From Methanosalsum zhilinae DSM 4017 (GTDB lineage Archaea > Halobacteriota > Methanosarcinia > Methanosarcinales > Methanosarcinaceae), in NCBI RefSeq assembly GCF_000217995.1, contig NC_015676.1:784103-848102 (forward strand): DNA of 64,000 bases. The letters run 5' to 3'. Shown here in pieces: positions 1 through 64,000 of the stretch. A model generated the notes under the pieces. It had not been told where the DNA came from, ran no database searches, and saw only the letters and a program-made list of their open reading frames with translations. A program made the position numbers and the translations under genes. The first letter of the stretch is position 1. Every line of letters starts with the position of its first letter.

Positions 1-638
1 CATCAAATAAATCAGGATGACAATACCAAATGTAGAAGTACTTACTGCCACTTTTTAATCCTCTTATTCTCTACTTATTGTATTTATTTCTGTCAGGTTG
101 TATTATATTTACATAAGTTGTTATACTGAACTATGTTAACATATGACATATATGTTTTAAAATAAGCAAATATTTATACCTATCTATAATAGTAGGTGGC
201 AGAATAAACAGGATTGTCACTGATCCTGATGCAAATGTAGAAAAGAACTTCAATTAATCTATAGGATCAAAATAATTAGAATAGTGAAAGGAGATCCCCA
301 CTCCCATCCGCTATGATTCCACTTCCCAACCTGCTCCAATATAGTCTTTATGAGATCTATATTGTATCTCAATATGTTTTGTAATTATTGTTTACTAGTA
401 GCATCAATATATAGTATTGTGTGAAATCAGTGCTACTTCAATGATAAACGTCGATAGCTTCTTATTTCTGAATCAAACACTACTAACCGAAATCCTTATA
501 TTCAGATGAATAGCTAAATGCCAGCAGAGTTTGTAATATATTGATAGCAATACACTGGTAATAATTTTATCAAATAATATTTATTGCACATTAAAATGGT
601 CAATACATTATTTGTACTTTTATAAAAATAGGGATATC
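1..638. other. gene-free leading region
   Basis: This AT-rich stretch precedes ahbC. I find no open frame with coding character, no tRNA and no strong repeat in it. A short run near 195-258 reads as about 20 plausible codons but has no start, and I do not call it. The ahbC promoter must lie in the last part. Confidence 0.5.
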
Positions 639-1859
639 ATGATTGGGATTTCAAAGCTGTACTGCGGAACTGTTGAACCTTCAGATGCTCTCAGATATGG
701 GCGTGACTCTAAAAAACTTCCTCCTCATCTGCTGCAGTTTTCTAAGGATAAAAAGCCTGTTGTCGTATGGAATGTAACGAAACGATGTAATTTAAAGTGC
801 CTTCATTGCTATTCTAAATCAGGGGATTCAAGTAGTGAGGATGAGCTGAATGCTGAACTAAATACTGAGGAAGGTAAACAGTTAATTGATGATCTTGCGG
901 ACTTTGGGACTCCTGTTATCCTGTTTTCTGGTGGAGAACCCTTGGTACGAAAAGATCTTCCGGAACTTGTTTCCTATGCCAGATCTAAAGGTATGCGTGC
1001 GGTAATATCAACCAATGGAACCCTTATTGATAAAGATATGGCAAAAGTCCTCAGAGACATCGGCTTATCCTATGTGGGTATTTCACTTGATGGCACATTA
1101 AAGACCAATGATAAGTTCAGGGCTATTCCAGGTGCATTTGATGCAGCAATGGAGGGGCTTCGCAACTGTCAGAGGGAAGGAATTAAGGTAGGTCTTCGAT
1201 TTACTATTAATAAATACAATGTACAGGATATACCTGCGATATTTGATCTTATAGAAAAAGAAAACATACCAAGAATATGTTTTTACCATCTGGTGTATTC
1301 AGGCCGTGGATCTGAACTGATTGATCAGGATCTTTCTCATGAAGAAAGCAGAAGAACGGTTGATATGATCATGGATCGAACAGAGCAACTTCATACAAAA
1401 GGCCATCCTGTTGAAGTTCTCACAGTCGATAATCACTGTGACGGCCCCTACATCTATATGCGGCTTCAGAAAGAGGATCCTGAACGTGCACAGGAAGTAC
1501 TCGAATTGCTAAAGATGAACCAGGGCAATTCTTCAGGAATAGGGATTGGTTGTGTTTCATGGGACGGTTCAATACATCCAGATCAGTTCTGGAGACACTA
1601 CAGCTTTGGGAATGTGCGTGAGAGAAAATTCAGTGAAATCTGGATGGATACTTCTGATAAATTAATGGCTGGTCTAAAGAACAGAAAACCACTGATTAGG
1701 GAAAATGCTGACAGATGTGCACGCTGCAGGTGGCTTGATGTATGTAATGCCAACTTCAGGGTGCGTGCAGAAGCAGTTCATGGAAATCTATGGGCTGATG
1801 ATCCGGCTTGTTATCTTACAGAAGAGGAAATTAAAATACCCGACGATCAGCAAGTATAA
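639..1859 (+). CDS. ahbC: AhbC-type radical SAM heme biosynthesis protein (12,18-didecarboxysiroheme deacetylase)
   Basis: AhbC removes the acetate side chains of 12,18-didecarboxysiroheme in the alternative, siroheme-based heme pathway of archaea and sulfate reducers. The 406-residue protein carries the radical SAM CX3CX2C cluster at Cys50, Cys54 and Cys57, a GGEP-type motif, and a C-terminal SPASM-like cysteine region (CARCRWLDVC). I chose ATG 639 rather than the upstream in-frame ATG at 612 because the family begins MIGISKLYCG and the nine extra residues look like leader. The gene stands alone, with no other ahb gene nearby. Heme synthesis fits a cytochrome-containing Methanosarcinaceae member. 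The family call is from remembered sequence similarity and is strong; AhbD is the main alternative. Confidence 0.88.
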   Translation: MIGISKLYCGTVEPSDALRYGRDSKKLPPHLLQFSKDKKPVVVWNVTKRCNLKCLHCYSKSGDSSSEDELNAELNTEEGKQLIDDLADFGTPVILFSGGEPLVRKDLPELVSYARSKGMRAVISTNGTLIDKDMAKVLRDIGLSYVGISLDGTLKTNDKFRAIPGAFDAAMEGLRNCQREGIKVGLRFTINKYNVQDIPAIFDLIEKENIPRICFYHLVYSGRGSELIDQDLSHEESRRTVDMIMDRTEQLHTKGHPVEVLTVDNHCDGPYIYMRLQKEDPERAQEVLELLKMNQGNSSGIGIGCVSWDGSIHPDQFWRHYSFGNVRERKFSEIWMDTSDKLMAGLKNRKPLIRENADRCARCRWLDVCNANFRVRAEAVHGNLWADDPACYLTEEEIKIPDDQQV

Positions 1860-1940
1860 ATATGACTGCAGATCCATCCATCCATCCATTCACTCATCCT
1901 GGTAATTTCAAAGAAGAATGAACCATACGTATAATTCATT

Positions 1941-2303
1941 TTAGACCTCAATGCAGTTTTCCCAAAGGCCATGAATATTGCAGTATTCTGTTGCGCACAA
2001 TGTTTTGAAATCATCGGTCCTGATCTCAAAGGTAGCATTGTGATTGGTATGGACTGGAGCAAAGCTTGACCGTCCCAGATTGACAACCTGATCGTTGTCT
2101 TTTTTAACTCCAAACAGGGCAATCCATGCAATATGATGCTCTACTTTATTTGGGTGTGGTGTCTCTTTTCCCACATATACACGAACAATATCTGTGCCGT
2201 TGACGCCCTTTTCCTTTTCTATCTCTATCACAGGGACATGTTTTTCCTTTAATGTACTCTCTGCTTCCTCATTCTTTCCTTTAACCAGTTCCTGAAATTT
2301 CAC
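1941..2303 (-). CDS. superoxide reductase (neelaredoxin, class II type)
   Basis: This cytoplasmic enzyme reduces superoxide to peroxide at a mononuclear iron centre, an oxygen defence common in anaerobes. The 120-residue protein has the iron ligand pattern of the family: His22 in EKHVP (with Glu20 and Lys21), His50 in HPN, His56, Cys108 and His111 in CNIHG. The N-terminal desulforedoxin domain of class I desulfoferrodoxins is absent, so it is the short class II form. Translation starts at GTG 2303, preceded by an AGGAGGT ribosome binding site. It is a lone gene convergent with ahbC; the 81-nt gap between their ends contains only a short ATCC repeat. Confidence 0.93.
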   Translation of the reverse strand: MKFQELVKGKNEEAESTLKEKHVPVIEIEKEKGVNGTDIVRVYVGKETPHPNKVEHHIAWIALFGVKKDNDQVVNLGRSSFAPVHTNHNATFEIRTDDFKTLCATEYCNIHGLWENCIEV

Positions 2304-2622
2304 AAATATACCTCCTTTATACTGTTTTTTTCTTTTATCACTTATAGTTTATTCATGTTGTTCTTTAATTGAAAACTAATTGGGAAATCAATCTTTAGCT
2401 GAACAGTTTAATTTGCTGCTGGCTTTATGATCAACACGTTTAATAATTCCAACTTATATCCCTTTTTCTGAATTAATAAGTACCCTGTGATAAGTTATTT
2501 ACGGTATTGGTACCAATAAATCATGTTCTTAAAATATCTTGCTTTGATCATCTTTAGTGTAAATACATATGCGAAAGTAGATATTTTGGATTTACCTGGC
2601 TAATATTGGGGGAACTCTGTTA
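2304..2622. other. divergent promoter region
   Basis: This 319-nt AT-rich gap separates the superoxide reductase gene from the divergent TrkA-C gene. It must hold both promoters. I see no gene, tRNA or strong inverted repeat. Confidence 0.5.
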
Positions 2623-3384
2623 ATGATTGCAGCATTTATTACACTTTTTGCAGTTATTATAGTTTCACTTCTGATAACAAGGGTTGCAACAATTGCACTG
2701 ACTCTAACGGGTTTGTCCCGGGAGGTGGCGCGCTTTCAGGCTCGTTCTGCCCTTACCGGATCTGGCTTTACGACTACAGAGTCAGAAAACATGATGATCC
2801 ATCCTATAAGGCGAAGGATACTTATGCATCTTATGCTGGTTGGAAATGCTGGAATAGTAACTGTAATTGCTTCTACTGTAGTTATTTTTTTAAACCCTGC
2901 GGAAGAGACTTTAATTAACTATCTGATTGTTTTTATAATTGGGACATCAATAATTGCTCTGATCACAAAGAGTGCAAAGATGGATAAGATCTTAAATCGT
3001 GCTATTGCTTTTGCCCTAATAAGGTGGACTGATATTGAGGGATCTGACTCTGCAAGTCTAATATATCTTGGAGGTGATTATCAGGTATCTGAACTTAAAG
3101 TTGAATCCAAGGACTGGCTTTCAGAGAAAACGCTTATGGAATTGAATCTTGCTGAGGAAGGAGTGCTTGTACTGGGTATTCAGAAACCATATGGTGAATA
3201 TGTGGGGATACCTTCTGCAGATACTCGAATAAAAGCCAGGGATGTCTTGTTCCTTTATGGACGAGGCAGTGCTATACAATCTCTGGACAGAAGAAGACGT
3301 GGAATCCGTGGAGAACTGGAACACTCAGAAGCAGTTGAACAACAGAAGGAAATCACAGATAAACAGGAAAAGTATTCACAATGA
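2623..3384 (+). CDS. membrane protein with C-terminal TrkA-C (RCK-C) domain
   Basis: The 253-residue protein begins with hydrophobic segments (about residues 1-30 and 65-115), including a conserved-looking stretch SALTGSGFTTTESE between them. A cytoplasmic TrkA-C-like domain follows at about residues 140-225 (DYQVSELKV, then IPSADTRIKARDVLFLYG). TrkA-C domains bind small ligands and gate cation transport, so a role in potassium or other cation flux is an inference; the substrate is unknown. The charged tail (about residues 225-253) looks disordered. A GGGGG ribosome binding site lies about 10 nt before ATG 2623. It forms no operon, with valS 245 nt downstream. Confidence 0.75.
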   Translation: MIAAFITLFAVIIVSLLITRVATIALTLTGLSREVARFQARSALTGSGFTTTESENMMIHPIRRRILMHLMLVGNAGIVTVIASTVVIFLNPAEETLINYLIVFIIGTSIIALITKSAKMDKILNRAIAFALIRWTDIEGSDSASLIYLGGDYQVSELKVESKDWLSEKTLMELNLAEEGVLVLGIQKPYGEYVGIPSADTRIKARDVLFLYGRGSAIQSLDRRRRGIRGELEHSEAVEQQKEITDKQEKYSQ

Positions 3385-3629
3385 AAAGAAGTTTTATGCA
3401 TAAATGTCATTTTTTTTAATTTATTGCATAACATCTTTATTCCAGAAAATCCATTCAAAACTGCTTTTATATGATATTTGAGTATATTCGAACTCAGGTT
3501 AGAACCTGATCCAGACCCAGTCTTAATATACAATAAATATAAGTCAAACTATTAGTAGCACATTTAAATATACTAATGATTCTGTAGATAGCTGGTTAAT
3601 TATTATATTATGATTATTGGAGTGTTTCA

Positions 3630-6227
3630 ATGACAATCCCCAAAGAATATGTTCCCTATGAAATCGAATCAAAATGGCAGAATAAATGGAATGAGTCAAT
3701 TTATTATTTTAACTGGGATGAGGCCGAGTGCCCTCAGTATATTATAGACACACCTCCTCCATACCCCACAGGAAATTTCCATATCGGTAATTCTCTCAAC
3801 TGGTGCTATATTGATTTCATAGCCCGGTATAAAAGGATGAGGGGGTATAATGTAATGTTCCCTCAGGGATGGGATTGCCATGGCCTGCCTACTGAAGTGA
3901 AAGTAGAAGAGATACACGGCATAACCAAGAATCAGGTTCCAAGATCTGAATTCAGAAGATTGTGTGAAGAACTCACCTCTGAGAATATCCGAAAAATGCG
4001 CGAAACAATGATGATGCTCGGATTTTCAATTGACTGGAGCAATGAGTTCATAACCATGGATCCTTCTTATTATGTAAAGACACAGAAATCATTTGTTAAA
4101 ATGCATGATAAAGGACGCATATATCAGGAGCAACATCCTGTTAACTGGTGTCCAAGATGTGAAACCGCCATAGCTTTTGCAGAGGTTGAATATGAGTCAA
4201 GGCAGACATATCTCAACTATCTTTATTTTGATGATCTTAAGATTGCAACTACCAGACCGGAGCTGTTAGCTGCATGCGTTGCAGTTGCAATAAATCCTTC
4301 AGATGAGCGATATAATGATTTTATAGGTCAGAATGTTAAAGTTCCTATCTTCGGTCATGAAGTGGCCGTTATTGCAGATAAGGATGTGGATCCTTCATTT
4401 GGTACCGGTGCGGTTATGATCTGTACTTTTGGTGATAAACAGGATGTGAGGTGGTGGGTAGAACATCATCTTCCTCTCAGAAAGGCAATTGATAAAAATG
4501 GCCTTATGACCGAGATTGCAGGTAATTATGCCGGTATGAAAATATCCGAATGCAAAGAGGCAATTATTGAAGATCTTAAACGTCAGTCTCTCATCTACAA
4601 ACAGGAACAGATCGAACAGAATGTAGGTATGTGCTGGAGGTGTAAAACACCTATCGAAATTCTGTCTGAAAAGCAATGGTTTGTTAAAATAAATTCTGAA
4701 GAGATACTTTCAACAGCTGATGAGATAGACTGGATCCCTGAACATATGAAGATACGATTGAAAAACTGGACCGGTACAATGGAGTGGGACTGGTGCATCT
4801 CCAGACAGAGGATATTTGCAACCCCAATACCTGTATGGTACTGTAAGAGATGTGGACAGACACTGGTGGCAAAAGAAGAATGGTTGCCACTGGATCCCAC
4901 CCAAGAATCAGCTCCTCAACCGTGTGAATGCGGTTCTACAGATTTTGAAGCAGAAGAAGATGTACTGGATACCTGGATGGACTCTTCACTTACGGCAATT
5001 CATGTCGCTGGATGGTTGAGTGAACACGAAATGCGTCTTCCTACACAGTTAAGGCCACAGGGACATGATATTATTCGTACATGGGCTTTTTATACAATAC
5101 TACGCTCAGTTGCCCTTACAGATACCAGGCCATGGGATACAATCCTTATCAATGGCATGGTCCTTGGAGAAAATGGTCATAAAATGAGCAAATCGGCGGG
5201 TAATATTATATCCCCACACGAAGTTGTTGATACCTATGGTGCAGATGCATTCCGGCAGTGGGCTGCTGTTGGTGGTACTCCTGGTTCTGATGTAATGTTT
5301 AGATGGAAAGATGTGGTATCTGCATCTCGCTTTTTGCAGAAATTATGGAGCATATATAGGTTTTCAATATCTCATATTGAGAACTTTAATCCTGAGACCG
5401 ACCATATACCTCCTGAATCACTGCCGGTGGTTGACCGATGGATGCTGAGTAATCTTAATCGTCTGATCGAATCTACCACTGAGAGTATGGATCATTTCCA
5501 ATTCGATGAAACATTCAAATCGATTCGTGGTTTTACCTGGGAGATGGTTGCAGATAATTATATTGAACTTGTAAAATCCAGATTATACGGAAATGATAGC
5601 GAAGAAAAGAAAGCAGCTCAATATACTTTACATATGGTTCTCAATACACTTGTTCGTCTTTTGTCTCCTTTTGTTCCATTCATTGCAGAAGAGATGTATT
5701 CCAGACTAAGTTCTGGTAGTGTACATCTCAGCACATGGCCGGGTGTTGAGAGAAAATATATAGATGAAAATATAGAAATACAGGGGGAGCTGATCAAGGA
5801 CATTGTTGCTTCTATAAGGCGCTATAAATCTGAATCTGGAATGGCTCTTAATGCACCACTTAAAAAAATAGAGATTTATGCACCTCTTGAAGATACGACA
5901 GATATCAGAGGTGCAACTAATTCTGAAGTAGAGTTAATCTCAGGAAAACCAGATTTTGAATATGTGCCAGTTTCTGTAAAGCCTGAAATGGGAATCATAG
6001 GTCCCAGATACCGAAAGAAGGCAGGCGCTATTGTAAAAAAGCTATCCCTGGCTGATCCGCTGGAAGTAGCAAAGGAGATGGAAAGTGGAAAAATGATCCT
6101 GGATGTTGATGGAGAAACCATCGAGGTTGATCCAGAGGCAGTATCTCTGGAAAGAGAGGTTAAATCTGCAGGACGTGAAGTAGATGTCCTTGATGTAAAT
6201 GGTTCGATTGTTGTGATTGTTAAGTGA
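3630..6227 (+). CDS. valS: valyl-tRNA synthetase
   Basis: A class I aminoacyl-tRNA synthetase that charges tRNA-Val. The 865-residue length suits an archaeal ValRS. Visible signatures are the HIGH motif ([16 protein letters not shown], about residues 42-57), the editing-domain region ([17 protein letters not shown]), zinc-binding CXXC pairs (CPRC, CWRC, CKRC), and the KMSKS loop ([10 protein letters not shown], about residue 525), followed by the anticodon-binding domain. It starts at ATG 3630 and appears to be a single-gene transcript with a long AT-rich upstream gap. Nothing odd was seen. Confidence 0.97.
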
Positions 6228-6451
6228 TTGAAAAACAGATATAACAAGAGAACTAAACAGCTCAATGAGGGGAAGCTATTTTCCTCTCTGTACTCATTTT
6301 TAATTTCTAATGCGCCTTTGATTACTGAATTCTGAATCCGATGAAGATATCCGCATCATTAAAAATTTATTTTTTAAATATTAAACTTTATATAGCAGTA
6401 GATTAATCCCGAATAAATCAAACATCACACTGATACATTCATGGTGATTTA

Positions 6452-6817
6452 ATGGGAAAAATCAATAAAGTACTTCTTGTACTTAAAAATATGGTCTATG
6501 AGAGTACTGCTCCGCAAGAGATTATTCGTTTTGCCCGCTATTATAGAAAGATGGGGCTTGAAGTAGTTGTGGTTCTTTTTGGTCCAATGGGGGTAATCTT
6601 TGGCAAGAACAACAAATATGGTTCTCCTGCATATGATGAGAAAATAATAGAATGTATCGAAATGGGCGTACAGTTTAAGTGCTGCGACCTGGCTGCTTCT
6701 ATGATTGGATTAAAGGAAGAGGAGTTGATTCCAGGTATCAAGATTGTTCCTTCACATGAACTGGCTGACCTTTTCCTGAAATATCGTGAAGAGGATCAAT
6801 TGATACTTACTCTTTGA
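6452..6817 (+). CDS. DsrE/DsrF-like small protein
   Basis: This 121-residue protein has the alternating beta-alpha pattern of the DsrE-like sulfur-relay fold: KVLLVLKN at the start, a central VVVVLFGPMGV strand and turn, and a CCDLAASMIGL segment with two adjacent cysteines near residues 75-76. Members of the fold act as sulfur carriers or as accessory proteins of unknown role; the substrate here is unknown. A GGTGA ribosome binding site sits just before ATG 6452. The gene lies between valS and HMG-CoA reductase on the same strand, but the gaps (about 220 and 100 nt) give no clear operon. Confidence 0.7.
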   Translation: MGKINKVLLVLKNMVYESTAPQEIIRFARYYRKMGLEVVVVLFGPMGVIFGKNNKYGSPAYDEKIIECIEMGVQFKCCDLAASMIGLKEEELIPGIKIVPSHELADLFLKYREEDQLILTL

Positions 6818-6919
6818 ATATGGTAGCTTTAGGGGAGCGTGAATTATTTGTATGAGATGCCCATTGTTTTTAATGGGGTTATATACGATTTATTTGTTTA
6901 TTTATTTTGAACTGGTGAA

Positions 6920-8170
6920 ATGATGGAATCGGGAAGAAACTTAAATCTGCAGGAAAAAGATATTCTGAATAAAGTACTCTCAGGTGAAATATCAATTAGA
7001 AAGGTTGCCATGTTTGTTGAAGACTGGGAGTCTGCAATAAAAATAAGGCGTCTGGCAATTGAAGAATTGGCTGGAGTTGAATTTGAAAATATTCAGAACT
7101 ATTCGATCGATACAGAAAATGTGGTAAAGAAAAATACCGAGAATATGATCGGAGCAGTTCAGGTTCCCCTGGGTGTTGCAGGTCCACTTAATATAAATGG
7201 AGAATATGCACAGGGAGATTTTTACATTCCTCTTGCAACAACTGAAGGTGCACTTGTTGCCAGTATAAACAGAGGCTCATCTGTAATCACGGGTTCAGGT
7301 GGGGCAAATGTCAGGATATTCCAGAATTCAATGACCAGAGCACCTGTATTTAAATTTGAGAATCTGGAGCGGACAAAAAAGTTTGTAGATTGGGTAAAGA
7401 AGAAAAGTACACTAGAAAAGATGAAAGAAAAAATTAAGGAAAGTACAAGGTATGGCGAACTGTTGAATGTAGAGTCATTTGTGCTTGGTAATACTGCATA
7501 TCTTAGATTTGGTTTTGATACAAAAGATGCCATGGGCATGAATATGGTGACCCTGGCAACTGATGTAATTGTGGATCTGATAGTGGATGAGTTTGGAGCA
7601 GACCCGATATCACTTTCCGGGAATATGTGTTCTGATAAAAAACCAGCTGCTGTATCTTCAATAAACGGAAGAGGAAAAACAGTTGTTGCAGAAGTGACGA
7701 TTCCCCGGGATACTGTAGAATCTAAATTAAAATGTACTCCTGATGAAATGGTGGAAGTAAATTATCGCAAGAACCTTTTGGGATCTGCCCGGGCCGGATC
7801 TCTTGGATTTAATGCTCATGCAGCAAATGTCATTGCTGCAATGTATATTGCATGTGGACAGGACCCTGCTCATGTGGTGGAGGGCAGCTACACGATAACT
7901 ACGATGGATATTGATAAATACGGGAATCTCTACTGCACTGTCACACTTCCTGCTGTAGCTGTTGGTACTGTTGGAGGGGGAACTGGTATTGGAACCCAGC
8001 GCGATTGTTTGAATTTACTTGGAGTATCAGGTTCAGGTGAAAAACCAGGAGAAAATTCTAAAAAGCTGGCTGAAATTGTTGCAGCATCAGTTCTTGCAGG
8101 AGAACTCTCGCTTATCGGTGCACAGGCAGCAGGTCACCTGGCCCGGGCCCATGCAAAACTGGGCAGATAA
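6920..8170 (+). CDS. hmgA: 3-hydroxy-3-methylglutaryl-CoA reductase
   Basis: It reduces HMG-CoA to mevalonate, the committed step toward the isoprenoid chains of archaeal lipids. The 416-residue protein shows class I signatures: ENMIGAVQVPLGVAGP (catalytic Glu, about residue 74), DAMGMNM, the NAD(P)-binding glycine loop GTVGGGTGIGTQ, and the catalytic His in HLARAHA near the C terminus. Two start codons sit in tandem (ATG 6920 and ATG 6923) behind a GGTGA ribosome binding site, so the exact start is uncertain by one codon. A short perfect hairpin (CCCATT/AATGGG) lies about 40 nt upstream. The rest of the mevalonate pathway is not in the window. Confidence 0.96.
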   Translation: MMESGRNLNLQEKDILNKVLSGEISIRKVAMFVEDWESAIKIRRLAIEELAGVEFENIQNYSIDTENVVKKNTENMIGAVQVPLGVAGPLNINGEYAQGDFYIPLATTEGALVASINRGSSVITGSGGANVRIFQNSMTRAPVFKFENLERTKKFVDWVKKKSTLEKMKEKIKESTRYGELLNVESFVLGNTAYLRFGFDTKDAMGMNMVTLATDVIVDLIVDEFGADPISLSGNMCSDKKPAAVSSINGRGKTVVAEVTIPRDTVESKLKCTPDEMVEVNYRKNLLGSARAGSLGFNAHAANVIAAMYIACGQDPAHVVEGSYTITTMDIDKYGNLYCTVTLPAVAVGTVGGGTGIGTQRDCLNLLGVSGSGEKPGENSKKLAEIVAASVLAGELSLIGAQAAGHLARAHAKLGR

Positions 8171-8318
8171 AATATAATAAATTGCAGAGTTGCGGGGTGG
8201 GGCAATCTAATGTTATGTTATAATCTTTACATTTGAGCTGTTATCCGTAAACTACTTATTTTATTATATTCAATAAAAAATATATTTATTTTGATTCTTT
8301 TAAAGGGGGTTGAATCAG

Positions 8319-8948
8319 TTGAAATCAAAAGTATATGAAGGGGATAACCGTACTTCCATGAAAGTATATACTGGAAATACCACTGATTTTTTATCAAATA
8401 TAAGAGTAAGCCTTGCAGATTTTAATGAAAACTGGAGTGTGCTTGTTACAGGAATGGATGAGCAAACGCGTGCTGCTGCAGCGATAAGTCTTGCACAGGC
8501 CCTTGATCCAAACTTCACAGTTGAGCAATGCGCTTTTTCTATTCAGGAACTTAAGCAGATAATGCACAATATAAATGTTAAGACAATAGTTCTGATAGAA
8601 CAGAATAACGAAAATAAACTATCTGAAGTTCTGGATGCTGCTTCTTTACCAGGAAAATTATTGATAGTTACATCTCCAATCAAACCACCTGAATATAGGA
8701 TGAAGAAAATTTACAATCTTCATGTATACCTAAAAAAGGAGATCAGTAATGAAGAAAATAATGGAGGTATCAGGGGTGTACAGGCGATAGCAATGATACT
8801 TAAACCCTCGGCCAGTATGAAACTGGGTGCATCTTACAATAAATCAATAAATATATTTAACAGTGATATTGCTATGCTGGATATTATGTACCCTCTCACA
8901 GATGTATGGAATCAGTATACAAATTTGAAAGAAAGTAAAAGATCTTAA
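8319..8948 (+). CDS. hypothetical protein, 209 residues
   Basis: I do not recognise a family. The protein is soluble, with a beta strand and turn (WSVLVTGMDEQTRAAAAISLAQAL) that recalls a nucleotide-binding alpha/beta fold, but the loop lacks a proper Walker A lysine. The middle (IKTIVLIEQNN, LLIVTSPIKPPEYR) continues an alpha/beta pattern. I prefer TTG 8319 as start, because GGGGG at 8305-8309 lies nine nt upstream of it, whereas the in-frame TTG at 8310 abuts the site; ATG 8358 is another option. It lies 139 nt after hmgA and converges with the small gene at 8963. Function unknown. Confidence 0.65.
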   Translation: MKSKVYEGDNRTSMKVYTGNTTDFLSNIRVSLADFNENWSVLVTGMDEQTRAAAAISLAQALDPNFTVEQCAFSIQELKQIMHNINVKTIVLIEQNNENKLSEVLDAASLPGKLLIVTSPIKPPEYRMKKIYNLHVYLKKEISNEENNGGIRGVQAIAMILKPSASMKLGASYNKSINIFNSDIAMLDIMYPLTDVWNQYTNLKESKRS

Positions 8949-8962
8949 AACTCAGGATAGAT

Positions 8963-9175
8963 CTATTCAAGTCTGCTTTTTGCTTTTTTCAGATGCATTG
9001 TACATTTTTCCATATTCTTGGAGGCCATTCTTATTTCCTCCGCAACACCTTCAAACCCTGACAGTTCTATCTTTTCAGTCCAGCTATCAAAATTCTGGAC
9101 GTGATTGTCATTGTGTTCTATCCAGTGTTCAATCAAATGAAGCAGTTTTTCTTTAGTGATCTCTTCAGAGCTCAT
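8963..9175 (-). CDS. small alpha-helical protein, 70 residues
   Basis: The predicted product is almost entirely helical and rich in Glu, Lys and His (KEKLLHLIEHWIEHNDNH near the N terminus). It resembles small helical proteins seen beside metal-transport or redox genes in methanogens, but I cannot name the family with certainty. The frame stays open upstream to 9343, overlapping the dehydratase gene, yet ATG 9175 has a good GGGG ribosome binding site five nt away and begins just after that gene's stop, so the short form is chosen. It is probably cotranscribed with the dehydratase gene 28 nt upstream. The HXXHW-type histidines could bind metal; this is inference only. Confidence 0.65.
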   Translation of the reverse strand: MSSEEITKEKLLHLIEHWIEHNDNHVQNFDSWTEKIELSGFEGVAEEIRMASKNMEKCTMHLKKAKSRLE

Positions 9176-9203
9176 TGTATCCCCAATGTTTTCATTCTGT
9201 TTT

Positions 9204-10445
9204 TCAAACATTTCCTGGATGAGTAATTGTTCCGGTAACTGCTGAAGCTGCAGCAGTTGCTGGTGAGGCCAGGTATATGCATCCTCCTTTACCCATACGG
9301 CCCCTGAAATTTCTGTTTGCGGTGGATATGCAGGTTTCTCCATCCCCTATAACTCCCATATGACCTCCAAGGCAGGGGCCACATCCGGGTGTTGCAAACG
9401 TTGCTCCGGCTTCAAGTAATTTTTCTACTGTGCCGTTTTTGGTAGCCTCGATCATAATATCTCTTGAAGCTGGTATAACTATTGTTCTTACTGCTACATC
9501 TTTACCTTCAAGTATAGCGGCAGCGTCTTCAAGATCCTCCAATCTTCCATTTGTGCATGTACCAATAAATACCTGATCCACTCTGGTGCCTTCCACTTCT
9601 GACACACCGCATACATTATCTACTTCATGTGGTCTGGCTATCTGTGGCTCAAGGTCTTCTACATCTATGTGTATTTCTTTTGCATAGATTGCATCATCAT
9701 CTGCATACACCGGATCATATTCATCCACCGCTCTTTTTTTGACATATTCTAATGTTTTATTATCAGGTGGCACAATTCCTGTTTTTGCTCCCATTTCAAT
9801 TGCCATGTTACACAGAGTCATTCGTCCTGAAACTGAAAGATCGCTGATTGTATTTCCATAAAATTCCAGGGCTTTATATGTTGCTCCGTCTGATCCTACA
9901 GTACCAACAACTTTGAGTGTCAGATCTTTTGCACATACATGCTTATTCATATTTCCTTCAACTGTGATCTTTATAGATTCAGGGACCCTGAACCAGAGTT
10001 TTCCGGAAGCAAAGATCTCTGCCATATCAGTTGCTCCAACTCCTGTTCCAAAAGCACCGAAAGCTCCATATGTGCAGGAATGAGAGTCGGCACCTACGAT
10101 TAGCTTTCCAGGCATTGCAAATCCTTTTTCCGGAAGAACCTGATGGCAGATACCGTTCCCAATATCATAAAAGTTCCTGATTTTCTGTTCATGTATCCAG
10201 TTTCTTATATCTTTTTGCAGGGATGCAGTTGTATCGCTATTTGCAGGTGCAAGGTGGTCGAATGGAATCACTATTTTGTCTGTATTCCATACCTTTTCAA
10301 CTTCCATTTCCCTGAAGGCCTTAACTGCTAGTATGCTTGTACCGTCGTGTGCCATAGCATAGTCAATATCAGCCATTACAAAATCATTTGCAACTGCAGT
10401 TTTTCCAGATGCTCTGCTAAGTATCTTTTCACTTATTGTGCCCAA
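9204..10445 (-). CDS. 3-isopropylmalate dehydratase / homoaconitase large subunit
   Basis: A [4Fe-4S] dehydratase of the aconitase superfamily, large subunit only (413 residues, normal length for LeuC/HacA). The cluster cysteines are in FIGTCTNGR and in [10 protein letters not shown], and an active-site region reads [24 protein letters not shown]. Methanogens use two paralogues, one for leucine synthesis and one for chain extension toward coenzyme B (AksD). I cannot tell from sequence alone which this is, so no symbol is given. The small subunit that completes the enzyme is not adjacent. The gene is followed closely by the 70-residue protein at 8963. Confidence 0.9.
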
Positions 10446-10536
10446 AAGGTAAACTCCTTTGTGATGTTATTTGTTGATAATTGTCATTTTCTATCTATAT
10501 TTAGATGCCTCTAATTAAAATTTACATAAATATATA

Positions 10537-11484
10537 TTATTTGGTTATTCTCATTTTTTTGAGAAAATCATCCAGTGGGACTGAATGAGCTTTAAATCCA
10601 CAAACACTATCCGGATCTGCACCAAGCGCAAGTGCTGCAAATTGAGCTATATTCATATGAATAATATCATATTTTGTGTTGAACTCTTTTTCAACGGCTG
10701 GCTGATATCTGTCATACTGTATCTGACAGTTTGGACACATGTGGAGGACCAGTTCCACATCCATTTCCTTAAGACTTTCCAGTTTTGAATGTGTTACTTC
10801 CAGAGATGTCTTTCTGTTAATATATCTTTGTGAGAATCCTGCGCCACAGGTGAGTGTTCTGTTTTCATACCAGTCAATAACATCTCCCCCACAGGCATCT
10901 GCAATTCTATCAATAAGATCTATTTTTTCAGGATTTCCTGTTACATCTTCATACTGAACCTTATAATAATGGCATGCATGATGTGTAGCTATTCTCACTC
11001 CTGAAAACTCAATTTTCCTCATACTCTTTATTTCATCATCTTTACTGGCTATGATCTCAACTACGTGATAGAAGTTGTCCACATCATGGAAGCTTTCAGG
11101 AGTGTATTCAAGATGCTGAAGCTCTTTATCCTTAAATATGCTGTTTATTTTCTCCCTGACGGGTTCATTGCTATTCAATAATTTGCAGGATCTCTTGTTG
11201 ATAGCATAACATGTAGCACAGAGAGTTGCGATGTTTGGATAGCCGGCATTTCTGGCAACTGCAAAATTCCTGGCTGCAATTGCCGTTGTTGGCATCTGGT
11301 CAAATAGATCAAAATAATATCCAAGCCCGGTGCAGCATGACTGCCTGTCACTTATATGGTAATCCACACCAAGCTCATCAAAAAGAAACTTTGTTGAACT
11401 TTCAATACCCGGATATTCGGTACTCACAAGACATGATTTAAAAAGCAGTATTCTTTTATCAGGTATATCTGTAATCTGTTTCAT
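10537..11484 (-). CDS. hdrB: heterodisulfide reductase subunit B (HdrB-like, CCG domains)
   Basis: HdrB holds the two noncubane [4Fe-4S] clusters that reduce the CoM-S-S-CoB heterodisulfide. The 315-residue protein has two CCG domains. The first is complete: Cys18, Cys50-Cys51, Cys89 and Cys92. The second has Cys171, Cys250 and Cys253, but the central pair is Thr212-Cys213 (LTCGAG) where classical HdrB proteins have CCGAG. So one ligand of the second cluster is replaced. It is the last gene of the hdrA-hdrC-hdrB operon, starting 9 nt after hdrC with an AGGAAGTGA ribosome binding site. The operon order matches the HdrA1C1B1 type of Methanosarcina. Confidence 0.92.
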   Translation of the reverse strand: MKQITDIPDKRILLFKSCLVSTEYPGIESSTKFLFDELGVDYHISDRQSCCTGLGYYFDLFDQMPTTAIAARNFAVARNAGYPNIATLCATCYAINKRSCKLLNSNEPVREKINSIFKDKELQHLEYTPESFHDVDNFYHVVEIIASKDDEIKSMRKIEFSGVRIATHHACHYYKVQYEDVTGNPEKIDLIDRIADACGGDVIDWYENRTLTCGAGFSQRYINRKTSLEVTHSKLESLKEMDVELVLHMCPNCQIQYDRYQPAVEKEFNTKYDIIHMNIAQFAALALGADPDSVCGFKAHSVPLDDFLKKMRITK

Positions 11485-11493
11485 TGGTTATGG

Positions 11494-12114
11494 TCACTTC
11501 CTATCTTTTTGAGATGACATTTTATCAGCATCTCTTTTCAGCTTCTCCAGCCTGTCGTAAAATCGCACACCTTCCAGTATCTGGTGTATTTCATTTCTTC
11601 CTCCATCTTTTACTCCTATATCTCCAAGACCCAGATTTCTCCTCATGCTGTCAAGATTGTCCCTAAATTCCAGCCAGAACTTGCCAAAGTCTTCTTCCAT
11701 TTGATCTACATAGGGATCCGGAATCTTGCTTATACCCTGTTCTGCAAAAGTATCTGCATACTCAAAAAGCACCTCTATCTTATCAAGACCAATCGAGTCT
11801 TTGATGGCAAGTTGTTTGAGCACCTGTACCACCTGTGACGGACTGTTGTTTCTTGGACATCTCATATTACAGCTATAACAGTAGAAACAACTCCAGATAA
11901 TGTCGTCTTTAATGATAGAATGGTCATTCTCAATTACTCTTTTTACAACTTCTCTTGGATTGTAGTCTGTAAATCTGGTTGCAGGACACGAAGAGGTGCA
12001 TACTCCGCATTGTATACATCGGTCAATTCCTATATTGTCTGAAGTCCGTATGCTTCTTTTAATGGTATCTACAAGTGATTTTGCCTCAGGTATGTCTGTA
12101 AGATCCTCAGTCAT
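11494..12114 (-). CDS. hdrC: heterodisulfide reductase subunit C (HdrC)
   Basis: HdrC is the electron-transfer subunit that passes electrons from HdrA to the HdrB active site. The 206-residue protein has two [4Fe-4S] motifs, CIQCGVCTSSCP and CFYCYSCNMRCP, as expected, then a helical C-terminal extension of about 100 residues ending in a charged tail. It starts at ATG 12114, with AGGAGAG upstream, and overlaps the end of hdrA by 8 nt, which implies translational coupling. hdrB follows 9 nt later. Confidence 0.94.
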   Translation of the reverse strand: MTEDLTDIPEAKSLVDTIKRSIRTSDNIGIDRCIQCGVCTSSCPATRFTDYNPREVVKRVIENDHSIIKDDIIWSCFYCYSCNMRCPRNNSPSQVVQVLKQLAIKDSIGLDKIEVLFEYADTFAEQGISKIPDPYVDQMEEDFGKFWLEFRDNLDSMRRNLGLGDIGVKDGGRNEIHQILEGVRFYDRLEKLKRDADKMSSQKDRK

Positions 12115-14437
12115 TATGTTCTCTCCTTTTTTCTACAAGGGAATTGAAAACATCACATATTCCTGAATAATAGGGTATGTATGCCTTTTTAAAGTAAAAA
12201 TTATCCGGATAATCCAGATCCTGTTTCAATTTTTCAAAATTGGATTCAGCAAGGGGAAAAATATGCGCTCCCAGAGAGCTGTCCGGAGGATCTTCTAACA
12301 GAAGAACTTCTGAGGCACCTTGCCTGAAAGCATGTGAAATGAGCAGTTGATTGACAATGGTTGTTGTCGGGACCCGGATAACTTTGATCTCAGATGGGTA
12401 TTTGAGTGCACTGTTTCCTATGCTATCAATCGTTGTGTAGGCTATATTGGAACTTGCAAAGACCAGGATGTCATTCTTTTCCAAGAGACCTTCAACTTCT
12501 GCCATGATCTGCCTGTTCGTATAGCCCTCTATATGAATTGCATCTGAAGGGCACTGACCGGTACAATATCCGCATCCTTTGCATGCTACTTGATCAATTT
12601 CAATTTTACCTGAGTCGTTAATCCATATTGCGTCAAAAGGGCATTTCAGACATTGTCCGCAATGGTCACATATTGAATAATTTATCGTGGCTGTTTCAGG
12701 ACTTAGGCTGATCACACCGGCTGATATAAATTCACGTGCGCGTGCTGCAGCAAGTCCTGCCTGTGCTATTGTATCGGTAATATCCTTTGGAGCCTGGGCA
12801 GTGCCACATACAAAAATCCCATCTTTTGAAGTGTCAACAGGCTTGAGTTTGGAATGCCTTTCGCGAATAAATCCATCTTCTCCTGTTGCAGTACCCAGTT
12901 TGCTGGCTATGCTCTTTGTCCCCTGGGATGGTTCCATAGCTGCGGAAAGCACAACAAGGTCAGCTTTAATATCCTTTAATCTTTGAGTCAGGGTATCTTC
13001 GACCTTTACGACCAGGCTCTTATCCGGCTTTTGCACAATTTCTGCAGGTCTTCCCCTTATGAAGGATATTCCAATGTTCTGTACTTCTCTATAATAGTTT
13101 TCATACATCCCAAATGCCCGGATATCTATGTAGCAGATAGTTATTTTCGAGTCCGGGTATTTTTTCTTTATGAGGGAAGCATGTTTTAGTGCAGCCATAC
13201 AGCAGTAACGTGAGCAATATTTGTTAGCAGAAGGTTTTTCATCCCGGGAGCCAACACACTGAATCATAACAATATTCTCGGGAATCTTTTCATCAGAAGG
13301 CTTTAGCAGTTTTCCTCCGGTAGGACCGTTGATTCCAAGTATTCTTGCCAGTTCCATCTGAGTTACAACGTTGTCGTACCTTCCATATCCGTACTGTGCC
13401 TTTTTTGATGCATCATATTCTTCAAAGCCGGTTGATGTGATTATTGTGCCTGTCTCAATTTCGATAGTTTCATCTTTTTGATCAAAGTCAATGGCTTTGA
13501 TCCTGCATGCATTGAAGCATCGTCTGCATTTGATTCCATTGAGTTCTCTGCAATGGTCTCTGGATATATTATATGTCTGAGGTACTGCCTGTGCAAATTT
13601 TAAAGATATTGCTTTTTTGTCCCTTGCTCCGCAGTTAAATTGATTTTCAACAATAACGGGACACACTTCACTGCATTTTCCACAAGCCATACAGCTATCG
13701 TTTACGTATCTGGCCTTTTTCCTGATGGTGGCTACAAAATTGCCGGCATTCCCGCTTATTTTTTCAATTTCTGAATGAGAATAGAGAGTAATATTGTCAT
13801 GGAATTCAATCTCGTTCATAAGGGGGCTGAGAGAGCACATTGCACATTCTTCTGCAAGTTTCTCAGGTGAGAAGATTTTTCCGATTCTGGCAACGTTTCC
13901 TCCAATGGATGTTTCCTTTTCGACGATATATGTGCGTATTCCGTTATTTGCAAGGTTTATTGCAGCAGTTATTCCTGCGATGCCTCCACCTATAACCATG
14001 GCATTTGCGTTGATTGGAATCTGGGCTCCTGACAGGGGCTGAGAATACTTTAATCTCTCTATCTTACTTTGAATAAGATTTATGGCCTTTTCTGTTGCAT
14101 TTTTTTCTTCTGTATGTACCCAGGAACATTGTTCACGCAGATTGGCTATTTCAACAAATGATTGATTGATATTGCATTCCCTGGCACATTTTTTGAATAA
14201 TTTATCATGTTTTGAGGGAGTACAGGCACCGATGACTATTTTATTAAGTGAATGTTCATAAGCGCTTTTTTTAATCAGATTCTGGCCGATATTTGAACAA
14301 AGATAATCATAATTAAAAAATTTGATATTATCAGATTTATGTATCTCTTTTTTTACAGTTTCAATGTTAATTATATCTGAAATATTTCCTCCGCAATGGC
14401 AGATAAACACGCCTGTTTTTTCAGTTGCGCTATTCAT
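12107..14437 (-). CDS. hdrA: heterodisulfide reductase subunit A with fused C-terminal MvhD-like domain lacking cysteines
   Basis: HdrA is the FAD and iron-sulfur subunit that takes electrons from a donor such as ferredoxin and hands them to HdrC-HdrB. The 776-residue protein has the N-terminal Cys motif (ICHCGGNIS), the FAD-binding glycine loop VIGGGIAGITAA, the ECAMCSLSPLMNE motif, one internal ferredoxin motif (CMACGKCSEVCP) and two near residues 590-635 (CDHCGQCLKCP and CKGCGYCTGQCP; the first has one residue fewer than usual before the last Cys). From about residue 655 a domain aligns by pattern to MvhD, the hydrogenase-associated [2Fe-2S] subunit, but every cluster cysteine is replaced (FASSN, PTTTIV, EDPPDSSLG). 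It is first in an hdrA-hdrC-hdrB operon, like the HdrA1C1B1 set of Methanosarcina. Confidence 0.93.
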   Translation of the reverse strand: MNSATEKTGVFICHCGGNISDIINIETVKKEIHKSDNIKFFNYDYLCSNIGQNLIKKSAYEHSLNKIVIGACTPSKHDKLFKKCARECNINQSFVEIANLREQCSWVHTEEKNATEKAINLIQSKIERLKYSQPLSGAQIPINANAMVIGGGIAGITAAINLANNGIRTYIVEKETSIGGNVARIGKIFSPEKLAEECAMCSLSPLMNEIEFHDNITLYSHSEIEKISGNAGNFVATIRKKARYVNDSCMACGKCSEVCPVIVENQFNCGARDKKAISLKFAQAVPQTYNISRDHCRELNGIKCRRCFNACRIKAIDFDQKDETIEIETGTIITSTGFEEYDASKKAQYGYGRYDNVVTQMELARILGINGPTGGKLLKPSDEKIPENIVMIQCVGSRDEKPSANKYCSRYCCMAALKHASLIKKKYPDSKITICYIDIRAFGMYENYYREVQNIGISFIRGRPAEIVQKPDKSLVVKVEDTLTQRLKDIKADLVVLSAAMEPSQGTKSIASKLGTATGEDGFIRERHSKLKPVDTSKDGIFVCGTAQAPKDITDTIAQAGLAAARAREFISAGVISLSPETATINYSICDHCGQCLKCPFDAIWINDSGKIEIDQVACKGCGYCTGQCPSDAIHIEGYTNRQIMAEVEGLLEKNDILVFASSNIAYTTIDSIGNSALKYPSEIKVIRVPTTTIVNQLLISHAFRQGASEVLLLEDPPDSSLGAHIFPLAESNFEKLKQDLDYPDNFYFKKAYIPYYSGICDVFNSLVEKRREHND

Positions 14438-14467
14438 TAAATAATATCAGAAATTATTTGCTATAAA

Positions 14468-14498
14468 TAATTAGCCTAACAGGCAAATTAATTAGCCT
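14468..14498. promoter_or_regulatory. tandem operator-like repeats in the hdrA promoter
   Basis: The 10-mer TAATTAGCCT occurs twice, at 14468-14477 and 14489-14498, exactly 21 bp apart, which is two helical turns. Each is followed by a partial inverted copy (AGGC and AGG). On the hdrA strand a TATA-like element (GAATATAAAAG) lies just upstream near 14510-14520, so the repeats would cover or flank the transcription start. This arrangement suggests a repressor or redox regulator binding as two stacked dimers. The adjacent winged-helix gene at 14715 is an obvious but untested candidate. Confidence 0.4.
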
Positions 14499-14714
14499 TA
14501 TTAGGAAACTTTTATATTCATCTTGATCTGTAAAGGGAATTTGTAATAAAATGTGTATATATTGAATTTATTTCTGAAAATAAAGCTACAGATAAAATTA
14601 TTTATTGGATCGAATCAATAAATTGAAAAGAAAGTTTATGTAAGGAAAATTGGCCGATAAATAGATCGTTGGTAATAGCCTTGAAAGTCAAATGTATTAA
14701 ACAGTATGATAGAT

Positions 14715-15113
14715 TCAGGAAAGGTCTTTTAGTCTCTGTATGTTCTCAAGAACTGATTTTTTTTCAGACATTATCTCATTTTCAATTGATTCAATGATGT
14801 TGTCAAGGGGTACTACAAGCCGGTATAATTTAATTGGCCGACCTTTACCTTCTGTTTTTTTCTCTTCCCTGATATCCACCCAGTTGTTATCCCGCAGATA
14901 TCTCATGGCAATGCTTACTTCAGGCTGTCTTAGATTGGACACCATCTCAATTTCCCGGGATGTGATCTCTTCTCTGGTAGATAAACAAACCAGGCTTAAG
15001 GCAATAGGTCTTGTCATGTTCAGCTTTCTTAAAAGTTCAACCATTTCATACTCTGTTTCACCCAAGTTCGGCACTTGCTTGTCTGTCACGTGATCACCAA
15101 TATGCACCATCAT
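14715..15113 (-). CDS. winged-helix transcriptional regulator
   Basis: A 132-residue protein with a helix-turn-helix at about residues 50-80 (ITSREIEMVSNLRQPEVSIAMRYLRDNNWV) and a wing rich in charged residues (REEKKTEGKGRPIKLYRL), followed by a C-terminal helix that probably dimerises. The fold is MarR/TrmB-like; no ligand-binding domain is present. Two ATGs are in tandem at 15113 and 15110. No ribosome binding site is seen and a TATA-like element (CTTATAAATAAAAAA) ends about 30 nt upstream, so the mRNA may be leaderless. It lies beside the hdrA operon on the same strand; a regulatory link is inference. Confidence 0.8.
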   Translation of the reverse strand: MMVHIGDHVTDKQVPNLGETEYEMVELLRKLNMTRPIALSLVCLSTREEITSREIEMVSNLRQPEVSIAMRYLRDNNWVDIREEKKTEGKGRPIKLYRLVVPLDNIIESIENEIMSEKKSVLENIQRLKDLS

Positions 15114-15310
15114 TTATAAAATATAATAGAACTAATACTTTTTTTATTTATAAGTTTTATGGATTTGTTTATATAAATAAAGTGTTTATTTATTTCAGCT
15201 GCAGCTACATAATCAAAAATATTAATATGTAAATAGAATAAATCCAAATAACCATGATTTTTTCAATTAAGATTTTTCGATATGATGAAAATAAAACCTA
15301 TTGTTAAATA

Positions 15311-15387
15311 TGGTGGGCCCGCTGCGATTCGAACGCAGGACCTCACGGTTATCAGCCGTGCGCTCCACCAGGCTAAGCTACGGGCCC
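15311..15387 (-). tRNA. tRNA-Ile (anticodon GAT), CCA encoded
   Basis: On the minus strand the acceptor GGGCCCG pairs with CGGGCCC, the anticodon loop reads CTGATAA, and the T arm carries GTTCGAATC. The discriminator A is followed by a genome-encoded CCA (15311-15313). The gene sits 74 nt upstream of nothing coding; the next feature is the divergent tRNA-Ala. Confidence 0.95.
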
Positions 15388-15565
15388 ATATAGTTTATGG
15401 GTCATGATGCAATGCATCAAGCGACACTTCTCATAAGTCTACTTCTACTTTAACATTTCGATTTTAATCGTGGACATGATAAAATATTCCATAATTTATC
15501 CATATCAGGTCCGAAACATATCGATAACTTTATCAGATATAATGACTAGTACAAAGCTAGCACAT

Positions 15566-15670
15566 GGGCCGGTAGATCAGGGGAAGATCGCTACCTTGGC
15601 AACTGTTTCGAGGTAAAATGCGAAACAACCAGAATGGTAGAGGCCTCGGGTTCAAATCCCGACCGGTCCA
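15566..15670 (+). tRNA. tRNA-Ala (anticodon GGC) with a 33-nt intron; integration target
   Basis: The acceptor GGGCCGG pairs with CCGGTCC and contains the G3-U70 pair that identifies tRNA-Ala. The anticodon stem CTACC/GGTAG encloses a loop with GGC at 15598-15600. An intron follows position 37 (15602-15634): TTGG pairs with CCAG to form the 4-bp central helix, with 3-nt bulges CAA and AAT, the bulge-helix-bulge form cut by the archaeal splicing endonuclease. The intron also has a GTTTCG/CGAAAC hairpin. No CCA is encoded. The last 21 nt plus the following T are repeated at 31185-31206, so this gene is the attachment site of the element to its right. Confidence 0.95.
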
Positions 15671-15671
15671 T
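15650..15671 (+). other. attL: tRNA-Ala 3' end
   Basis: These 22 bp, from GTTCAAATCCC to GGTCCAT, are the 3' end of the tRNA-Ala gene and are repeated perfectly at 31185-31206. Flanking bases differ on both sides, so the repeat is exactly the core expected from site-specific recombination into a tRNA gene. Confidence 0.92.
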
Positions 15672-15970
15672 TAAAAATTTTTTGAAAGTCCTATTAAATA
15701 CATATTAATCCAATTTTTTTTGTTTATGAATAATTTTGATTGGTAGAACATTGACTGATGTGGTGCGCATCTAAATCTTTCTTTCTGGAGTATATATTTT
15801 TTAAGAGAGCACCAGATTATGACCCTAATGGCCTAAACCTTTACACCTTTGAAAACAAGGTAAAACTTTGTGCTTAGGCCATTAAATGAAGTTGTATTGT
15901 CTTTCACAAGATCATTACTTCTCGTCTTTCTTTGCCTCTCCAGCAAAAATATCCATGACTGCATCCATAT
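15672..15970. other. left end of the element, no gene
   Basis: About 300 nt next to attL hold no convincing gene. They contain the inverted repeat listed at 15828-15886. On the minus strand a possible 17-codon peptide (MDAVMDIFAGEAKKDEK, about 15915-15968) follows the 43-residue gene with a weak ribosome binding site; it is too short to call. Confidence 0.45.
15828..15886. repeat. long imperfect stem-loop
   Basis: A perfect 11-bp inverted repeat, TAATGGCCTAA at 15828-15838 and TTAGGCCATTA at 15876-15886, encloses a second, bulged stem (TTTAC...CCTTTG against CAAGGTAAA). Together they would form one extended hairpin of about 59 nt. It follows the small genes transcribed leftward, so it may end their transcript. 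It could also be an integrase arm-type or excisionase site near attL. Confidence 0.5.
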
Positions 15971-16102
15971 TTACTCATCTCCAAGAATCTCAGCAGCCCT
16001 CTTGTCAGCCTTCTTAAACTGCTCAAACATCTCTTCATCTGACATTTTAGCCCACTCTTCCTCATGCTCTTTAATTATCTCTTCTATTGATTTTTTGCTC
16101 AT
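15971..16102 (-). CDS. small acidic helical protein, 43 residues
   Basis: The product (MSKKSIEEIIKEHEEEW to the C-terminal AAEILGDE) is highly charged and helical. An excellent ribosome binding site, GGAGGTGA, lies eight nt before ATG 16102, and its start overlaps the stop of the 47-residue gene upstream by four nt (ATGA), which implies coupled translation. I recognise no family. Pairs of small overlapping genes of this kind in mobile elements are often toxin-antitoxin or regulatory genes, but nothing in the sequence proves that. Confidence 0.6.
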   Translation of the reverse strand: MSKKSIEEIIKEHEEEWAKMSDEEMFEQFKKADKRAAEILGDE

Positions 16103-16242
16103 TCCTTGTCACCTCCCTTCTCCTTAATGAGTTTAAAGCTCTCTCCTTTACTAACATGTGTATCATAGATAGCACCCCTATCAACATGCTCCAGTACTTC
16201 AAACTGGTTAACGTTTGCCTCTTCTGCTGTATCAAATTTCAT
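16099..16242 (-). CDS. small protein, 47 residues, coupled to the next gene
   Basis: The product reads MKFDTAEEANVNQFEVLEH at its start and KLIKEKGGDKE at its end. It overlaps the following 43-residue gene by four nt. There is no strong ribosome binding site before ATG 16242, and an in-frame stop lies a few codons upstream, so this may be the surviving 3' part of a longer decayed gene. The family is not recognised. Confidence 0.45.
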   Translation of the reverse strand: MKFDTAEEANVNQFEVLEHVDRGAIYDTHVSKGESFKLIKEKGGDKE

Positions 16243-16407
16243 CAAATTTGTTGGTTAGTTTCTCATTCTATCATAGGCTATGCTTATCTCCAAAACACTG
16301 TTGACCTTCCCTAGCCCCTTCCTCAACTATCTATGGAAGTCAGAAACTCCTCCCTCTCCATAAACTGAGATAACTCTAATTTATGTATACATTCTTTGAG
16401 AAAGGTA

Positions 16408-16527
16408 TCATATTACCCCTTTGCCAACATGCCAACCTCTCAGACTATCCTGAAGCCTGCCCGACCCTCCCAATAGCTCCAATTGGTTTATGTCCTTTTT
16501 AATAACTGTATAATATTCAGCTGTCAT
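16408..16527 (-). CDS. possible small protein, 39 residues
   Basis: This short frame (MTAEYYTVIKKDINQLELLG at its start, then a Gly-rich end) has a GGGGTG ribosome binding site five nt before ATG 16527. Frames downstream continue with coding-like stretches broken by stops (for instance YLSQRMYT), so it may be the start of a gene that has decayed, ending near the 47-residue gene. No family is recognised. Confidence 0.35.
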   Translation of the reverse strand: MTAEYYTVIKKDINQLELLGGSGRLQDSLRGWHVGKGVI

Positions 16528-16944
16528 TATGCACCCCAATAAAGTTTAAACATGTGATGGATTAAAATCTTTGCTACATTTCCATGTAGAATTGATTTTG
16601 TTGCAATTTTCTATACTCTAGAGCACTGCTTTTTGAGATAAAATAAGAAAGAGGATGTATACCCTTAGGCAACTGAAGAAATAACAAATTTGACGCTCTA
16701 ACTAATGCTTAAGATAAATTATTTAAAGGTGTGTAAATATAATCTTTTTTGCATTAGCTATCTTGGTAAAAATATTCAATTAAAAATACTAAATAATTAT
16801 GATCCAGAAAAAAGTGTTCATGCCACATGTTCAAATAGCTACAGTCATAAAATATTAGTACATTATAATGAATCATTCTAGCACATCGGCAGAGTACCTG
16901 CGGATAGATTATATTGACGTATATTTATATCACTGTCATAATTA
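16528..16944. other. gene-free stretch in the element
   Basis: About 420 nt of AT-rich sequence (runs such as AAATATAATC and AAATTATTTAAAG) lie between the small-gene cluster and the 138-residue gene. I see no open frame with a ribosome binding site, and no repeat longer than chance. Confidence 0.45.
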
Positions 16945-17361
16945 TCAGAAGTGGCATGTAAAGTCGCAAAGAACTTCTCCATGTTTGCGAATCAAATTAC
17001 ATCTGACCATTCTTGTATTTCTTGTTGCACTTGGACTACTTCTGGATGGTTTCATGTTAGCTTTATACCATTCCTTTGATACTTTATAGACTTTGTACTT
17101 ATGAGTACCTTCTGCTTGGCTATCTTTAGTCTCAAGAATTGCAACAACACTTTCAATATTTGTAAGTACATTCAGTGTGACACCAATGGATGGCGTATTC
17201 TTATGTGCCGATTTTATTACAACTCTTTGACCATTTAATAGAGCTTCATTGCTCTGTGTCTCAGTTTCAAGTAATTTAGCACCAAGATTCTTTGCAGCAT
17301 ATGAACTCATAAGATGCCCAAAACGGGCTCCTGCTATACCACTTTCATACGTTTGCCCCAT
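16945..17361 (-). CDS. hypothetical protein, 138 residues
   Basis: The product begins MGQTYESGIAGARFGHLMSS and continues with a pattern of strands (QRVVIKSAHKN, SIGVTLNVLTNIESVVAILE) and a C-terminal basic segment (RNTRMVRCNLIRKHGEVLC). A GGAGAG ribosome binding site precedes ATG 17361. I do not recognise the family. The mix of beta strands with a basic tail and its location beside restriction genes suggest a nucleic-acid-related role, but no catalytic motif is evident. It lies 216 nt beyond the RNase III-like gene on the same strand. Confidence 0.6.
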   Translation of the reverse strand: MGQTYESGIAGARFGHLMSSYAAKNLGAKLLETETQSNEALLNGQRVVIKSAHKNTPSIGVTLNVLTNIESVVAILETKDSQAEGTHKYKVYKVSKEWYKANMKPSRSSPSATRNTRMVRCNLIRKHGEVLCDFTCHF

Positions 17362-17577
17362 TCAAATTACTCTCCTATTTTACCATTGTACTTATTTTTG
17401 CATTTATAACCACTTAAGACTCTCTCTGATGAGAGATATTACTTGTTGCATACAATTATATATTATAATTGAGAAAACCCAGGTAGAATCGATTGGTTTT
17501 AGTATTAGACAGACAGCGGGCGCTTAAAAATAACATAAGCTGTTAGGCAAATATGGATATTTGTCTGTAAAATACCA

Positions 17578-18030
17578 CTAGTCTTCAAACCACTTTTTCA
17601 TGATATCCTTAGTTTTGTCAAATCCTCCATCAATATATATAGCACCAGCAACTGCTTCCAAAGTTTCAGCGAGCACGTGGTCACTATTTCCATGGTTTTG
17701 TTTTTTTTGCCCTATTCCAAGTTTTATAAAAGGTTCAATTTTAAGATCTCGGGCAACTTTAGCCAGACCTGTCTTATCTTCTTGATTTATCCTACAAACC
17801 GTGATCAAATGTCGTGTTGTATTTCCTTTTTCTATCATCGCCAGTTCAGTTAAAACAAGTTTTATTACTGCATCCCCTATTGTCTGGAGTTCGCTTTGAT
17901 CATTGCAACAATTCTCATTAGAATAGGCTGTTGTAGTAAGTGCTTGCTCTAAAAGTCTTTTATTTTTGAAAGGGTACCCTATAATATCTTCAATATTATC
18001 TTTTACCATTATTTCATTGTCTATTCCCAT
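17578..18030 (-). CDS. RNase III-like protein, catalytic domain only, altered acidic residues
   Basis: The 150-residue protein matches the RNase III endonuclease domain: an N-terminal helix (IEDIIGYPFKNKRLLEQALTTTAYS), the signature region LQTIGDAVIKLVL, and the second signature VLAETLEAVAGAIYIDGG. There is no dsRNA-binding domain. In the first signature Asp53 is kept, but the position matching E. coli Glu41 is Gln49 and that matching Glu38 is Ser46; in the second, Asp114 is Glu122 while Glu125 matches Glu117. Activity is therefore doubtful or altered. It starts within the end of hsdM (17-nt overlap) with GGAAGAG upstream, so the two are probably made together. Confidence 0.82.
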   Translation of the reverse strand: MGIDNEIMVKDNIEDIIGYPFKNKRLLEQALTTTAYSNENCCNDQSELQTIGDAVIKLVLTELAMIEKGNTTRHLITVCRINQEDKTGLAKVARDLKIEPFIKLGIGQKKQNHGNSDHVLAETLEAVAGAIYIDGGFDKTKDIMKKWFED

Positions 18031-19504
18031 TAATCTCTTCCATTATTTCCTTAAAACTTTCAACAGCCGACTCCAGATTTTCAATTATCTCGTTGGCCAG
18101 AACATCAGGATCTGGCAGGTTCTCAAGATCTGCAAGACTTTCATCTTTTAACCAGAATATATCCAGGCTTGTTTTGTCCCTTGCTATAATTTCATCATAA
18201 CTAAATTTGCGGAATCTTCCATTTGGATTCTCTTCACTCCATGTTTCTTCCCTGTTATGTCTGTTCTCTGGGTGGTAGCACTTAATAAAATCTTCAAGAT
18301 CCTGGTATTTCATTGGATTTTTCTTCAAAGTATGATGAACGTTTGTTCGATAATCATAAATCCAAACTTCCTTGGTCCAGGGATCCTTTGATGCAGGTTT
18401 TGATTCAAAGAAGACAACATTGGCTTTTACACCATGTGCATAAAAAATCCCGGTTGGGAGACGAAGTATAGTATGCAGATCAGTAGTTTCAAGTAACTTT
18501 TTGCGGACTGTTTCTCCAGCCCCACCTTCAAACAGTACATTATCTGGAAGTACCACAGCAGCTTGGCCACCAGGCTTTAGAATGGTTCGAATATGCTGTA
18601 CAAAATTCAATTGCTTATTGCTTGATGTGACCCAGAAGTCCTGGCGATTGTATGTTAAATCTTCTCTCTCCAACTCACCTTCTTCATTTGTAAAAGTCAT
18701 ACTGCTTTTTTTTCCGAATGGAGGATTTGTGAGAACATAGTCATAACGGATTCCTGGATCTGCAATAAGTGCATCAGTATTGGAGATCATTGGTTCTCCA
18801 TCAATCTCCCCAATGTTGTGCAGGAATAAATTCATCAGGGCAAGTCTTCGGGTACCAGCAACTATCTCATTTCCTGAGAATGTTTTGTCTTTAAGAAACC
18901 TCTTTTGTTCTCTATCCAGTTTGTAATTGGAAGTGATGAAATCATAAGCTCCCAGGAAGAACCCACCAGTTCCACAGCAAGGATCACCGATTGTTTTCAT
19001 CGGTTCAGGCCCTATACACTCAACCATTGCCTTGATAAGAGGTCGAGGAGTGAAATATTGACCCGCTCCACTTTTAGTATCTTCAGCATTTTTCTGCAAA
19101 AGCCCTTCATAGATCTCACCTTTAGTATCTACTTCCATCATCGCCCATTTTTCCTTATCAATCATATCAATGATCTTGTAAAGCATTGCAGGGTCACTGA
19201 TCTTATTCTGGGCTTTGAGAAAGATCTGGCCAAGCATACCTGGCTTGCGACTTAATTCATCAAGCAATTTCTTGTAATGAGTGTCCAGCTCAGCACCTTT
19301 CTTCTGTTTCAGACTCTCCCAGCTATACTCTTCAGGAATCCCGATGTCTCTATTGTAGGGTGGTTTCCTGTACTCATCTGCCATCTTGAGAAATATGAGG
19401 TACGTGAGCTGTTCAAGATAATCACCATAACTCACACCTCCATCACGAAGAACATTACAGAAATTCCAAACCTTAGAAACAATTGATGATGTGTTTTCAG
19501 ACAT
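18014..19504 (-). CDS. hsdM: type I restriction-modification DNA methyltransferase subunit
   Basis: HsdM methylates adenine within the sequence chosen by HsdS. The 496-residue protein has the N-terminal helical domain (about residues 1-140), the S-adenosylmethionine motif GDPCCGTGGFF (residues 173-183) and the catalytic NPPF motif at residues 260-263, and it appears intact. It is preceded 17 nt upstream by the hsdS remnant, an S-before-M order, and overlaps the RNase III-like gene downstream. With hsdS and hsdR both broken (see those entries), it may be an orphan methyltransferase without a working specificity subunit. Confidence 0.95.
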   Translation of the reverse strand: MSENTSSIVSKVWNFCNVLRDGGVSYGDYLEQLTYLIFLKMADEYRKPPYNRDIGIPEEYSWESLKQKKGAELDTHYKKLLDELSRKPGMLGQIFLKAQNKISDPAMLYKIIDMIDKEKWAMMEVDTKGEIYEGLLQKNAEDTKSGAGQYFTPRPLIKAMVECIGPEPMKTIGDPCCGTGGFFLGAYDFITSNYKLDREQKRFLKDKTFSGNEIVAGTRRLALMNLFLHNIGEIDGEPMISNTDALIADPGIRYDYVLTNPPFGKKSSMTFTNEEGELEREDLTYNRQDFWVTSSNKQLNFVQHIRTILKPGGQAAVVLPDNVLFEGGAGETVRKKLLETTDLHTILRLPTGIFYAHGVKANVVFFESKPASKDPWTKEVWIYDYRTNVHHTLKKNPMKYQDLEDFIKCYHPENRHNREETWSEENPNGRFRKFSYDEIIARDKTSLDIFWLKDESLADLENLPDPDVLANEIIENLESAVESFKEIMEEINGNRQ

Positions 19505-19521
19505 TATTTAACCTTTCAATA

Positions 19522-20714
19522 TTATTTTGTTTTATTACTTTCAGCTTTAATCCGTTCAAGTAATACTTCAGCTGGCTCCCAATCAGGTGCACTCCTAACA
19601 TCTTCCAACTCCTTCTCATTGAGTAACTTACCTTCAAAAGCTCTTTTTAGAATACTCTGTCTTAAAGCTTCAGCTTTCTCAAGATTCTCTTCAATATCTT
19701 TCTCTACCTTATCACAGACTGATAGACGAGTTTCGATTTCTTTAACTACTTCTTGTTGTTCGGGAAGAGATGTAAATGGTACTAACACTGATTTAATTGT
19801 ATTCTGACTAACTGTGTTTTGTCCGGCAGATGAAACCATATTCTCATGAATATATTTCCTAACTTCCATTGTTTGAAAGTAGTAGAAGTAGAATTTAGAT
19901 ATTGCTTTGGAATTTTTAAGAGAGATGCGTATGAAATGGTCACAAAAAGCCCAGTCGTTATTGTCATCGTTTTCATTTACAAGAATAAGTCTACCAACTA
20001 AATTTTTACTTCCATTAACCCTAATGCAGGCTAAGTCATTTTTAAGAAGCTTATACTTTTGAATTTCTGAAGAGGTTAATTTTATGCATCGTGGATTATC
20101 ATAGCTTATTGTCATATCATCAATGTCTGCTAAACGCAATACTTTAAAATCAAAGCCAGCCTTTCCACTTCTTTTTGCGATTCCATTTTGAGATGTTTCA
20201 AGTAATTCTGAAAATAGTATTTTGTTAAGCCCTAAAAATGCTTTCTTAAGCACCGCCTGCCTGTAAACCTTGAGCTGTTCCTGTGCTAGTTTGAGATTGG
20301 TAATGCCATTGTCGAGTTCGCTCAAAAGCTGTTCGAGCTTGGAGACTATGGCGCGCTGTTCGGGGAGTGGAGCAATTTCAATTGGAATTTTACGTAATGA
20401 CCCCTGAGTTAATTTTAACCTTGTAGTTCCGGATACATATCCATGGAAGTTAAATTGATTTAAATAGTGAAGCAAGTATTTATTATCAAAATAGAATCTT
20501 AAAATATGGGCATGGTTATTGACCCAAGTTTTTCCAGAAATCAAGTAAGCTATATTTTTTTAAAGTCAAAAAAAGGGGCTCCATCTTCTCCAATTAAAAC
20601 AAACTCACCATCTGTACGATAATCATCTATATATCCAATTTGACCTGTTGCCCCATAATATGGATATAATTCGGCTCTGTAGAAATCCTTATGTAAATAA
20701 TAATTGTAAATGAG
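19522..20714 (-). pseudogene. hsdS remnant (type I specificity subunit), 5'-truncated and frameshifted
   Basis: The open part (start within 20544 to 19522, 340 residues) holds the end of target-recognition domain 1, conserved region 1 (LPEQRAIVSKLEQLLSELD), domain 2 and conserved region 2 (LPEQQEVVKEIETRLS). Upstream, the protein continues in another frame from 20714 (RAELYPYYGATGQIGY, then GEDGAPFFDFKK), a classic HsdS TRD1 sequence. The frames join at a run of seven A near 20558-20564: one more base would restore KK-N-IAYLISGKTW. A TAG at 20715-20717 closes the upstream frame and about 60-80 N-terminal residues are missing. It cannot make a full specificity subunit. Confidence 0.9.
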
Positions 20715-20848
20715 CTAAACATTAGGTTGAAGCGGTAATGGAAAATAGAATTTCTACATAGCCAGATAAAGAGCTAAATTATAAGAGAACCTGCTGGGTC
20801 CTCAGGGTCTAGAATTTATAGATTGAAACCAAAACATTAATCTGAACC

Positions 20849-21343
20849 TTAAAGACTCTTTTTCAATTCTTTCATTCTTTTGCTAGCTAGCTCAATTTTA
20901 TCATACTCACAAAGTAGAGGAATTTCTCCACTATCTTTCTTTTTAAGTTCTTCTTCAGCCCATTTGTTAGCCCAGGCCCACACTACTAGTTCAGGGTTAT
21001 CTGGCTCGGATGGAATGCTAACATTTCCATAGATTCCTACAGCTTTCAATACTTCGATGGCAGCTTTAGTATCGCCTTCTTTAATTGCTCTTTGCAATTC
21101 ATCAACTGAATCATGGACTAGGCCGCGAAGTCTATCATGAGATGACTGCCATATTTCCTTTCTTTGCCTGTTAAGTTCAGCTGCAAAATAAGGATTTTCA
21201 TTTCTCCAGCGTGTAACAGTTTCTCTAGTAACTCCTACAGCAATGGAAGTTTCTCTGTCAGTTTTTCCTAGAACAAGCAAATCAATTGCATTCAGCTGTT
21301 CTACTGACAACTTTTGTGAGTTATTGTGAGGTTTTGTGTCCAT
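20849..21343 (-). CDS. HTH protein resembling phage terminase small subunits
   Basis: The 164-residue protein has an N-terminal helix-turn-helix (about residues 14-50: LSVEQLNAIDLLVLGKTDRE, then VGVTRETVTRWR), a helical middle (SSHDRLRGLVHDSVDELQRAI) and a charged tail. That architecture is typical of the small HTH proteins of phages and plasmids often labelled terminase small subunit-like. Since no large terminase is present, a role as DNA-binding regulator or replication partner is as likely as packaging. A GGAGAG ribosome binding site precedes ATG 21343. It lies downstream of the primase operon, beyond the repeat cluster. Confidence 0.75.
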   Translation of the reverse strand: MDTKPHNNSQKLSVEQLNAIDLLVLGKTDRETSIAVGVTRETVTRWRNENPYFAAELNRQRKEIWQSSHDRLRGLVHDSVDELQRAIKEGDTKAAIEVLKAVGIYGNVSIPSEPDNPELVVWAWANKWAEEELKKKDSGEIPLLCEYDKIELASKRMKELKKSL

Positions 21344-21426
21344 ATTCTCTCCGTTTATTTTAGTGTCAGGTGTAGAAAAAGATCCCTTGACAAATGAAAA
21401 AGTCCTATTGATAGCTTTTTCAGTGC

Positions 21427-21574
21427 ATTGGTCAGAGGTGAGTTTATTTTTACTAATGTCTTGTAAATTATATTTTTCTTTTATCTCTCTTTCTTCAAAG
21501 CTAGAGAAGAATGTATATGTACCCCTGACCCTCTGACCAATCAGTCAGAGGGTTCTGTTTTTATTGGTCAGAGG
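21427..21574. repeat. iteron-like repeats of the core GTCAGAGG
   Basis: The 12-mer ATTGGTCAGAGG occurs at 21427-21438 and 21563-21574; its reverse complement CCTCTGACCAAT is at 21530-21541; and a shorter copy GTCAGAGGG is at 21544-21552, forming a perfect 10-bp hairpin with its inverted neighbour. Direct and inverted copies clustered next to a replicative primase-helicase gene are what a replication origin or an initiator-controlled terminator looks like. The last copy overlaps the primase stop codon. Confidence 0.5.
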
Positions 21575-23730
21575 CTTTTAGTTTCACCCCTGGCCAAGCT
21601 AAAGTCCCGATAGCACATTATCCTCTTGTTTTCTCCCTTAATGTAAGTTCTTATCTGCTCATACCCTAATTTTTGCATGACTTTACAAAAAGTATTCTTC
21701 TTTTTAGGCTTGATATTATCATCATCACACCAGCTCTTATAAGCCTGATAGACATCATCTTTTGGAGTGTGAACCCCTTCACAAGCCTCCACACGCTCAT
21801 CACAAAACAAAGCAATAGAGTCCGAATTCATATTATAATTCCGCTGAGTTTCCTTGACCGATCGCTCATAAGAGAACGTGTCATTAGCTTCCAGCCTGTC
21901 CAATGCTTCAAGTGTTAAATTTAATAGGCCGGATAGTTCATTTTCCGTGGTTAGCTTCTCTTGTAGATTTAAATCAATATTAGATCCTTCAAAGATGTTG
22001 TCAAAGGGAAATATCATAAGTCTTCTATGAAAAGAATAATCACCATCACCTTGAGAACTAGCAATTTTTGGAGCCCGATTTGCTGAAAAGGTTAGTCGTG
22101 CTGTATTCCTGAATTCAAACGGATGGAAATATTTCTTCTCAGCTGTGATAAAATACTCATTTCCGGTGAGTTCTTTGAAAATAGATACCTCACGAATTGT
22201 GCTTGATGAAAGGTCTGGATGGACATTAATCAATTTCCCATTGAGTTCAGCAGTAGCGTATCTGTTCTGTTCTAAATTATGCAGTGATTGGAAACTAGCA
22301 TTTTCTTTACCAATAAAAGACACCAGTAAATGTATCATCACAGACTTGCCATTTGCCCCCTCGCCAATCATCAAAACGGCCTTTTGCATTCTCGTATCAG
22401 GAACTAAACAATATCCAAACCATTCAAACATGGCCTGAATGTCCTCCGGCCTCAGAACATCTCGGAAAAACCTCTCAATAGCCGGACATTTGGCTTTTGG
22501 ATTAAAGTTAGCTGGAATTTGATCCACAGACTTAAAGTCTGGACTATGTGGTAAAAGCTTCTTCTGCTTTCTGTCTAATATTCCATTTTTCACGTTAATG
22601 TATCGAGTGTCATGAATCAGGTCATTTCTATCGGTTCTAGTAGCAATTCTGATAAAATTCAAAACTTCATTAATATGAGTTTTACGACTTTTATCCCCAA
22701 GTCTTAACTGAACCTCTGCTTCTACCGTATGTTCACCATTAGGTACATACACACCATTTTTGTAGACATAAATCTGGTCGATGAAGGTCATAAATGAGTG
22801 AACATCCATTATATCTTCGGCAAGAGCTTTGACAGATAGACCTTTTTTCTTTTCGAAGTAAAAATTCATATTAAAAGTCATTCGAGTGTTTTCTTCATTG
22901 CAATATTCAGGGAACTCCCCAATCAAGGTTGTCGATTTCCAGGGCTTACCCTCAATATATTTTAACTCCTGAGACGTTCTTGACTTATCATACTCATCTC
23001 CATAGATTAGAATAGCCACAAAATGTATTTCATCTTTAGTTAGACCATTGTATAATAGTTCAGTGCACAAAGCAAGCATCAATCTACGACCATCGCCTCC
23101 ATGTGGTGTCTCGCCTTTCCTGATAAAATCTTCAATCCAACTTCTAGAATTTTGTATTGAAATCTTTAAGTTATTGTCAAATTCCAGCAATTTCAGTAAC
23201 TCTTCTTTGAATTTTTCCGGCATAGTTGGGATATCATCCGGCTCTTCAGGAATTTTATTAAACTCATAAATATCTCCTGAAGCATGCTTTGAAGGTGGGA
23301 GGACAACATTTGATCCCCCTCCATTTTTGTTATCACTTAAGATATCTATCTTAATATATCCACCACCAGTAGTCTGTAACAAATCTGGGTCGTATTTGAA
23401 AAAAAAATGACAACGACCATCAGTACGCTTTGATATAATCCAATTTTCTGTATCCACCCCATCTGTTAAATGACTCCAAAAAGTTAAATCATCAAAGTCA
23501 ATAACCGTCACACCACTAGCTTCTCCAGCTACAAGCCCTATATTAGAATCTTTCTCCAATTCAAAAAAAAGGTTTATTTTGTTGTCTGTAAGTGGTTTTT
23601 TCGATTTAGACCAATTCTTGGTAGTTGGAGATTTGCCCGGTGAATTCTTTTTTGAGTTCCAAGAGCTTAATGGATGAACTACCCAACCCAATTTGTGAGT
23701 GTAATGCCTTGCATATTCAGGAGTAATCAT
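21568..23730 (-). CDS. primase-polymerase / D5-type superfamily 3 helicase
   Basis: A two-part replication protein of plasmids and viruses. Residues about 1-190 are a Prim-Pol-type primase domain, with NIGLVAGEASGVTVIDFDD (Asp78 and Asp80) and His108 in GRCHFFF. Residues about 290-440 match the D5 N-terminal region, and the SF3 helicase has Walker A GEGANGKS at 456-463. The C-terminal part (LNLTLEALDRL, then KDDVYQAYKSWCDDDNIKPK) looks like a winged-helix D5-C segment. The start ATG 23730 overlaps the stop of the 52-residue Cys-rich gene by four nt. It is the element's likely autonomous replication protein, and the repeat cluster lies immediately downstream. Confidence 0.93.
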   Translation of the reverse strand: MITPEYARHYTHKLGWVVHPLSSWNSKKNSPGKSPTTKNWSKSKKPLTDNKINLFFELEKDSNIGLVAGEASGVTVIDFDDLTFWSHLTDGVDTENWIISKRTDGRCHFFFKYDPDLLQTTGGGYIKIDILSDNKNGGGSNVVLPPSKHASGDIYEFNKIPEEPDDIPTMPEKFKEELLKLLEFDNNLKISIQNSRSWIEDFIRKGETPHGGDGRRLMLALCTELLYNGLTKDEIHFVAILIYGDEYDKSRTSQELKYIEGKPWKSTTLIGEFPEYCNEENTRMTFNMNFYFEKKKGLSVKALAEDIMDVHSFMTFIDQIYVYKNGVYVPNGEHTVEAEVQLRLGDKSRKTHINEVLNFIRIATRTDRNDLIHDTRYINVKNGILDRKQKKLLPHSPDFKSVDQIPANFNPKAKCPAIERFFRDVLRPEDIQAMFEWFGYCLVPDTRMQKAVLMIGEGANGKSVMIHLLVSFIGKENASFQSLHNLEQNRYATAELNGKLINVHPDLSSSTIREVSIFKELTGNEYFITAEKKYFHPFEFRNTARLTFSANRAPKIASSQGDGDYSFHRRLMIFPFDNIFEGSNIDLNLQEKLTTENELSGLLNLTLEALDRLEANDTFSYERSVKETQRNYNMNSDSIALFCDERVEACEGVHTPKDDVYQAYKSWCDDDNIKPKKKNTFCKVMQKLGYEQIRTYIKGENKRIMCYRDFSLARGETKSL

Positions 23731-23885
23731 TTTCCACCTCTCCTGGTTTTATATGGATCGGTTCCAAATCTAAATGGGTAAAATTGACATCTCTCAATGT
23801 GACAAAGTCTTACTTCTTTTGGACAACCACAACACTCAACGCAATTTAGCCTAATTTTGTCTAGTAATTCCTTTTTAGTAGTCAT
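23727..23885 (-). CDS. Cys-rich small phage/plasmid protein, 52 residues
   Basis: The product contains NCVECCGCPKEVRLCHIERC followed by FYPFRFG, a six-cysteine pattern common in small zinc-binding proteins of phages (C-x2-C...C-x4-C, then a PFR turn). It overlaps both neighbours by four nt (ATGA at each end), so three genes form a tightly coupled operon ending in the primase. The function is unknown; a structural zinc site and a replication-accessory role are inference. Confidence 0.8.
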   Translation of the reverse strand: MTTKKELLDKIRLNCVECCGCPKEVRLCHIERCQFYPFRFGTDPYKTRRGGK

Positions 23886-24184
23886 TGACAATCCTCCAGG
23901 CCACCTTCATCAATTGGCAATTCCATTATTTTAACTGAGATATCAACAAGCAGTTTCAATAATTGATTTGTTTTTTCAATCAATTGGTATAGCTCTGGAT
24001 CTCTTTTCACAGCTGCAAATTTTTGAATAAGCTCGTTTTCTTTCAACTGGACTGTTTCACTTGTTGAGTTTTGATAAGCTAGTACTTCAGGAAAAGTGTC
24101 AATGTTTGTGCCAACTAAATTATTTGATATTTCGCAACAATTTTTCAAAGTTTTATTTATATAGTAATCATTCATATTATTCAA
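23882..24184 (-). CDS. small helical protein, 100 residues, first gene of the primase operon
   Basis: I do not recognise the family. The product is soluble and mostly helical, with a long central helix (LKENELIQKFAAVKRDPELY) and an acidic end. I choose TTG 24184 as start because GGAGGTG lies six nt upstream of it, whereas ATG 24175 would be fifteen nt away. Its stop overlaps the start of the 52-residue gene. The operon promoter lies in the region just upstream, which also holds an 11-bp inverted repeat. Confidence 0.65.
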   Translation of the reverse strand: MNNMNDYYINKTLKNCCEISNNLVGTNIDTFPEVLAYQNSTSETVQLKENELIQKFAAVKRDPELYQLIEKTNQLLKLLVDISVKIMELPIDEGGLEDCQ

Positions 24185-24517
24185 TTATAACACCTCCTTG
24201 ATTGGGTGTGATTGTAGAGGCTGATGTAGTGTCCGCCAAGACTTTGATTCTGGCCTCTACAATTGAATTGTTTTACATCTTTTCTCAATTTTTTACATCT
24301 GTATTTGCTTCTAAAAAATTAGATCATTTTTTAATACCTCCGTTATTTAATTTGGAAACATTTTTTTCCATAAATAACATATAACTTTAGTACATATAAA
24401 AATTTTTAATCATGTCTGGGAGTTATTTTTTTGATATATCGTTTTTTTATTTTCTTTTTACGACTAATTGCTGAAACAATCAACACTTTTAAGCCAAAGT
24501 ATAGCAAATATAGTAGC
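24185..24517. other. gene-free divergent promoter region
   Basis: The region between the primase operon and the rightward wHTH gene contains the 11-bp inverted repeat listed next, a TATA-rich middle, and no gene. A rightward frame at 24202-24384 covers it but has no ribosome binding site and is rejected. Confidence 0.5.
24211..24263. promoter_or_regulatory. 11-bp inverted repeat upstream of the primase operon
   Basis: ATTGTAGAGGC (24211-24221) and GCCTCTACAAT (24253-24263) are a perfect inverted pair, 31 nt apart and centred about 50 nt upstream of the first operon gene. The position suits an operator for a repressor that controls replication-gene expression. Confidence 0.4.
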
Positions 24518-25318
24518 ATGGTTACTATTGCAAATAAAATCTTTTAGCAACTAGCATTTGGAGCTAAAACTACTGCAGAACTCGCGGAGATACTTGAAAT
24601 AGTGGATCACAAAGGAAAACCTCAATATAATAAGATAGAAGCCCCTCTTAAACAACTAAAAAAAGATAATCTAATTGAGTCCTTTAAAGATAAAGATCGT
24701 TTAGGTCCTGGAGCAAAACCAACAGTCTATGCTCTTATTTCTAACTTATATGTTTTAAACAAACTCCTGGAAGATGTATACTCTGGATATACTTTTGAAC
24801 TTATGTCCACAGAATATTACCACAATTTGATTCCAACTATGATAGAAAAATCAAATATACCTCAAAGCTGTCATGGTATAATGATGAAAGGGTTAAAATA
24901 TTCTCCATCGTTAATGAAGTTTACAATTAGTGGGAAATTATCTGATAATAAGCTACTAGAAGAATATGCTTATAATCAAATTAAAGCAAGACATTATAGT
25001 CTGCGTGATGGTTTTAATGTTTATGAAGGAACTGTAAAAGCATTTTTTCTCCGAATAGGTGATAAGAATATTCGCAATGAGCATTTCATGTCTTTAGTTA
25101 AAATAAGAGAAGAAGCAGAATCATCATTATCTTCAATCATGGATCAACAAAAGAAAAATCCACTAACCAGAATTGTTTATGATTACTTAAGAATGGATGC
25201 TCTATCCAAAAATATACCCGATGAAATTAAAAAAAGCAAAGAATTTCAGAATGATTTCGATGATATTGTTATGGAGTCGTTTTTACTATCTGAAAATAAT
25301 TATGTTAAACCTTATTAA
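24518..25318 (+). CDS. winged-helix-like DNA-binding protein with an in-frame TAG near its start
   Basis: The 3' part (from GTG 24602) encodes 238 residues, beginning in the middle of a winged-helix-like domain (NKIEAPLKQLKKDNLIESF). Upstream in the same frame the codons stay protein-like: MVTIANKIF, then TAG at 24545-24547, then QLAFGAKTTAELAEILEIV, which completes a helix-turn-helix. So either the TAG is a nonsense mutation or it is read as pyrrolysine, as Methanosarcinaceae can do. No clear ribosome binding site precedes ATG 24518. The rest of the protein (residues 100-260) is helical, with no family I recognise. Confidence 0.55.
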
Positions 25319-25783
25319 TTTTTAATATATGGTTTTTCAAAGCATTGGATAAGTCCTTTACTAACATAACATCAAGCATCCCAAAGCAAATCGTTTTAAA
25401 CCTTTATTATATCATCTTTTGGATACATTAAGTGAAAGGTTGTCAGTGTAAGACTATAACTTATAGAATATACAAATCTATTTTATTTTCTCCTTTTCAA
25501 AAATAGAAACAAAACAAAAAAAGATCCAATAGTTTCAATTAAGGTGAATGCTGGAAGAGATTGTTCTCTCTCTTCCTTTTCCAACTGATCATATTCATTC
25601 TCAATTATTTCTGCCTCGATCCTCTCGTAACTTGTGCAGATTTAGATAATTATATTAGAAGGAACTTTATAATTTATTGACATTTACATCCAACAATGAG
25701 GGCATTATACCATGTTTGAGCAGGCTTTTAAAAGCAATCATTATTACACCAAGCAGTCGCCAGGAAATTTGAGGTAAAAACAC
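25319..25783. other. gene-free region with a remnant of a secreted protein tail
   Basis: No intact gene is present. On the minus strand about 25494-25629 reads as a 45-codon fragment with no start: a charged part (ERIEAEIIENEYDQLEKEER), then a short hydrophobic helix ending in KRRK (TLIETIGSFFVLFLFLKRRK). That resembles the C-terminal anchor tail of archaeal surface proteins and is probably a gene relic. Confidence 0.4.
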
Positions 25784-27631
25784 ATGAGCAAAGATGACCA
25801 CAAAATAGATGCAGATGACCGTAATGTTTTCGAGGTGTTGAATGAACGCAAATACACAGTAGATTACTTCCAACGGGAATACAGCTGGGAGCAAAAGCAT
25901 ATCGAACAGCTCGTCACTGACTTGACATCTACATTTCTCGATGCTTACACAGAAGGTGATCCCAGAACTGCTGTCGAGCATTACAGCAATTATTACCTCG
26001 GTCCTTTTGTAGTCAGTAGCAAAGACGGTGTTAAGTGGGTCATCGATGGTCAGCAACGGTTAACGTCACTGACTCTGATCCTTATTTTCCTCAATCATGT
26101 CCAAAAAGAACTTGGCGGAAAGGAATCAATCGAATCGCTTGTATTCTCTGAAAAATACGGAAAAAAATCCTTCAACATTCAGGTAGAAGAAAGAAAGGCT
26201 TGCCTAGAAAAACTCTTCATCGAAGGTTGCTACGAAGTTCAGTCAGATGACGATGAATCAACGATCAATATGGTGGAGCGATATGCTAACATTGAACAAG
26301 CATTCCCCGAGGAAATAAAAGGTGAAGCGTTTCCATACTTCCTTGACTGGCTTAAATACAATGTGATACTTGTGGAAATCACAGCCTACTCAGATGATAA
26401 TGCCTACACTATATTTGAGTCGATGAATGATCGGGGTCTGAACTTAACTTCTACAGAGATGCTCAAAAGTTATATTCTATCCCGCTTTAGCGGTTCAACT
26501 GGTAGGGAGAAGGCTAATCGTTTTTGGAAAGAATCCATCCAGGCTCTTCACAAACAGAGCAAAGATGAGGATCAGCAGTTCTTCCAAGCATGGCTGCGAA
26601 GCCAATATGCCGATACAATTCGTCAGGGCAAGGTAGGCTCATCGAACGAAGATTTCGAGAAGATAGGGTCCCGCTTCCATAGCTGGTTCCGAGACAATCT
26701 TCCAAAAATGGAGCTTGACCCAGACTCATCGGATGATTTTCAGACATTTGTACATGATGAAATGAAGTTCTATTTACGTGCATATCTTGATATTCTCGAT
26801 GCGCAACAGGAAGAAAAAAGAGGTTGGGAACACGTCTTTTACATCAAACACTGGGGGATAGCTCCATCCCTTGCCTTTCCACTGATGCTTGCTCCTTTAA
26901 AGTCAACTGACTCCCAAGACATAACCAGGCAGAAAATCAATGAGGTAGCCCGGTATATTGAAGCCTTTACAGTTCGGCGTTCGATAAATTTCCGAAAATT
27001 TGGTGCAAGTTCAATCCGCTACACCATGTATACACTGGTGAAAGAACTTCGAGGGAAAGATCTCGATTCCCTGCGATCATACTTACAGGGTAAACTCCAG
27101 GAAATGGAAGAATCGTGGGAAGGTATTGTACATTTCAGATTGCATGGACAAAACCGCCGTTTTGTTAAGTTCCTTCTATCTAGAATCACAGGATTTATTG
27201 AACAGCAATCGGGCTTATCTACAAACTTTTCGACCTATTATATAAATAACGGATCTAGGCCGTATGAAGTAGAACACATTTGGGCCAATAAATTTGATGA
27301 ACATAGGGATGAGTTTGAACAACAGCACGAGTTTGAAAACTACCGTAATCGGATAGGTGATCTAGTGTTGTTGCCACAAGGCACTAACCAGTCTTATGGA
27401 GACATGCCTTATACTCAAAAACTCGAACACTACCTCAAAGAAAATCTATTGGTGAAATCTTTGCACCCGATGACTTATGAGAACAATCCTAACTTTATAG
27501 GAGTTGCCCAAAACCTAGGAATTGAGTTCAAGCCCCATGAATCTTTCACCAAGTTAGTCATAGACGAACGTCAGAAGCTTATCCAAAAAATATGTGAAGC
27601 TGTGTGGGAAACTAGAGATTTACAACTCTGA
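25784..27631 (+). CDS. DUF262/DUF1524 (GmrSD-like) restriction protein
   Basis: The 615-residue protein joins an N-terminal DUF262 domain, with the DGQQRLTSLTL motif at residues 88-98 (ParB/Srx-like nucleotide-using fold), to a C-terminal DUF1524 HNH-type nuclease region, with EVEHIWANKF at about 495-504 (His498) and a downstream NRIGDLVLLPQGTNQSYGD-type block. This architecture defines the type IV, modification-dependent restriction enzymes of the GmrSD/BrxU kind, which attack DNA with modified bases. It is followed after 8 nt by a PD-(D/E)XK nuclease gene on the same strand. It has no frameshifts, unlike the neighbouring restriction genes. Confidence 0.88.
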   Translation: MSKDDHKIDADDRNVFEVLNERKYTVDYFQREYSWEQKHIEQLVTDLTSTFLDAYTEGDPRTAVEHYSNYYLGPFVVSSKDGVKWVIDGQQRLTSLTLILIFLNHVQKELGGKESIESLVFSEKYGKKSFNIQVEERKACLEKLFIEGCYEVQSDDDESTINMVERYANIEQAFPEEIKGEAFPYFLDWLKYNVILVEITAYSDDNAYTIFESMNDRGLNLTSTEMLKSYILSRFSGSTGREKANRFWKESIQALHKQSKDEDQQFFQAWLRSQYADTIRQGKVGSSNEDFEKIGSRFHSWFRDNLPKMELDPDSSDDFQTFVHDEMKFYLRAYLDILDAQQEEKRGWEHVFYIKHWGIAPSLAFPLMLAPLKSTDSQDITRQKINEVARYIEAFTVRRSINFRKFGASSIRYTMYTLVKELRGKDLDSLRSYLQGKLQEMEESWEGIVHFRLHGQNRRFVKFLLSRITGFIEQQSGLSTNFSTYYINNGSRPYEVEHIWANKFDEHRDEFEQQHEFENYRNRIGDLVLLPQGTNQSYGDMPYTQKLEHYLKENLLVKSLHPMTYENNPNFIGVAQNLGIEFKPHESFTKLVIDERQKLIQKICEAVWETRDLQL

Positions 27632-27639
27632 GGGAAAAT

Positions 27640-28695
27640 ATGAATTTATCAGGTATAAAGGGCGCAATTCTGGAAGAACTCATCTTGCATTTGCTGGAAA
27701 AAGTTGGATATAGGATAATTTTGCCTGAGGAAGAGGGCACTAGAAATGGAAAATCAGGGCTTGACGTGCAAGGACGAGGAGACTGGCATCAGATAGATGC
27801 ATTTGCAGCCTTTGAATATACACCTGCTTTTATGTATCCTCTACGTCTATTTGTAGAGGCAAAATGTTATGACGACTCAAGACCAATCGGAATTGAAGTT
27901 GTACGTAACGCAGTTGCTACTTTGAAAGATATTTCTGAGAATTATTTTACATACAGGTTGAATGAATCTAAAAGTGATTCACTTAAGGTACAGAGATTCA
28001 ATTACCAATCAGCAATCTTTTCGACAAGTGGTTATACTAAAGGCGCTCAGAATTTTGCGATTGCACATCAAATCTTTTTGATTCAATACGATGGCATTTC
28101 ACCGTTCAAGCCCATATCTGAGGGGTTACAGCTATTGAAAGATTATTATTTTAAAAAAGATGTTCCGACAAGGAAAGGTTCACAAAACCAAATTCGACAG
28201 TTTGTCAGGGCACTATTAAACAATGAAGAAATATTAAATAATAATCCTTTTGAAGAAGAAGGCCTTCAATTCTTCAGAGAAAATATTGCAAGACCACTTC
28301 AATCCATTGAAGGATCATACTTTGGTATGTTGCATGGAAAATGGCCTATTCACCTTCTGTCAGAAAAACCTCTTCCTGCTAGTTTGTTTAAGGGTAGCGA
28401 TTCAATAAGATGTAGGATATTAGATACAGAAAATAATATGTCATGGTCGCTCGAACCGTTAGATCGTACTGACAAGCGTTTTAAACTTGAGTTCAGCTTA
28501 CCATCCACTATTGCAGAATTTGTAACCATTTCTGAAAAAGACAATGATCGAATAACCAACCATAAACAGAGAGAAAAATCCTCATTCATTACTATTTCAG
28601 GGCAAATAGGCGGTTTACGTCGTCAAATTTGTCTTGAATTAGATGAACAATGGATCTACAATCATTCTAGACATTTTCACCAAAACAATACCTAA
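27640..28695 (+). CDS. PD-(D/E)XK nuclease-like protein paired with the DUF262 gene
   Basis: The first 120 residues of this 351-residue protein look like a Mrr/RecB-type restriction endonuclease fold: an early Glu-rich helix (AILEELILHLLEKVGY), Asp53 in HQIDAFAAF, and Glu73-x-Lys75 in LFVEAKCY, the D...ExK triad. The rest has no family I recognise; it could be a sensor or target-binding part, with strands near the end. It starts 8 nt after the DUF262 gene, so the two form an operon and may act together. It could also be a lone Mrr-type enzyme. The pairing of an HNH DUF262 protein with a second nuclease is the reason to look again. Confidence 0.72.
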   Translation: MNLSGIKGAILEELILHLLEKVGYRIILPEEEGTRNGKSGLDVQGRGDWHQIDAFAAFEYTPAFMYPLRLFVEAKCYDDSRPIGIEVVRNAVATLKDISENYFTYRLNESKSDSLKVQRFNYQSAIFSTSGYTKGAQNFAIAHQIFLIQYDGISPFKPISEGLQLLKDYYFKKDVPTRKGSQNQIRQFVRALLNNEEILNNNPFEEEGLQFFRENIARPLQSIEGSYFGMLHGKWPIHLLSEKPLPASLFKGSDSIRCRILDTENNMSWSLEPLDRTDKRFKLEFSLPSTIAEFVTISEKDNDRITNHKQREKSSFITISGQIGGLRRQICLELDEQWIYNHSRHFHQNNT

Positions 28696-28717
28696 TCAGT
28701 CACATAGGATCAAATCG

Positions 28718-29469
28718 ATGAACGAAGCCCAGACCAGAGCCGAATACGTTGACCCAGCACTGAAAGTAACAAATTAGGGAATTGTCAAAGGTAGCCGTGT
28801 TCTTCGAGAATATCATATCACACCAGGTCGCATAGAAGTGGGTAATCGCCGTGGTAAACCAGTAATAGCCGATTACGTATTTGTCTATCGCAATACTAAG
28901 TTGGCTGTTGTCGAGGCAAAAAAATGGGACCTGCGAAGGATTACGCGAGGAAGATATCTATCCGGTTTACCTATTCAACCAACGAGCAAGGTATTTACAG
29001 CATTGACATGAAGTCCGGCGATGAAGGCGAATTCACACGTTACCCCATACCGGATGAACTATGGAACTTGAGATTTACAGAAGCGAACGAGTGGCGTGAT
29101 CGTTTTGCATATGTGCTTTTCGAGGACAATGGTGGTTCGCATCCAAGCCAGTACTACTAGGATATTTCTGTAGAGAAAGTCATGCAGACCATAGCAGAGA
29201 ATCGGCAACGTATCGTGCTCACACTTGCTACCGATGCATAAAGACCATTATCACATTACAGATTGCATGGAAGTTGTACCATACTCGATAGAACCTATGT
29301 GAGCATTGGTGTGGAGGAGCTGGATAAAGAGAAACTCACTCCTTTGCTTCGCTTGAAATACCATGACTCTATTTCAGACGCAATTTTAGAACATGGACAA
29401 CCGCAAGAGATCAAACAGGTGTTTAGTAGCTTCCAAAAATACCTTTGCCAAGGATCCGTTATAGCATGA
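28718..29469 (+). pseudogene. hsdR remnant (type I restriction motor subunit), deleted and mutated
   Basis: The N-terminal endonuclease part is recognisable (EAQTRAEYVDPAL, VVEAK, then AKDYARK and IRFTYSTNEQGIYSIDM), but the reading frame changes at an A7 run near 28916. In-frame TAG codons replace an expected Trp (after VTN) and Gln (after SQYY, 29158-29160). The ATP-binding loop follows in damaged form (LTLAT, then KTIITLQIAWKLYHTR in a shifted frame), and the sequence then jumps straight to the C-terminal segment VEELDKEKLTPLLRLKYH. Nearly the whole helicase motor is therefore missing. It belongs with the hsdM/hsdS remains at 18-20.7 kb. Confidence 0.9.
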
Positions 29470-29914
29470 TAAAGAAAACTATGAGATTGCTTAGATATGA
29501 CCACAGGGTTAAGTGGATGGTGCAAAGATCAATTCTTAATTGCTGTGAACGATCACCTTAGAGCATTCAATAACTGAACACCTTCCATTCACTGTACCCT
29601 GATATTAGATTCCAGTCGTAATACTAATAAAATAGGTAGTTGGAATTAAGACATATTTAACATAAGATATTTTTTCATGAGATGCGGTATGTTAGCACTA
29701 TCCTCTGTAAGTTCATCGAAGTGGGAAACAATGCCCCGAAAATAGTATTACAAATAAAAAATAAAGCAAATGAAAATAAAACAACTTAATCTTTATATCA
29801 GGTGTAGCTTATTAAATCTAAGTTATAGGTGCTAAAAATTTTCAAAATTATACACAGAAGATATCTATAATTTCTACTCAATATAAAATTATTTATTTTT
29901 AATTTTATCCTCCA
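29470..29914. other. gene-free stretch
   Basis: About 445 nt between the hsdR relic and the integrase hold no gene, tRNA or clear repeat that I can see. The sequence is AT-rich toward the integrase end. Confidence 0.45.
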
Positions 29915-31156
29915 TTAAGCATCCATATGTTGAACCCCTTCAAACAACTTCCTTCCTTCTTCAGTCCTCATGATTGCTTGCAATATCTCAGGTATTTTAG
30001 CCTCATATTTTTGAAGCTCTTTATGGCTTTCATGGTCCAAGACCAAAGAACATTGGGAACAGAATTTGTCAGTAGCCCTTAAGATATTATTGCAGCGTGG
30101 ACATTTATCAAGGGTTACATGTCTCTTATTGTCAGTTTTTAAACCATACTTGGTATAGATAACATCGTTCATTTGCTGATCTGTAAAATTGCTGTATATC
30201 TTAAACATCTGTGAACTGCCTTTACTCCAACCAGCCCGGTGTTTAATTTCCTGCTCATTTAATCCATCTAACACCCAGTTTGTTATAGCAAAGTGACGCA
30301 GTGAATGTGGGTTTACACGCTTCTTTATACCTGCTTTTTCTCCAATTGTTTTTATAGTAATTCTTAATGACTTATAACTCACTGGTTCATGTTTCTTATT
30401 CAAAGTAACCCACAAAGGAGCTTCCAAATCATCTTTTAATGGATGTATTGAATGCCATTGACTGAGATATCCTGTTGACCACGTTAGAGGTATCCCTTTG
30501 GGCTTTGTGCTTTTTCTGCTCTGTGAGGTTTGAGAAATGTAAAGCAGTGCACCATAATCACTAAACTCAACATGCTTTAGTCTACAGCTTGCAAGAGCAC
30601 CTATTCTCATGCCACCATCTGCAAGAACTGCAATTAGAGCTCTGTCTCTTGGATGAGTGCAAGCGGCCAGCATTTTATCAAGTTCTCCTGGAGTTAACAA
30701 CTCATGCGGTTGCACTGTAGCATCGATATCTTCAAGCTTGAGATTTTTAATCCACTTGGGGACCTCTCCATCGGTATACCATCTAAAAAACTTCTTAACA
30801 AATTTTTTATAATTTCTAATGGTACCTTTTTTTAACTTCTTTTCGTCTTCAAGGTAGATGAGAAGCTGATCAAAATCATATTGATCGATTTCATGTAAAT
30901 CCTTCTCAACCCCTATACGTTTCAAATCTTCAATCATTCTTTTTCCATAGTTTATATGAAATGTGATTGTGGATTTTTTAAGTCCCTCGTGCCTGCATCC
31001 AGTTACAAATTTTTTTAGGTTCTCTTTGTTATTTTGGCTGATATCTGCTTTGTTGAGATTTTCTACAGCCCTTTTAAATCCAGTGTCCATGCAGTGGATA
31101 TCATCAACATTCCTGGTAATCTTAATCAACTCCTCAAATTTATCCTTAAGTACCAT
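29915..31156 (-). CDS. tyrosine recombinase (integrase) of the element
   Basis: It catalyses integration and excision at the tRNA-Ala att core. The 413-residue protein has a SAM-like core-binding domain (about 40-140) and a catalytic domain with Arg184 (GGMRIGAL), His284-x-x-Arg287 (HSLRH), Trp310 in the His/Trp position (HRAGWSK) and nucleophile Tyr321 (FKIYSNF). A C-terminal zinc-ribbon follows (Cys352, Cys355, Cys366, Cys369), as in many archaeal XerA-like integrases. All catalytic residues are present. The gene begins 28 nt from the att core and is not split by integration, so the enzyme stays intact in the integrated state. Confidence 0.93.
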   Translation of the reverse strand: MVLKDKFEELIKITRNVDDIHCMDTGFKRAVENLNKADISQNNKENLKKFVTGCRHEGLKKSTITFHINYGKRMIEDLKRIGVEKDLHEIDQYDFDQLLIYLEDEKKLKKGTIRNYKKFVKKFFRWYTDGEVPKWIKNLKLEDIDATVQPHELLTPGELDKMLAACTHPRDRALIAVLADGGMRIGALASCRLKHVEFSDYGALLYISQTSQSRKSTKPKGIPLTWSTGYLSQWHSIHPLKDDLEAPLWVTLNKKHEPVSYKSLRITIKTIGEKAGIKKRVNPHSLRHFAITNWVLDGLNEQEIKHRAGWSKGSSQMFKIYSNFTDQQMNDVIYTKYGLKTDNKRHVTLDKCPRCNNILRATDKFCSQCSLVLDHESHKELQKYEAKIPEILQAIMRTEEGRKLFEGVQHMDA

Positions 31157-31184
31157 TACGTTGTTTAGGACTATAAAGATATGC

Positions 31185-31206
31185 GTTCAAATCCCGACCG
31201 GTCCAT
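31185..31206. other. attR: orphan copy of the tRNA-Ala 3' end
   Basis: A perfect 22-bp copy of the tRNA-Ala 3' end (see attL). It is followed by CTTTTTTTATAC, whose T run looks like the terminator of the tRNA gene before insertion. That places this copy on the chromosomal side and supports the element boundaries. Confidence 0.92.
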
Positions 31207-31217
31207 CTTTTTTATAC
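31207..31217 (-). promoter_or_regulatory. TATA-like element for the integrase gene, on the chromosomal side of attR
   Basis: The minus strand reads GTATAAAAAAG here, about 25-30 nt upstream of a start point that would give a leader of about 30 nt before integrase ATG 31156. The box is outside the element, so the integrase promoter would depend on the insertion site and would change after excision. This is a prediction from spacing. Confidence 0.4.
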
Positions 31218-31444
31218 TTATATGCTATATTGAATTATGTGTGTTAACTTCCCTCGCTTCACATTTTCACTTTCAGAGTATTCTGATTAATAACCTTTAT
31301 ATGAAATCCTTGGTTTATGCAGCAATCAGTGTAAATATTTTTATAATATTATTTCCTTTTTTTGTATATCTATCTAAAGTTCCGGAACAGCAGTTAATGC
31401 CGGTTTGTTCCAAAAATATTGCGATATGAATATGAGGCTTATTG

Positions 31445-31849
31445 ATGCGAATAGTTCTTGGAAAGGAGGAAAAGGTTGTTGTAATATTGCTGTTGATGGC
31501 ATTTTCTTCTCTTCTTATTGCATATTGTACTTATATTCCCCAGGATGGTCGTATTGTTGATCAGCCCCTTGATGAAAATTCAGAAATCGGGGATCGTGTT
31601 TTCTTTACAGGAGAAGTCCTGAGTAAAAGATTGACTTACACCGGAGACCATCTTGTGCTAAGGGTGGATACTGGAATTGAACTGATGACAGTTTTTGTTC
31701 CAAGTGGTGCAGGTGCTATTGATGCTGAAAGAATGATTCACGAGAATACCGAAATAAAAGTCACAGGTTTTGTTGATGAGTACAGAGAAGAACGGCAGGT
31801 TGTTGTTTATGACATAAACAATATTGAGATACTCTCTAATCATCGGTAA
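31445..31849 (+). CDS. membrane-anchored OB-fold protein
   Basis: The 134-residue product has an N-terminal hydrophobic segment (about residues 9-27: KVVVILLLMAFSSLLIAY) and then an OB-fold-like domain (GDRVFFTGEVLSKRLTYTGD through IKVTGFVDEYREERQVVVYDINNIEIL). The strands resemble those of single-stranded nucleic-acid binding or tRNA-like domains, but the anchor places it at the membrane, probably facing outside. I use ATG 31445 with GAGG eight nt upstream; a TTG at 31442 is also in frame. A 32-nt gap leads to the sugar nucleotidyltransferase gene, so they may be cotranscribed. Confidence 0.65.
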   Translation: MRIVLGKEEKVVVILLLMAFSSLLIAYCTYIPQDGRIVDQPLDENSEIGDRVFFTGEVLSKRLTYTGDHLVLRVDTGIELMTVFVPSGAGAIDAERMIHENTEIKVTGFVDEYREERQVVVYDINNIEILSNHR

Positions 31850-31881
31850 AGATATAAATCAGCAAATCTATTTTTACTGAT

Positions 31882-33060
31882 ATGAAAGCGTGTATTATGT
31901 GTGGTGGGGAAGGAACAAGGCTGCGCCCGCTGACCTTTGCAAGGCCAAAGCCAAATGTTCCGATTTTGAATAAGCCGTCTGTTGTTCATCTGGTAGAACA
32001 TCTCGAAAAGGAAGGATTCAATGAGATTGTAGTCACGGTTGGTTATATGGCAGACAAAGTGGAGGAATACCTGGGAGACGGATGCATGTTTGGTGTTCAT
32101 ATAGAATATGTTTATGAGCACAAAAAAATGGGAACTGCAGGCAGCGTGAAAAATGCCGAAGAATTTCTATCAGGAGAACCTTTTATTGTGCTGGGTGGAG
32201 ATCATGTACTGAATCTGGATCTGCGTGAGATGTACAGGTTCCATAAAAAGAATGATGCAATAGTAACTATTGGTCTTCTTTCTATAGATGATCCCCGGGA
32301 GTTTGGAATTGCTGATATGGATGTGAATAACAGGATTCATCGTTTCCTGGAAAAACCGGGACCGGGTGAAATATTCAGTAATCTTGCAAGTACTGGCATA
32401 TATATGTGTGACCCTGAGATATTTGACTGGATCCCTGAAGGAAAAAAATACGACTTTGCTAAAAATTTATTTCCTATGCTTCTTGAGAAAGGAAAATCAA
32501 TAGATGGCATGCTGGTTAGAGGACAATGGACAGATGTTGGAAATCCTTCTGCCTATCGTCAGGCACAGAGATGGATGCTTGAATTATTGCCTGAAACCAG
32601 GATCGAAGGTAGTTTTAAAACGCAGAATTCCCGGATAAACGGTCCTTTAAGGATCGGGAACAATGTGTCTGTTGGCTCCAACTCTGCACTGGTTGGTCCT
32701 ATAGTCATTGGAGAAAACACTACAATAGGTGACAATGTACTGATCGGTCCCTATACTACTATAGGTTCTAATTGTGTAATCGAAAATGATAGTAGAATAC
32801 TTTCATCCTATATGTTTGATGATGTAAAGATCGCTAGCAATTGCAACATCTCCGGTTCAATTATTGACAATGGAACAAATGTTGGTAGTGATTGCAGTCT
32901 TGAGAATGGAACTGTTATTGGTCCCAATGTGGTCATTGAAGACGGTACGACCATACACTCAGAAATCCGTATCTGGCCTGAAGTTCATATAGGCAGCAAT
33001 ACCAATGTAAAGGAGGATATTATAAACCAGGAGTACGAAACCTCAGATAGAGGTTCTTGA
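31882..33060 (+). CDS. sugar-phosphate nucleotidyltransferase (mannose-1-phosphate guanylyltransferase-like) with left-handed beta-helix
   Basis: It transfers a nucleotide to a sugar 1-phosphate to make an activated sugar for glycan synthesis. The 392-residue protein starts with the signature MCGGEGTRLRPLTFARPKP, has the VLGGDHVLNLDL metal-binding motif (about residues 110-121) and ends with a left-handed beta-helix of hexapeptide repeats (VSVGSN, TTIGDN, VLIGPY and so on, about residues 255-380). The sugar and nucleotide specificity cannot be told from the sequence; a GDP-mannose or related role is the usual assignment. It stands before a flippase-like gene, so both may serve surface polysaccharide or glycolipid synthesis. 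Confidence 0.88.
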   Translation: MKACIMCGGEGTRLRPLTFARPKPNVPILNKPSVVHLVEHLEKEGFNEIVVTVGYMADKVEEYLGDGCMFGVHIEYVYEHKKMGTAGSVKNAEEFLSGEPFIVLGGDHVLNLDLREMYRFHKKNDAIVTIGLLSIDDPREFGIADMDVNNRIHRFLEKPGPGEIFSNLASTGIYMCDPEIFDWIPEGKKYDFAKNLFPMLLEKGKSIDGMLVRGQWTDVGNPSAYRQAQRWMLELLPETRIEGSFKTQNSRINGPLRIGNNVSVGSNSALVGPIVIGENTTIGDNVLIGPYTTIGSNCVIENDSRILSSYMFDDVKIASNCNISGSIIDNGTNVGSDCSLENGTVIGPNVVIEDGTTIHSEIRIWPEVHIGSNTNVKEDIINQEYETSDRGS

Positions 33061-33097
33061 AAAGGCTATATAGTACCTGCACTATATTTGCCCTGCA

Positions 33098-34123
33098 ATG
33101 AACAGGTTTGCAAAATTGGTACTGGCTTCTATCCTGATCAGCATACTTTCAATAGTTCTGATTCTTATCATAACTGTGGATGCTACTACTATTGAAAGTA
33201 TCATGCAGGTCAAACCTGAGTATTTACTTCTGGCTGCACTGATTCATGTTTTATCCTATGTTATATGGGGACTGCGAACAAAATTTATGTGTTCTGCACT
33301 TGATCACGATATCAATCTCATCAAAACCGTAGAGATAATTGCATCAGGTGCTTTTGCTGCCTCTTTTACTCCATCATCGGTAGGTGGGGAACCTGTCAGG
33401 ATACATCTCCTGCATAAAAATAATATTCCTCTTGGAAAATCGACTGCTGTGGTGCTTGGTGAACGTCTTATGGATGCGGCACTGATCATTTCTGCAGTAC
33501 CCTTTGCACTCTATGTTTTTGGGGACCTGTTATCCAACTCGAGAGTTGATACTTTTCTTATATTTGCAGTTCTGTTTTCTTTTAGTATACTGTTTTTGCT
33601 TATATATGCAATATGGAAGCCCTGGCAAACAAGGCGCCTGCTTCACTATATTGTAAATAGGATTGCTAGGTTAACTGGAAAGAAGGCTGATACCATTTCA
33701 AGAGTATTAAAAAGGGTAGATTCTGAACTTGATCATTTTCATAATAGCATATGGCTCTTTTTAACAGATGGGAAAATCGGTCTTTTTTATGGGGTATTTT
33801 TTACAATAGCATACTGGGTATTCCAGTTTTCGATTCTTCCGCTTATCCTTATTGGCTTAAATCTTAATCCTTCTGTGGTAGCTGCATATGCTGCTCAGGT
33901 TCTTGTAACTATAATTTCGATCGCATCAATGACTCCCGGCTCAAGTGGTGTGGTAGAGATAGGTGCAACTCCCATATTTGCCCTTTTTGTATCCTCCTCA
34001 ATGGTAGGTGTTGTAGTTGTTGTATGGAGGGCAATTACATTTTACATGAATATTATTATTGGAGGGTTTGTTAGCATTAAGATACTAAAGGATACAGATA
34101 TAATTAACAGATTGCTGGAATGA
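33098..34123 (+). CDS. UPF0104 / lysylphosphatidylglycerol synthase-like transmembrane protein
   Basis: An integral membrane protein of 341 residues with about eight hydrophobic segments, matching the UPF0104 family that shares the flippase domain of MprF. The conserved block FAASFTPSSVGGEPVRIHLL (about residues 86-105) and the later MTPGSSGVVEIG are family hallmarks. Members move lipid-linked sugars or phospholipids across membranes; here no substrate is known. It starts 37 nt after the nucleotidyltransferase gene, suggesting a shared transcript and a role in glycolipid export. Confidence 0.88.
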   Translation: MNRFAKLVLASILISILSIVLILIITVDATTIESIMQVKPEYLLLAALIHVLSYVIWGLRTKFMCSALDHDINLIKTVEIIASGAFAASFTPSSVGGEPVRIHLLHKNNIPLGKSTAVVLGERLMDAALIISAVPFALYVFGDLLSNSRVDTFLIFAVLFSFSILFLLIYAIWKPWQTRRLLHYIVNRIARLTGKKADTISRVLKRVDSELDHFHNSIWLFLTDGKIGLFYGVFFTIAYWVFQFSILPLILIGLNLNPSVVAAYAAQVLVTIISIASMTPGSSGVVEIGATPIFALFVSSSMVGVVVVVWRAITFYMNIIIGGFVSIKILKDTDIINRLLE

Positions 34124-34138
34124 TTTTACCGGAATGGT

Positions 34139-35827
34139 TCACTCAAACTCCAAATAATTGATGATCGACTCTCCATTGCTGTTGCGGGTTAAGAAATCAT
34201 TCTTATCTTTATATGGCGCATTTGCAGCGATATCCATTGCCTGTTTTTTACCAATTCCTGGAATTTCTTTTATGGCCTTAAATGACGCCCTGTTTATATT
34301 CAATGGACATGGTATTCCGGTAATGGAACGCGATTTGTGGCCACTTATTGCAACATTCAGTACTTTACCTTCCGGAAATTCTCCGGGTATTTTGACTATG
34401 AGGGGATAGGAGGCTGGCTGTCTTGCCAGAGTGTATCCTTTTTCACAGTGTTCACAGATAACATCAGTAATAACTGTACCATCAGGGATTACTTTTCTAA
34501 GCATTGGGAGGTCAATATTTTTTCTGATAAGTTCTTTATATTTTAAGAATAGTTTTCTATTTTTGTTTATGGATCTTTTTTTACTGTATATCTCAGTTCC
34601 TGGAAATGCCATAACCTGCCTGATATTTATTCGTCTTAGAAGGTACTCTCTGTCAATTATATCCTGTAGGAATCTGTAATTTAGTTCATATGTTTTTCGG
34701 GTTTCTCCAGGCAGTCCATGAACAAAATTTATGCCAGGAAGAAATTCTGGCAGCCCGTTGTATCCACGTTTTTGACCTACTTCATTGATCACTTTAATCG
34801 CTTCAAGAACATCTTCAGGATATGCCTTTAGGTTATTTGCTTTTATTACTGCAGGATCTGCGCTTTCCATTCCAAGTGCAGCAACATCTCCAGGAGTATG
34901 ATAACGAACAATTGTTTTTATGATCTCCAATGACTTTTCAGGGTATTCTTTAATAGTTGCAGGATTTACGTTATCCATATGCAACGTCTTTATTTCTGGA
35001 GCTGAAGACCTGATTCCTTTATACAACAATTCAATAATATGAGGTTGAGGTTCAGGTACTACATTGCCTGTGTCTATTGCATGGAATCCGAATAAATCCG
35101 GCTGGCGTCCTATTCTAAAATGCAATGCTCCATAGTCATATAAGTTTTTGATCTCTGAGATAACATTCTGTACATCTCGATATTCTGATTTTCCGTAAAA
35201 ATTTTCAGTGCAGAATGAGCAGTGCGTTTTCCTTCCACATCCCCGGTATGTTTCTATCTCGCAGATTATATGAGGATATCGGGGGTGCTGTCTTACTATA
35301 AATGCTCCTGCAATACTCCATCTTCCAACCTCATCTATACTTCTTAATCTTGGTTCAATAGTTTCAGGATCCAGTATCTTCTGGCTTTTTCCAACCATAT
35401 CATATATAAATGCCTCAATATCTCCCTTCACCAGCGTTATATCTTTGTCAACTGCTCTAAATTCTTTTGCGATCGTTCCCCCCTCTTCTGCGAATCCAAA
35501 ATGAATTGGCCCTCCCAGGATTTTCTTCCCCGATGCAGCTCTAAATATTGATTGGATCTCATCTGGTTTTACAGGTGTTGCATTGAGATATTTTCCAGGT
35601 ACTGTGGATCCGGCTATTACTATTACTATTTCTGCACTTCTAATTAGCTTTTCAAACTGGCGGGGATGGGCTCTAAGTCCGTCAATTGTTACGTAATGTA
35701 TATCCTTTTCTGCAACTCTGCGATCGCAAAGAGCGCCTGCAATGTATCTTGGATAAGGGGAAATATAGGGGGATACTCCCAGACATGCTGGTTCATCCAC
35801 ATATCCGTCTATGATCAGGATTTTCAT
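34139..35827 (-). CDS. radical SAM protein with C-terminal helix-hairpin-helix, CX5CX2C cluster motif
   Basis: The 562-residue protein begins with a cobalamin-binding-like alpha/beta domain ([20 protein letters not shown], to about residue 150), then a radical SAM domain with Cys197, Cys203 and Cys206 ([12 protein letters not shown]), spacing CX5CX2C instead of the standard CX3CX2C. It continues through substrate-domain motifs ([20 protein letters not shown]) and closes with a helix-hairpin-helix (about 528-545, [13 protein letters not shown]), a DNA- or RNA-binding motif. HmdB also uses CX5CX2C, so the spacing is tolerated. No function is assigned; the HhH suggests a nucleic acid target. It converges with the flippase-like gene, stop codons 15 nt apart. 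Confidence 0.8.
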
Positions 35828-36120
35828 ATGATCTCCTTGTTAAACTCAATAATTAAGTTATAATATACTTAATAATACACTCATTCAATAATATGCAAAT
35901 ATTTATAATCTATATTTTACATATATTAGAATGTATAATCTAAAATGTATAATTTACTTTTTATAGTTAATGTATATTCTACTTTTTATCTATTTGCTTA
36001 TCTATCTTTATAGATTTTCCAAACTGAACAATCGAAACAAATAATGCTCAATGGCTTATGTAGTCATAAAAGTCTTCTTATATTTTGATTGATATTTAGT
36101 ATATTAGGTGAGTTGATCTC

Positions 36121-37785
36121 ATGAGAAGTGACAGTATTAAAAAAGGTATCGAAAAAGCTCCACATCGTTCACTATTGAAAGCTACAGGCCTCACAGATTC
36201 TGAAATTGAGAAGCCTTTTATAGCAGTTGTAAATTCCTGGAATGAGATTGTACCGGGACATATTCATCTTGATAAACTCGCAGAAGCCGTTAAGGCTGGT
36301 ATAAGAAGTGCTGGCGGAGTTCCTTTTGAGTTCAACACAATCGGGATATGTGATGGTCTTGCCATGGGACATAAAGGAATGAAATATTCTCTTCCAAGCA
36401 GGGAAGCAATTGAAGATACCATAGAACTGATGGTTCAGGCTCACCAGTTTGATGCAATGGTGCTTATACCTACCTGTGATAAGATAGTACCGGGCCATCT
36501 GATGGCCGCTGGCAGACTGGATATTCCTACGATAGTTGTTACCGGGGGTCCTATGCTTCCCGGGTTTTCCGGGGACCAGTGCCGTGACCTTGTATCTGTT
36601 TTTGAAGGAATTGGAGAATATAAGAGGGGAAAAATAACAGAACAGGAATTTCTGATGCTTGAAGACCTTTCATGTGGTGGTTCAGGTTCATGTGCAGGCT
36701 TGTTTACTGCAAATACAATGGCCTGTGTCACAGAAGCACTTGGCCTAAGCCTTCCAGGCTGTGCAACAGCTCATGCTGTTGATGCTAAAAAAATACGTAT
36801 TGCAAAAGAGTCCGGTGAAAGGATTGTTCAGATGTTTTATGAAAACCTTACTCCCAGTAAGATAGTATCTGCTGATGCAATTGAAAATTCAATAAAAGTG
36901 GATATGGCAATCGGAGGAAGTACAAATACAACACTTCATTTGCCAGCAATTGCCCATGAGTTTGGACTGGAACTTCCGCTTGATGTATTTGATGAATTGA
37001 GTAAAACCACCCCTCATCTGGTGTCACTACGGCCTGGTGGCGATGATCTGATGCTTGATTTTGATCGTGCAGGTGGTGTTCAGGCAATTATAATGCAGCT
37101 TGAACCAATTCTTTCAATGGATGTCATGACTGCAACCGGAAATACACTAAAGAAGAATCTGGATAGTTTTGTACTTGCCAACCCGGAGGTGAATAAAAGA
37201 GTAATCTCGACCCTTGAAGAACCTGTACACCGGGAAGGTGGTATTGCTATACTTAAGGGAACACTGGCTCCAGAAGGAGCAGTCGTAAAACAGTCTGCTG
37301 TAAATGAGAAAATGCTCGTTCATACCGGACCTGCAAAGGTCTATGACAGTGAAGAAGAAGCAATGAAGGGAATAATGGATGGTGATGTTAAAGAAAAGGA
37401 TGTGGTTGTGATACGCTATGAAGGTCCAAAGGGAGGACCCGGAATGCGGGAAATGTTATCACCTACGTCTGCTATCGCAGGTCTTGGTCTTATTGATTCA
37501 GTTGCACTGATCACAGATGGGCGATTTTCTGGAGGAACAAGAGGGCCCTGTATAGGTCATGTTTGTCCTGAAGCTCTGACAGGGGGGCCGATTGCTCTTG
37601 TAAGAGATGGAGATGAAATAGAGATCAATATACCTGAGAGGATCTTAAATCTAAATATCGATAAAGATGAATTGGAGCTTAGAAAAGAGTCTCTGAAACA
37701 TCCACTAAAAGAAGAGGTAAAAGGCTATCTTGCTCGCTATCAGAAATTTGCAGGATCTGCAAGCAGGGGAGGAGTGATCGATTAA
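36121..37785 (+). CDS. ilvD: dihydroxy-acid dehydratase
   Basis: It converts 2,3-dihydroxy-isovalerate to 2-ketoisovalerate for branched-chain amino acid synthesis. The 554-residue length is normal. Conserved features are TCDKIVPGH (Cys and His around residue 120), [19 protein letters not shown] near residues 183-201, which supplies an iron-sulfur ligand, and the [17 protein letters not shown] block near the C terminus. ATG 36121 is preceded by AGGTGAG. A long AT-rich region of 293 nt lies upstream and holds the promoter. Confidence 0.97.
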
Positions 37786-37838
37786 TTTGATCACTTCCTC
37801 TTAATCAATACTGAACAACTTTTTTAATATTGGGTATA

Positions 37839-38291
37839 ATGTGGGGTGTTAGTATATCTTCCAGACTAAAAATTATAAACCAGGCCCGATGTATCGGGTG
37901 CTATTCCTGTATGATGGCATGCGCCAGAACATACTACAAAACTGTATCTATTAAGAATAGTGCAATTGTCATAAGAACAAGTGGGGGGATAGAAAATGCC
38001 TTTGTATGTATTGTATGTCGTGCATGTACTGATCCTCCATGTGCTGAGGTATGTCCCAGAAATGCTCTTTCAAAAAGAAAAGGTGGAGGCGTTGCTCTTA
38101 ATAAGGAATTATGTGATGGGTGTGAAAAATGTATGAGTGCATGTATAATCGGAGCAATACATATGGACGGGGAACAGAAAGCAATAGTGTGCAGGCATTG
38201 TGGAGTGTGCACAGGGTTCTGTCCTCATGAAGTGCTGGAAATGATAAAAGTTGAAGATGCGGGGAAACAGAATTCCGCTGCCTCTTCTTAA
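37839..38291 (+). CDS. polyferredoxin-like 4Fe-4S protein
   Basis: The 150-residue protein has four groups of cysteines: CIGCYSCMMAC, a CIVCRACTDPPCAEVCP set, CDGCEKCMSAC and CRHCGVCTGFCP, enough for up to four [4Fe-4S] clusters, as in the electron-transfer subunits that serve aldehyde oxidoreductases. The start is uncertain: ATG 37839 is chosen, with an in-frame TTG at 37830 as alternative. It lies 20 nt before the aldehyde oxidoreductase gene and likely passes electrons from it to ferredoxin or another acceptor. Confidence 0.88.
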   Translation: MWGVSISSRLKIINQARCIGCYSCMMACARTYYKTVSIKNSAIVIRTSGGIENAFVCIVCRACTDPPCAEVCPRNALSKRKGGGVALNKELCDGCEKCMSACIIGAIHMDGEQKAIVCRHCGVCTGFCPHEVLEMIKVEDAGKQNSAASS

Positions 38292-38311
38292 TTTGTAGGT
38301 GGGAACTTCCA

Positions 38312-40063
38312 ATGACTGATATTTCGGATATGTCAAATGTCCTCTACATTGATCTTACAGAAAAAACATTTGAAAAAGTAAGCCGAAAAGATCTCTACAG
38401 AAAATATCTTGGTGGTACTGGAGTAGCTACTGCTCTTTTTTTTGAAGAATTCAAAGATGGAATGGATCCACTGGACCCCCGGGCACCTGTAGTATTCAGT
38501 ATAGGCCCTCTATCTGCATTGTTTCCAAGCTGTTCAAAAGTTGTCTCAATGTTTAGATCTCCTCTCACCAATGAACTGGGTGAATCACACGCAGGAGGAC
38601 GTCTTGCTCTGGCAATGAGATTTTCAGGCTGTGACTCGATTGTAATAAAGGGTAGGGCCAAAAAGCCTGTTTATATTTCAATACATGATGATGAAGTATT
38701 GTTCAAAGATGCGTCTTCTATATGGGGTCTCTCATCAACTACAGATGTGGGGAAGATAATTCGCGAGGTTGAACCAGGAGCCGGGCGCAGGAGTATTATC
38801 CGCATAGGTATTGCAGGAGAGAAACTGGTTAAATATTCCAATGTCAATGTTGATACTTATAGGCATTTTGGTAGACTGGGTCTGGGAGCTGTTTTTGGAT
38901 CAAAGAATCTTAAAGCTATTGTGATCTCCGGTAATAAGGAAATAGAGGTATCTGATAAAAAAGCCTATAACCTAACATTTAAGCAAATTTATGAAGAAAT
39001 TGTAAAAACCGACCAGATGCATAAGTATCATGATCTGGGAACTACTGAAAATATTCTCCCTCTCAACGAAATCAAAGGGTTGCCAACAAAAAATTTCCAA
39101 CATTCCAGTTTTGAATTCTCAGAATCAATATCTGGGGAATTGTTTGCAGAAAAATATCTTATAAAAAGAGTGTCCTGTGCAGTGTGTCCTATCGGATGTG
39201 TGCATATAGCTATGCTTAAGAAGAGATTTTCCAGGCTTCATGAGTATGAAATAAAGAATATTTCATATGACTATGAACCTGTGTATTCAATGGGTACTAT
39301 CCTGGGAGTACAGTCTCCTGAAGGAATACTTGAACTGATAGATAAATGTGAAATGTACGGACTGGATGTCATCAGCACAGGAGTTGTACTGGCATGGGCT
39401 ACGGAAATGTTTCAACTTGATCGAATACCTGAATCTGAAAAGGGCGGACTTAACCTAAGGTGGTCCGATGTTGATAGCTATCTGCAGGCTATTGATCTTA
39501 TTGTAGGTGGAACTACTGATTTTTATTCAGCAATGGGGAAAGGTATAAATTATGCAGCTAAGGAATATGGTGGTGAAGATTTCGCTATGCAGATTGGTGG
39601 GTTGGAAGTTGCAGGTTATCATACAGGCCCTGCAAATATAGCAGGCCTTGCTGTAGGGGTCAGACACTCTCATCTGGATAATGCAGGATACAGCATTGAT
39701 CAGAAATCTCTTAAGAAAAGGCTTGGTGAGGAGGATATAGCTGATCTGTTGATATATGAGGATAACATTCGCAGTATCTTCAATTCACTTACTATATGTC
39801 TGTTTGCACGTTCAGTATATTCCCCTGATACTATAAAGGCAGCATTGGGATCTCTGGGAATTCATGCTGATGAAGAAACTTTAAATTCTCTTGGTAATGA
39901 TATTGTTATGAAAAAGTATGAACTAAAAAAAAGAATGGGCTTTGACCTTAAAGATCTTCGTTTTCCGGAAAGATTCTTTGAAACCGTATCATCTACCGGA
40001 ACTGTTAACCGGGACAGTGTAGAGCAAATTATCCGGATATACTGTTTGAAGCGGGGAATCTGA
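38312..40063 (+). CDS. aldehyde ferredoxin oxidoreductase family protein
   Basis: A tungsto- or molybdopterin oxidoreductase that interconverts aldehydes and acids. The 583-residue protein has the N-terminal family pattern (YIDLTEKTFEKV, then YLGGTGVATALFFEE), the GESHAGGRLALAMRFSGCD-type region, and CAVCPIGC, whose cysteines with a later Cys hold the [4Fe-4S] cluster. Start ATG 38312 is preceded by AGGTGGGA. The neighbouring 4Fe-4S protein is the likely electron partner, and the small zinc-ribbon gene follows 18 nt after the stop. The substrate is unknown. Confidence 0.93.
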   Translation: MTDISDMSNVLYIDLTEKTFEKVSRKDLYRKYLGGTGVATALFFEEFKDGMDPLDPRAPVVFSIGPLSALFPSCSKVVSMFRSPLTNELGESHAGGRLALAMRFSGCDSIVIKGRAKKPVYISIHDDEVLFKDASSIWGLSSTTDVGKIIREVEPGAGRRSIIRIGIAGEKLVKYSNVNVDTYRHFGRLGLGAVFGSKNLKAIVISGNKEIEVSDKKAYNLTFKQIYEEIVKTDQMHKYHDLGTTENILPLNEIKGLPTKNFQHSSFEFSESISGELFAEKYLIKRVSCAVCPIGCVHIAMLKKRFSRLHEYEIKNISYDYEPVYSMGTILGVQSPEGILELIDKCEMYGLDVISTGVVLAWATEMFQLDRIPESEKGGLNLRWSDVDSYLQAIDLIVGGTTDFYSAMGKGINYAAKEYGGEDFAMQIGGLEVAGYHTGPANIAGLAVGVRHSHLDNAGYSIDQKSLKKRLGEEDIADLLIYEDNIRSIFNSLTICLFARSVYSPDTIKAALGSLGIHADEETLNSLGNDIVMKKYELKKRMGFDLKDLRFPERFFETVSSTGTVNRDSVEQIIRIYCLKRGI

Positions 40064-40081
40064 TTTAAAGGGGGTTTGAGC

Positions 40082-40252
40082 ATGGAATTAATGGGAATAT
40101 GTACTATATGCGGTAAAACTGCCAGATTGAATAGTTGTATGATATGTGGAAGACTTGTATGCAGTGATTGCATGGATGCACGTACAGGGTTATGTATAAG
40201 GTGCTCACATGGACGAAGTTATCCGAATATACATGAGAAAAGATTTGAATAA
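40082..40252 (+). CDS. small eight-cysteine zinc-binding protein, 56 residues
   Basis: The gene is easily missed because of its size. The product holds eight cysteines in CXXC-type pairs (CTICGK, then CMICGR, CSDC and CIRC), the treble-clef or HIT-type zinc-finger pattern, and ends in a short basic tail. GGGGG lies before ATG 40082. It starts 18 nt after the oxidoreductase stop, so it is probably in the same transcript, and could act as a maturation or regulatory factor; that is inference. Confidence 0.78.
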   Translation: MELMGICTICGKTARLNSCMICGRLVCSDCMDARTGLCIRCSHGRSYPNIHEKRFE

Positions 40253-40265
40253 CTCTTTTTTTATT

Positions 40266-41234
40266 TTATGTCCTTGTAAGATATTTAGATCCTTTTTTGT
40301 TGAGTACAGCAATCCTGTCTGAAGCAATCAATTGATCAAGCTTTTTTTCAACTGAATGTAAATTATATTTCTTGGAAAGTAAATTGACTACTACATCTTT
40401 TTTTATTTCAGCTTTCACAGGTATATATGCCAGTAAATTTTTTTCAAGGATCTTTTCTGAATCAGGGCTGTAATCCCTGGAGGATGCTGAACCTCTTACT
40501 TTGCTGTCCTGATTATATGTTCCTTTGCTGCAGGATTCTGGCTTGAACTCATATTTCTGGCTTTCAATATTTTCCACATGTGGCTTATGGAATGGAATAT
40601 TATTAGTATCTGGTTCTGTCTGTATTGATTCTGGATATTGTTCCTGATATGTAGTATCTGAATTTCTGGAATCGATTTTTGATTGAGCGGAATTTATGTT
40701 AAGTGTTATGTTTTCAGGAAGGTCCTGTTTTTTGGATTCAGATTCTTTTTCATTTTCATAGTTAAATTCATCTGCATTCTGAATATTATTATGCTTTGGT
40801 CCTTTTTCAGATAGATCATATAAGTTTCTATTATCCATTAAGGAAGAATATTGTGCAGGCTGTGGAATATCCTGGATATTTTCTATTTTGCCTACATTAT
40901 TGTTTACAGGACTAGCTGGAACTTCATTTTGCTTCAAATGCTTCATTTCAGTTTTCAGATCATCCAGGACTGAATGGATGGATCCAACATATTCTTCGAT
41001 AGATTGTATTCTGCTATCAAGTCCTGAAATATTTTCATGGATCTTATTCAGATCTTCGTTTAATTGCTGGGATTCATCTTCCTTTGTTCCCTTATCGCCC
41101 TCAGATTTTTCATTTGCCGAAAATGTCGGGTTCAGCTTCATTTCGATCAGTTCTCTTACAAAATGGCTCTTATTTTCAATATCATTGAGCTGATCAAATA
41201 ATTCATCAGTGAGGCTGATTGTGAGTCTTTTCAT
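40266..41234 (-). CDS. RHH/coiled-coil protein with C-terminal winged-helix-like end
   Basis: The 322-residue protein begins with a short ribbon-helix-helix-like segment (MKRLTISLTDELFDQLNDIE), then a coiled coil (about 55-105: LNKIHENISGLDSRIQSIEEYV), a long low-complexity linker rich in Asn, Ser, Glu and Gln (about 105-255), and ends with a helical winged-helix-like block (VVVNLLSKKYNLHSVEKKLDQL). The layout suggests a DNA-binding protein with a flexible spacer; the target is unknown. It converges with the zinc-ribbon gene, stops 13 nt apart. Confidence 0.6.
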   Translation of the reverse strand: MKRLTISLTDELFDQLNDIENKSHFVRELIEMKLNPTFSANEKSEGDKGTKEDESQQLNEDLNKIHENISGLDSRIQSIEEYVGSIHSVLDDLKTEMKHLKQNEVPASPVNNNVGKIENIQDIPQPAQYSSLMDNRNLYDLSEKGPKHNNIQNADEFNYENEKESESKKQDLPENITLNINSAQSKIDSRNSDTTYQEQYPESIQTEPDTNNIPFHKPHVENIESQKYEFKPESCSKGTYNQDSKVRGSASSRDYSPDSEKILEKNLLAYIPVKAEIKKDVVVNLLSKKYNLHSVEKKLDQLIASDRIAVLNKKGSKYLTRT

Positions 41235-41442
41235 ATGTCTGACCTGGAAAAATTTAGTGCAATAGATCTAAATGTTTGGTTATTTCAAAGGATCAATTCT
41301 AACTATCATTCAGTATTATCAATAACTGCTATATATGAATGTTCCTGAAATACATTTTCTTTAGGGTGTATGTCTCTGTTTTTTATTGATTTTAGAACCA
41401 TGGGCTTTGGCAGTTTAGATTATATTATCTGCCGATATTTTT

Positions 41443-42375
41443 TCATACCAGCCTATTGATCGGATGATTATCAGAGTGTTCTATACCCATATCTTCAATA
41501 GCTTCACATACCATAATATCTCCCATTGCAACCAGTGGGAATACATAGGGTGCATTTTCCATAGGTCCATAAAGTATAAAATCACCTGCTGAAACTATCT
41601 GCATACCTATAGATCCAATATCGCATATCTTATATTTCAGGGGATCTTCCTTTCTTTTGTTCTGAAGCCAGCTCCAGGAAGATGGTGCATTATGGATGCC
41701 GGATCCTACAGGATGTCCCCATCTGGCCTTTGCTGTAAGCGACATTCTCAAGGCTATACCTGCTCCACTTCCCATTGGAGTAATACTTGGATCTATCAGC
41801 TTATTAGAAATGCCGCAATAGTTTGCTATTTCTACCAGGCCTTTATCCAGAATGCCACCACCGTCTTCCAGTAATCTCATTCTTCCGCTTAACGATGAAT
41901 CAATAGCATTAAATCCAAGTATTATAGAACTGTCAACATCTGACAGTTTCAAACATTCGATTTCACTGGCTTCAGTGCTCATATTTAATGAATTGTATAT
42001 TGTCCTATCTGCCAGCCCGGTCTCTGTGGTGTATAGGGCAGCATCGGTTCTAACTTCCGGCTCTGAAGAGTCAACAATAAATGGTGCATCTGAAACATCA
42101 CATATAAAATCTATATATTTATGCATACTTTCCAATGTATTTGAAAAAATATGTATTATGTGAGGAATCCCGGTTTCGTCGGAATTTGATTCCTGGTTAT
42201 TTATCAACTTTTCTGCAGTATTTCTGTCAAATATACCCTTATCTGGATCCTCAATTATTTTATGTCCTGTATAAAATATGGTTCCTGCAACGACTGTAGG
42301 TAGCTCGCCTGGCTGCCCTCCTATTTTTGTTCCTGCAATATTACAAATTTCCTGTTCTTTCTGAAATCTGAACAT
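41443..42375 (-). CDS. mtxH: MtxH: MtrH-like methyltransferase subunit
   Basis: This 310-residue protein is homologous to MtrH, the subunit that moves the methyl group between tetrahydromethanopterin and the cobalt of the corrinoid in the methyltransferase complex. Shared features are EICNIAGTKIGGQPGELPTV at the start, GTIFYTGHKI, and IDFICDVSDAPFIVDSS. It sits in an mtxX-mtxA-mtxH cluster rather than in the eight-gene mtr operon, so a dedicated soluble methyl transfer is likely. A GAGGTAC ribosome binding site precedes ATG 42375; mtxA ends 19 nt upstream. Confidence 0.88.
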   Translation of the reverse strand: MFRFQKEQEICNIAGTKIGGQPGELPTVVAGTIFYTGHKIIEDPDKGIFDRNTAEKLINNQESNSDETGIPHIIHIFSNTLESMHKYIDFICDVSDAPFIVDSSEPEVRTDAALYTTETGLADRTIYNSLNMSTEASEIECLKLSDVDSSIILGFNAIDSSLSGRMRLLEDGGGILDKGLVEIANYCGISNKLIDPSITPMGSGAGIALRMSLTAKARWGHPVGSGIHNAPSSWSWLQNKRKEDPLKYKICDIGSIGMQIVSAGDFILYGPMENAPYVFPLVAMGDIMVCEAIEDMGIEHSDNHPINRLV

Positions 42376-42394
42376 AATTGTACCTCAATACGGG

Positions 42395-42988
42395 TTATAA
42401 TTGGTCTGATGTGCAGATGATTCCATTCTCTGCATCAATAACAAATTCATCGCTCAGTATAATGTCTGCAGAAGATGAATGTTGAATACAGCTTTTCTTC
42501 CTTTTTCCGGTTAAAATTACGAATGGTTCTTCAGCATACGCTTCATTTTTGTTAGAATAAACGTCCACAAGTTCATATATTTCTTTTTTGTCTGTCAATC
42601 CTGTATAATCGATCAGGTCTACTTGCTCCTGAAATCTAATGATTGCATTTTCCGGGATATTTTCGATAAAAGGGATAGCACCATCGGACCCTATAATTCT
42701 CCCGTTCTCGTCAATTCCGTTATTATGCAGGGCGATCAGGGATTTTCCAGATAGATGTCCTCTAGACTCCCCTCCACACAGGAGAAGGTATCGGATATTT
42801 GAATTAGAAATTATGTTTATTACAACCTTTTCAACACCAAGATTTTCTGTCTTACAGGTTCCCCATATGGCAGCTTTTTCAGTGGGCTCGATAGAACTTG
42901 CAAGGGTCACAACTGCAATCCTTGAATCAATTGAACCGATTACGTAATCACCTTTGGCAGGTGGCCAGTCATTTGCAACATGCTCCAT
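42395..42988 (-). CDS. mtxA: MtxA: soluble MtrA-like corrinoid protein
   Basis: The 197-residue protein matches the corrinoid-binding MtrA subunit: DWPPAKGDYVIGS at the start, CKTENLGVEKVVINIISN, and His78 in RGHLSG, the His that coordinates cobalt in MtrA. It lacks the C-terminal membrane anchor of MtrA, so it should be soluble. It would carry the methyl group between MtxH and an unknown partner. The ribosome binding site before ATG 42988 is weak; a tetranucleotide repeat fills the spacer to mtxX. Confidence 0.88.
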   Translation of the reverse strand: MEHVANDWPPAKGDYVIGSIDSRIAVVTLASSIEPTEKAAIWGTCKTENLGVEKVVINIISNSNIRYLLLCGGESRGHLSGKSLIALHNNGIDENGRIIGSDGAIPFIENIPENAIIRFQEQVDLIDYTGLTDKKEIYELVDVYSNKNEAYAEEPFVILTGKRKKSCIQHSSSADIILSDEFVIDAENGIICTSDQL

Positions 42989-43014
42989 TATATCATCTTA
43001 TAGTTGTAGTATTG

Positions 43015-43065
<51 letters not shown>

Positions 43066-43082
43066 TTTTTCTTTGCTTTCTT

Positions 43083-43934
43083 TTAAAAATCGATCTCAGA
43101 TGTATCTGAAATATCTGCCAGTGCACTTGCCAGCATTATTGCTTTGGTGTAATGTCCTCCAACTCTGGAAGTGTCTACAAAGACATAGTCATCCATTAGA
43201 ACAGGTGCACCGATTCCGTCCCCTCCCCCAAGAAAAACCAGGGTTCGGAATATGAGATTACCTGATATTCCATCAGGTGCAAAAATAAAATTTGCTTCTT
43301 TAATTGCGTCTTCGATCAGAATGGTATAATGCTTTGCGTTAATTCCTTTCTCATGAAGCCTGTTTGTTATGAAATCAGCATCTGCAAGGGTTCGATCTAC
43401 TCTGCTGTCTCTTCCTAGATCACCCAATCTTCCACCTGAAAGGATACCTACAGAAGGCTCAATTCCAAAACGACTTATGTGCCTGGCACCATTAAGAATA
43501 AAGTTTATTCGATCAGCAATACTTCCTGTCTCATCGATTCCCACAGGTGCCAGAAAAAAACAGTTTCCAGATGCAGTTATTAGAAGTGCGAGTCTCTGTA
43601 TGGATTCCATTTTCAGTGATTGCTTGAGATTTGCAAGCGCTCCTGAGGCATGTGCAGTTCCCCTGACTGCTGCATCAACTTTTCTAGATACAAGAAGGCT
43701 GGCCAGCATTTTTTCAGGGTTCTGAGTGTCGATTATATCCAGCTCAGTATCAAATTCCCTGATTTTGCTCCTGTCACCTACCAGTACCACATGTGCATAT
43801 CTGCCATTATGCGCAGCGTTAACACTGGATATTAGCTTTTCAGTAGGCTCCCTGATTCCTATTGCAACCCTCGCTCTGTTTTTAAGTGCACGGTTCTCAA
43901 TAATATTTAAGATATCATTATTTCCTGAGTTCAT
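43083..43934 (-). CDS. mtxX: MtxX: methanogenesis marker protein (MtxX family)
   Basis: The 283-residue protein is of the MtxX family, an archaeal phosphate-acyltransferase-like fold found only in methanogens. Visible pieces are [20 protein letters not shown] near the start, [20 protein letters not shown], and [20 protein letters not shown]. Its reaction is unknown. I choose ATG 43934 (GGGG ribosome binding site about eight nt upstream) over ATG 43976, whose extra residues look non-coding and would leave almost no promoter space before divergent rfcL. It is first in the mtxX-mtxA-mtxH series. Confidence 0.85.
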
Positions 43935-44012
43935 AACATTGCCCCAGTTGCCGTTAGGATTAGAAAAGAAATGCAAACATTAATTAATTTTCCCTTTTAT
44001 GAGTAATACAAG

Positions 44013-45536
44013 ATGACGCATATAGGTGAATGGGCTGAGAAGTACCGTCCTGGATCCCTTTCTGAAATAGTGGGAAATAAGAAGGCAGTTGAAAATCTGC
44101 AAGAATGGGCTCAAAAATGGACATACACAATTCCTGAAAAACGTGCCGTTATACTTGCTGGAAGGGCAGGTATTGGTAAAACATCTGCAGCACACGCACT
44201 TGCAAATGATTTTGGCTGGGAAATAATAGAACTTAATGCAAGTGACAAGAGAACGGCAGATGCTGTTGAAAGAGTTGCAGGTTCTGCTTCAAAAATGCAT
44301 TCTCTGGATGGAAGTACATCCCGCAGACTGATAATTCTGGATGAAGCAGATAATCTGCATGGCAGCAGTGACAGAGGGGGTACACGCGCCATAGGGAATA
44401 TCATTAAAAGAACAAAGCAGCCAATAGTCCTGATTGCAAATGACCTTTACGGAATATCTTCTACTGTTCGCTCCAATTCTCTGGAAATAAAGTTCAATTC
44501 TATTCAGAGCAGGTCAATGGTTCCAGCACTTAAGAAGATCTGTCGTGAAGAAGGTATTATGTGTGGTGTAGGAGTACTTGAGAAAATCGCAGAAAATGCA
44601 GATGGTGACCTTAGAAGTGCAGTAAATGATCTCCAGGCAGTTTCAATGGGTAGAGATGAAATATATATTGAAGATATAGCTACTTCCCAGAGAGATACTC
44701 AGGGGTCTATATTCAAAGTGCTTCCAAAGATCTTCAAAGGCACTGATCCAAAAAAAGCATATGAGGCAACATATAGCCTTGATGAAAGTCCTGAAGACCT
44801 GGTACACTGGATAGATGAAAACCTGCTTTATCAGTATTCAGGAAAGGAAGGAATTGTCAATGAAGACATAAAGAACGGGTATGGTTACCTGGCGCGGGCT
44901 GATCTATATCTTGGTCGTGTAAAGAAAAGGCAGAATTATCGTTTGTGGAGATATGCAGGTATGCTCATGACCGGTGGAATTGCTATATCCCGGACCCAGC
45001 AAAAAGGAGGTTTTGTGAGATACCAGCCCCCTTCTTTATGGCGAAGGCTTGGTCAGCTAAAGGCAAAAAGGAATCTTCGTGATAATCTATCTGTCAAAAT
45101 TGCAGCGCATTGCCATGAGTCAACAAGATATTCCCGTTCCAATCTCATTCCTGTCTATCGCCAGCTTTTAAAAGATGATAATTACTCAGTTGACTCCGCG
45201 GTGAACCTGGACCTGAGCGTAGATGAGATCCTCTATCTCACAGGAGGACGAACCGTTACAAAAAAAATCCAGAAGATACACGAACTTGCACAGGATCGCA
45301 TCAGAGAAACAATATCTCATGATATTGAATTTTATACTTCTCCAAGAAAAGGCTCAGCCAGTGCAAATAAGGGTCTCGAAGAGTTTGCCGCCAGCAGTGA
45401 TCCAGGATCGTCTTCATCTACAATAGACAGTAATGATGCAACAGACGGGAATGATAATAATAGGCCGGAATCTGAAAAATCAAAAGGATCATCTGAAAAG
45501 AAAGGAAAACCTCAAAGAACATTATTTGACTTTTGA
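44013..45536 (+). CDS. rfcL: replication factor C large subunit
   Basis: The AAA+ clamp-loader subunit that, with RfcS, opens PCNA onto DNA. The 507-residue protein has the N-terminal WAEKYRPGSLSEIVGN block, Walker A AGRAGIGKTSA (about residues 50-60), Walker B LIILDEADN, and a C-terminal PCNA-interacting motif (QRTLFDF) at the very end after a Ser-rich disordered tail. It is divergent from mtxX and followed 15 nt later by top6B, giving a replication/topology cluster. Confidence 0.95.
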   Translation: MTHIGEWAEKYRPGSLSEIVGNKKAVENLQEWAQKWTYTIPEKRAVILAGRAGIGKTSAAHALANDFGWEIIELNASDKRTADAVERVAGSASKMHSLDGSTSRRLIILDEADNLHGSSDRGGTRAIGNIIKRTKQPIVLIANDLYGISSTVRSNSLEIKFNSIQSRSMVPALKKICREEGIMCGVGVLEKIAENADGDLRSAVNDLQAVSMGRDEIYIEDIATSQRDTQGSIFKVLPKIFKGTDPKKAYEATYSLDESPEDLVHWIDENLLYQYSGKEGIVNEDIKNGYGYLARADLYLGRVKKRQNYRLWRYAGMLMTGGIAISRTQQKGGFVRYQPPSLWRRLGQLKAKRNLRDNLSVKIAAHCHESTRYSRSNLIPVYRQLLKDDNYSVDSAVNLDLSVDEILYLTGGRTVTKKIQKIHELAQDRIRETISHDIEFYTSPRKGSASANKGLEEFAASSDPGSSSSTIDSNDATDGNDNNRPESEKSKGSSEKKGKPQRTLFDF

Positions 45537-45551
45537 AAAAAAGGAATTAAT

Positions 45552-47417
45552 ATGAGCTCTTTAATTGCAGAAGAACTTGCCAAAAAACAGAAATCGATCA
45601 GTGTTGCAGAGTTTTTTGAGAAAAACAGACAGATACTGGGATTTGATTCTGCTCCACGCAGTCTGATAACCACCATCAAGGAAGCTGTGGATAATTCCCT
45701 TGATGCCTGTGAGGAAGCCGAACTCCTGCCAAATATCATGGTTCAGGTCGAACGTGCTGGAAAGGATAATCTGAGAGTTATAATTGAAGACAATGGGCCG
45801 GGTATTGTCAGGGAACAGATACCAAAAGTATTTGCAAAGCTTCTTTATGGATCCCGCTTTCATTCTCTCAAACAAAGTCGTGGTCAGCAAGGTATAGGGA
45901 TATCAGCTTCGGTTCTTTATGCACAGCTGACTTCAGGCCAGCCAACAAAAATAATCTCTAAGATAGGATCTGATTCTCCAGCACACTATTATGAACTGAT
46001 GATCAATACAGGCACAAACGATCCAGAAATATTCAGGGATGATATTATTGAATGGGATCGTTCTCAGGGAACTCGTATTGAATTGGAAATGGCAGCTTCA
46101 TATGTTAAGGGTAGAAGACAGTCAGTCTATGAATACCTTAAAGCAACAGCTATTGTTAATCCACATGCACGGATAACTCTGGTCGAACCGGACGGCAATG
46201 AGGAAATATTCGAACGTGTAACGGATAAGCTGCCGGCTACTGCAAAAGAAATACTTCCCCATCCCCATGGGATTGAACTTGGCACCCTTATGAGAATGCT
46301 CCGGTATACTGATAGACAGAAACTTGGAGCATTCCTGAGATATTCATTCTCTAAAATCGGGCATCTGACGGCAGAAGAAATATGCAAGGCATCTGGTCTC
46401 GATTTTGATCAGGATCCTCATAATATATCCCGGGACCAGGCAAAAAAGATTCTTGACGCATTCAAAACTGTAAAAATAATGTCACCTCCAACAGACTGTC
46501 TGTCCCCCATTGGTGAGAATCTGATCTATAAAGGACTGCAAAAAGAACTGGATGTGGATCTTATTGCTACCACAACCCGCGCCCCTTCAGTATATTCCGG
46601 GAATCCATTTGTGATTGAGGTGGGGATTGCGTATGGTGGCAAGCTGCAAAAAGATGACCGCATAGAGATCACACGCTTTGCAAATCGTGTGCCATTGCTG
46701 TATCAGCAGGGTGCCTGTGTAACCACCCGGGCTATTGAATCAATAAAATGGAAGCAATACGGCCTCAGTCAGCCAGGAGGGGGATTGCCTGTAGGTCCGG
46801 TTGTACTGCTGGTGCATGTAGCATCTACGAATGTACCGTTTACTTCAGAATCCAAGGATGCGGTTGCAGAGATTCCTGAGATACAGAATGAAGTTGAACT
46901 TGCTCTAAAAGAGGTTGCCAGAAAGCTCAATCGTTTTCTCAAAAAACAGGGTTCCCTTAAAAAAAGGCGTCAGAAGGAAATTATAATTACGAAAGTGCTT
47001 CCCAGGATGGCCGAAAAACTGGCTGACACACTTGATCGTGAGGTTCCTGATATTGATCCAGTGGTGGCAAAAATCATGGGAAATGTACTTGTTCACAGGC
47101 ATTTACAGCGTAAGGATAACGGCAAGGTGGATGTTGCAATAAAGATAAAAAATTTTGGATCCAAATCATATGAATTTACATTGCATGAGATGCTTGCTTA
47201 TGAAATTCAGGATCCAACTCCTGATCCCAGGATTGTCAGCATGGGTAATGAGTTCGACTATATATGGAATATTAATATAGCTGCACAGGAGACTAAAGTT
47301 CTTACCTATTCACTCACATTTGTGGAAGAAAATGATATACAGAAAATGCCTGATATAATAGTTGAAGGCATGGAACAGGAACTGGTAACCGGTGCTAAAA
47401 CAGTCAAGGGGTTATGA
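45552..47417 (+). CDS. top6B: DNA topoisomerase VI subunit B
   Basis: The ATPase subunit of the archaeal type IIB topoisomerase that resolves DNA tangles. The 621-residue protein carries the GHKL motifs: [20 protein letters not shown] (Asn/Glu box), IIEDNGPGI (about residues 75-84) and the [12 protein letters not shown] loop, then the helix-two-turn-helix and transducer regions. Its last codons overlap the top6A start by four nt (ATGA), so the two subunits are translated together. Confidence 0.97.
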
Positions 47418-48535
47418 AAATGGGTACTGATATTTCAAAAAAAAGGGCAGAGCATGATGCCATTGCAAAAAGGCATATTATTGCGGTGGTCGACTCATTA
47501 TATCAGCAGTTTACGGATGGTACAATTCCAAAGATCCTGATGCCAAGCCGTACCAAGAAGAACATTGAGTATGATGAGGGAAGTGATGTATGGGTCTATG
47601 GAGACAGGGAAAGTGAGAGAAGTGCCAAGACTGTAAAAGGTGCTTTTCAATTGCTTAAAACCACTCATACTGTTGATTTTCTCCTGAAGAATCATCTGTC
47701 ACAGAATCGTGGTTCAACTCTCAGGGAATTGTACTATATTTCTGAGAACTGGGATGTTGCAAAGTTTAGAGAACAGCCTGAAAGTGATCGTCTGATCGAG
47801 GATCTTGAGATCATTACAGGTCTTCAGAGGGAATATTTCCACATGCGTCCTGAAGAGGACGGTGCTACAATGTTTGGGCCTATAAAGATCCACGAGGAAA
47901 CAAAAAGGGGAACGCGCATAATTCATTGTCAGGAAGATATAGGAGAAAGTGGTTATCAGATCCCGTTTAATGTGGAAAACATCAATTTCTTGGATCATGA
48001 TGCAGACTTTATCATTGCTATAGAGACTGGTGGTATGTACGCAAGGCTGATTGAGAATGGGTTTGATGAGAAATACAATGCCATACTTGTTCATCTGAAG
48101 GGACAGCCTGCCCGTTCGACAAGACGGCTTATCAAAAGGATGAATGATGAACTGGGAATTCCTGTTGCCGTATTTACTGATGGAGATCCATGGTCATACA
48201 GAATCTATGCATCAATTGCATATGGAGCAATCAAAAGTGCTCACCTTTCGGAATTCATGGCAACCCCCAGTGCTAAGTTTGTTGGGGTCCAGCCATCTGA
48301 TATAGTTGAATATGAACTCTCAACCGATAAACTGACTGAAAAAGATATAAGTGCTCTTAGAAGCGAATTGTCAGATCCCAGATTTGAAACGGATTACTGG
48401 AAGGAACAGATCAATCTCCAGCTGGAAATACAGAAGAAAGCTGAACAGCAGGCTTTTGCCGGTAAAGGACTTGACTTTGTAACTGATGTATACCTGCCTG
48501 AAAGACTCGCTGATATTGGGATAATCAGGAAATGA
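47414..48535 (+). CDS. top6A: DNA topoisomerase VI subunit A
   Basis: The DNA-cleaving subunit, a relative of Spo11. The 373-residue protein has the catalytic tyrosine in [13 protein letters not shown] (Tyr107 or Tyr108), the toprim-type metal residues in the [14 protein letters not shown] region, and [16 protein letters not shown] 47414 overlaps top6B by four nt; a second in-frame ATG two codons later is possible. tRNA-Met lies about 120 nt downstream on the opposite strand. Confidence 0.97.
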
Positions 48536-48652
48536 TCTCCTCAAATTGATCAAGAAAACACGAAGTAGACAGACACACTTTTTCTATTTTTCCTTATTGC
48601 TATACAGAAGGTCTGTAGAATAGAAATAACAGGCTTTGATAAAAATATTCAA

Positions 48653-48727
48653 TGGGCCTAACCGGATTTGAACCGGTGATCACTCGGTTATGAGCCGAGC
48701 GCTCTAACCTGACTAAGCTATAGGCCC
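48653..48727 (-). tRNA. tRNA with CAT anticodon (elongator Met, or Ile2)
   Basis: The acceptor GGGCCTA pairs with TAGGCCC, the anticodon stem-loop is CTCGG CTCATAA CCGAG, and the T arm is CCGGTTCAAATCCGG. It is not initiator tRNA, since the anticodon stem lacks the GGG/CCC pairs. Sequence alone does not separate elongator Met from the lysidine/agmatidine-type Ile2. No CCA is encoded. Confidence 0.9.
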
Positions 48728-48738
48728 TCTAAAAAAGA

Positions 48739-48811
48739 CGCCGCCAACAGGACTCGAACCTGTGACAATCTGGTTAACAGCCAGACACTCTACCAACTGA
48801 GTTATGGCGGC
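48739..48811 (-). tRNA. tRNA-Asn (anticodon GTT)
   Basis: The acceptor GCCGCCA pairs with TGGCGGC, the anticodon loop is CTGTTAA, and the T loop is GTTCGAGTC. The discriminator is G and no CCA is encoded. It lies 11 nt from tRNA-Met on the same strand, so they form a small tRNA pair. Confidence 0.95.
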
Positions 48812-48951
48812 TCACGCACATATACTTAAACGCGAAATGTCTAAACGTATTGATTACATTTATAGTTTTTGTTTATTATCGATGTCAACTAACTGTTAAA
48901 ATGGACAAAACCATTTAGCTTTGTCCATTGAGTATGTTTCTGTTTATGCTC

Positions 48952-49983
48952 TTATATCTCCGTTCCCATTCCTGTTATTGGAATTGAAGCTCCACATGCT
49001 GAACATTTTTTATCTGATGTAATATCATATTTTTCAATACTAAAGAATCCTCTTTTGATCAGCATTTTTCCACATTCTGGACAGAACGTATTTTCATACT
49101 TATTTCCAGGCACATTTCCAATATAGACAAATCTCAACCCCTCCTGTGTCGCTATTTCGTGTGCTTTCTCAAGTGTTTTCAGGGGGGTTGGTTCAACATT
49201 TGTCATCTTGTAATAGGGTTGGAATCGTGAGAAATGCAGTGGAGTATCCGGCCCAAGATTATCATGGACCCATCTGGAAAGCTGATGCAGTTCATTTTCT
49301 GAATCATTGTATGTTGGAATAATAAGGGTTGTTACTTCTATATGCAGTCCAAGTTCTTTTGCAGTTTTTGAAGCTTCAAGCACAGGCTCAAGCTTTGCAC
49401 TGGCTATATCTCTGTAAAACTTATCTGTAAATCCTTTGATGTCAACACTGAATGCATCAAGATATGGAGATATATCTTTCAGTGCTTCCGGAGTTATATA
49501 GCCGTTTGTCACATAAACGGTGGCAAGCCCTTTATCCTTTGCTATTTTTGCAGAGTCGTAGGTGTATTCATGCCAGATCGTAGGCTCGTTGTATGTCCAG
49601 GAAATACTCTCTGCCTGTGATCCGATAGCTCTTGAAACAGCTTCCTGAGGAGTCATCTCCATTGTATATTTCCGGCTTTCATCGACATTCATTCTGGCAA
49701 TTCTCCAGTTTTGACAATGCTTGCATCTAAAATTACATCCTATAGTTCCAAGTGAATACGAAAAAGAGCCTGGATAGAAATGAAATAGTGGCTTTTTTTC
49801 AATTGGGTCAACAGCTTCACTTGAAACTGTATTGTATATCAGACTGTATAATCTCCCCTCCCGGTTTTCCCGTACCATACAGAATCCGCGCTTTCCGGGT
49901 GCAATGGTACATCGATGACTGCATAAATTGCAGGCAACTCTTTTATTATCAAGATTTTCATAGAGCATTGCTTCTTTGATCAA
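48952..49983 (-). CDS. amrS: AmmeMemoRadiSam system radical SAM enzyme
   Basis: A member of the PflA-like radical SAM group that occurs with the AMMECR1 and Memo-like proteins. The 343-residue protein has an N-terminal zinc or cluster region (CNLCSHRCTIAPGKRGFC), the radical SAM motif CNFRCKHCQNW (about residues 83-93) and a C-terminal zinc ribbon (CPECGK, CSACGAS). The AMMECR1 and Memo partners are not next to it. The reaction is not established in the family. It diverges from the HDAC-like gene, with 71 nt between the two starts. Confidence 0.9.
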   Translation of the reverse strand: MIKEAMLYENLDNKRVACNLCSHRCTIAPGKRGFCMVRENREGRLYSLIYNTVSSEAVDPIEKKPLFHFYPGSFSYSLGTIGCNFRCKHCQNWRIARMNVDESRKYTMEMTPQEAVSRAIGSQAESISWTYNEPTIWHEYTYDSAKIAKDKGLATVYVTNGYITPEALKDISPYLDAFSVDIKGFTDKFYRDIASAKLEPVLEASKTAKELGLHIEVTTLIIPTYNDSENELHQLSRWVHDNLGPDTPLHFSRFQPYYKMTNVEPTPLKTLEKAHEIATQEGLRFVYIGNVPGNKYENTFCPECGKMLIKRGFFSIEKYDITSDKKCSACGASIPITGMGTEI

Positions 49984-50054
49984 TTAAATCCCCCATAAAA
50001 AGGATTGTACTCATTAGTAATAAAACTTAATCACTAGAAGGATAATCAATCTTT

Positions 50055-51077
50055 ATGGTCTACATTATCTATCATCCTGATTCTCTTAAGCATAACACTG
50101 GCTGGCACCCCGAATCTGCATCTCGGTTAAAGGCAATTATGGACAAACTTGAGGAAAACGGGATATTTGAAGATAATCCACTGGTTATTCCTCAATACGC
50201 TGATCTATCCCTGATTGAAAATGTACATGACCTTGATTACATAAAATCTGTTGAAGAACATTGCATGAGAGAGATTCCATTAGATCCGGATACCGTTGTT
50301 TCCCGGGATTCATTTAATGCAGCTCTTGCCTCAGCTGGTGGTGCGGTAAAAGCTACCGAACTTGTGCTTGATGAAGGTTTGGCATTTGCATTGACCCGCC
50401 CACCAGGGCACCATGCAGGTTACAGAAAAGCTCGCGGATTTTGCCTGTTCAACAATATTGCTATTGCAGCAAGGTATGCACAATCTCGTGGATTTGAAAG
50501 AATTCTTATTGTGGACTGGGATGTTCATCATGGTAACGGTACACAGGAAATTTTCTATTCTGATCCAGGTGTACTGTATTTTTCAACCCATCTTTATCCA
50601 TGGTTTCCAGGAACAGGATGGCTGGATGAGATCGGAGATGGTGATGCGCAGGGATTTAACATAAATGTACCACTACCACCTGGTTTAAACAATTCTGACT
50701 ATATATACATATTTAAAAAGCTTCTTTTACCGATATCACTCCAATTTGATCCACAGATGATTATGGTTTCTGCAGGCATGGATTCATATTCCAGGGATCC
50801 TTTAGGGAACATGAATATAACTTCAGAGGGTTTTGGTGAACTTGCATCGATTGTCAGTTATATTGCATCAAAGACCTGTAACCGGATGGTGCTCGTGCTG
50901 GAAGGAGGATACATAGAAGAGGATCTTGCAAAATCTGTTCACAGAATCATCATTTCGCTGAATAATCAAAAAAGGATATCTTCAACAGATGGTCTCAATA
51001 GCAATGTATCACCAGAAGTTATTGAAAGGGTAAGGTTGGTAACTTCAATCCAGAAAAAATGGTGGAAGATCATTTAA
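50055..51077 (+). CDS. histone deacetylase / acetoin utilization family hydrolase
   Basis: A zinc amidohydrolase of the arginase-deacetylase fold that removes acyl groups from lysine or polyamines. The 340-residue protein has TRPPGHHAGYRKARGFCLFN (His-His pair at about residue 121), the zinc-site motif DWDVHHGNGTQ, and the later FDPQMIMVSAGMDSY. All metal-site residues appear present. The natural substrate in archaea is uncertain. The gene is followed by a convergent PfkB kinase. Confidence 0.92.
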   Translation: MVYIIYHPDSLKHNTGWHPESASRLKAIMDKLEENGIFEDNPLVIPQYADLSLIENVHDLDYIKSVEEHCMREIPLDPDTVVSRDSFNAALASAGGAVKATELVLDEGLAFALTRPPGHHAGYRKARGFCLFNNIAIAARYAQSRGFERILIVDWDVHHGNGTQEIFYSDPGVLYFSTHLYPWFPGTGWLDEIGDGDAQGFNINVPLPPGLNNSDYIYIFKKLLLPISLQFDPQMIMVSAGMDSYSRDPLGNMNITSEGFGELASIVSYIASKTCNRMVLVLEGGYIEEDLAKSVHRIIISLNNQKRISSTDGLNSNVSPEVIERVRLVTSIQKKWWKII

Positions 51078-51092
51078 AGCAAAGAAATTGAA

Positions 51093-51998
51093 TTATGACT
51101 TATCTGGCTCTACAAGAGGTCCAAAACAAGTTTCAAATCTATGCTTCATTTGAGTCCAGGTAGGAAGGGATGTTTGACATCCGACAGACTCTACGACAAA
51201 GGAAGCTACTGTAGATCCTATCCTTCCACAGATCTCCAGAGGGTACCCTTCGGTATAGGCAACGAGAAAACCTGCTCTGTATCCGTCCCCGGCACCGGTT
51301 GGATCCGCAGCCTCGACTTCTACTACAGGTATCTGGTATTCTTTATCATCCATGTATACGACGCTTCCCCGGGAGTCATAGGTCACAATGACCACATCGA
51401 CCATATTTTTAATATCTTCAAAAGATACATTCAAGATATTACATACTCTCTGTATCTCGTGCCTGTTGGAGAATAGGATATTTGTGTTTTCGAGTATTGT
51501 TCTCAGCCGGTCTTCTGAATAGGTAACAAGATCCTGCCCCGGATCAAATGATACAAATTTTGCCTTTTTTGCGATTCTTGAATTGAATACGGAATCTGCA
51601 GTGGCCAGATGGACAAAATCTACGCAAGGTGGTTCAAGTTCAGGAAATTTCCGGGATGCTCCCCAATGAAAATACGTACACTGATTATGCTCCTTATCGG
51701 TATAGACAAAGGCACTGGTGTTCTTTTCTCCTTCTATTGTATACATTAGTGACAGGTCTACACCTATATCCCTGAGATGGATTTCGTAGTCAGATCCCTC
51801 AAAATCCGGACCAACAGCTGAAATTAACTGACTTCTACCGCCAAGAGCTGCAATGGCAGCTGCCACATTGGCTGCACCTCCGCCATAAAATGTATTATAG
51901 TCTATGATTGGATATGATTCATTGGGGCCTGCTATTTTTTCAACACTGAACAGATAATCCAGTGAAGTATGGCCAACAACAGATATTTTGTCATGCAT
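51093..51998 (-). CDS. PfkB-family carbohydrate/nucleoside kinase
   Basis: It phosphorylates a sugar or nucleoside using ATP. The 301-residue protein has the GGGAANVAAAIAALGG nucleotide-fold segment and the catalytic DPTGAGDGYRAGF block (about residues 235-247) with the active Asp. The archaeal members near this one include nucleoside kinases such as MJ0406, so an adenosine/cytidine-type substrate is plausible but unproven. It sits first in a leftward set with UPF0212 upstream (24-nt gap). Confidence 0.9.
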   Translation of the reverse strand: MHDKISVVGHTSLDYLFSVEKIAGPNESYPIIDYNTFYGGGAANVAAAIAALGGRSQLISAVGPDFEGSDYEIHLRDIGVDLSLMYTIEGEKNTSAFVYTDKEHNQCTYFHWGASRKFPELEPPCVDFVHLATADSVFNSRIAKKAKFVSFDPGQDLVTYSEDRLRTILENTNILFSNRHEIQRVCNILNVSFEDIKNMVDVVIVTYDSRGSVVYMDDKEYQIPVVEVEAADPTGAGDGYRAGFLVAYTEGYPLEICGRIGSTVASFVVESVGCQTSLPTWTQMKHRFETCFGPLVEPDKS

Positions 51999-52021
51999 CA
52001 GACGTTCCTCATAATAAGGTC

Positions 52022-52363
52022 TTATTCAAACTCCACAACATCCACAACATTTAGGGGTACATCCCTTAGCGCTTTTCCAACAACGGACTTTGCTATTCTT
52101 GATGCATGTTCCTCGCTCTCAGCGTCAAATACTTTCATCTCCAGTGCAAGCCCTACAATGGCAGTATTTGCAGCAAGGAAAACACTGCTGAAAGGTTCTC
52201 CACATGCCGGGCATGTTGTTGTACCTACATCAACTTCTACAAAATCCAGTTTTGGATTCAATCTTTTTCCAGCTTCTGCGATTGCTACGCCTATAGCATC
52301 ATCAGCTGATTTCACATCCCGTACCAACCAGGCAGCTTCAAGTGTAACATGGTAATTTGGCAT
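52022..52363 (-). CDS. UPF0212 (DUF555) family protein
   Basis: The 113-residue archaeal protein starts [20 protein letters not shown] and contains a CPACGE zinc-binding pair in the middle. Residues beyond it ([21 protein letters not shown]) form an alpha-beta pattern. Function unknown; the family is conserved in euryarchaea. It is 24 nt before the PfkB-like kinase gene and probably cotranscribed with it. Confidence 0.88.
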
Positions 52364-52458
52364 ATCATTCTCTCCGTTTGTGCGTGAATACTTCTTGTCT
52401 GTATATTAGTTTATATGTCTGTGATCTATATTATTTGTAGCAGATCTCTATTGAGGCT

Positions 52459-52758
52459 TTAAATAGTAAACAGGCTGTCGTCATCAACATCAAAAAGACC
52501 AAGCCTTGCACCTGAATCCAGCCAGGCATGTCCGTAGCTAAAGCAGACGAGGGCATTTACTAAATCATTTATCTGCATAAAATGTTTACCGTCTTTATAG
52601 TAGGAAAGGGCCATTGTATAAAAATCTTCAGCAACATTGTGCAGGTGTGATTTTTCTATGGGTGCATAGTCTGCCTTTTCAAGTGCTGAATTTAGAAGCT
52701 TTTCATACCGGTTAACTTTTTCGGCCAGTTCAGCAGCCAATTTATCACCATGATCCAT
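52459..52758 (-). CDS. DUF357 family protein
   Basis: A 99-residue helical protein of the archaeal DUF357 family: the N-terminal coil (ELAEKVNRYEKLLNSALEKA) is followed by HNVAEDFYTMALSYYKDGKHF and NALVCFSYGHAWLDSG, the characteristic helix-turn core. Function unknown. It lies 22 nt after herA, so it may share that transcript. Confidence 0.88.
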   Translation of the reverse strand: MDHGDKLAAELAEKVNRYEKLLNSALEKADYAPIEKSHLHNVAEDFYTMALSYYKDGKHFMQINDLVNALVCFSYGHAWLDSGARLGLFDVDDDSLFTI

Positions 52759-52779
52759 ATATGATTTGAAAATTAAACA

Positions 52780-54420
52780 TCATCTGTTAGCTCCGAATAT
52801 TTTCTTGAAAAGTCCTCCCTCATTATCTCCTGAGCTGCGTGAAGGTTTTCTTTTTGGAGGTGGATTAGGCACTTTTTCTGTGTTTTCAGAAAGTGCTTCC
52901 AGGGGAGGGGGTGATGTTTCAGGAGGAGTGTAAGTTGTCTTTTTATCTGCATTGAATGCCCCTTTAACAACATCCACAGATTCCCCTCCATGTTTTGTTT
53001 TCCTTATCCTAACATCAATAAGTATAGGCCTTTCAATATCATTGCTCACCAGCATTGCTACACCGGGAGGAAGTCTTTTTAACTCTTCTTCTACATAGGA
53101 GTTTACCCCTTCAAGACCTTTGCTTATAGATTTAAGGTCATTGGGATTTGTTACTTTCATGATGATCTGGGTTCCACATTGAGATAGTACATTCTTATCA
53201 ATTCTTGCAGGTCTTTGCGAAATCACCATCAAGCCCAGTCCAAATTTTCTTCCTTCAGAGGCAATGGTTCTAAGTATCTCCGAACTTGGAGTTTTGCTGA
53301 ATCCCCTTTCTGGAGCAAAATTATGTGCTTCCTCTACAACAAGCATTGCTGGAGGTATTCTGTTCAATTTGCGAGCCTCAAACATAGAAGAACATAACTG
53401 GGATACTATCATTCCCTGCATTGTGGGTGTAACACCTTTAAAATCAATTATTGAAGCTTTCCCCTTTTGTATAAGTTCATCAATGGTCGTTGGGTTGGTT
53501 GATAGTATTTCACTCTCTTTGATCTCTTCAAGGTAGTTAACAACATTCCACCTTGCTTTGCTCTCATTATTTGCAACTTCAAAGATGATATCCTCAAGAG
53601 TATATGTTTCCATTTCTGAGCGGACTTTCTGTATAGATTCATAGAGTATTCCAGTATGTGTACTTGTGGAATTTTCAGGAAATATAGCTGTAATATCCTT
53701 CACACTCAGATTCATGCCGTTTAACCTGAACACCTCATCAGCATCAGGGTTTATTGCCATGTTTGCTGGTGTATATACTTTTATCCGGGATCCGTAACCC
53801 TTTGAGGATACTCTATATTTTTTCTGATCTGCTGTATTGATCGATCCTTCATTTTTCAGGGACGCATATTCACTATGTGGATCTATTATCAGAAGTGGAA
53901 TTTTTTTATCAAGCAGTTCTTCCAGAAGTACGCTGGCTGTGTATGATTTACCACTTCCTGTTTTTGCCAGTATACTGCAGTGTTTCTGCACCAGGCTGTT
54001 GATGCTCAGATTAACAGGGACATCAGTACCATCAAGCAGACCAATATACATATCCTTACCGGACAGTCCAAGAACAGAGCAAATCAGGTTTTCATCTGCT
54101 TTATATACCTTGTCTCCCGGACTGAATGGTATTGCTGGAGCTTTGAGGAGTCCGTTCTTATTTCTGCTACCTATGACTGTCACATCGCCTATGATGTGTT
54201 CCTCGTTCCTATCTGGCTTCTTACCACTTTTAGCCTCTTCAAAAGAATAGGTATCGCTGGATCTTATAAGGGATACAACCTGTGCAAGTACCCATCCATC
54301 GGTCTCGTGCCATATTTTTATATAATCTCCTCTCCTAACGGCGGTACTTTCAGATACCAGAAATTTAAAATCAAGTGTACCGGTCTTTCCGACAATAACT
54401 CCAACTGAATCCTTTACCAT
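52780..54420 (-). CDS. HerA-type ATPase (HAS-barrel plus RecA-like domain)
   Basis: A hexameric DNA translocase related to HerA, which works with NurA and Mre11-Rad50 in end processing. The 546-residue protein has an N-terminal HAS-barrel (SVGVIVGKTGTLDFKFLVSE), the Walker A loop AKTGSGKSYTA (about 150-160), Walker B (AMLVVEEAHNF) and an arginine-finger region (VISQRPARIDKNVLSQCGTQ). A Pro-rich disordered tail ends in GLFKKIFGANR. NurA and Mre11/Rad50 are not beside it. Confidence 0.92.
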   Translation of the reverse strand: MVKDSVGVIVGKTGTLDFKFLVSESTAVRRGDYIKIWHETDGWVLAQVVSLIRSSDTYSFEEAKSGKKPDRNEEHIIGDVTVIGSRNKNGLLKAPAIPFSPGDKVYKADENLICSVLGLSGKDMYIGLLDGTDVPVNLSINSLVQKHCSILAKTGSGKSYTASVLLEELLDKKIPLLIIDPHSEYASLKNEGSINTADQKKYRVSSKGYGSRIKVYTPANMAINPDADEVFRLNGMNLSVKDITAIFPENSTSTHTGILYESIQKVRSEMETYTLEDIIFEVANNESKARWNVVNYLEEIKESEILSTNPTTIDELIQKGKASIIDFKGVTPTMQGMIVSQLCSSMFEARKLNRIPPAMLVVEEAHNFAPERGFSKTPSSEILRTIASEGRKFGLGLMVISQRPARIDKNVLSQCGTQIIMKVTNPNDLKSISKGLEGVNSYVEEELKRLPPGVAMLVSNDIERPILIDVRIRKTKHGGESVDVVKGAFNADKKTTYTPPETSPPPLEALSENTEKVPNPPPKRKPSRSSGDNEGGLFKKIFGANR

Positions 54421-54503
54421 TTTTTTACACTCACATTATGGATAATTATGACATAAATGATTCTTATCCGAACAGTCATACTATTGAATAGCTTTTGTAT
54501 TTA

Positions 54504-55307
54504 TTATTTTTCAATGGATTCCAGAATTTCCTCTGGTGCGCCTGCAAGTTTTACAAGTGCTTCTGCTTCTACAAAGTGAAGAGATGCCGGTACTAGGAGA
54601 ATGTGCAGAGGATGTCCAAAATCAAAATCAAGAAGTTTTTCTGCAAAATCACATTTTACAGCAGGAATTTCAGATCCTGCTCTTGCAATTCCGATGACCA
54701 GTCTGTTCTTCATTACACCTTCATTTCTTGATTTTTCTACCTGGAGCAGTACTTCAAGAGCATCGGGGATTTTCATGAATCCCTTTTCTACATCTATATC
54801 AAGAAACACCATTGTGTGCAGTCCTGCTATGGTATTGGCTCTTATTGTATCGTAAGGGGTATGGGAGATCACTTCTTTTCCACGGCTGCTTATATATGGG
54901 TAAGGGACAGTTGCAGCTTTTCCAAAACGATAGTTCTGCAGACCTGATAGCCCGCATGCTGCAGATGATATAGATGCTCCATGTATCAATTTTGTATCTA
55001 TCCCCATGTCATGTGCACGGATACGAAGATCAACATGGGTTGTAGAGACCATTGTATCTCCACCGGTCAGAAAAACAATATCTTCATGCATTGCACTTTC
55101 AAGCCACTCGGGGTTGTTTTCTATATCCTCTCTGGAAAGCAGATGAATTCTGGTACTGTATAAGCGTTCCATCTTTTCAATGCTGGTTCCAATAAGACAT
55201 GAGGTGTAAAATTCAGCATACACTCTGTCAGCATTTTTAATTGCATCAAGTCCTTTCAGTGAAATATCTTTTTCATCAAAGAGTCCAAGTCCTACAAAAG
55301 TGAGCAT
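54504..55307 (-). CDS. dphB: diphthine synthase
   Basis: It methylates the modified histidine of elongation factor 2 on the way to diphthamide, a step found in archaea and eukaryotes. The 267-residue protein has MLTFVGLGLFDEKDISLKGL at the start, FLTGGDTMVSTTH (methyl-donor loop), IHGASISSAACGLSGLQNYRFGK and the VPASLHFVEAEAL segment near the end. It starts about 160 nt from the divergent thermosome gene. Confidence 0.96.
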   Translation of the reverse strand: MLTFVGLGLFDEKDISLKGLDAIKNADRVYAEFYTSCLIGTSIEKMERLYSTRIHLLSREDIENNPEWLESAMHEDIVFLTGGDTMVSTTHVDLRIRAHDMGIDTKLIHGASISSAACGLSGLQNYRFGKAATVPYPYISSRGKEVISHTPYDTIRANTIAGLHTMVFLDIDVEKGFMKIPDALEVLLQVEKSRNEGVMKNRLVIGIARAGSEIPAVKCDFAEKLLDFDFGHPLHILLVPASLHFVEAEALVKLAGAPEEILESIEK

Positions 55308-55367
55308 ATACCTGATTTTTAGTTCACTGGCTTTTAAACCTTTTGAATCATATTGATAGAAAAACTT

Positions 55368-55383
55368 CGAAACCTATTTATAG
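55368..55383 (+). promoter_or_regulatory. BRE/TATA promoter of the thermosome gene
   Basis: CGAAACCTATTTATAG contains a B-recognition purine stretch (CGAAA) followed by a TATA box (TATTTATA). A start about 25 nt downstream would give a leader of around 60 nt before ATG 55468. The spacing to the gene and the sequence suit a strong archaeal promoter. Confidence 0.6.
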
Positions 55384-55467
55384 AACCACTAACAGTTAGT
55401 TTCAAATTATAAATTTGTAAATAATTAGGTGCTATGTGCATCTATAACTTCAGGAGGTATTGATCAA

Positions 55468-57108
55468 ATGGCAACAAACTACAATCATGGCGGACAGCCA
55501 GTTTACATAATGGGCAGTAACAGGGAGCAGACAAAAGGAAGAGACGCTGTGTCAATGAACATCCGGGCAGCAAAGGCAGTTTCAGATCTGGTAAAATCAA
55601 CACTTGGTCCAATAAGTATGGATAAGATGCTTGTAAACCCGATTGGTGATATCATCATTACAAATGATGGGGCAACAATTCTGGATGAAATGGACATTGA
55701 ACATCCAACAGCAAAAATGATCGTTGAGGTTGCCCGCACCCAGGACGATATTGCAGGTGATGGTACCACGAGTGCTGCGGTACTTGCCGGAACACTCCTT
55801 GAAAAAGCCCAGGAACTTATGGAAAAAGGAGTTCATGCAACAAGTATTCTTAAGGGGTATAGACTGGCAACAGAAAAGGCTATGCAGGCCCTTGATGAAT
55901 ATAAAATGACTATTGATCCCGCTGACAAAGAGGTTCTTAAGAACATTGCTGTCACTTCCATAACCGGTAAAGCATCTGAGAGTTACAGTGCTTTCATTTC
56001 AGGTATCTGTGTGGATGCGGTATTAGCTGTGCAGGATGATGGCAACGTAAATATTGATGATGACATCCTCATTGTTCATGATAAGGGGCAGAAAATAACA
56101 GATAGTGAACTTGTAGAAGGAGTTGTATTAACTAAAAAATCTCTGCATCCCAATATGCCAAAGAGGATTGAGAATGCCAGAATTGCTCTTGTTGATTCTC
56201 CAATTGAAATTGAAAAGACAGGTACTACATCTAAAATAGAAATAAAGTCTGCAGACCAGATGGAAGCTTTCCTAAAAGAAGAAGATGAGAGCTTTAAAAA
56301 GATGGTCGATGCAATTGTCAGAAGTGGTGCAAATGCAGTGTTCTGCTCCAAAGGAATAGATGATCATGCAGTCCATTATCTCCAGAAGCATGGAATCTAT
56401 GCAACACGCAGGGTTAAAGAATCTGAAATGAAGAGTCTCTCACGTGCTACCGGTGCACGTCTGGTGAAAAAGGTTCATGAAATTGATGAAAAGGATCTGG
56501 GCACAGCAGGCTTGCTTGAGCAGATAGGAGATTCTGATGATGCTAAAACCTTTGTAAAGGACTGTGAAAATGCCAGGACAGTTACTATTGTGCTCAGAGG
56601 CGGTACAGAACATGTGACTGAAAATATTGAAAGGGTATTTGATGATGCACTGCATGTTGTAGCATCAACTGTGGAAGATAGTGAAATTGTAGCAGGTGGA
56701 GGAGCATCTGAAATTGAAACTGCAGCTGTTCTTCGTTCCTATGCACCTACTGTTGGTGGAAGAGAACAGCTTGCAATCTCTGCATTTGCTGATTCAATTG
56801 AAATTCTTCCAAGAATCCTGGCAGAAAATGCCGGACTTGACGGTGTAAATATGCTCTTGAAACTCCGCTCAGATCATCATGAGATCAAGCACGCAGGCCT
56901 TGATGTATACACCGGTGAGGTTGTGAATATGCTTGACAGGGGGGTTGTTGATCCTCTCAGGGTAAAGAAGCAGGCGATAAAATCTGCATCAGAGGCAGCT
57001 GCAATGGTACTAAGGGTAGATGATGTGCTGCGTGCAGAGAAAAGGGATATGATGGATGTTAACCCTGAACATAATATCCATAATTACGATGCATCAGGAA
57101 TGATGTGA
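55468..57108 (+). CDS. thermosome subunit (group II chaperonin)
   Basis: It folds proteins in an eight- or nine-fold double ring. The 546-residue protein has the N-terminal SMDKMLVNPIGDIIITNDGAT region, the GDGTTSAAVLAG ATP-binding motif (about residues 90-101), and the C-terminal GLDVYTGEV block. It ends in ASGMM with only a trace of the GGM tail. I choose ATG 55468 (GGAGGT upstream) over the in-frame start at 55429. Single copy in the window. Confidence 0.96.
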   Translation: MATNYNHGGQPVYIMGSNREQTKGRDAVSMNIRAAKAVSDLVKSTLGPISMDKMLVNPIGDIIITNDGATILDEMDIEHPTAKMIVEVARTQDDIAGDGTTSAAVLAGTLLEKAQELMEKGVHATSILKGYRLATEKAMQALDEYKMTIDPADKEVLKNIAVTSITGKASESYSAFISGICVDAVLAVQDDGNVNIDDDILIVHDKGQKITDSELVEGVVLTKKSLHPNMPKRIENARIALVDSPIEIEKTGTTSKIEIKSADQMEAFLKEEDESFKKMVDAIVRSGANAVFCSKGIDDHAVHYLQKHGIYATRRVKESEMKSLSRATGARLVKKVHEIDEKDLGTAGLLEQIGDSDDAKTFVKDCENARTVTIVLRGGTEHVTENIERVFDDALHVVASTVEDSEIVAGGGASEIETAAVLRSYAPTVGGREQLAISAFADSIEILPRILAENAGLDGVNMLLKLRSDHHEIKHAGLDVYTGEVVNMLDRGVVDPLRVKKQAIKSASEAAAMVLRVDDVLRAEKRDMMDVNPEHNIHNYDASGMM

Positions 57109-57249
57109 TCAAAAATAATCTGCAAAAAGTACAGGAAAGTGACGGTCACATCCCGTGTCTGTCACATATCATTTATTTTATTATAAGGTAATAACCCTTT
57201 TGAGGTAATTTTGATTTTAGTATTTTGTAAATCAGGATTCAAGCCCTGA

Positions 57250-57912
57250 TCATTGATTATTCTTTTTTGCAACAATATACATTTCTTCTTTTTCTGATTC
57301 CAGAACATTCAGAATAGTAAAATCCATTGATACTATTTGATCAATTACTGGCTTTCTGCTAAGGCCATGGTTTATTTTTATGACCTGCACAAGTCTTCCT
57401 CCGGGTTTGAGCAGTGGAAATAATCTCGCGAGTATTTTAAGTGAGTCCGGAGGATCCAGGGTCAGATCACTCAAAATAATATCAACTTTTTCTGCTGAAA
57501 GAAGCTGAAGATCTACAGTAAAAGCATCTGCGAAAATAATGGACACATTTTCATTATCAGAAACTATTTTTTCAAGCTGAGGTTTAAAGTGCAGGCTATA
57601 TTCAATACCCTGGATCTTTCTAACAATCTCTGATGCGAACAATAGAAACCCTCCAGCACTGGAACCAATATCCAGTGCCAGATCATCAGGTTGAAGTACA
57701 TTTGTGATTTCCTGTATATGGGCAAGTTTGAAATAACCTTCTGGTCTGTCATACCCTTCATCTACTTCCACTGCATCTTCCTGCTTAACTAACTTTGAGG
57801 GTTTGGTAACTATTTGACCATTTATTCTAACATGTCCACCTTTTATTGCTTTTTTTGATCTTGTTCGAGATTCAAAATGATTCGTTTCAACCAGATAAGC
57901 ATCAAGTCTCAT
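57250..57912 (-). CDS. S4-domain RrmJ/TlyA-like RNA methyltransferase
   Basis: The 220-residue protein starts with an S4 RNA-binding domain (MRLDAYLVETNHFESRTRSK to about residue 60), then a Rossmann methyltransferase (ALDIGSSAGGFLLFASEIV near residues 80-98; ILSDLTLDPPDSL in the KDKE-type position). TlyA family members methylate ribose of rRNA; the target here is unknown. ATG 57912, nine codons inside the longest frame, is preferred since AGGAG is six nt upstream. The Old Yellow Enzyme gene ends 16 nt upstream on the same strand. Confidence 0.85.
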   Translation of the reverse strand: MRLDAYLVETNHFESRTRSKKAIKGGHVRINGQIVTKPSKLVKQEDAVEVDEGYDRPEGYFKLAHIQEITNVLQPDDLALDIGSSAGGFLLFASEIVRKIQGIEYSLHFKPQLEKIVSDNENVSIIFADAFTVDLQLLSAEKVDIILSDLTLDPPDSLKILARLFPLLKPGGRLVQVIKINHGLSRKPVIDQIVSMDFTILNVLESEKEEMYIVAKKNNQ

Positions 57913-57928
57913 TGTAATCTCCTGGTAA

Positions 57929-59017
57929 TTATGTTTCATAGTTGCATTTTATGCCTTTATCATCAAAACACAGATTACAGGAAATACACTGTGCTTTCTC
58001 CTGACTATTATATTTTAATTTTTTTACAAGGTCAGGCTCTTTTATAAACGGTCGGCTCATTGATACCATATCTGCATATTCTTCATTGAGAATTTTATTC
58101 ATAATTGACAGGGAACGTATCCCCCCAACCAGAATGATGGGTATACTGACTTCTTCTTTTATAGCGCGTGAATACCTTTTAAAATAAGCTTCTCTGGACC
58201 TGCTATTAATATGTGGCTGTGACATAATATCTCCGGCTTCAAATATTCCTCCACTGACCTCAATTGCACACGCTCCTGCTTTTTCCAGTTCCTTTGCAAT
58301 CTCAATACACTCAGGCATATCAAGCGAATTGCTCACTTTAGCAGGATCAAAACCATCAGTAGCATTTAATTTTATCATAATGGGGTATTTTTTACCAATA
58401 TCCTCATGTATTCTTTCAATAATCTCTGTGACTATACGTGTTCGGTTTTCGATAGAGCCTCCCCACTGGTCATTTCTTCTGTTTGTATAGGGAGATAAAA
58501 AATTACTCAGCAGGAATCCATGAGCACAGTGCAACTGAACTCCATCAAAACCCGCTATACTGGCTCTTCTGGCAGCTATTGCGAAATCATCAATCGTTTG
58601 ATATATCTCATCTTCTGTCATTTCAAGCAGGGTATTAGTGGATGTGCTGTCCGGTACCTCTGATGGTGCTAATGCAGATTGATTCCCGCATGTTATCAAT
58701 GACTGCCTTCCACCATGCACGATCTGAAGTATGATTTTGCTTTTATATTTATGCACTCTATCTGTTATCTCTCTATATGGCTGGATAAAGTGATCACTGT
58801 ATATGGCCTGCTGATTATGAGCGCTTTTTCCTCTGGTATTTACATATGAATATCCTGTGATGATCAACCCAACATCATTTTTTGCAAGCTGTTCATAAAT
58901 ATTTCCTATATATGATGTGGGAGTACCGTCTTCTTCTGCAAGCCATTCATGGGTGGCAGACCTTACAAAACGATTATCTATAGTCAGACCGCATAGATTT
59001 ATTGGTTCAAAGAGCAT
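57929..59017 (-). CDS. Old Yellow Enzyme-like NADH:flavin oxidoreductase
   Basis: An FMN TIM-barrel oxidoreductase with reactions on activated double bonds. The 362-residue protein has the N-terminal FEPINLCGLTIDNRFVRSAT, the QIVHGGRQS active-site block, the FDGVQLHCAHGFLLSNFLSP motif (His-x-x-His proton donor region) and IILVGGIRS. A C-terminal CISCNLCFDDKGIKC may hold an iron-sulfur cluster, as in some larger family members but here as a short stub. Substrate unknown. Confidence 0.88.
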   Translation of the reverse strand: MLFEPINLCGLTIDNRFVRSATHEWLAEEDGTPTSYIGNIYEQLAKNDVGLIITGYSYVNTRGKSAHNQQAIYSDHFIQPYREITDRVHKYKSKIILQIVHGGRQSLITCGNQSALAPSEVPDSTSTNTLLEMTEDEIYQTIDDFAIAARRASIAGFDGVQLHCAHGFLLSNFLSPYTNRRNDQWGGSIENRTRIVTEIIERIHEDIGKKYPIMIKLNATDGFDPAKVSNSLDMPECIEIAKELEKAGACAIEVSGGIFEAGDIMSQPHINSRSREAYFKRYSRAIKEEVSIPIILVGGIRSLSIMNKILNEEYADMVSMSRPFIKEPDLVKKLKYNSQEKAQCISCNLCFDDKGIKCNYET

Positions 59018-59341
59018 GCCTTAAAAGTAGTTTTAAACTTTTATATTCCTTTCTCCCCTTCTGGAAAATAAATATGTAAGGATTTGGTAAAATACTCAGA
59101 GTATCAGTATCAATAATTGTAGAGTAACAGTATCCTCTATATTGAATATACTTATTTAAAACAATTTTCATTTCTGAAGAATTTATGTGAGCGGGGTGGG
59201 GAGTGGGGGTTAATGGGGTGAAAAATAGATATTCCCGCTCACATGTTTCAACGAATATACAAATGAACATATATTATATAAAGATATCGGTCAATATATT
59301 TATTTATATTAAAAAATAAAAAAAGAATCAGCAGCATAAAA
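59018..59341. other. gene-free region between the OYE and mgtE genes
   Basis: The region holds the inverted repeat with G-run listed at 59185-59244, and AT-rich flanks. A leftward 87-codon frame spans part of it, but has no ribosome binding site and looks like random sequence; it is rejected. Confidence 0.5.
59185..59244. repeat. perfect 11-bp inverted repeat enclosing a potential G-quadruplex
   Basis: ATGTGAGCGGG (59185-59195) and CCCGCTCACAT (59234-59244) are perfect inverted copies. The enclosed plus-strand segment has four runs of four or five G (59193-59218) joined by loops of one, three and five bases, the pattern of a four-tetrad quadruplex. It is the most GC-rich spot in an AT-rich neighbourhood and lies about 100 nt after the mgtE stop and 170 nt before the OYE start. 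It could be a terminator, a pause site or a protein-binding site. Confidence 0.6.
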
Positions 59342-60361
59342 TTAGATCAGAGCAGGAATAAATAATGCTGCAAGTCCAAAGTAAATGATCAGTGCTGTTA
59401 CATCTTTAACTGTTGTTATCATAGGATCTGATACAGCTGCTGGATCATATCCTACTTTATTGACGATCCATGGAATTATAAACCCAATGATCGATGCAAG
59501 AAGGCATACACTCAGAAGAGTCAGAAAGATTACAATCGCTAGTTCTATCATACCCTGCCATAAATAGGCTACCAGCCCCCCAATGATTCCGACAACAAGC
59601 CCTATCATCAGTCCGACTTTCCCCTCTGAAATAAAATGCCTTATTGCATTCTTATCATCAATATGACCAACGGCTAACCCTCTGACAAATATAGTTGATG
59701 CCTGGGTCCCTACATTACCTCCCATGTCCATTATAACTGGAAGGAAGAATGCCAGTGCAATTACAGTTCCAAGGGTTGCTTCATATCCTTCAATTACAAC
59801 TCCTGCAATAAGCCCTCCAGCCAGTGCGAACATAAGCCATGGAAGGCGTATTCTGAGAATATCAAAGGCAGATGATTCAAGTATAGCATAACTTCTGGAA
59901 ACTTCTGCGTCGGAAAAGACCATACCTGCACTTTTGAATATGTCTTCAGAGGCTTCTTCTTCAACCACATCAAGCATCTCCTCTGAACGCACTACACCCA
60001 CAAGCCTGTCATCCCAATTAACCACAGGAAGTGCGCGATATGGCAGATCTGACATTTCTCTTGCAGCGATTTCAACGTCTTCATCTTCTTTTAGAGTTAT
60101 TATTGAGGTTTTCATCACTCTGGATACAGGAATATCTCCCCTGGCGTTTAACAGGTCACGAAGCGACATTACTCCGATGAGATGTCCATCATTATCTGTT
60201 ACATACACATAATAAATGGTAGTTTCTTCAGCTTCTGGTCTATAATGGCGGAATTGAGATATGGTATCTTCTATAGTGTTCTCTTCATTTACTGCAAAAT
60301 AAATCTCATCCATCACGTCTTTGACAAGATTAGCGTGAATGGTGTCATAATCTTCATCCAT
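59342..60361 (-). CDS. mgtE: MgtE-type magnesium/cobalt transporter
   Basis: It imports Mg2+ and is gated by intracellular Mg2+ bound to its CBS domains. The 339-residue protein has two CBS domains (about residues 15-130: VMDEIYFAVNEENTIEDTIS, then VSRVMKTSIITLKEDEDVE) and the MgtE membrane domain (five hydrophobic segments from about residue 170) with the family motif PVIMDMGGNVGTQAST. ATG 60361 is chosen, with AGGAGGA upstream; the extra 60 codons that the frame allows upstream are the leader. The leader holds an M-box-like Mg2+ riboswitch, which fits the transported ion. Confidence 0.93.
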   Translation of the reverse strand: MDEDYDTIHANLVKDVMDEIYFAVNEENTIEDTISQFRHYRPEAEETTIYYVYVTDNDGHLIGVMSLRDLLNARGDIPVSRVMKTSIITLKEDEDVEIAAREMSDLPYRALPVVNWDDRLVGVVRSEEMLDVVEEEASEDIFKSAGMVFSDAEVSRSYAILESSAFDILRIRLPWLMFALAGGLIAGVVIEGYEATLGTVIALAFFLPVIMDMGGNVGTQASTIFVRGLAVGHIDDKNAIRHFISEGKVGLMIGLVVGIIGGLVAYLWQGMIELAIVIFLTLLSVCLLASIIGFIIPWIVNKVGYDPAAVSDPMITTVKDVTALIIYFGLAALFIPALI

Positions 60362-60390
60362 ACAAACTCCTCCTAAATTTAGCTTATCAG

Positions 60391-60425
60391 AAGCATCTTG
60401 ATGACAGTCGTTGATCAAAATGCTT
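60391..60425 (-). promoter_or_regulatory. hairpin between the M-box and the mgtE ribosome binding site
   Basis: AAGCATCTTGAT (60391-60402) and ATCAAAATGCTT (60414-60425) form a 12-bp stem with one G-U pair and an 11-nt loop. It ends about 18 nt upstream of the AGGAGGA site, the place where a riboswitch expression platform would act. Its pairing partner in the aptamer, if any, is not evident. Confidence 0.45.
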
Positions 60426-60544
60426 TTTCCTGAAATGTTTTGACCAGAAGACAGAGACCTTATGGGAATGAAAGAAGGAAAGTGTATAGATATTTGTTTA
60501 TGGTCAATAGGAATATTGTATAATATATTCCATCTGAACACTCT

Positions 60545-60702
60545 CCTCGTTCAGTTTTGGCACGATCGAACGTAGAATGGATCCTGCTCCATTCAGCTGA
60601 ATTGGTAAAGCCTTAAGCCGACAATACCTGCTTTACCCATTGGCATCTCTCGATGTTTTTGGGCACCAGCCTGTGTTTCGAAAGTAACCTCACCCAACAA
60701 GG
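60545..60702 (-). ncRNA. M-box-like (ykoK) magnesium riboswitch in the mgtE leader
   Basis: On the minus strand the closing helix is CCTTGTT (60696-60702) with AACGAGG (60545-60551), seven pairs including one U-G. Directly inside lies GGGTGAGGTT, then the conserved GGCTGGTGCCCAAAAACATC, AGATGCCAATGGGTAAA and a long helical arm. The order and spacing (158 nt) match the M-box consensus of bacterial mgtE and mgtA leaders. It lies 184 nt before the mgtE start. Family evidence is from remembered consensus; a covariance search would decide. Confidence 0.85.
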
Positions 60703-60817
60703 TGTTTTGAAATCTGTCCTGATATGATTTGCCAATACCGATATCCAACTATATATAATTATCGGGTAAAATTGCTGGAACAATTTATGATTTAATATTG
60801 TATATGGATATCATTAG

Positions 60818-61417
60818 TTATCTGTACTCCGGATGTGTTTTTCTGATACTTTCCTTTACACATTTGGTAACAGCTTTGGTGATCTTTGAACCAAAGTCAG
60901 TATAGCTGCCTGAATACTCAATATTTTGCAATTTCTTCTGAGCTACATTTTCAGTAGCAATAATTACAGCATCTGTTGTTGTTCCTAAAAAATCAAATCC
61001 CATGTCTATCAGGGCCTTACTTTTTGCCTCAGTTGCGGTTATGATCGCACCTGCCATAGCTCCCTCTGAAACATTCGCTCTGGCTACGATAATTATATTG
61101 ATAGTTCCAATGGATTTTGTTCTAAAAGGAGAAGGATGTGTGATACCTGCAGTTACAAAAACAGTCATATATTCATCAATTTCAACACATAGATTATCCA
61201 TATCAACAGCTGTTAGAAGTCCAAAATATGGCTCAATTATGTCATGTGAAGATGCAACAGAGTTGAGATATTCTTTAGGTAAAACGCGATCAAATTCAGA
61301 TTCTACAGTATGATTGAAGAGACAATTTACTGCGCATCTCCCACCATTTATTCCCGTGCTTAAAGCTTCAAAATCACCATTAATTATAAGTGTTTCATTT
61401 TTTATAAAGTACTTCAT
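60818..61417 (-). CDS. cbiZ: adenosylcobinamide amidohydrolase
   Basis: CbiZ cleaves the amide of adenosylcobinamide so that salvaged cobinamides can enter cobamide synthesis through the archaeal route. The 199-residue protein shows LSTGINGGRCAVNC, VTAGITHPSPFRTKSIGTIN, AIITATEAKSKALIDMGF and GTTTDAVIIAT, the family's hallmark blocks. Methanogens need much cobamide for methyl transfer. The gene lies upstream of the mgtE leader on the same strand. Confidence 0.85.
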   Translation of the reverse strand: MKYFIKNETLIINGDFEALSTGINGGRCAVNCLFNHTVESEFDRVLPKEYLNSVASSHDIIEPYFGLLTAVDMDNLCVEIDEYMTVFVTAGITHPSPFRTKSIGTINIIIVARANVSEGAMAGAIITATEAKSKALIDMGFDFLGTTTDAVIIATENVAQKKLQNIEYSGSYTDFGSKITKAVTKCVKESIRKTHPEYR

Positions 61418-61679
61418 TTACATTACCTCCATATCTTTTAACCTTATCAAAACTATTTATGAGTCATGAAACATACTATTAATAGAATTTGTTAATAATT
61501 CTATCAGACTATACTAATTGATCACGTAATTTTCTTATTATGTCCTGTTTCGATAGCTATATATTTTAAAAGTATAATGTATCAAAAAAATTATCTGAAA
61601 ATTATTCAATTGGTTCCTTTGAACTAAATTTATAGTCATACAAAAAATTGAATGTAAATTGAATTAAGGAATATTTAAA

Positions 61680-62402
61680 ATGATAGGTGTTTCATCTCGT
61701 GCATTAAAGAACAAGTCCCTATCAGAAGCACTTGAGCAGCTTGGTAGTGTTACCAGTTGTGTAGAGATATATTCTGAAGGTCTGCATGATCTTTCAAAGA
61801 ATAAAGAGATTCCACAATCATTCGATTTCAGGTACTCGGTACATGCTCCAGTTACTGATATCAATATAGGGAGCATTCGTGAGCCCATCAGAAAGGCAAG
61901 TATTGATTTTATAAAATATATGGCTGATATATGTAACTGTATTGGATCAGATGTGCTGGTTGTACATCCTGGATATTATTCATACAGGCACGATCTGCCT
62001 GATGCAAATACGTCCCTTTTAAGGTCACTGAATGAACTTGAAGATATTTTTTATGATACCGGTGTAAGGGTATGTATTGAGAATATGCCTGATGACTGGG
62101 ATTGTTATCTTTTTAGATCACCTGAAATGGACCTTGGTGAGAATGGTTTTGTTCTGGACATAGGACATGCAAACACTACAGATACAATTCAGGATTTTTT
62201 GATGAAAGATATATCCCATTTTCATCTGCATGATAACAATGGACGCAGAGATGAACATTCCTGGATCGGATCCGGAAACATTGATTTTGAGAAAATAAAG
62301 GATTTACTGAACAATAACAACAGTATGAAAATTTTAGAACACCCATGTATGGATTTTGTTGACAGAAGTATGGAACGGCTAAAACAAATGAATATTAAAT
62401 AA
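61680..62402 (+). CDS. xylose isomerase-like TIM-barrel protein
   Basis: The 240-residue protein has the fold pattern of sugar phosphate isomerases and endonuclease IV: VHAPVTDINIGSI-type metal region, VLVVHPGYYSYRHDL, GVRVCIENMPDDWD, HFHLHDNNGRRDEH and ILEHPCMDF, which carry the His, Glu and Asp metal ligands. The substrate is unknown. It lies 115 nt before thiC on the same strand; a shared transcript is possible. Confidence 0.82.
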   Translation: MIGVSSRALKNKSLSEALEQLGSVTSCVEIYSEGLHDLSKNKEIPQSFDFRYSVHAPVTDINIGSIREPIRKASIDFIKYMADICNCIGSDVLVVHPGYYSYRHDLPDANTSLLRSLNELEDIFYDTGVRVCIENMPDDWDCYLFRSPEMDLGENGFVLDIGHANTTDTIQDFLMKDISHFHLHDNNGRRDEHSWIGSGNIDFEKIKDLLNNNNSMKILEHPCMDFVDRSMERLKQMNIK

Positions 62403-62517
62403 TACTGTAAGTATATATGTACAGTAATTTATATATGTGAGTCAGGTAATTCTAATCAAATTTCAAATAATATACCTGATCAATCATATCAAAATACATC
62501 GAATTAACGGAGCAAAT

Positions 62518-63798
62518 ATGACATTGATGGAAGATGCTAAAAAAGGCATTGTTACCCCTGAAATAAAGGCAGTTTCTGAGATTGAAGGAATTGAAGAAGA
62601 TAAAATCTGCTCATGTGTAGCAAAGGGTCTGATTACAATCCCAAAAAACGTATTGCGAGAATCAAAGCCAATGGGTATTGGCAAATATATGAGTACCAAA
62701 ATCAATGCCAATATAGGGACTTCACGGGACTATGTTGATATTGAAACCGAGGTCAAAAAAGCAACAGTCGCTGAAAGAGCAGGTGCCAGTACTTTGATGG
62801 ACTTATCTACTGGTGGTGATCTTGATCTTATTAGAAAGAAAATTATGGATGCTGTAGATATACCTGTTGGGACTGTTCCCATATATCAGGCAGCTTCATC
62901 CCATGGTTCAATTGTAGATATGAGTACAGATGATATGTTCAATGCTGTACGAAAGCATGCAGAGGATGGAGTGGAATTTGTAACCATACATGCCGGTATA
63001 AACCTCGATTCTTTAAAGAGACTCAGAGACAGCTCCAGAATAATGGATGTTGTTAGCAGGGGAGGTTCTTTTACTCTTGCATGGATGCTTCACAATGATG
63101 AAGAAAATCCATTTTATTCTGAATATGAGTATTTGCTTGAGATAGCTTATGAATATGACCTTACATTGAGCTTGGGTGATGGCATGCGTCCAGGTTGTAT
63201 ACATGATGCAACGGATCGACCTAAATTCATGGAATTTATTGTTCTGGGAGAACTGGTCAAAAAAGCAAGAGCCGGAAAAGTTCAGACCTTTGTTGAAGGG
63301 CCGGGACATGTGCCTGTGGATGAAATAGAATTGAGTGTGAAGGGAATGAAACATCTATGTGATGGAGCACCCCTATATCTACTTGGCCCACTGGTAACTG
63401 ACATTGCACCTGGTTATGACCACATAACTGCTGCTATCGGAGGTACTGTTGCAGGGATGCATGGCGCCGATTTTCTGTGTATGACCACGCCTTCAGAGCA
63501 CCTGGCTCTTCCGACTGTAGAAGATATCAGGGAGGGTGCGACAGTAACAAGAATAGCAGCACACGCTGCAGATCTTGTTAAGGAAGGGCAGAAGGAAAGA
63601 GCACGCCAGATGGATCTCGAAATGTCAAACGCACGTAAAAAACTTGAATGGGATAAGCAGTATAGCCTGGCAATAGATCCTGCGAGAGCTCGATACATAA
63701 GGGAAAGCAGGGTAAGTTGCAGTGAAGCATGCTCAATGTGTGGAGAACTATGCGCCATGAAAATTATAGATAATTCGTTCAGGGCAGAAAACAGGTAA
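62518..63798 (+). CDS. thiC: phosphomethylpyrimidine synthase (ThiC)
   Basis: A radical SAM enzyme that rearranges aminoimidazole ribotide to hydroxymethylpyrimidine phosphate in thiamine synthesis. The 426-residue protein has the [19 protein letters not shown] region, [24 protein letters not shown] and the C-terminal cluster motif CSMCGELC (CX2CX4C, after SEA). I choose ATG 62518, with GGAG upstream, as the extra 27 N-terminal codons before it look like leader. No TPP riboswitch is evident in the short leader. Confidence 0.96.
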
Positions 63799-63807
63799 AA
63801 GTAAATT

Positions 63808-64000
63808 TTAGATAAGCAGATCCTCAATGCCCTGCTGAGAAACGATTTCAATTGCCCTTTTCTTTTCATCGGGTGTCAATATGCGGTTGATTTCAGGTGC
63901 TTCATGTGCTCTGTGATGCGGGGTATATTGAAACATCAGATTGAATCGTATGTAAGGAATATTCTCAGAAACCCATTCTGCAATTGGGTGGGTGCAGCAT
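63808..64000 (-). CDS. PflA-related radical SAM protein, C-terminal end only (runs off the window)
   Basis: Only the last 64 codons are visible. They read CCTHPIAEWVSENIPYIRFN, then MFQYTPHHRAHEAPEINR and LTPDEKKRAIEIVSQQGIEDLLI. The pattern (an N-x-M-x-QY-x-P core followed by HRAHEAPEINR) matches the end of the COG1313-type PflA-like radical SAM proteins. The rest of the gene, including the CX3CX2C motif, is beyond the right edge. It converges with thiC, stops 9 nt apart. Confidence 0.7.
   Translation of the reverse strand, partial: CCTHPIAEWVSENIPYIRFNLMFQYTPHHRAHEAPEINRILTPDEKKRAIEIVSQQGIEDLLI

What the first reader, a model, noticed from the sequence alone, without database searches (positions are those of the whole stretch)
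60545..60702. M-box Mg2+ riboswitch in an archaeal mgtE leader
The leader of mgtE on the minus strand reproduces the M-box core (GGGTGAGGTT, GCTGGTGCCCAAAAACATC, AGATGCCAATGGGTAAA) and closes with a 7-bp P1 helix. M-boxes are well known in Bacteria; in archaea few riboswitch classes are described, and I know no characterised archaeal M-box. The transporter is the expected partner. Seen: sequence and pairing. Known: M-box family. Inferred: that it functions in vivo.
Basis: partly seen in the sequence, partly recalled or inferred. Interest (0 to 1): 0.75.

Follow-up and report, generated by a model that had tools for sequence, protein, structure and literature searches.

The report
Archaeal M-box magnesium riboswitch before mgtE
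A soda-lake methane-making archaeon carries, in front of a magnesium transporter gene, an RNA magnesium sensor of a kind known from bacteria, here probably wired to open or close the ribosome's docking site; working riboswitches are rarely documented in archaea.

Summary
Confirmed. The leader of mgtE (minus strand) holds a full-length M-box: Rfam RF00380, window 60708-60535, 137.1 bits against a cut-off of 44, E 9e-31, in a closed single-contig archaeal genome (very probably Methanosalsum zhilinae, a soda-lake methanogen). It is not a singleton. Thirteen M-boxes above the cut-off turned up in 12 archaeal genomes of two archaeal phyla, all before magnesium-type transporters: mgtE, mgtA and Nramp. 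The 14-row archaeal alignment, which includes one sub-threshold element, shows strong covariation. The 3' strand of P1 (GAGGAGAGUGU) can pair with a downstream anti-SD (ACACUUUCCUUCU), which can pair instead with the mgtE Shine-Dalgarno. Folding predicts that forming the aptamer closes the SD in Methanosalsum leaders. Terminators follow most bacterial relatives and none of the archaeal leaders. So it is most likely a translational Mg2+ OFF-switch, like the recently described M. tuberculosis M-box (PMC12810186). In vivo function is untested. The aptamer class is old; the archaeal setting and translational wiring are the interesting part. I found no published archaeal M-box in the open-access library, which does not prove there is none.

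The parts
60535..60708 (-). M-box (Mg2+-I, ykoK-type) aptamer, full length
   Evidence: Rfam RF00380, 137.1 bits, E 9e-31; covariation over 14 archaeal sequences
60696..60706 (-). P1 5' strand AACACCUUGUU
   Evidence: pairs with AACGAGG (60551-60545) and UGUU (60540-60537)
60537..60551 (-). P1 3' strand AACGAGGAGAGUGUU; carries an SD-like GAGGAG and is the proposed anti-anti-SD
   Evidence: 11-bp alternative pairing GAGGAGAGUGU / ACACUUUCCUU; coordinates
60470..60485 (-). proposed anti-SD ACACUUUCCUUCUUUC: pairs with the P1 3' strand (ON) or with the mgtE SD (OFF)
60450..60461 (-). AAGGUCUCUGUC, possible partner of the 5' leader GACAGA and P1 5' strand ACCUU in the ON fold
   Evidence: seen in the unconstrained MFE fold; weak alone (p 0.11)
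60709..60718 (-). 5' leader GACAGAUUUC just upstream of P1, possible partner of 60450-60461
60750..60760 (-). archaeal TATA-like box AATTATATATA; predicted start of transcription about 20 nt before the aptamer
   Evidence: sequence; spacing rule is general knowledge of archaeal promoters; start not mapped
60368..60374 (-). Shine-Dalgarno AGGAGGA of mgtE
   Evidence: sequence
59342..60361 (-). mgtE, 339 aa, CBS pair plus MgtE membrane domain, no Pfam MgtE_N match
   Evidence: Pfam, NCBIfam TIGR00400; start at ATG 60361
60504..60533 (-). 9-aa ORF (MEYIIQYSY) starting just after the aptamer, behind the SD-like GAGGAG; not conserved, probably incidental
   Evidence: sequence

Best explanation
It is a genuine M-box riboswitch that turns mgtE off when cellular Mg2+ is sufficient, acting at translation. 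Shown by computation: the aptamer, its covariation, the partner gene and the mutually exclusive pairings. Inferred: Mg2+ binding, regulation and direction. When Mg2+ is high the M-box folds and its P1 helix holds the purine-rich 3' strand (GAGGAGAGUGU, within 60551-60537). The downstream pyrimidine-rich segment (ACACUUUCCUUCU, 60485-60473) is then free and pairs with the mgtE SD (AGGAGGA, 60374-60368), so little MgtE is made. When Mg2+ is low P1 opens, its 3' strand pairs over 11 bp with that anti-SD, and the SD is free. Soda lakes are poor in Mg2+, which gives a reason to keep such a switch.
For: Aptamer: 137 bits, full length; 91% of cells paired, 22 pairs with changes on both sides against 10.8 in shuffles, and collapse to 30-43% when slid by 1-3 columns. 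Targets of all 13 above-cut-off archaeal copies are magnesium-type transporters: mgtE, Mg2+ P-type ATPase, Nramp. Within 112 Methanosarcinaceae genomes an MgtE relative occurs in 6; 5 of them are exactly the genomes with an M-box match. Platform: the P1 3' strand:anti-SD duplex is -15 to -18 kcal/mol in the Methanosalsum leaders L001-L003, p 0.04, 0.01, 0.07 against shuffled linkers; Fisher over nine leaders treated as independent 0.0008. Full-leader folding: SD unpaired 0.02 with the aptamer enforced and 0.58 with P1 forbidden in the window leader, 0.03/0.52 in M. natronophilum C15, 0.00/0.36 in a third Methanosalsum; shuffled linkers reach that difference in 0/120, 0/120 and 4/120; averaged over four choices of leader ends 3/45, 0/45, 0/45. 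No terminator-like hairpin in the archaeal leaders against 20 of 25 bacterial relatives (also for the window). The same SD1(anti-anti-SD)/anti-SD/SD2 logic is supported by reporter mutations in M. tuberculosis (PMC12810186).
Against: No experiment. For the window's own leader the size of the predicted opening depends on the ends chosen: SD accessibility without P1 ranges from 0.05 to 0.58 at 37 C, always above the 0.02-0.03 of the closed state. The same folding test shows no switch in L004, L006, L007, L008 and L048, so if they are translational the pairings differ or the thermodynamic model misses them. The dual-complementarity scan alone is weak (p 0.25 for L001). Copies in fen MAGs (L046, L047) do not fit a soda-lake-only rationale. 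The genome's second mgtE (64% identical) has no M-box.
Confidence: 0.68

Rival explanations
1. The M-box is real but works by premature transcription termination (archaeal U-rich or factor-assisted termination in the pyrimidine-rich linker), with the SD pairing incidental.
For: Canonical bacterial M-boxes terminate transcription; the linker has pyrimidine-rich stretches; 20 of 25 bacterial relatives have terminator-like hairpins after the aptamer.
Against: No hairpin plus U-run in the linker on the minus strand, no long U-run; folding ties the linker to the SD more than shuffled linkers do.
Confidence: 0.15
2. The aptamer controls a start site at its own end: P1 buries the SD-like GAGGAG, so that Mg2+ directly blocks either the 9-aa ORF (ATG 60533) or an N-terminally extended MgtE read from GTG 60541.
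For: GAGGAG lies in the P1 3' strand about 9 nt before ATG 60533; the frame from GTG 60541 runs open into mgtE; in M. tuberculosis SD1 at the aptamer end also precedes a poorly conserved uORF1 (PMC12810186).
Against: Neither ORF is conserved: stops close the extension and the short ORF differs or is missing in the other Methanosalsum leaders, whereas the strong SD and ATG of mgtE are conserved.
Confidence: 0.1
3. The M-box is a non-functional relic of a transfer, kept by chance.
For: Patchy distribution (5 of 112 Methanosarcinaceae, 6 of 147 in the order of Methanomassiliicoccales); sub-threshold, decayed-looking copies exist elsewhere (L005 36.9 bits, L009 32.8 bits).
Against: Intact to 54/60 most conserved positions, compensatory changes across archaea, consistent transporter partners.
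Confidence: 0.05
4. The RNA senses another signal or ion with the M-box fold, for example Mn2+ in the Nramp-linked copies.
For: Some archaeal copies precede Nramp-family genes, and Nramp proteins classically carry Mn2+/Fe2+; crystal structures of M-boxes with Mn2+ exist (Ramesh et al. 2011, cited in PMC3764141).
Against: At the window locus the partner is MgtE; the aptamer keeps the Mg2+-class consensus; Nramp-related Mg2+ transporters exist (general knowledge).
Confidence: 0.04

Closest known systems
Rfam RF00380, M-box / ykoK leader (Mg2+-I riboswitch), B. subtilis mgtE type
   Same: Whole aptamer, P1 to the terminal stems, conserved loops (GNRA-type GAGA loop of the P4 hairpin), position before mgtE
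   Different: Archaeal host and promoter; no intrinsic terminator; P1 3' strand carries an SD-like purine run absent from most bacterial relatives sampled
M. tuberculosis pe20 M-box (PMC12810186), described there as the first translational M-box
   Same: SD-like sequence at the aptamer end acts as anti-anti-SD, pyrimidine-rich anti-SD midway, true SD downstream
   Different: Target is mgtE itself rather than a uORF; no Rho in archaea; different lineage of M-box; not yet tested experimentally
Thermococcus kodakarensis fluoride (crcB) riboswitch
   Same: A native archaeal riboswitch presumed to act on translation (PMC8241225)
   Different: Different aptamer, ligand and gene
Salmonella mgtA leader (Mg2+-II, RF01056)
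   Same: Mg2+ control of a Mg2+ transporter leader
   Different: Unrelated RNA; no RF01056 match in the window

Membership tests
M-box riboswitch aptamer (RF00380) | Covariance-model score above the curated cut-off | tested here: met
   137.1 bits against 44, full length
M-box riboswitch aptamer (RF00380) | Most conserved nucleotides of the family kept | tested here: met
   54 of 60 capital consensus positions
M-box riboswitch aptamer (RF00380) | Secondary structure supported by compensatory changes in these relatives | tested here: met
   22 of 49 pairs with both-side changes, 0/500 shuffles as high, slides collapse
M-box riboswitch aptamer (RF00380) | Lies in the 5' leader of a magnesium-transport gene | tested here: met
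   MgtE by Pfam and NCBIfam; relatives mgtE, mgtA, Nramp
M-box riboswitch aptamer (RF00380) | Tertiary contacts and Mg2+ sites of the B. subtilis crystal structure | not tested
   Residues were not mapped one by one; a GNRA-type loop (GAGA) is present as PMC3764141 describes for the family
M-box riboswitch aptamer (RF00380) | Mg2+-dependent compaction and gene control | not testable with these tools
   Needs probing and reporter assays
Transcription-terminating M-box (B. subtilis platform) | Intrinsic terminator between aptamer and gene | tested here: not met
   None in the window's linker or in the leaders of the other archaeal copies; 20/25 bacterial relatives have one
Translational M-box (M. 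tuberculosis platform) | Anti-SD that can pair with either the P1 3' strand or the gene's SD, and predicted closure of the SD when the aptamer forms | tested here: met
   SD accessibility 0.02 vs 0.58; 3/45 shuffles as large when averaged over leader ends, so moderate for L001 and stronger for its congeners
Translational M-box (M. tuberculosis platform) | Reporter response to anti-SD mutations | not testable with these tools
   Experiment

The most novel reading that the evidence does not exclude
Methanogens in two archaeal phyla share a distinct archaeal lineage of M-boxes, separate from the bacterial ones sampled, whose P1 3' strand has become an SD mimic so that one Mg2+-dependent helix decides whether the transporter's ribosome site is open: a native archaeal ion riboswitch working purely at translation, passed between archaea of Mg2+-poor habitats.
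Probability: 0.4. Interest if true: 0.75.

Novelty: new member of a known kind. Interest (0 to 1): 0.6.

Why it matters
Few natural archaeal riboswitches have experimental support; as of 2021 the fluoride switch of Thermococcus was called the only one (PMC8241225). A high-scoring M-box in an isolated methanogen, with close relatives in its genus and scattered copies in a second phylum, gives a concrete, easily tested case, and a mechanism that can be probed by point mutations. It also bears on how riboswitches cross between Bacteria and Archaea, and how archaea, which lack Rho and bacterial hairpin terminators, re-wire an aptamer that bacteria mostly use for termination. The soda-lake setting, poor in Mg2+ (PMC4158274, PMC6146748), gives a physiological reason.

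Tried and rejected
Chance or contamination: rejected (E 9e-31; single closed contig, with a thermosome-type chaperonin gene (Cpn60_TCP1) nearby and a TATA-like box). Bacterial-type terminator: searched in linkers, none. Conserved leader peptide: the 9-aa ORF and the GTG-extended MgtE are not conserved in other Methanosalsum. A statistic asking for one linker segment complementary to both P1 3' strand and SD gave only weak p values leader by leader, so it was replaced by constrained folding with shuffled linkers. One larger robustness run timed out and was repeated smaller. The first folding test used one choice of leader ends that happened to favour L001; the averaged test is the fairer one. 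Switch models for L007, L008, L044, L045 and L048 were looked at and not resolved; in L044/L045 another segment pairs with both the 5' leader and the SD region. The 'soda lake' explanation is incomplete because of the fen and Methanomicrobiales copies. Literature searches for an archaeal M-box found none in the open-access library.

Full report
What is there. The minus strand of the window carries a full-length M-box at 60708-60535 (Rfam RF00380, 137.1 bits, cut-off 44, E 9e-31). In the whole genome, 2,138,444 bases in one contig, it is the only one. The size equals that listed for Methanosalsum zhilinae (2138 kb, complete, Bosa Lake in Wadi Natrun; PMC4158274), and a sister genome in the search is M. 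natronophilum by its contig lengths, so I take the host to be M. zhilinae; this is an inference. The gene behind it, 60361-59342, is MgtE with two CBS domains (Pfam MgtE 8e-36; NCBIfam TIGR00400 above its cut-off), short in that it has no MgtE_N match, while the copies behind L008 and L044 have MgtE_N.

Aptamer quality. 54 of the 60 most conserved Rfam positions are kept. The isolated 174-nt element folds into the M-box structure without constraints. On an alignment of 14 archaeal elements (one of them, L005, below the cut-off), 91.3% of cells pair against 83.2% in shuffles and 30-43% after sliding; 22 pairs show changes on both sides against 10.8 expected; P1 itself covaries at its base.

Distribution in archaea. 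Above the cut-off: Methanosalsum (this genome; two copies in M. natronophilum, G072; G073), one further Methanosarcinaceae MAG (G049), one Methanomicrobiales MAG (G463), one genome of a small order in the same phylum (G263), and six genomes in the order of Methanomassiliicoccales, another phylum. That is 13 elements in 12 genomes. Sub-threshold, decayed-looking copies: L005 (before mgtE) and L009 (not before a transporter). It is patchy: 5 of 112 Methanosarcinaceae genomes including the weak one, 6 of 147 in the order of Methanomassiliicoccales, 4 of 393 in a sample of the phylum. Partners are mgtE, a Mg2+ P-type ATPase (L007; an E1-E2 ATPase in L049) and Nramp-family genes (L046-L048 by sequence, L048 confirmed). 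In Methanosarcinaceae an MgtE relative is present in only 6 of 112 genomes and 5 of these are the M-box genomes, which suggests that gene and switch travel together. Named M-box archaea are largely from soda lakes (M. natronophilum; MAG names with CSSed, T3Sed10 and B1Sed10 refer to Cock Soda Lake, Tanatar-3 and Bitter-1 sediments, PMC6146748; the same is assumed for CSBr16), but two fen MAGs and a Methanomicrobiales MAG are not. Soda lakes are poor in magnesium (PMC4158274, PMC6146748).

Relation to bacterial M-boxes. In a tree of 14 archaeal and 22 bacterial M-boxes that share the same P3/P4 sequence pattern, the archaeal ones fall apart from all bacterial ones. Supports inside the archaeal part are mostly below 0.9, the bacterial sample was chosen by a pattern, and the root is only a midpoint, so I use this as a hint of a separate archaeal lineage, not as proof.

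Expression platform. In the Methanosalsum leaders the P1 3' strand reads GAGGAGAGUGU, an SD-like purine run. About 50-60 nt downstream lies ACACUUUCCUUCU, able to pair with it over 11 bp (-15 kcal/mol for the segment, -17 with flanks; p 0.04, 0.01 and 0.07 in three leaders; Fisher over nine leaders 0.0008, treating them as independent) and also with the mgtE SD AGGAGGA (-10 to -13). Folding of whole leaders, not told of this idea, gives it: with the aptamer pairs enforced the SD is closed (unpaired 0.02, 0.03 and 0.00 in L001, L002, L003); with P1 forbidden it opens (0.58, 0.52, 0.36). Shuffling the linker abolishes the difference: 0/120, 0/120 and 4/120 shuffles reach it. When leader ends are varied the closed state stays, but the opening in L001 shrinks to 0.05-0.22 at 37 C; averaged over four choices of ends, 3/45, 0/45 and 0/45 shuffles reach the observed difference. 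L046 behaves likewise (0.18 vs 0.69, 3/120), while L004, L006, L007, L008 and L048 do not switch in this model. After the aptamer, 20 of 25 bacterial relatives have a terminator-like hairpin and U-run; no archaeal leader has one (the single L005 hit lies inside its coding region) (for the window).

Mechanism. The best-supported reading is a translational OFF-switch: high Mg2+ folds the aptamer, P1 takes its own 3' strand, the freed anti-SD closes the mgtE SD; low Mg2+ reverses this. The same three-part logic (SD1 at the aptamer end as anti-anti-SD, anti-SD, SD2) was reported in 2026 for the M. tuberculosis pe20 M-box as the first translational M-box, there combined with Rho (PMC12810186). Here the controlled gene is the transporter itself. 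A further pairing, AAGGUCUCUGUC with the 5' leader and P1 5' strand, appears in the ON fold of L001, but its support alone is weak (p 0.11).

Novelty. The aptamer class is well known. I found no paper in the open-access library that describes an archaeal M-box; PMC8241225 calls the Thermococcus fluoride riboswitch the only natural archaeal riboswitch shown experimentally. Rfam's species list and subscription papers could not be checked, so prior in-silico listing is likely enough that I file this as a new member of a known kind, with an expression platform that is new for archaea if confirmed.

Noticed in passing
own genome G000:C1:506550-507554 (+), locus L057: A second mgtE, 64% identical, with a strong GGGGG SD and no M-box by Rfam, next to a divergent gene; M. 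natronophilum by contrast has M-boxes on both of its copies.
   Followed up: partly
[quoted passage not shown] relatives show stops there.
   Followed up: yes
window 15566-15670 (+): Rfam finds a tRNA gene with about 35 extra bases in the anticodon region, which looks like an intron-bearing archaeal tRNA; ARAGORN in bacterial mode does not list it.
   Followed up: no
L007, about 1759-2023 and beyond (+): The mgtA-type ATPase behind the Methanomicrobiales M-box is split by an in-frame TAA after ERPPA; pseudogene or assembly error in this MAG.
   Followed up: no
L009 1501-1671 (-) (G620, 3,544,738-base contig): A decayed M-box (32.8 bits, model 12-154) not followed by a transporter; it looks like a relic.
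   Followed up: partly
L049 about 1731 (+): Between the M-box and the P-type ATPase lies a short ORF with its own strong SD (MEDPDSSNSRPGDTNRVCGL), possibly a leader peptide.
   Followed up: no
L044 and L045, linker after the M-box: In two soda-lake Methanomassiliicoccales copies one linker segment pairs strongly with both the 5' leader/P1 5' strand (-27 and -34 kcal/mol) and the SD region, hinting at a different switch design.
   Followed up: partly
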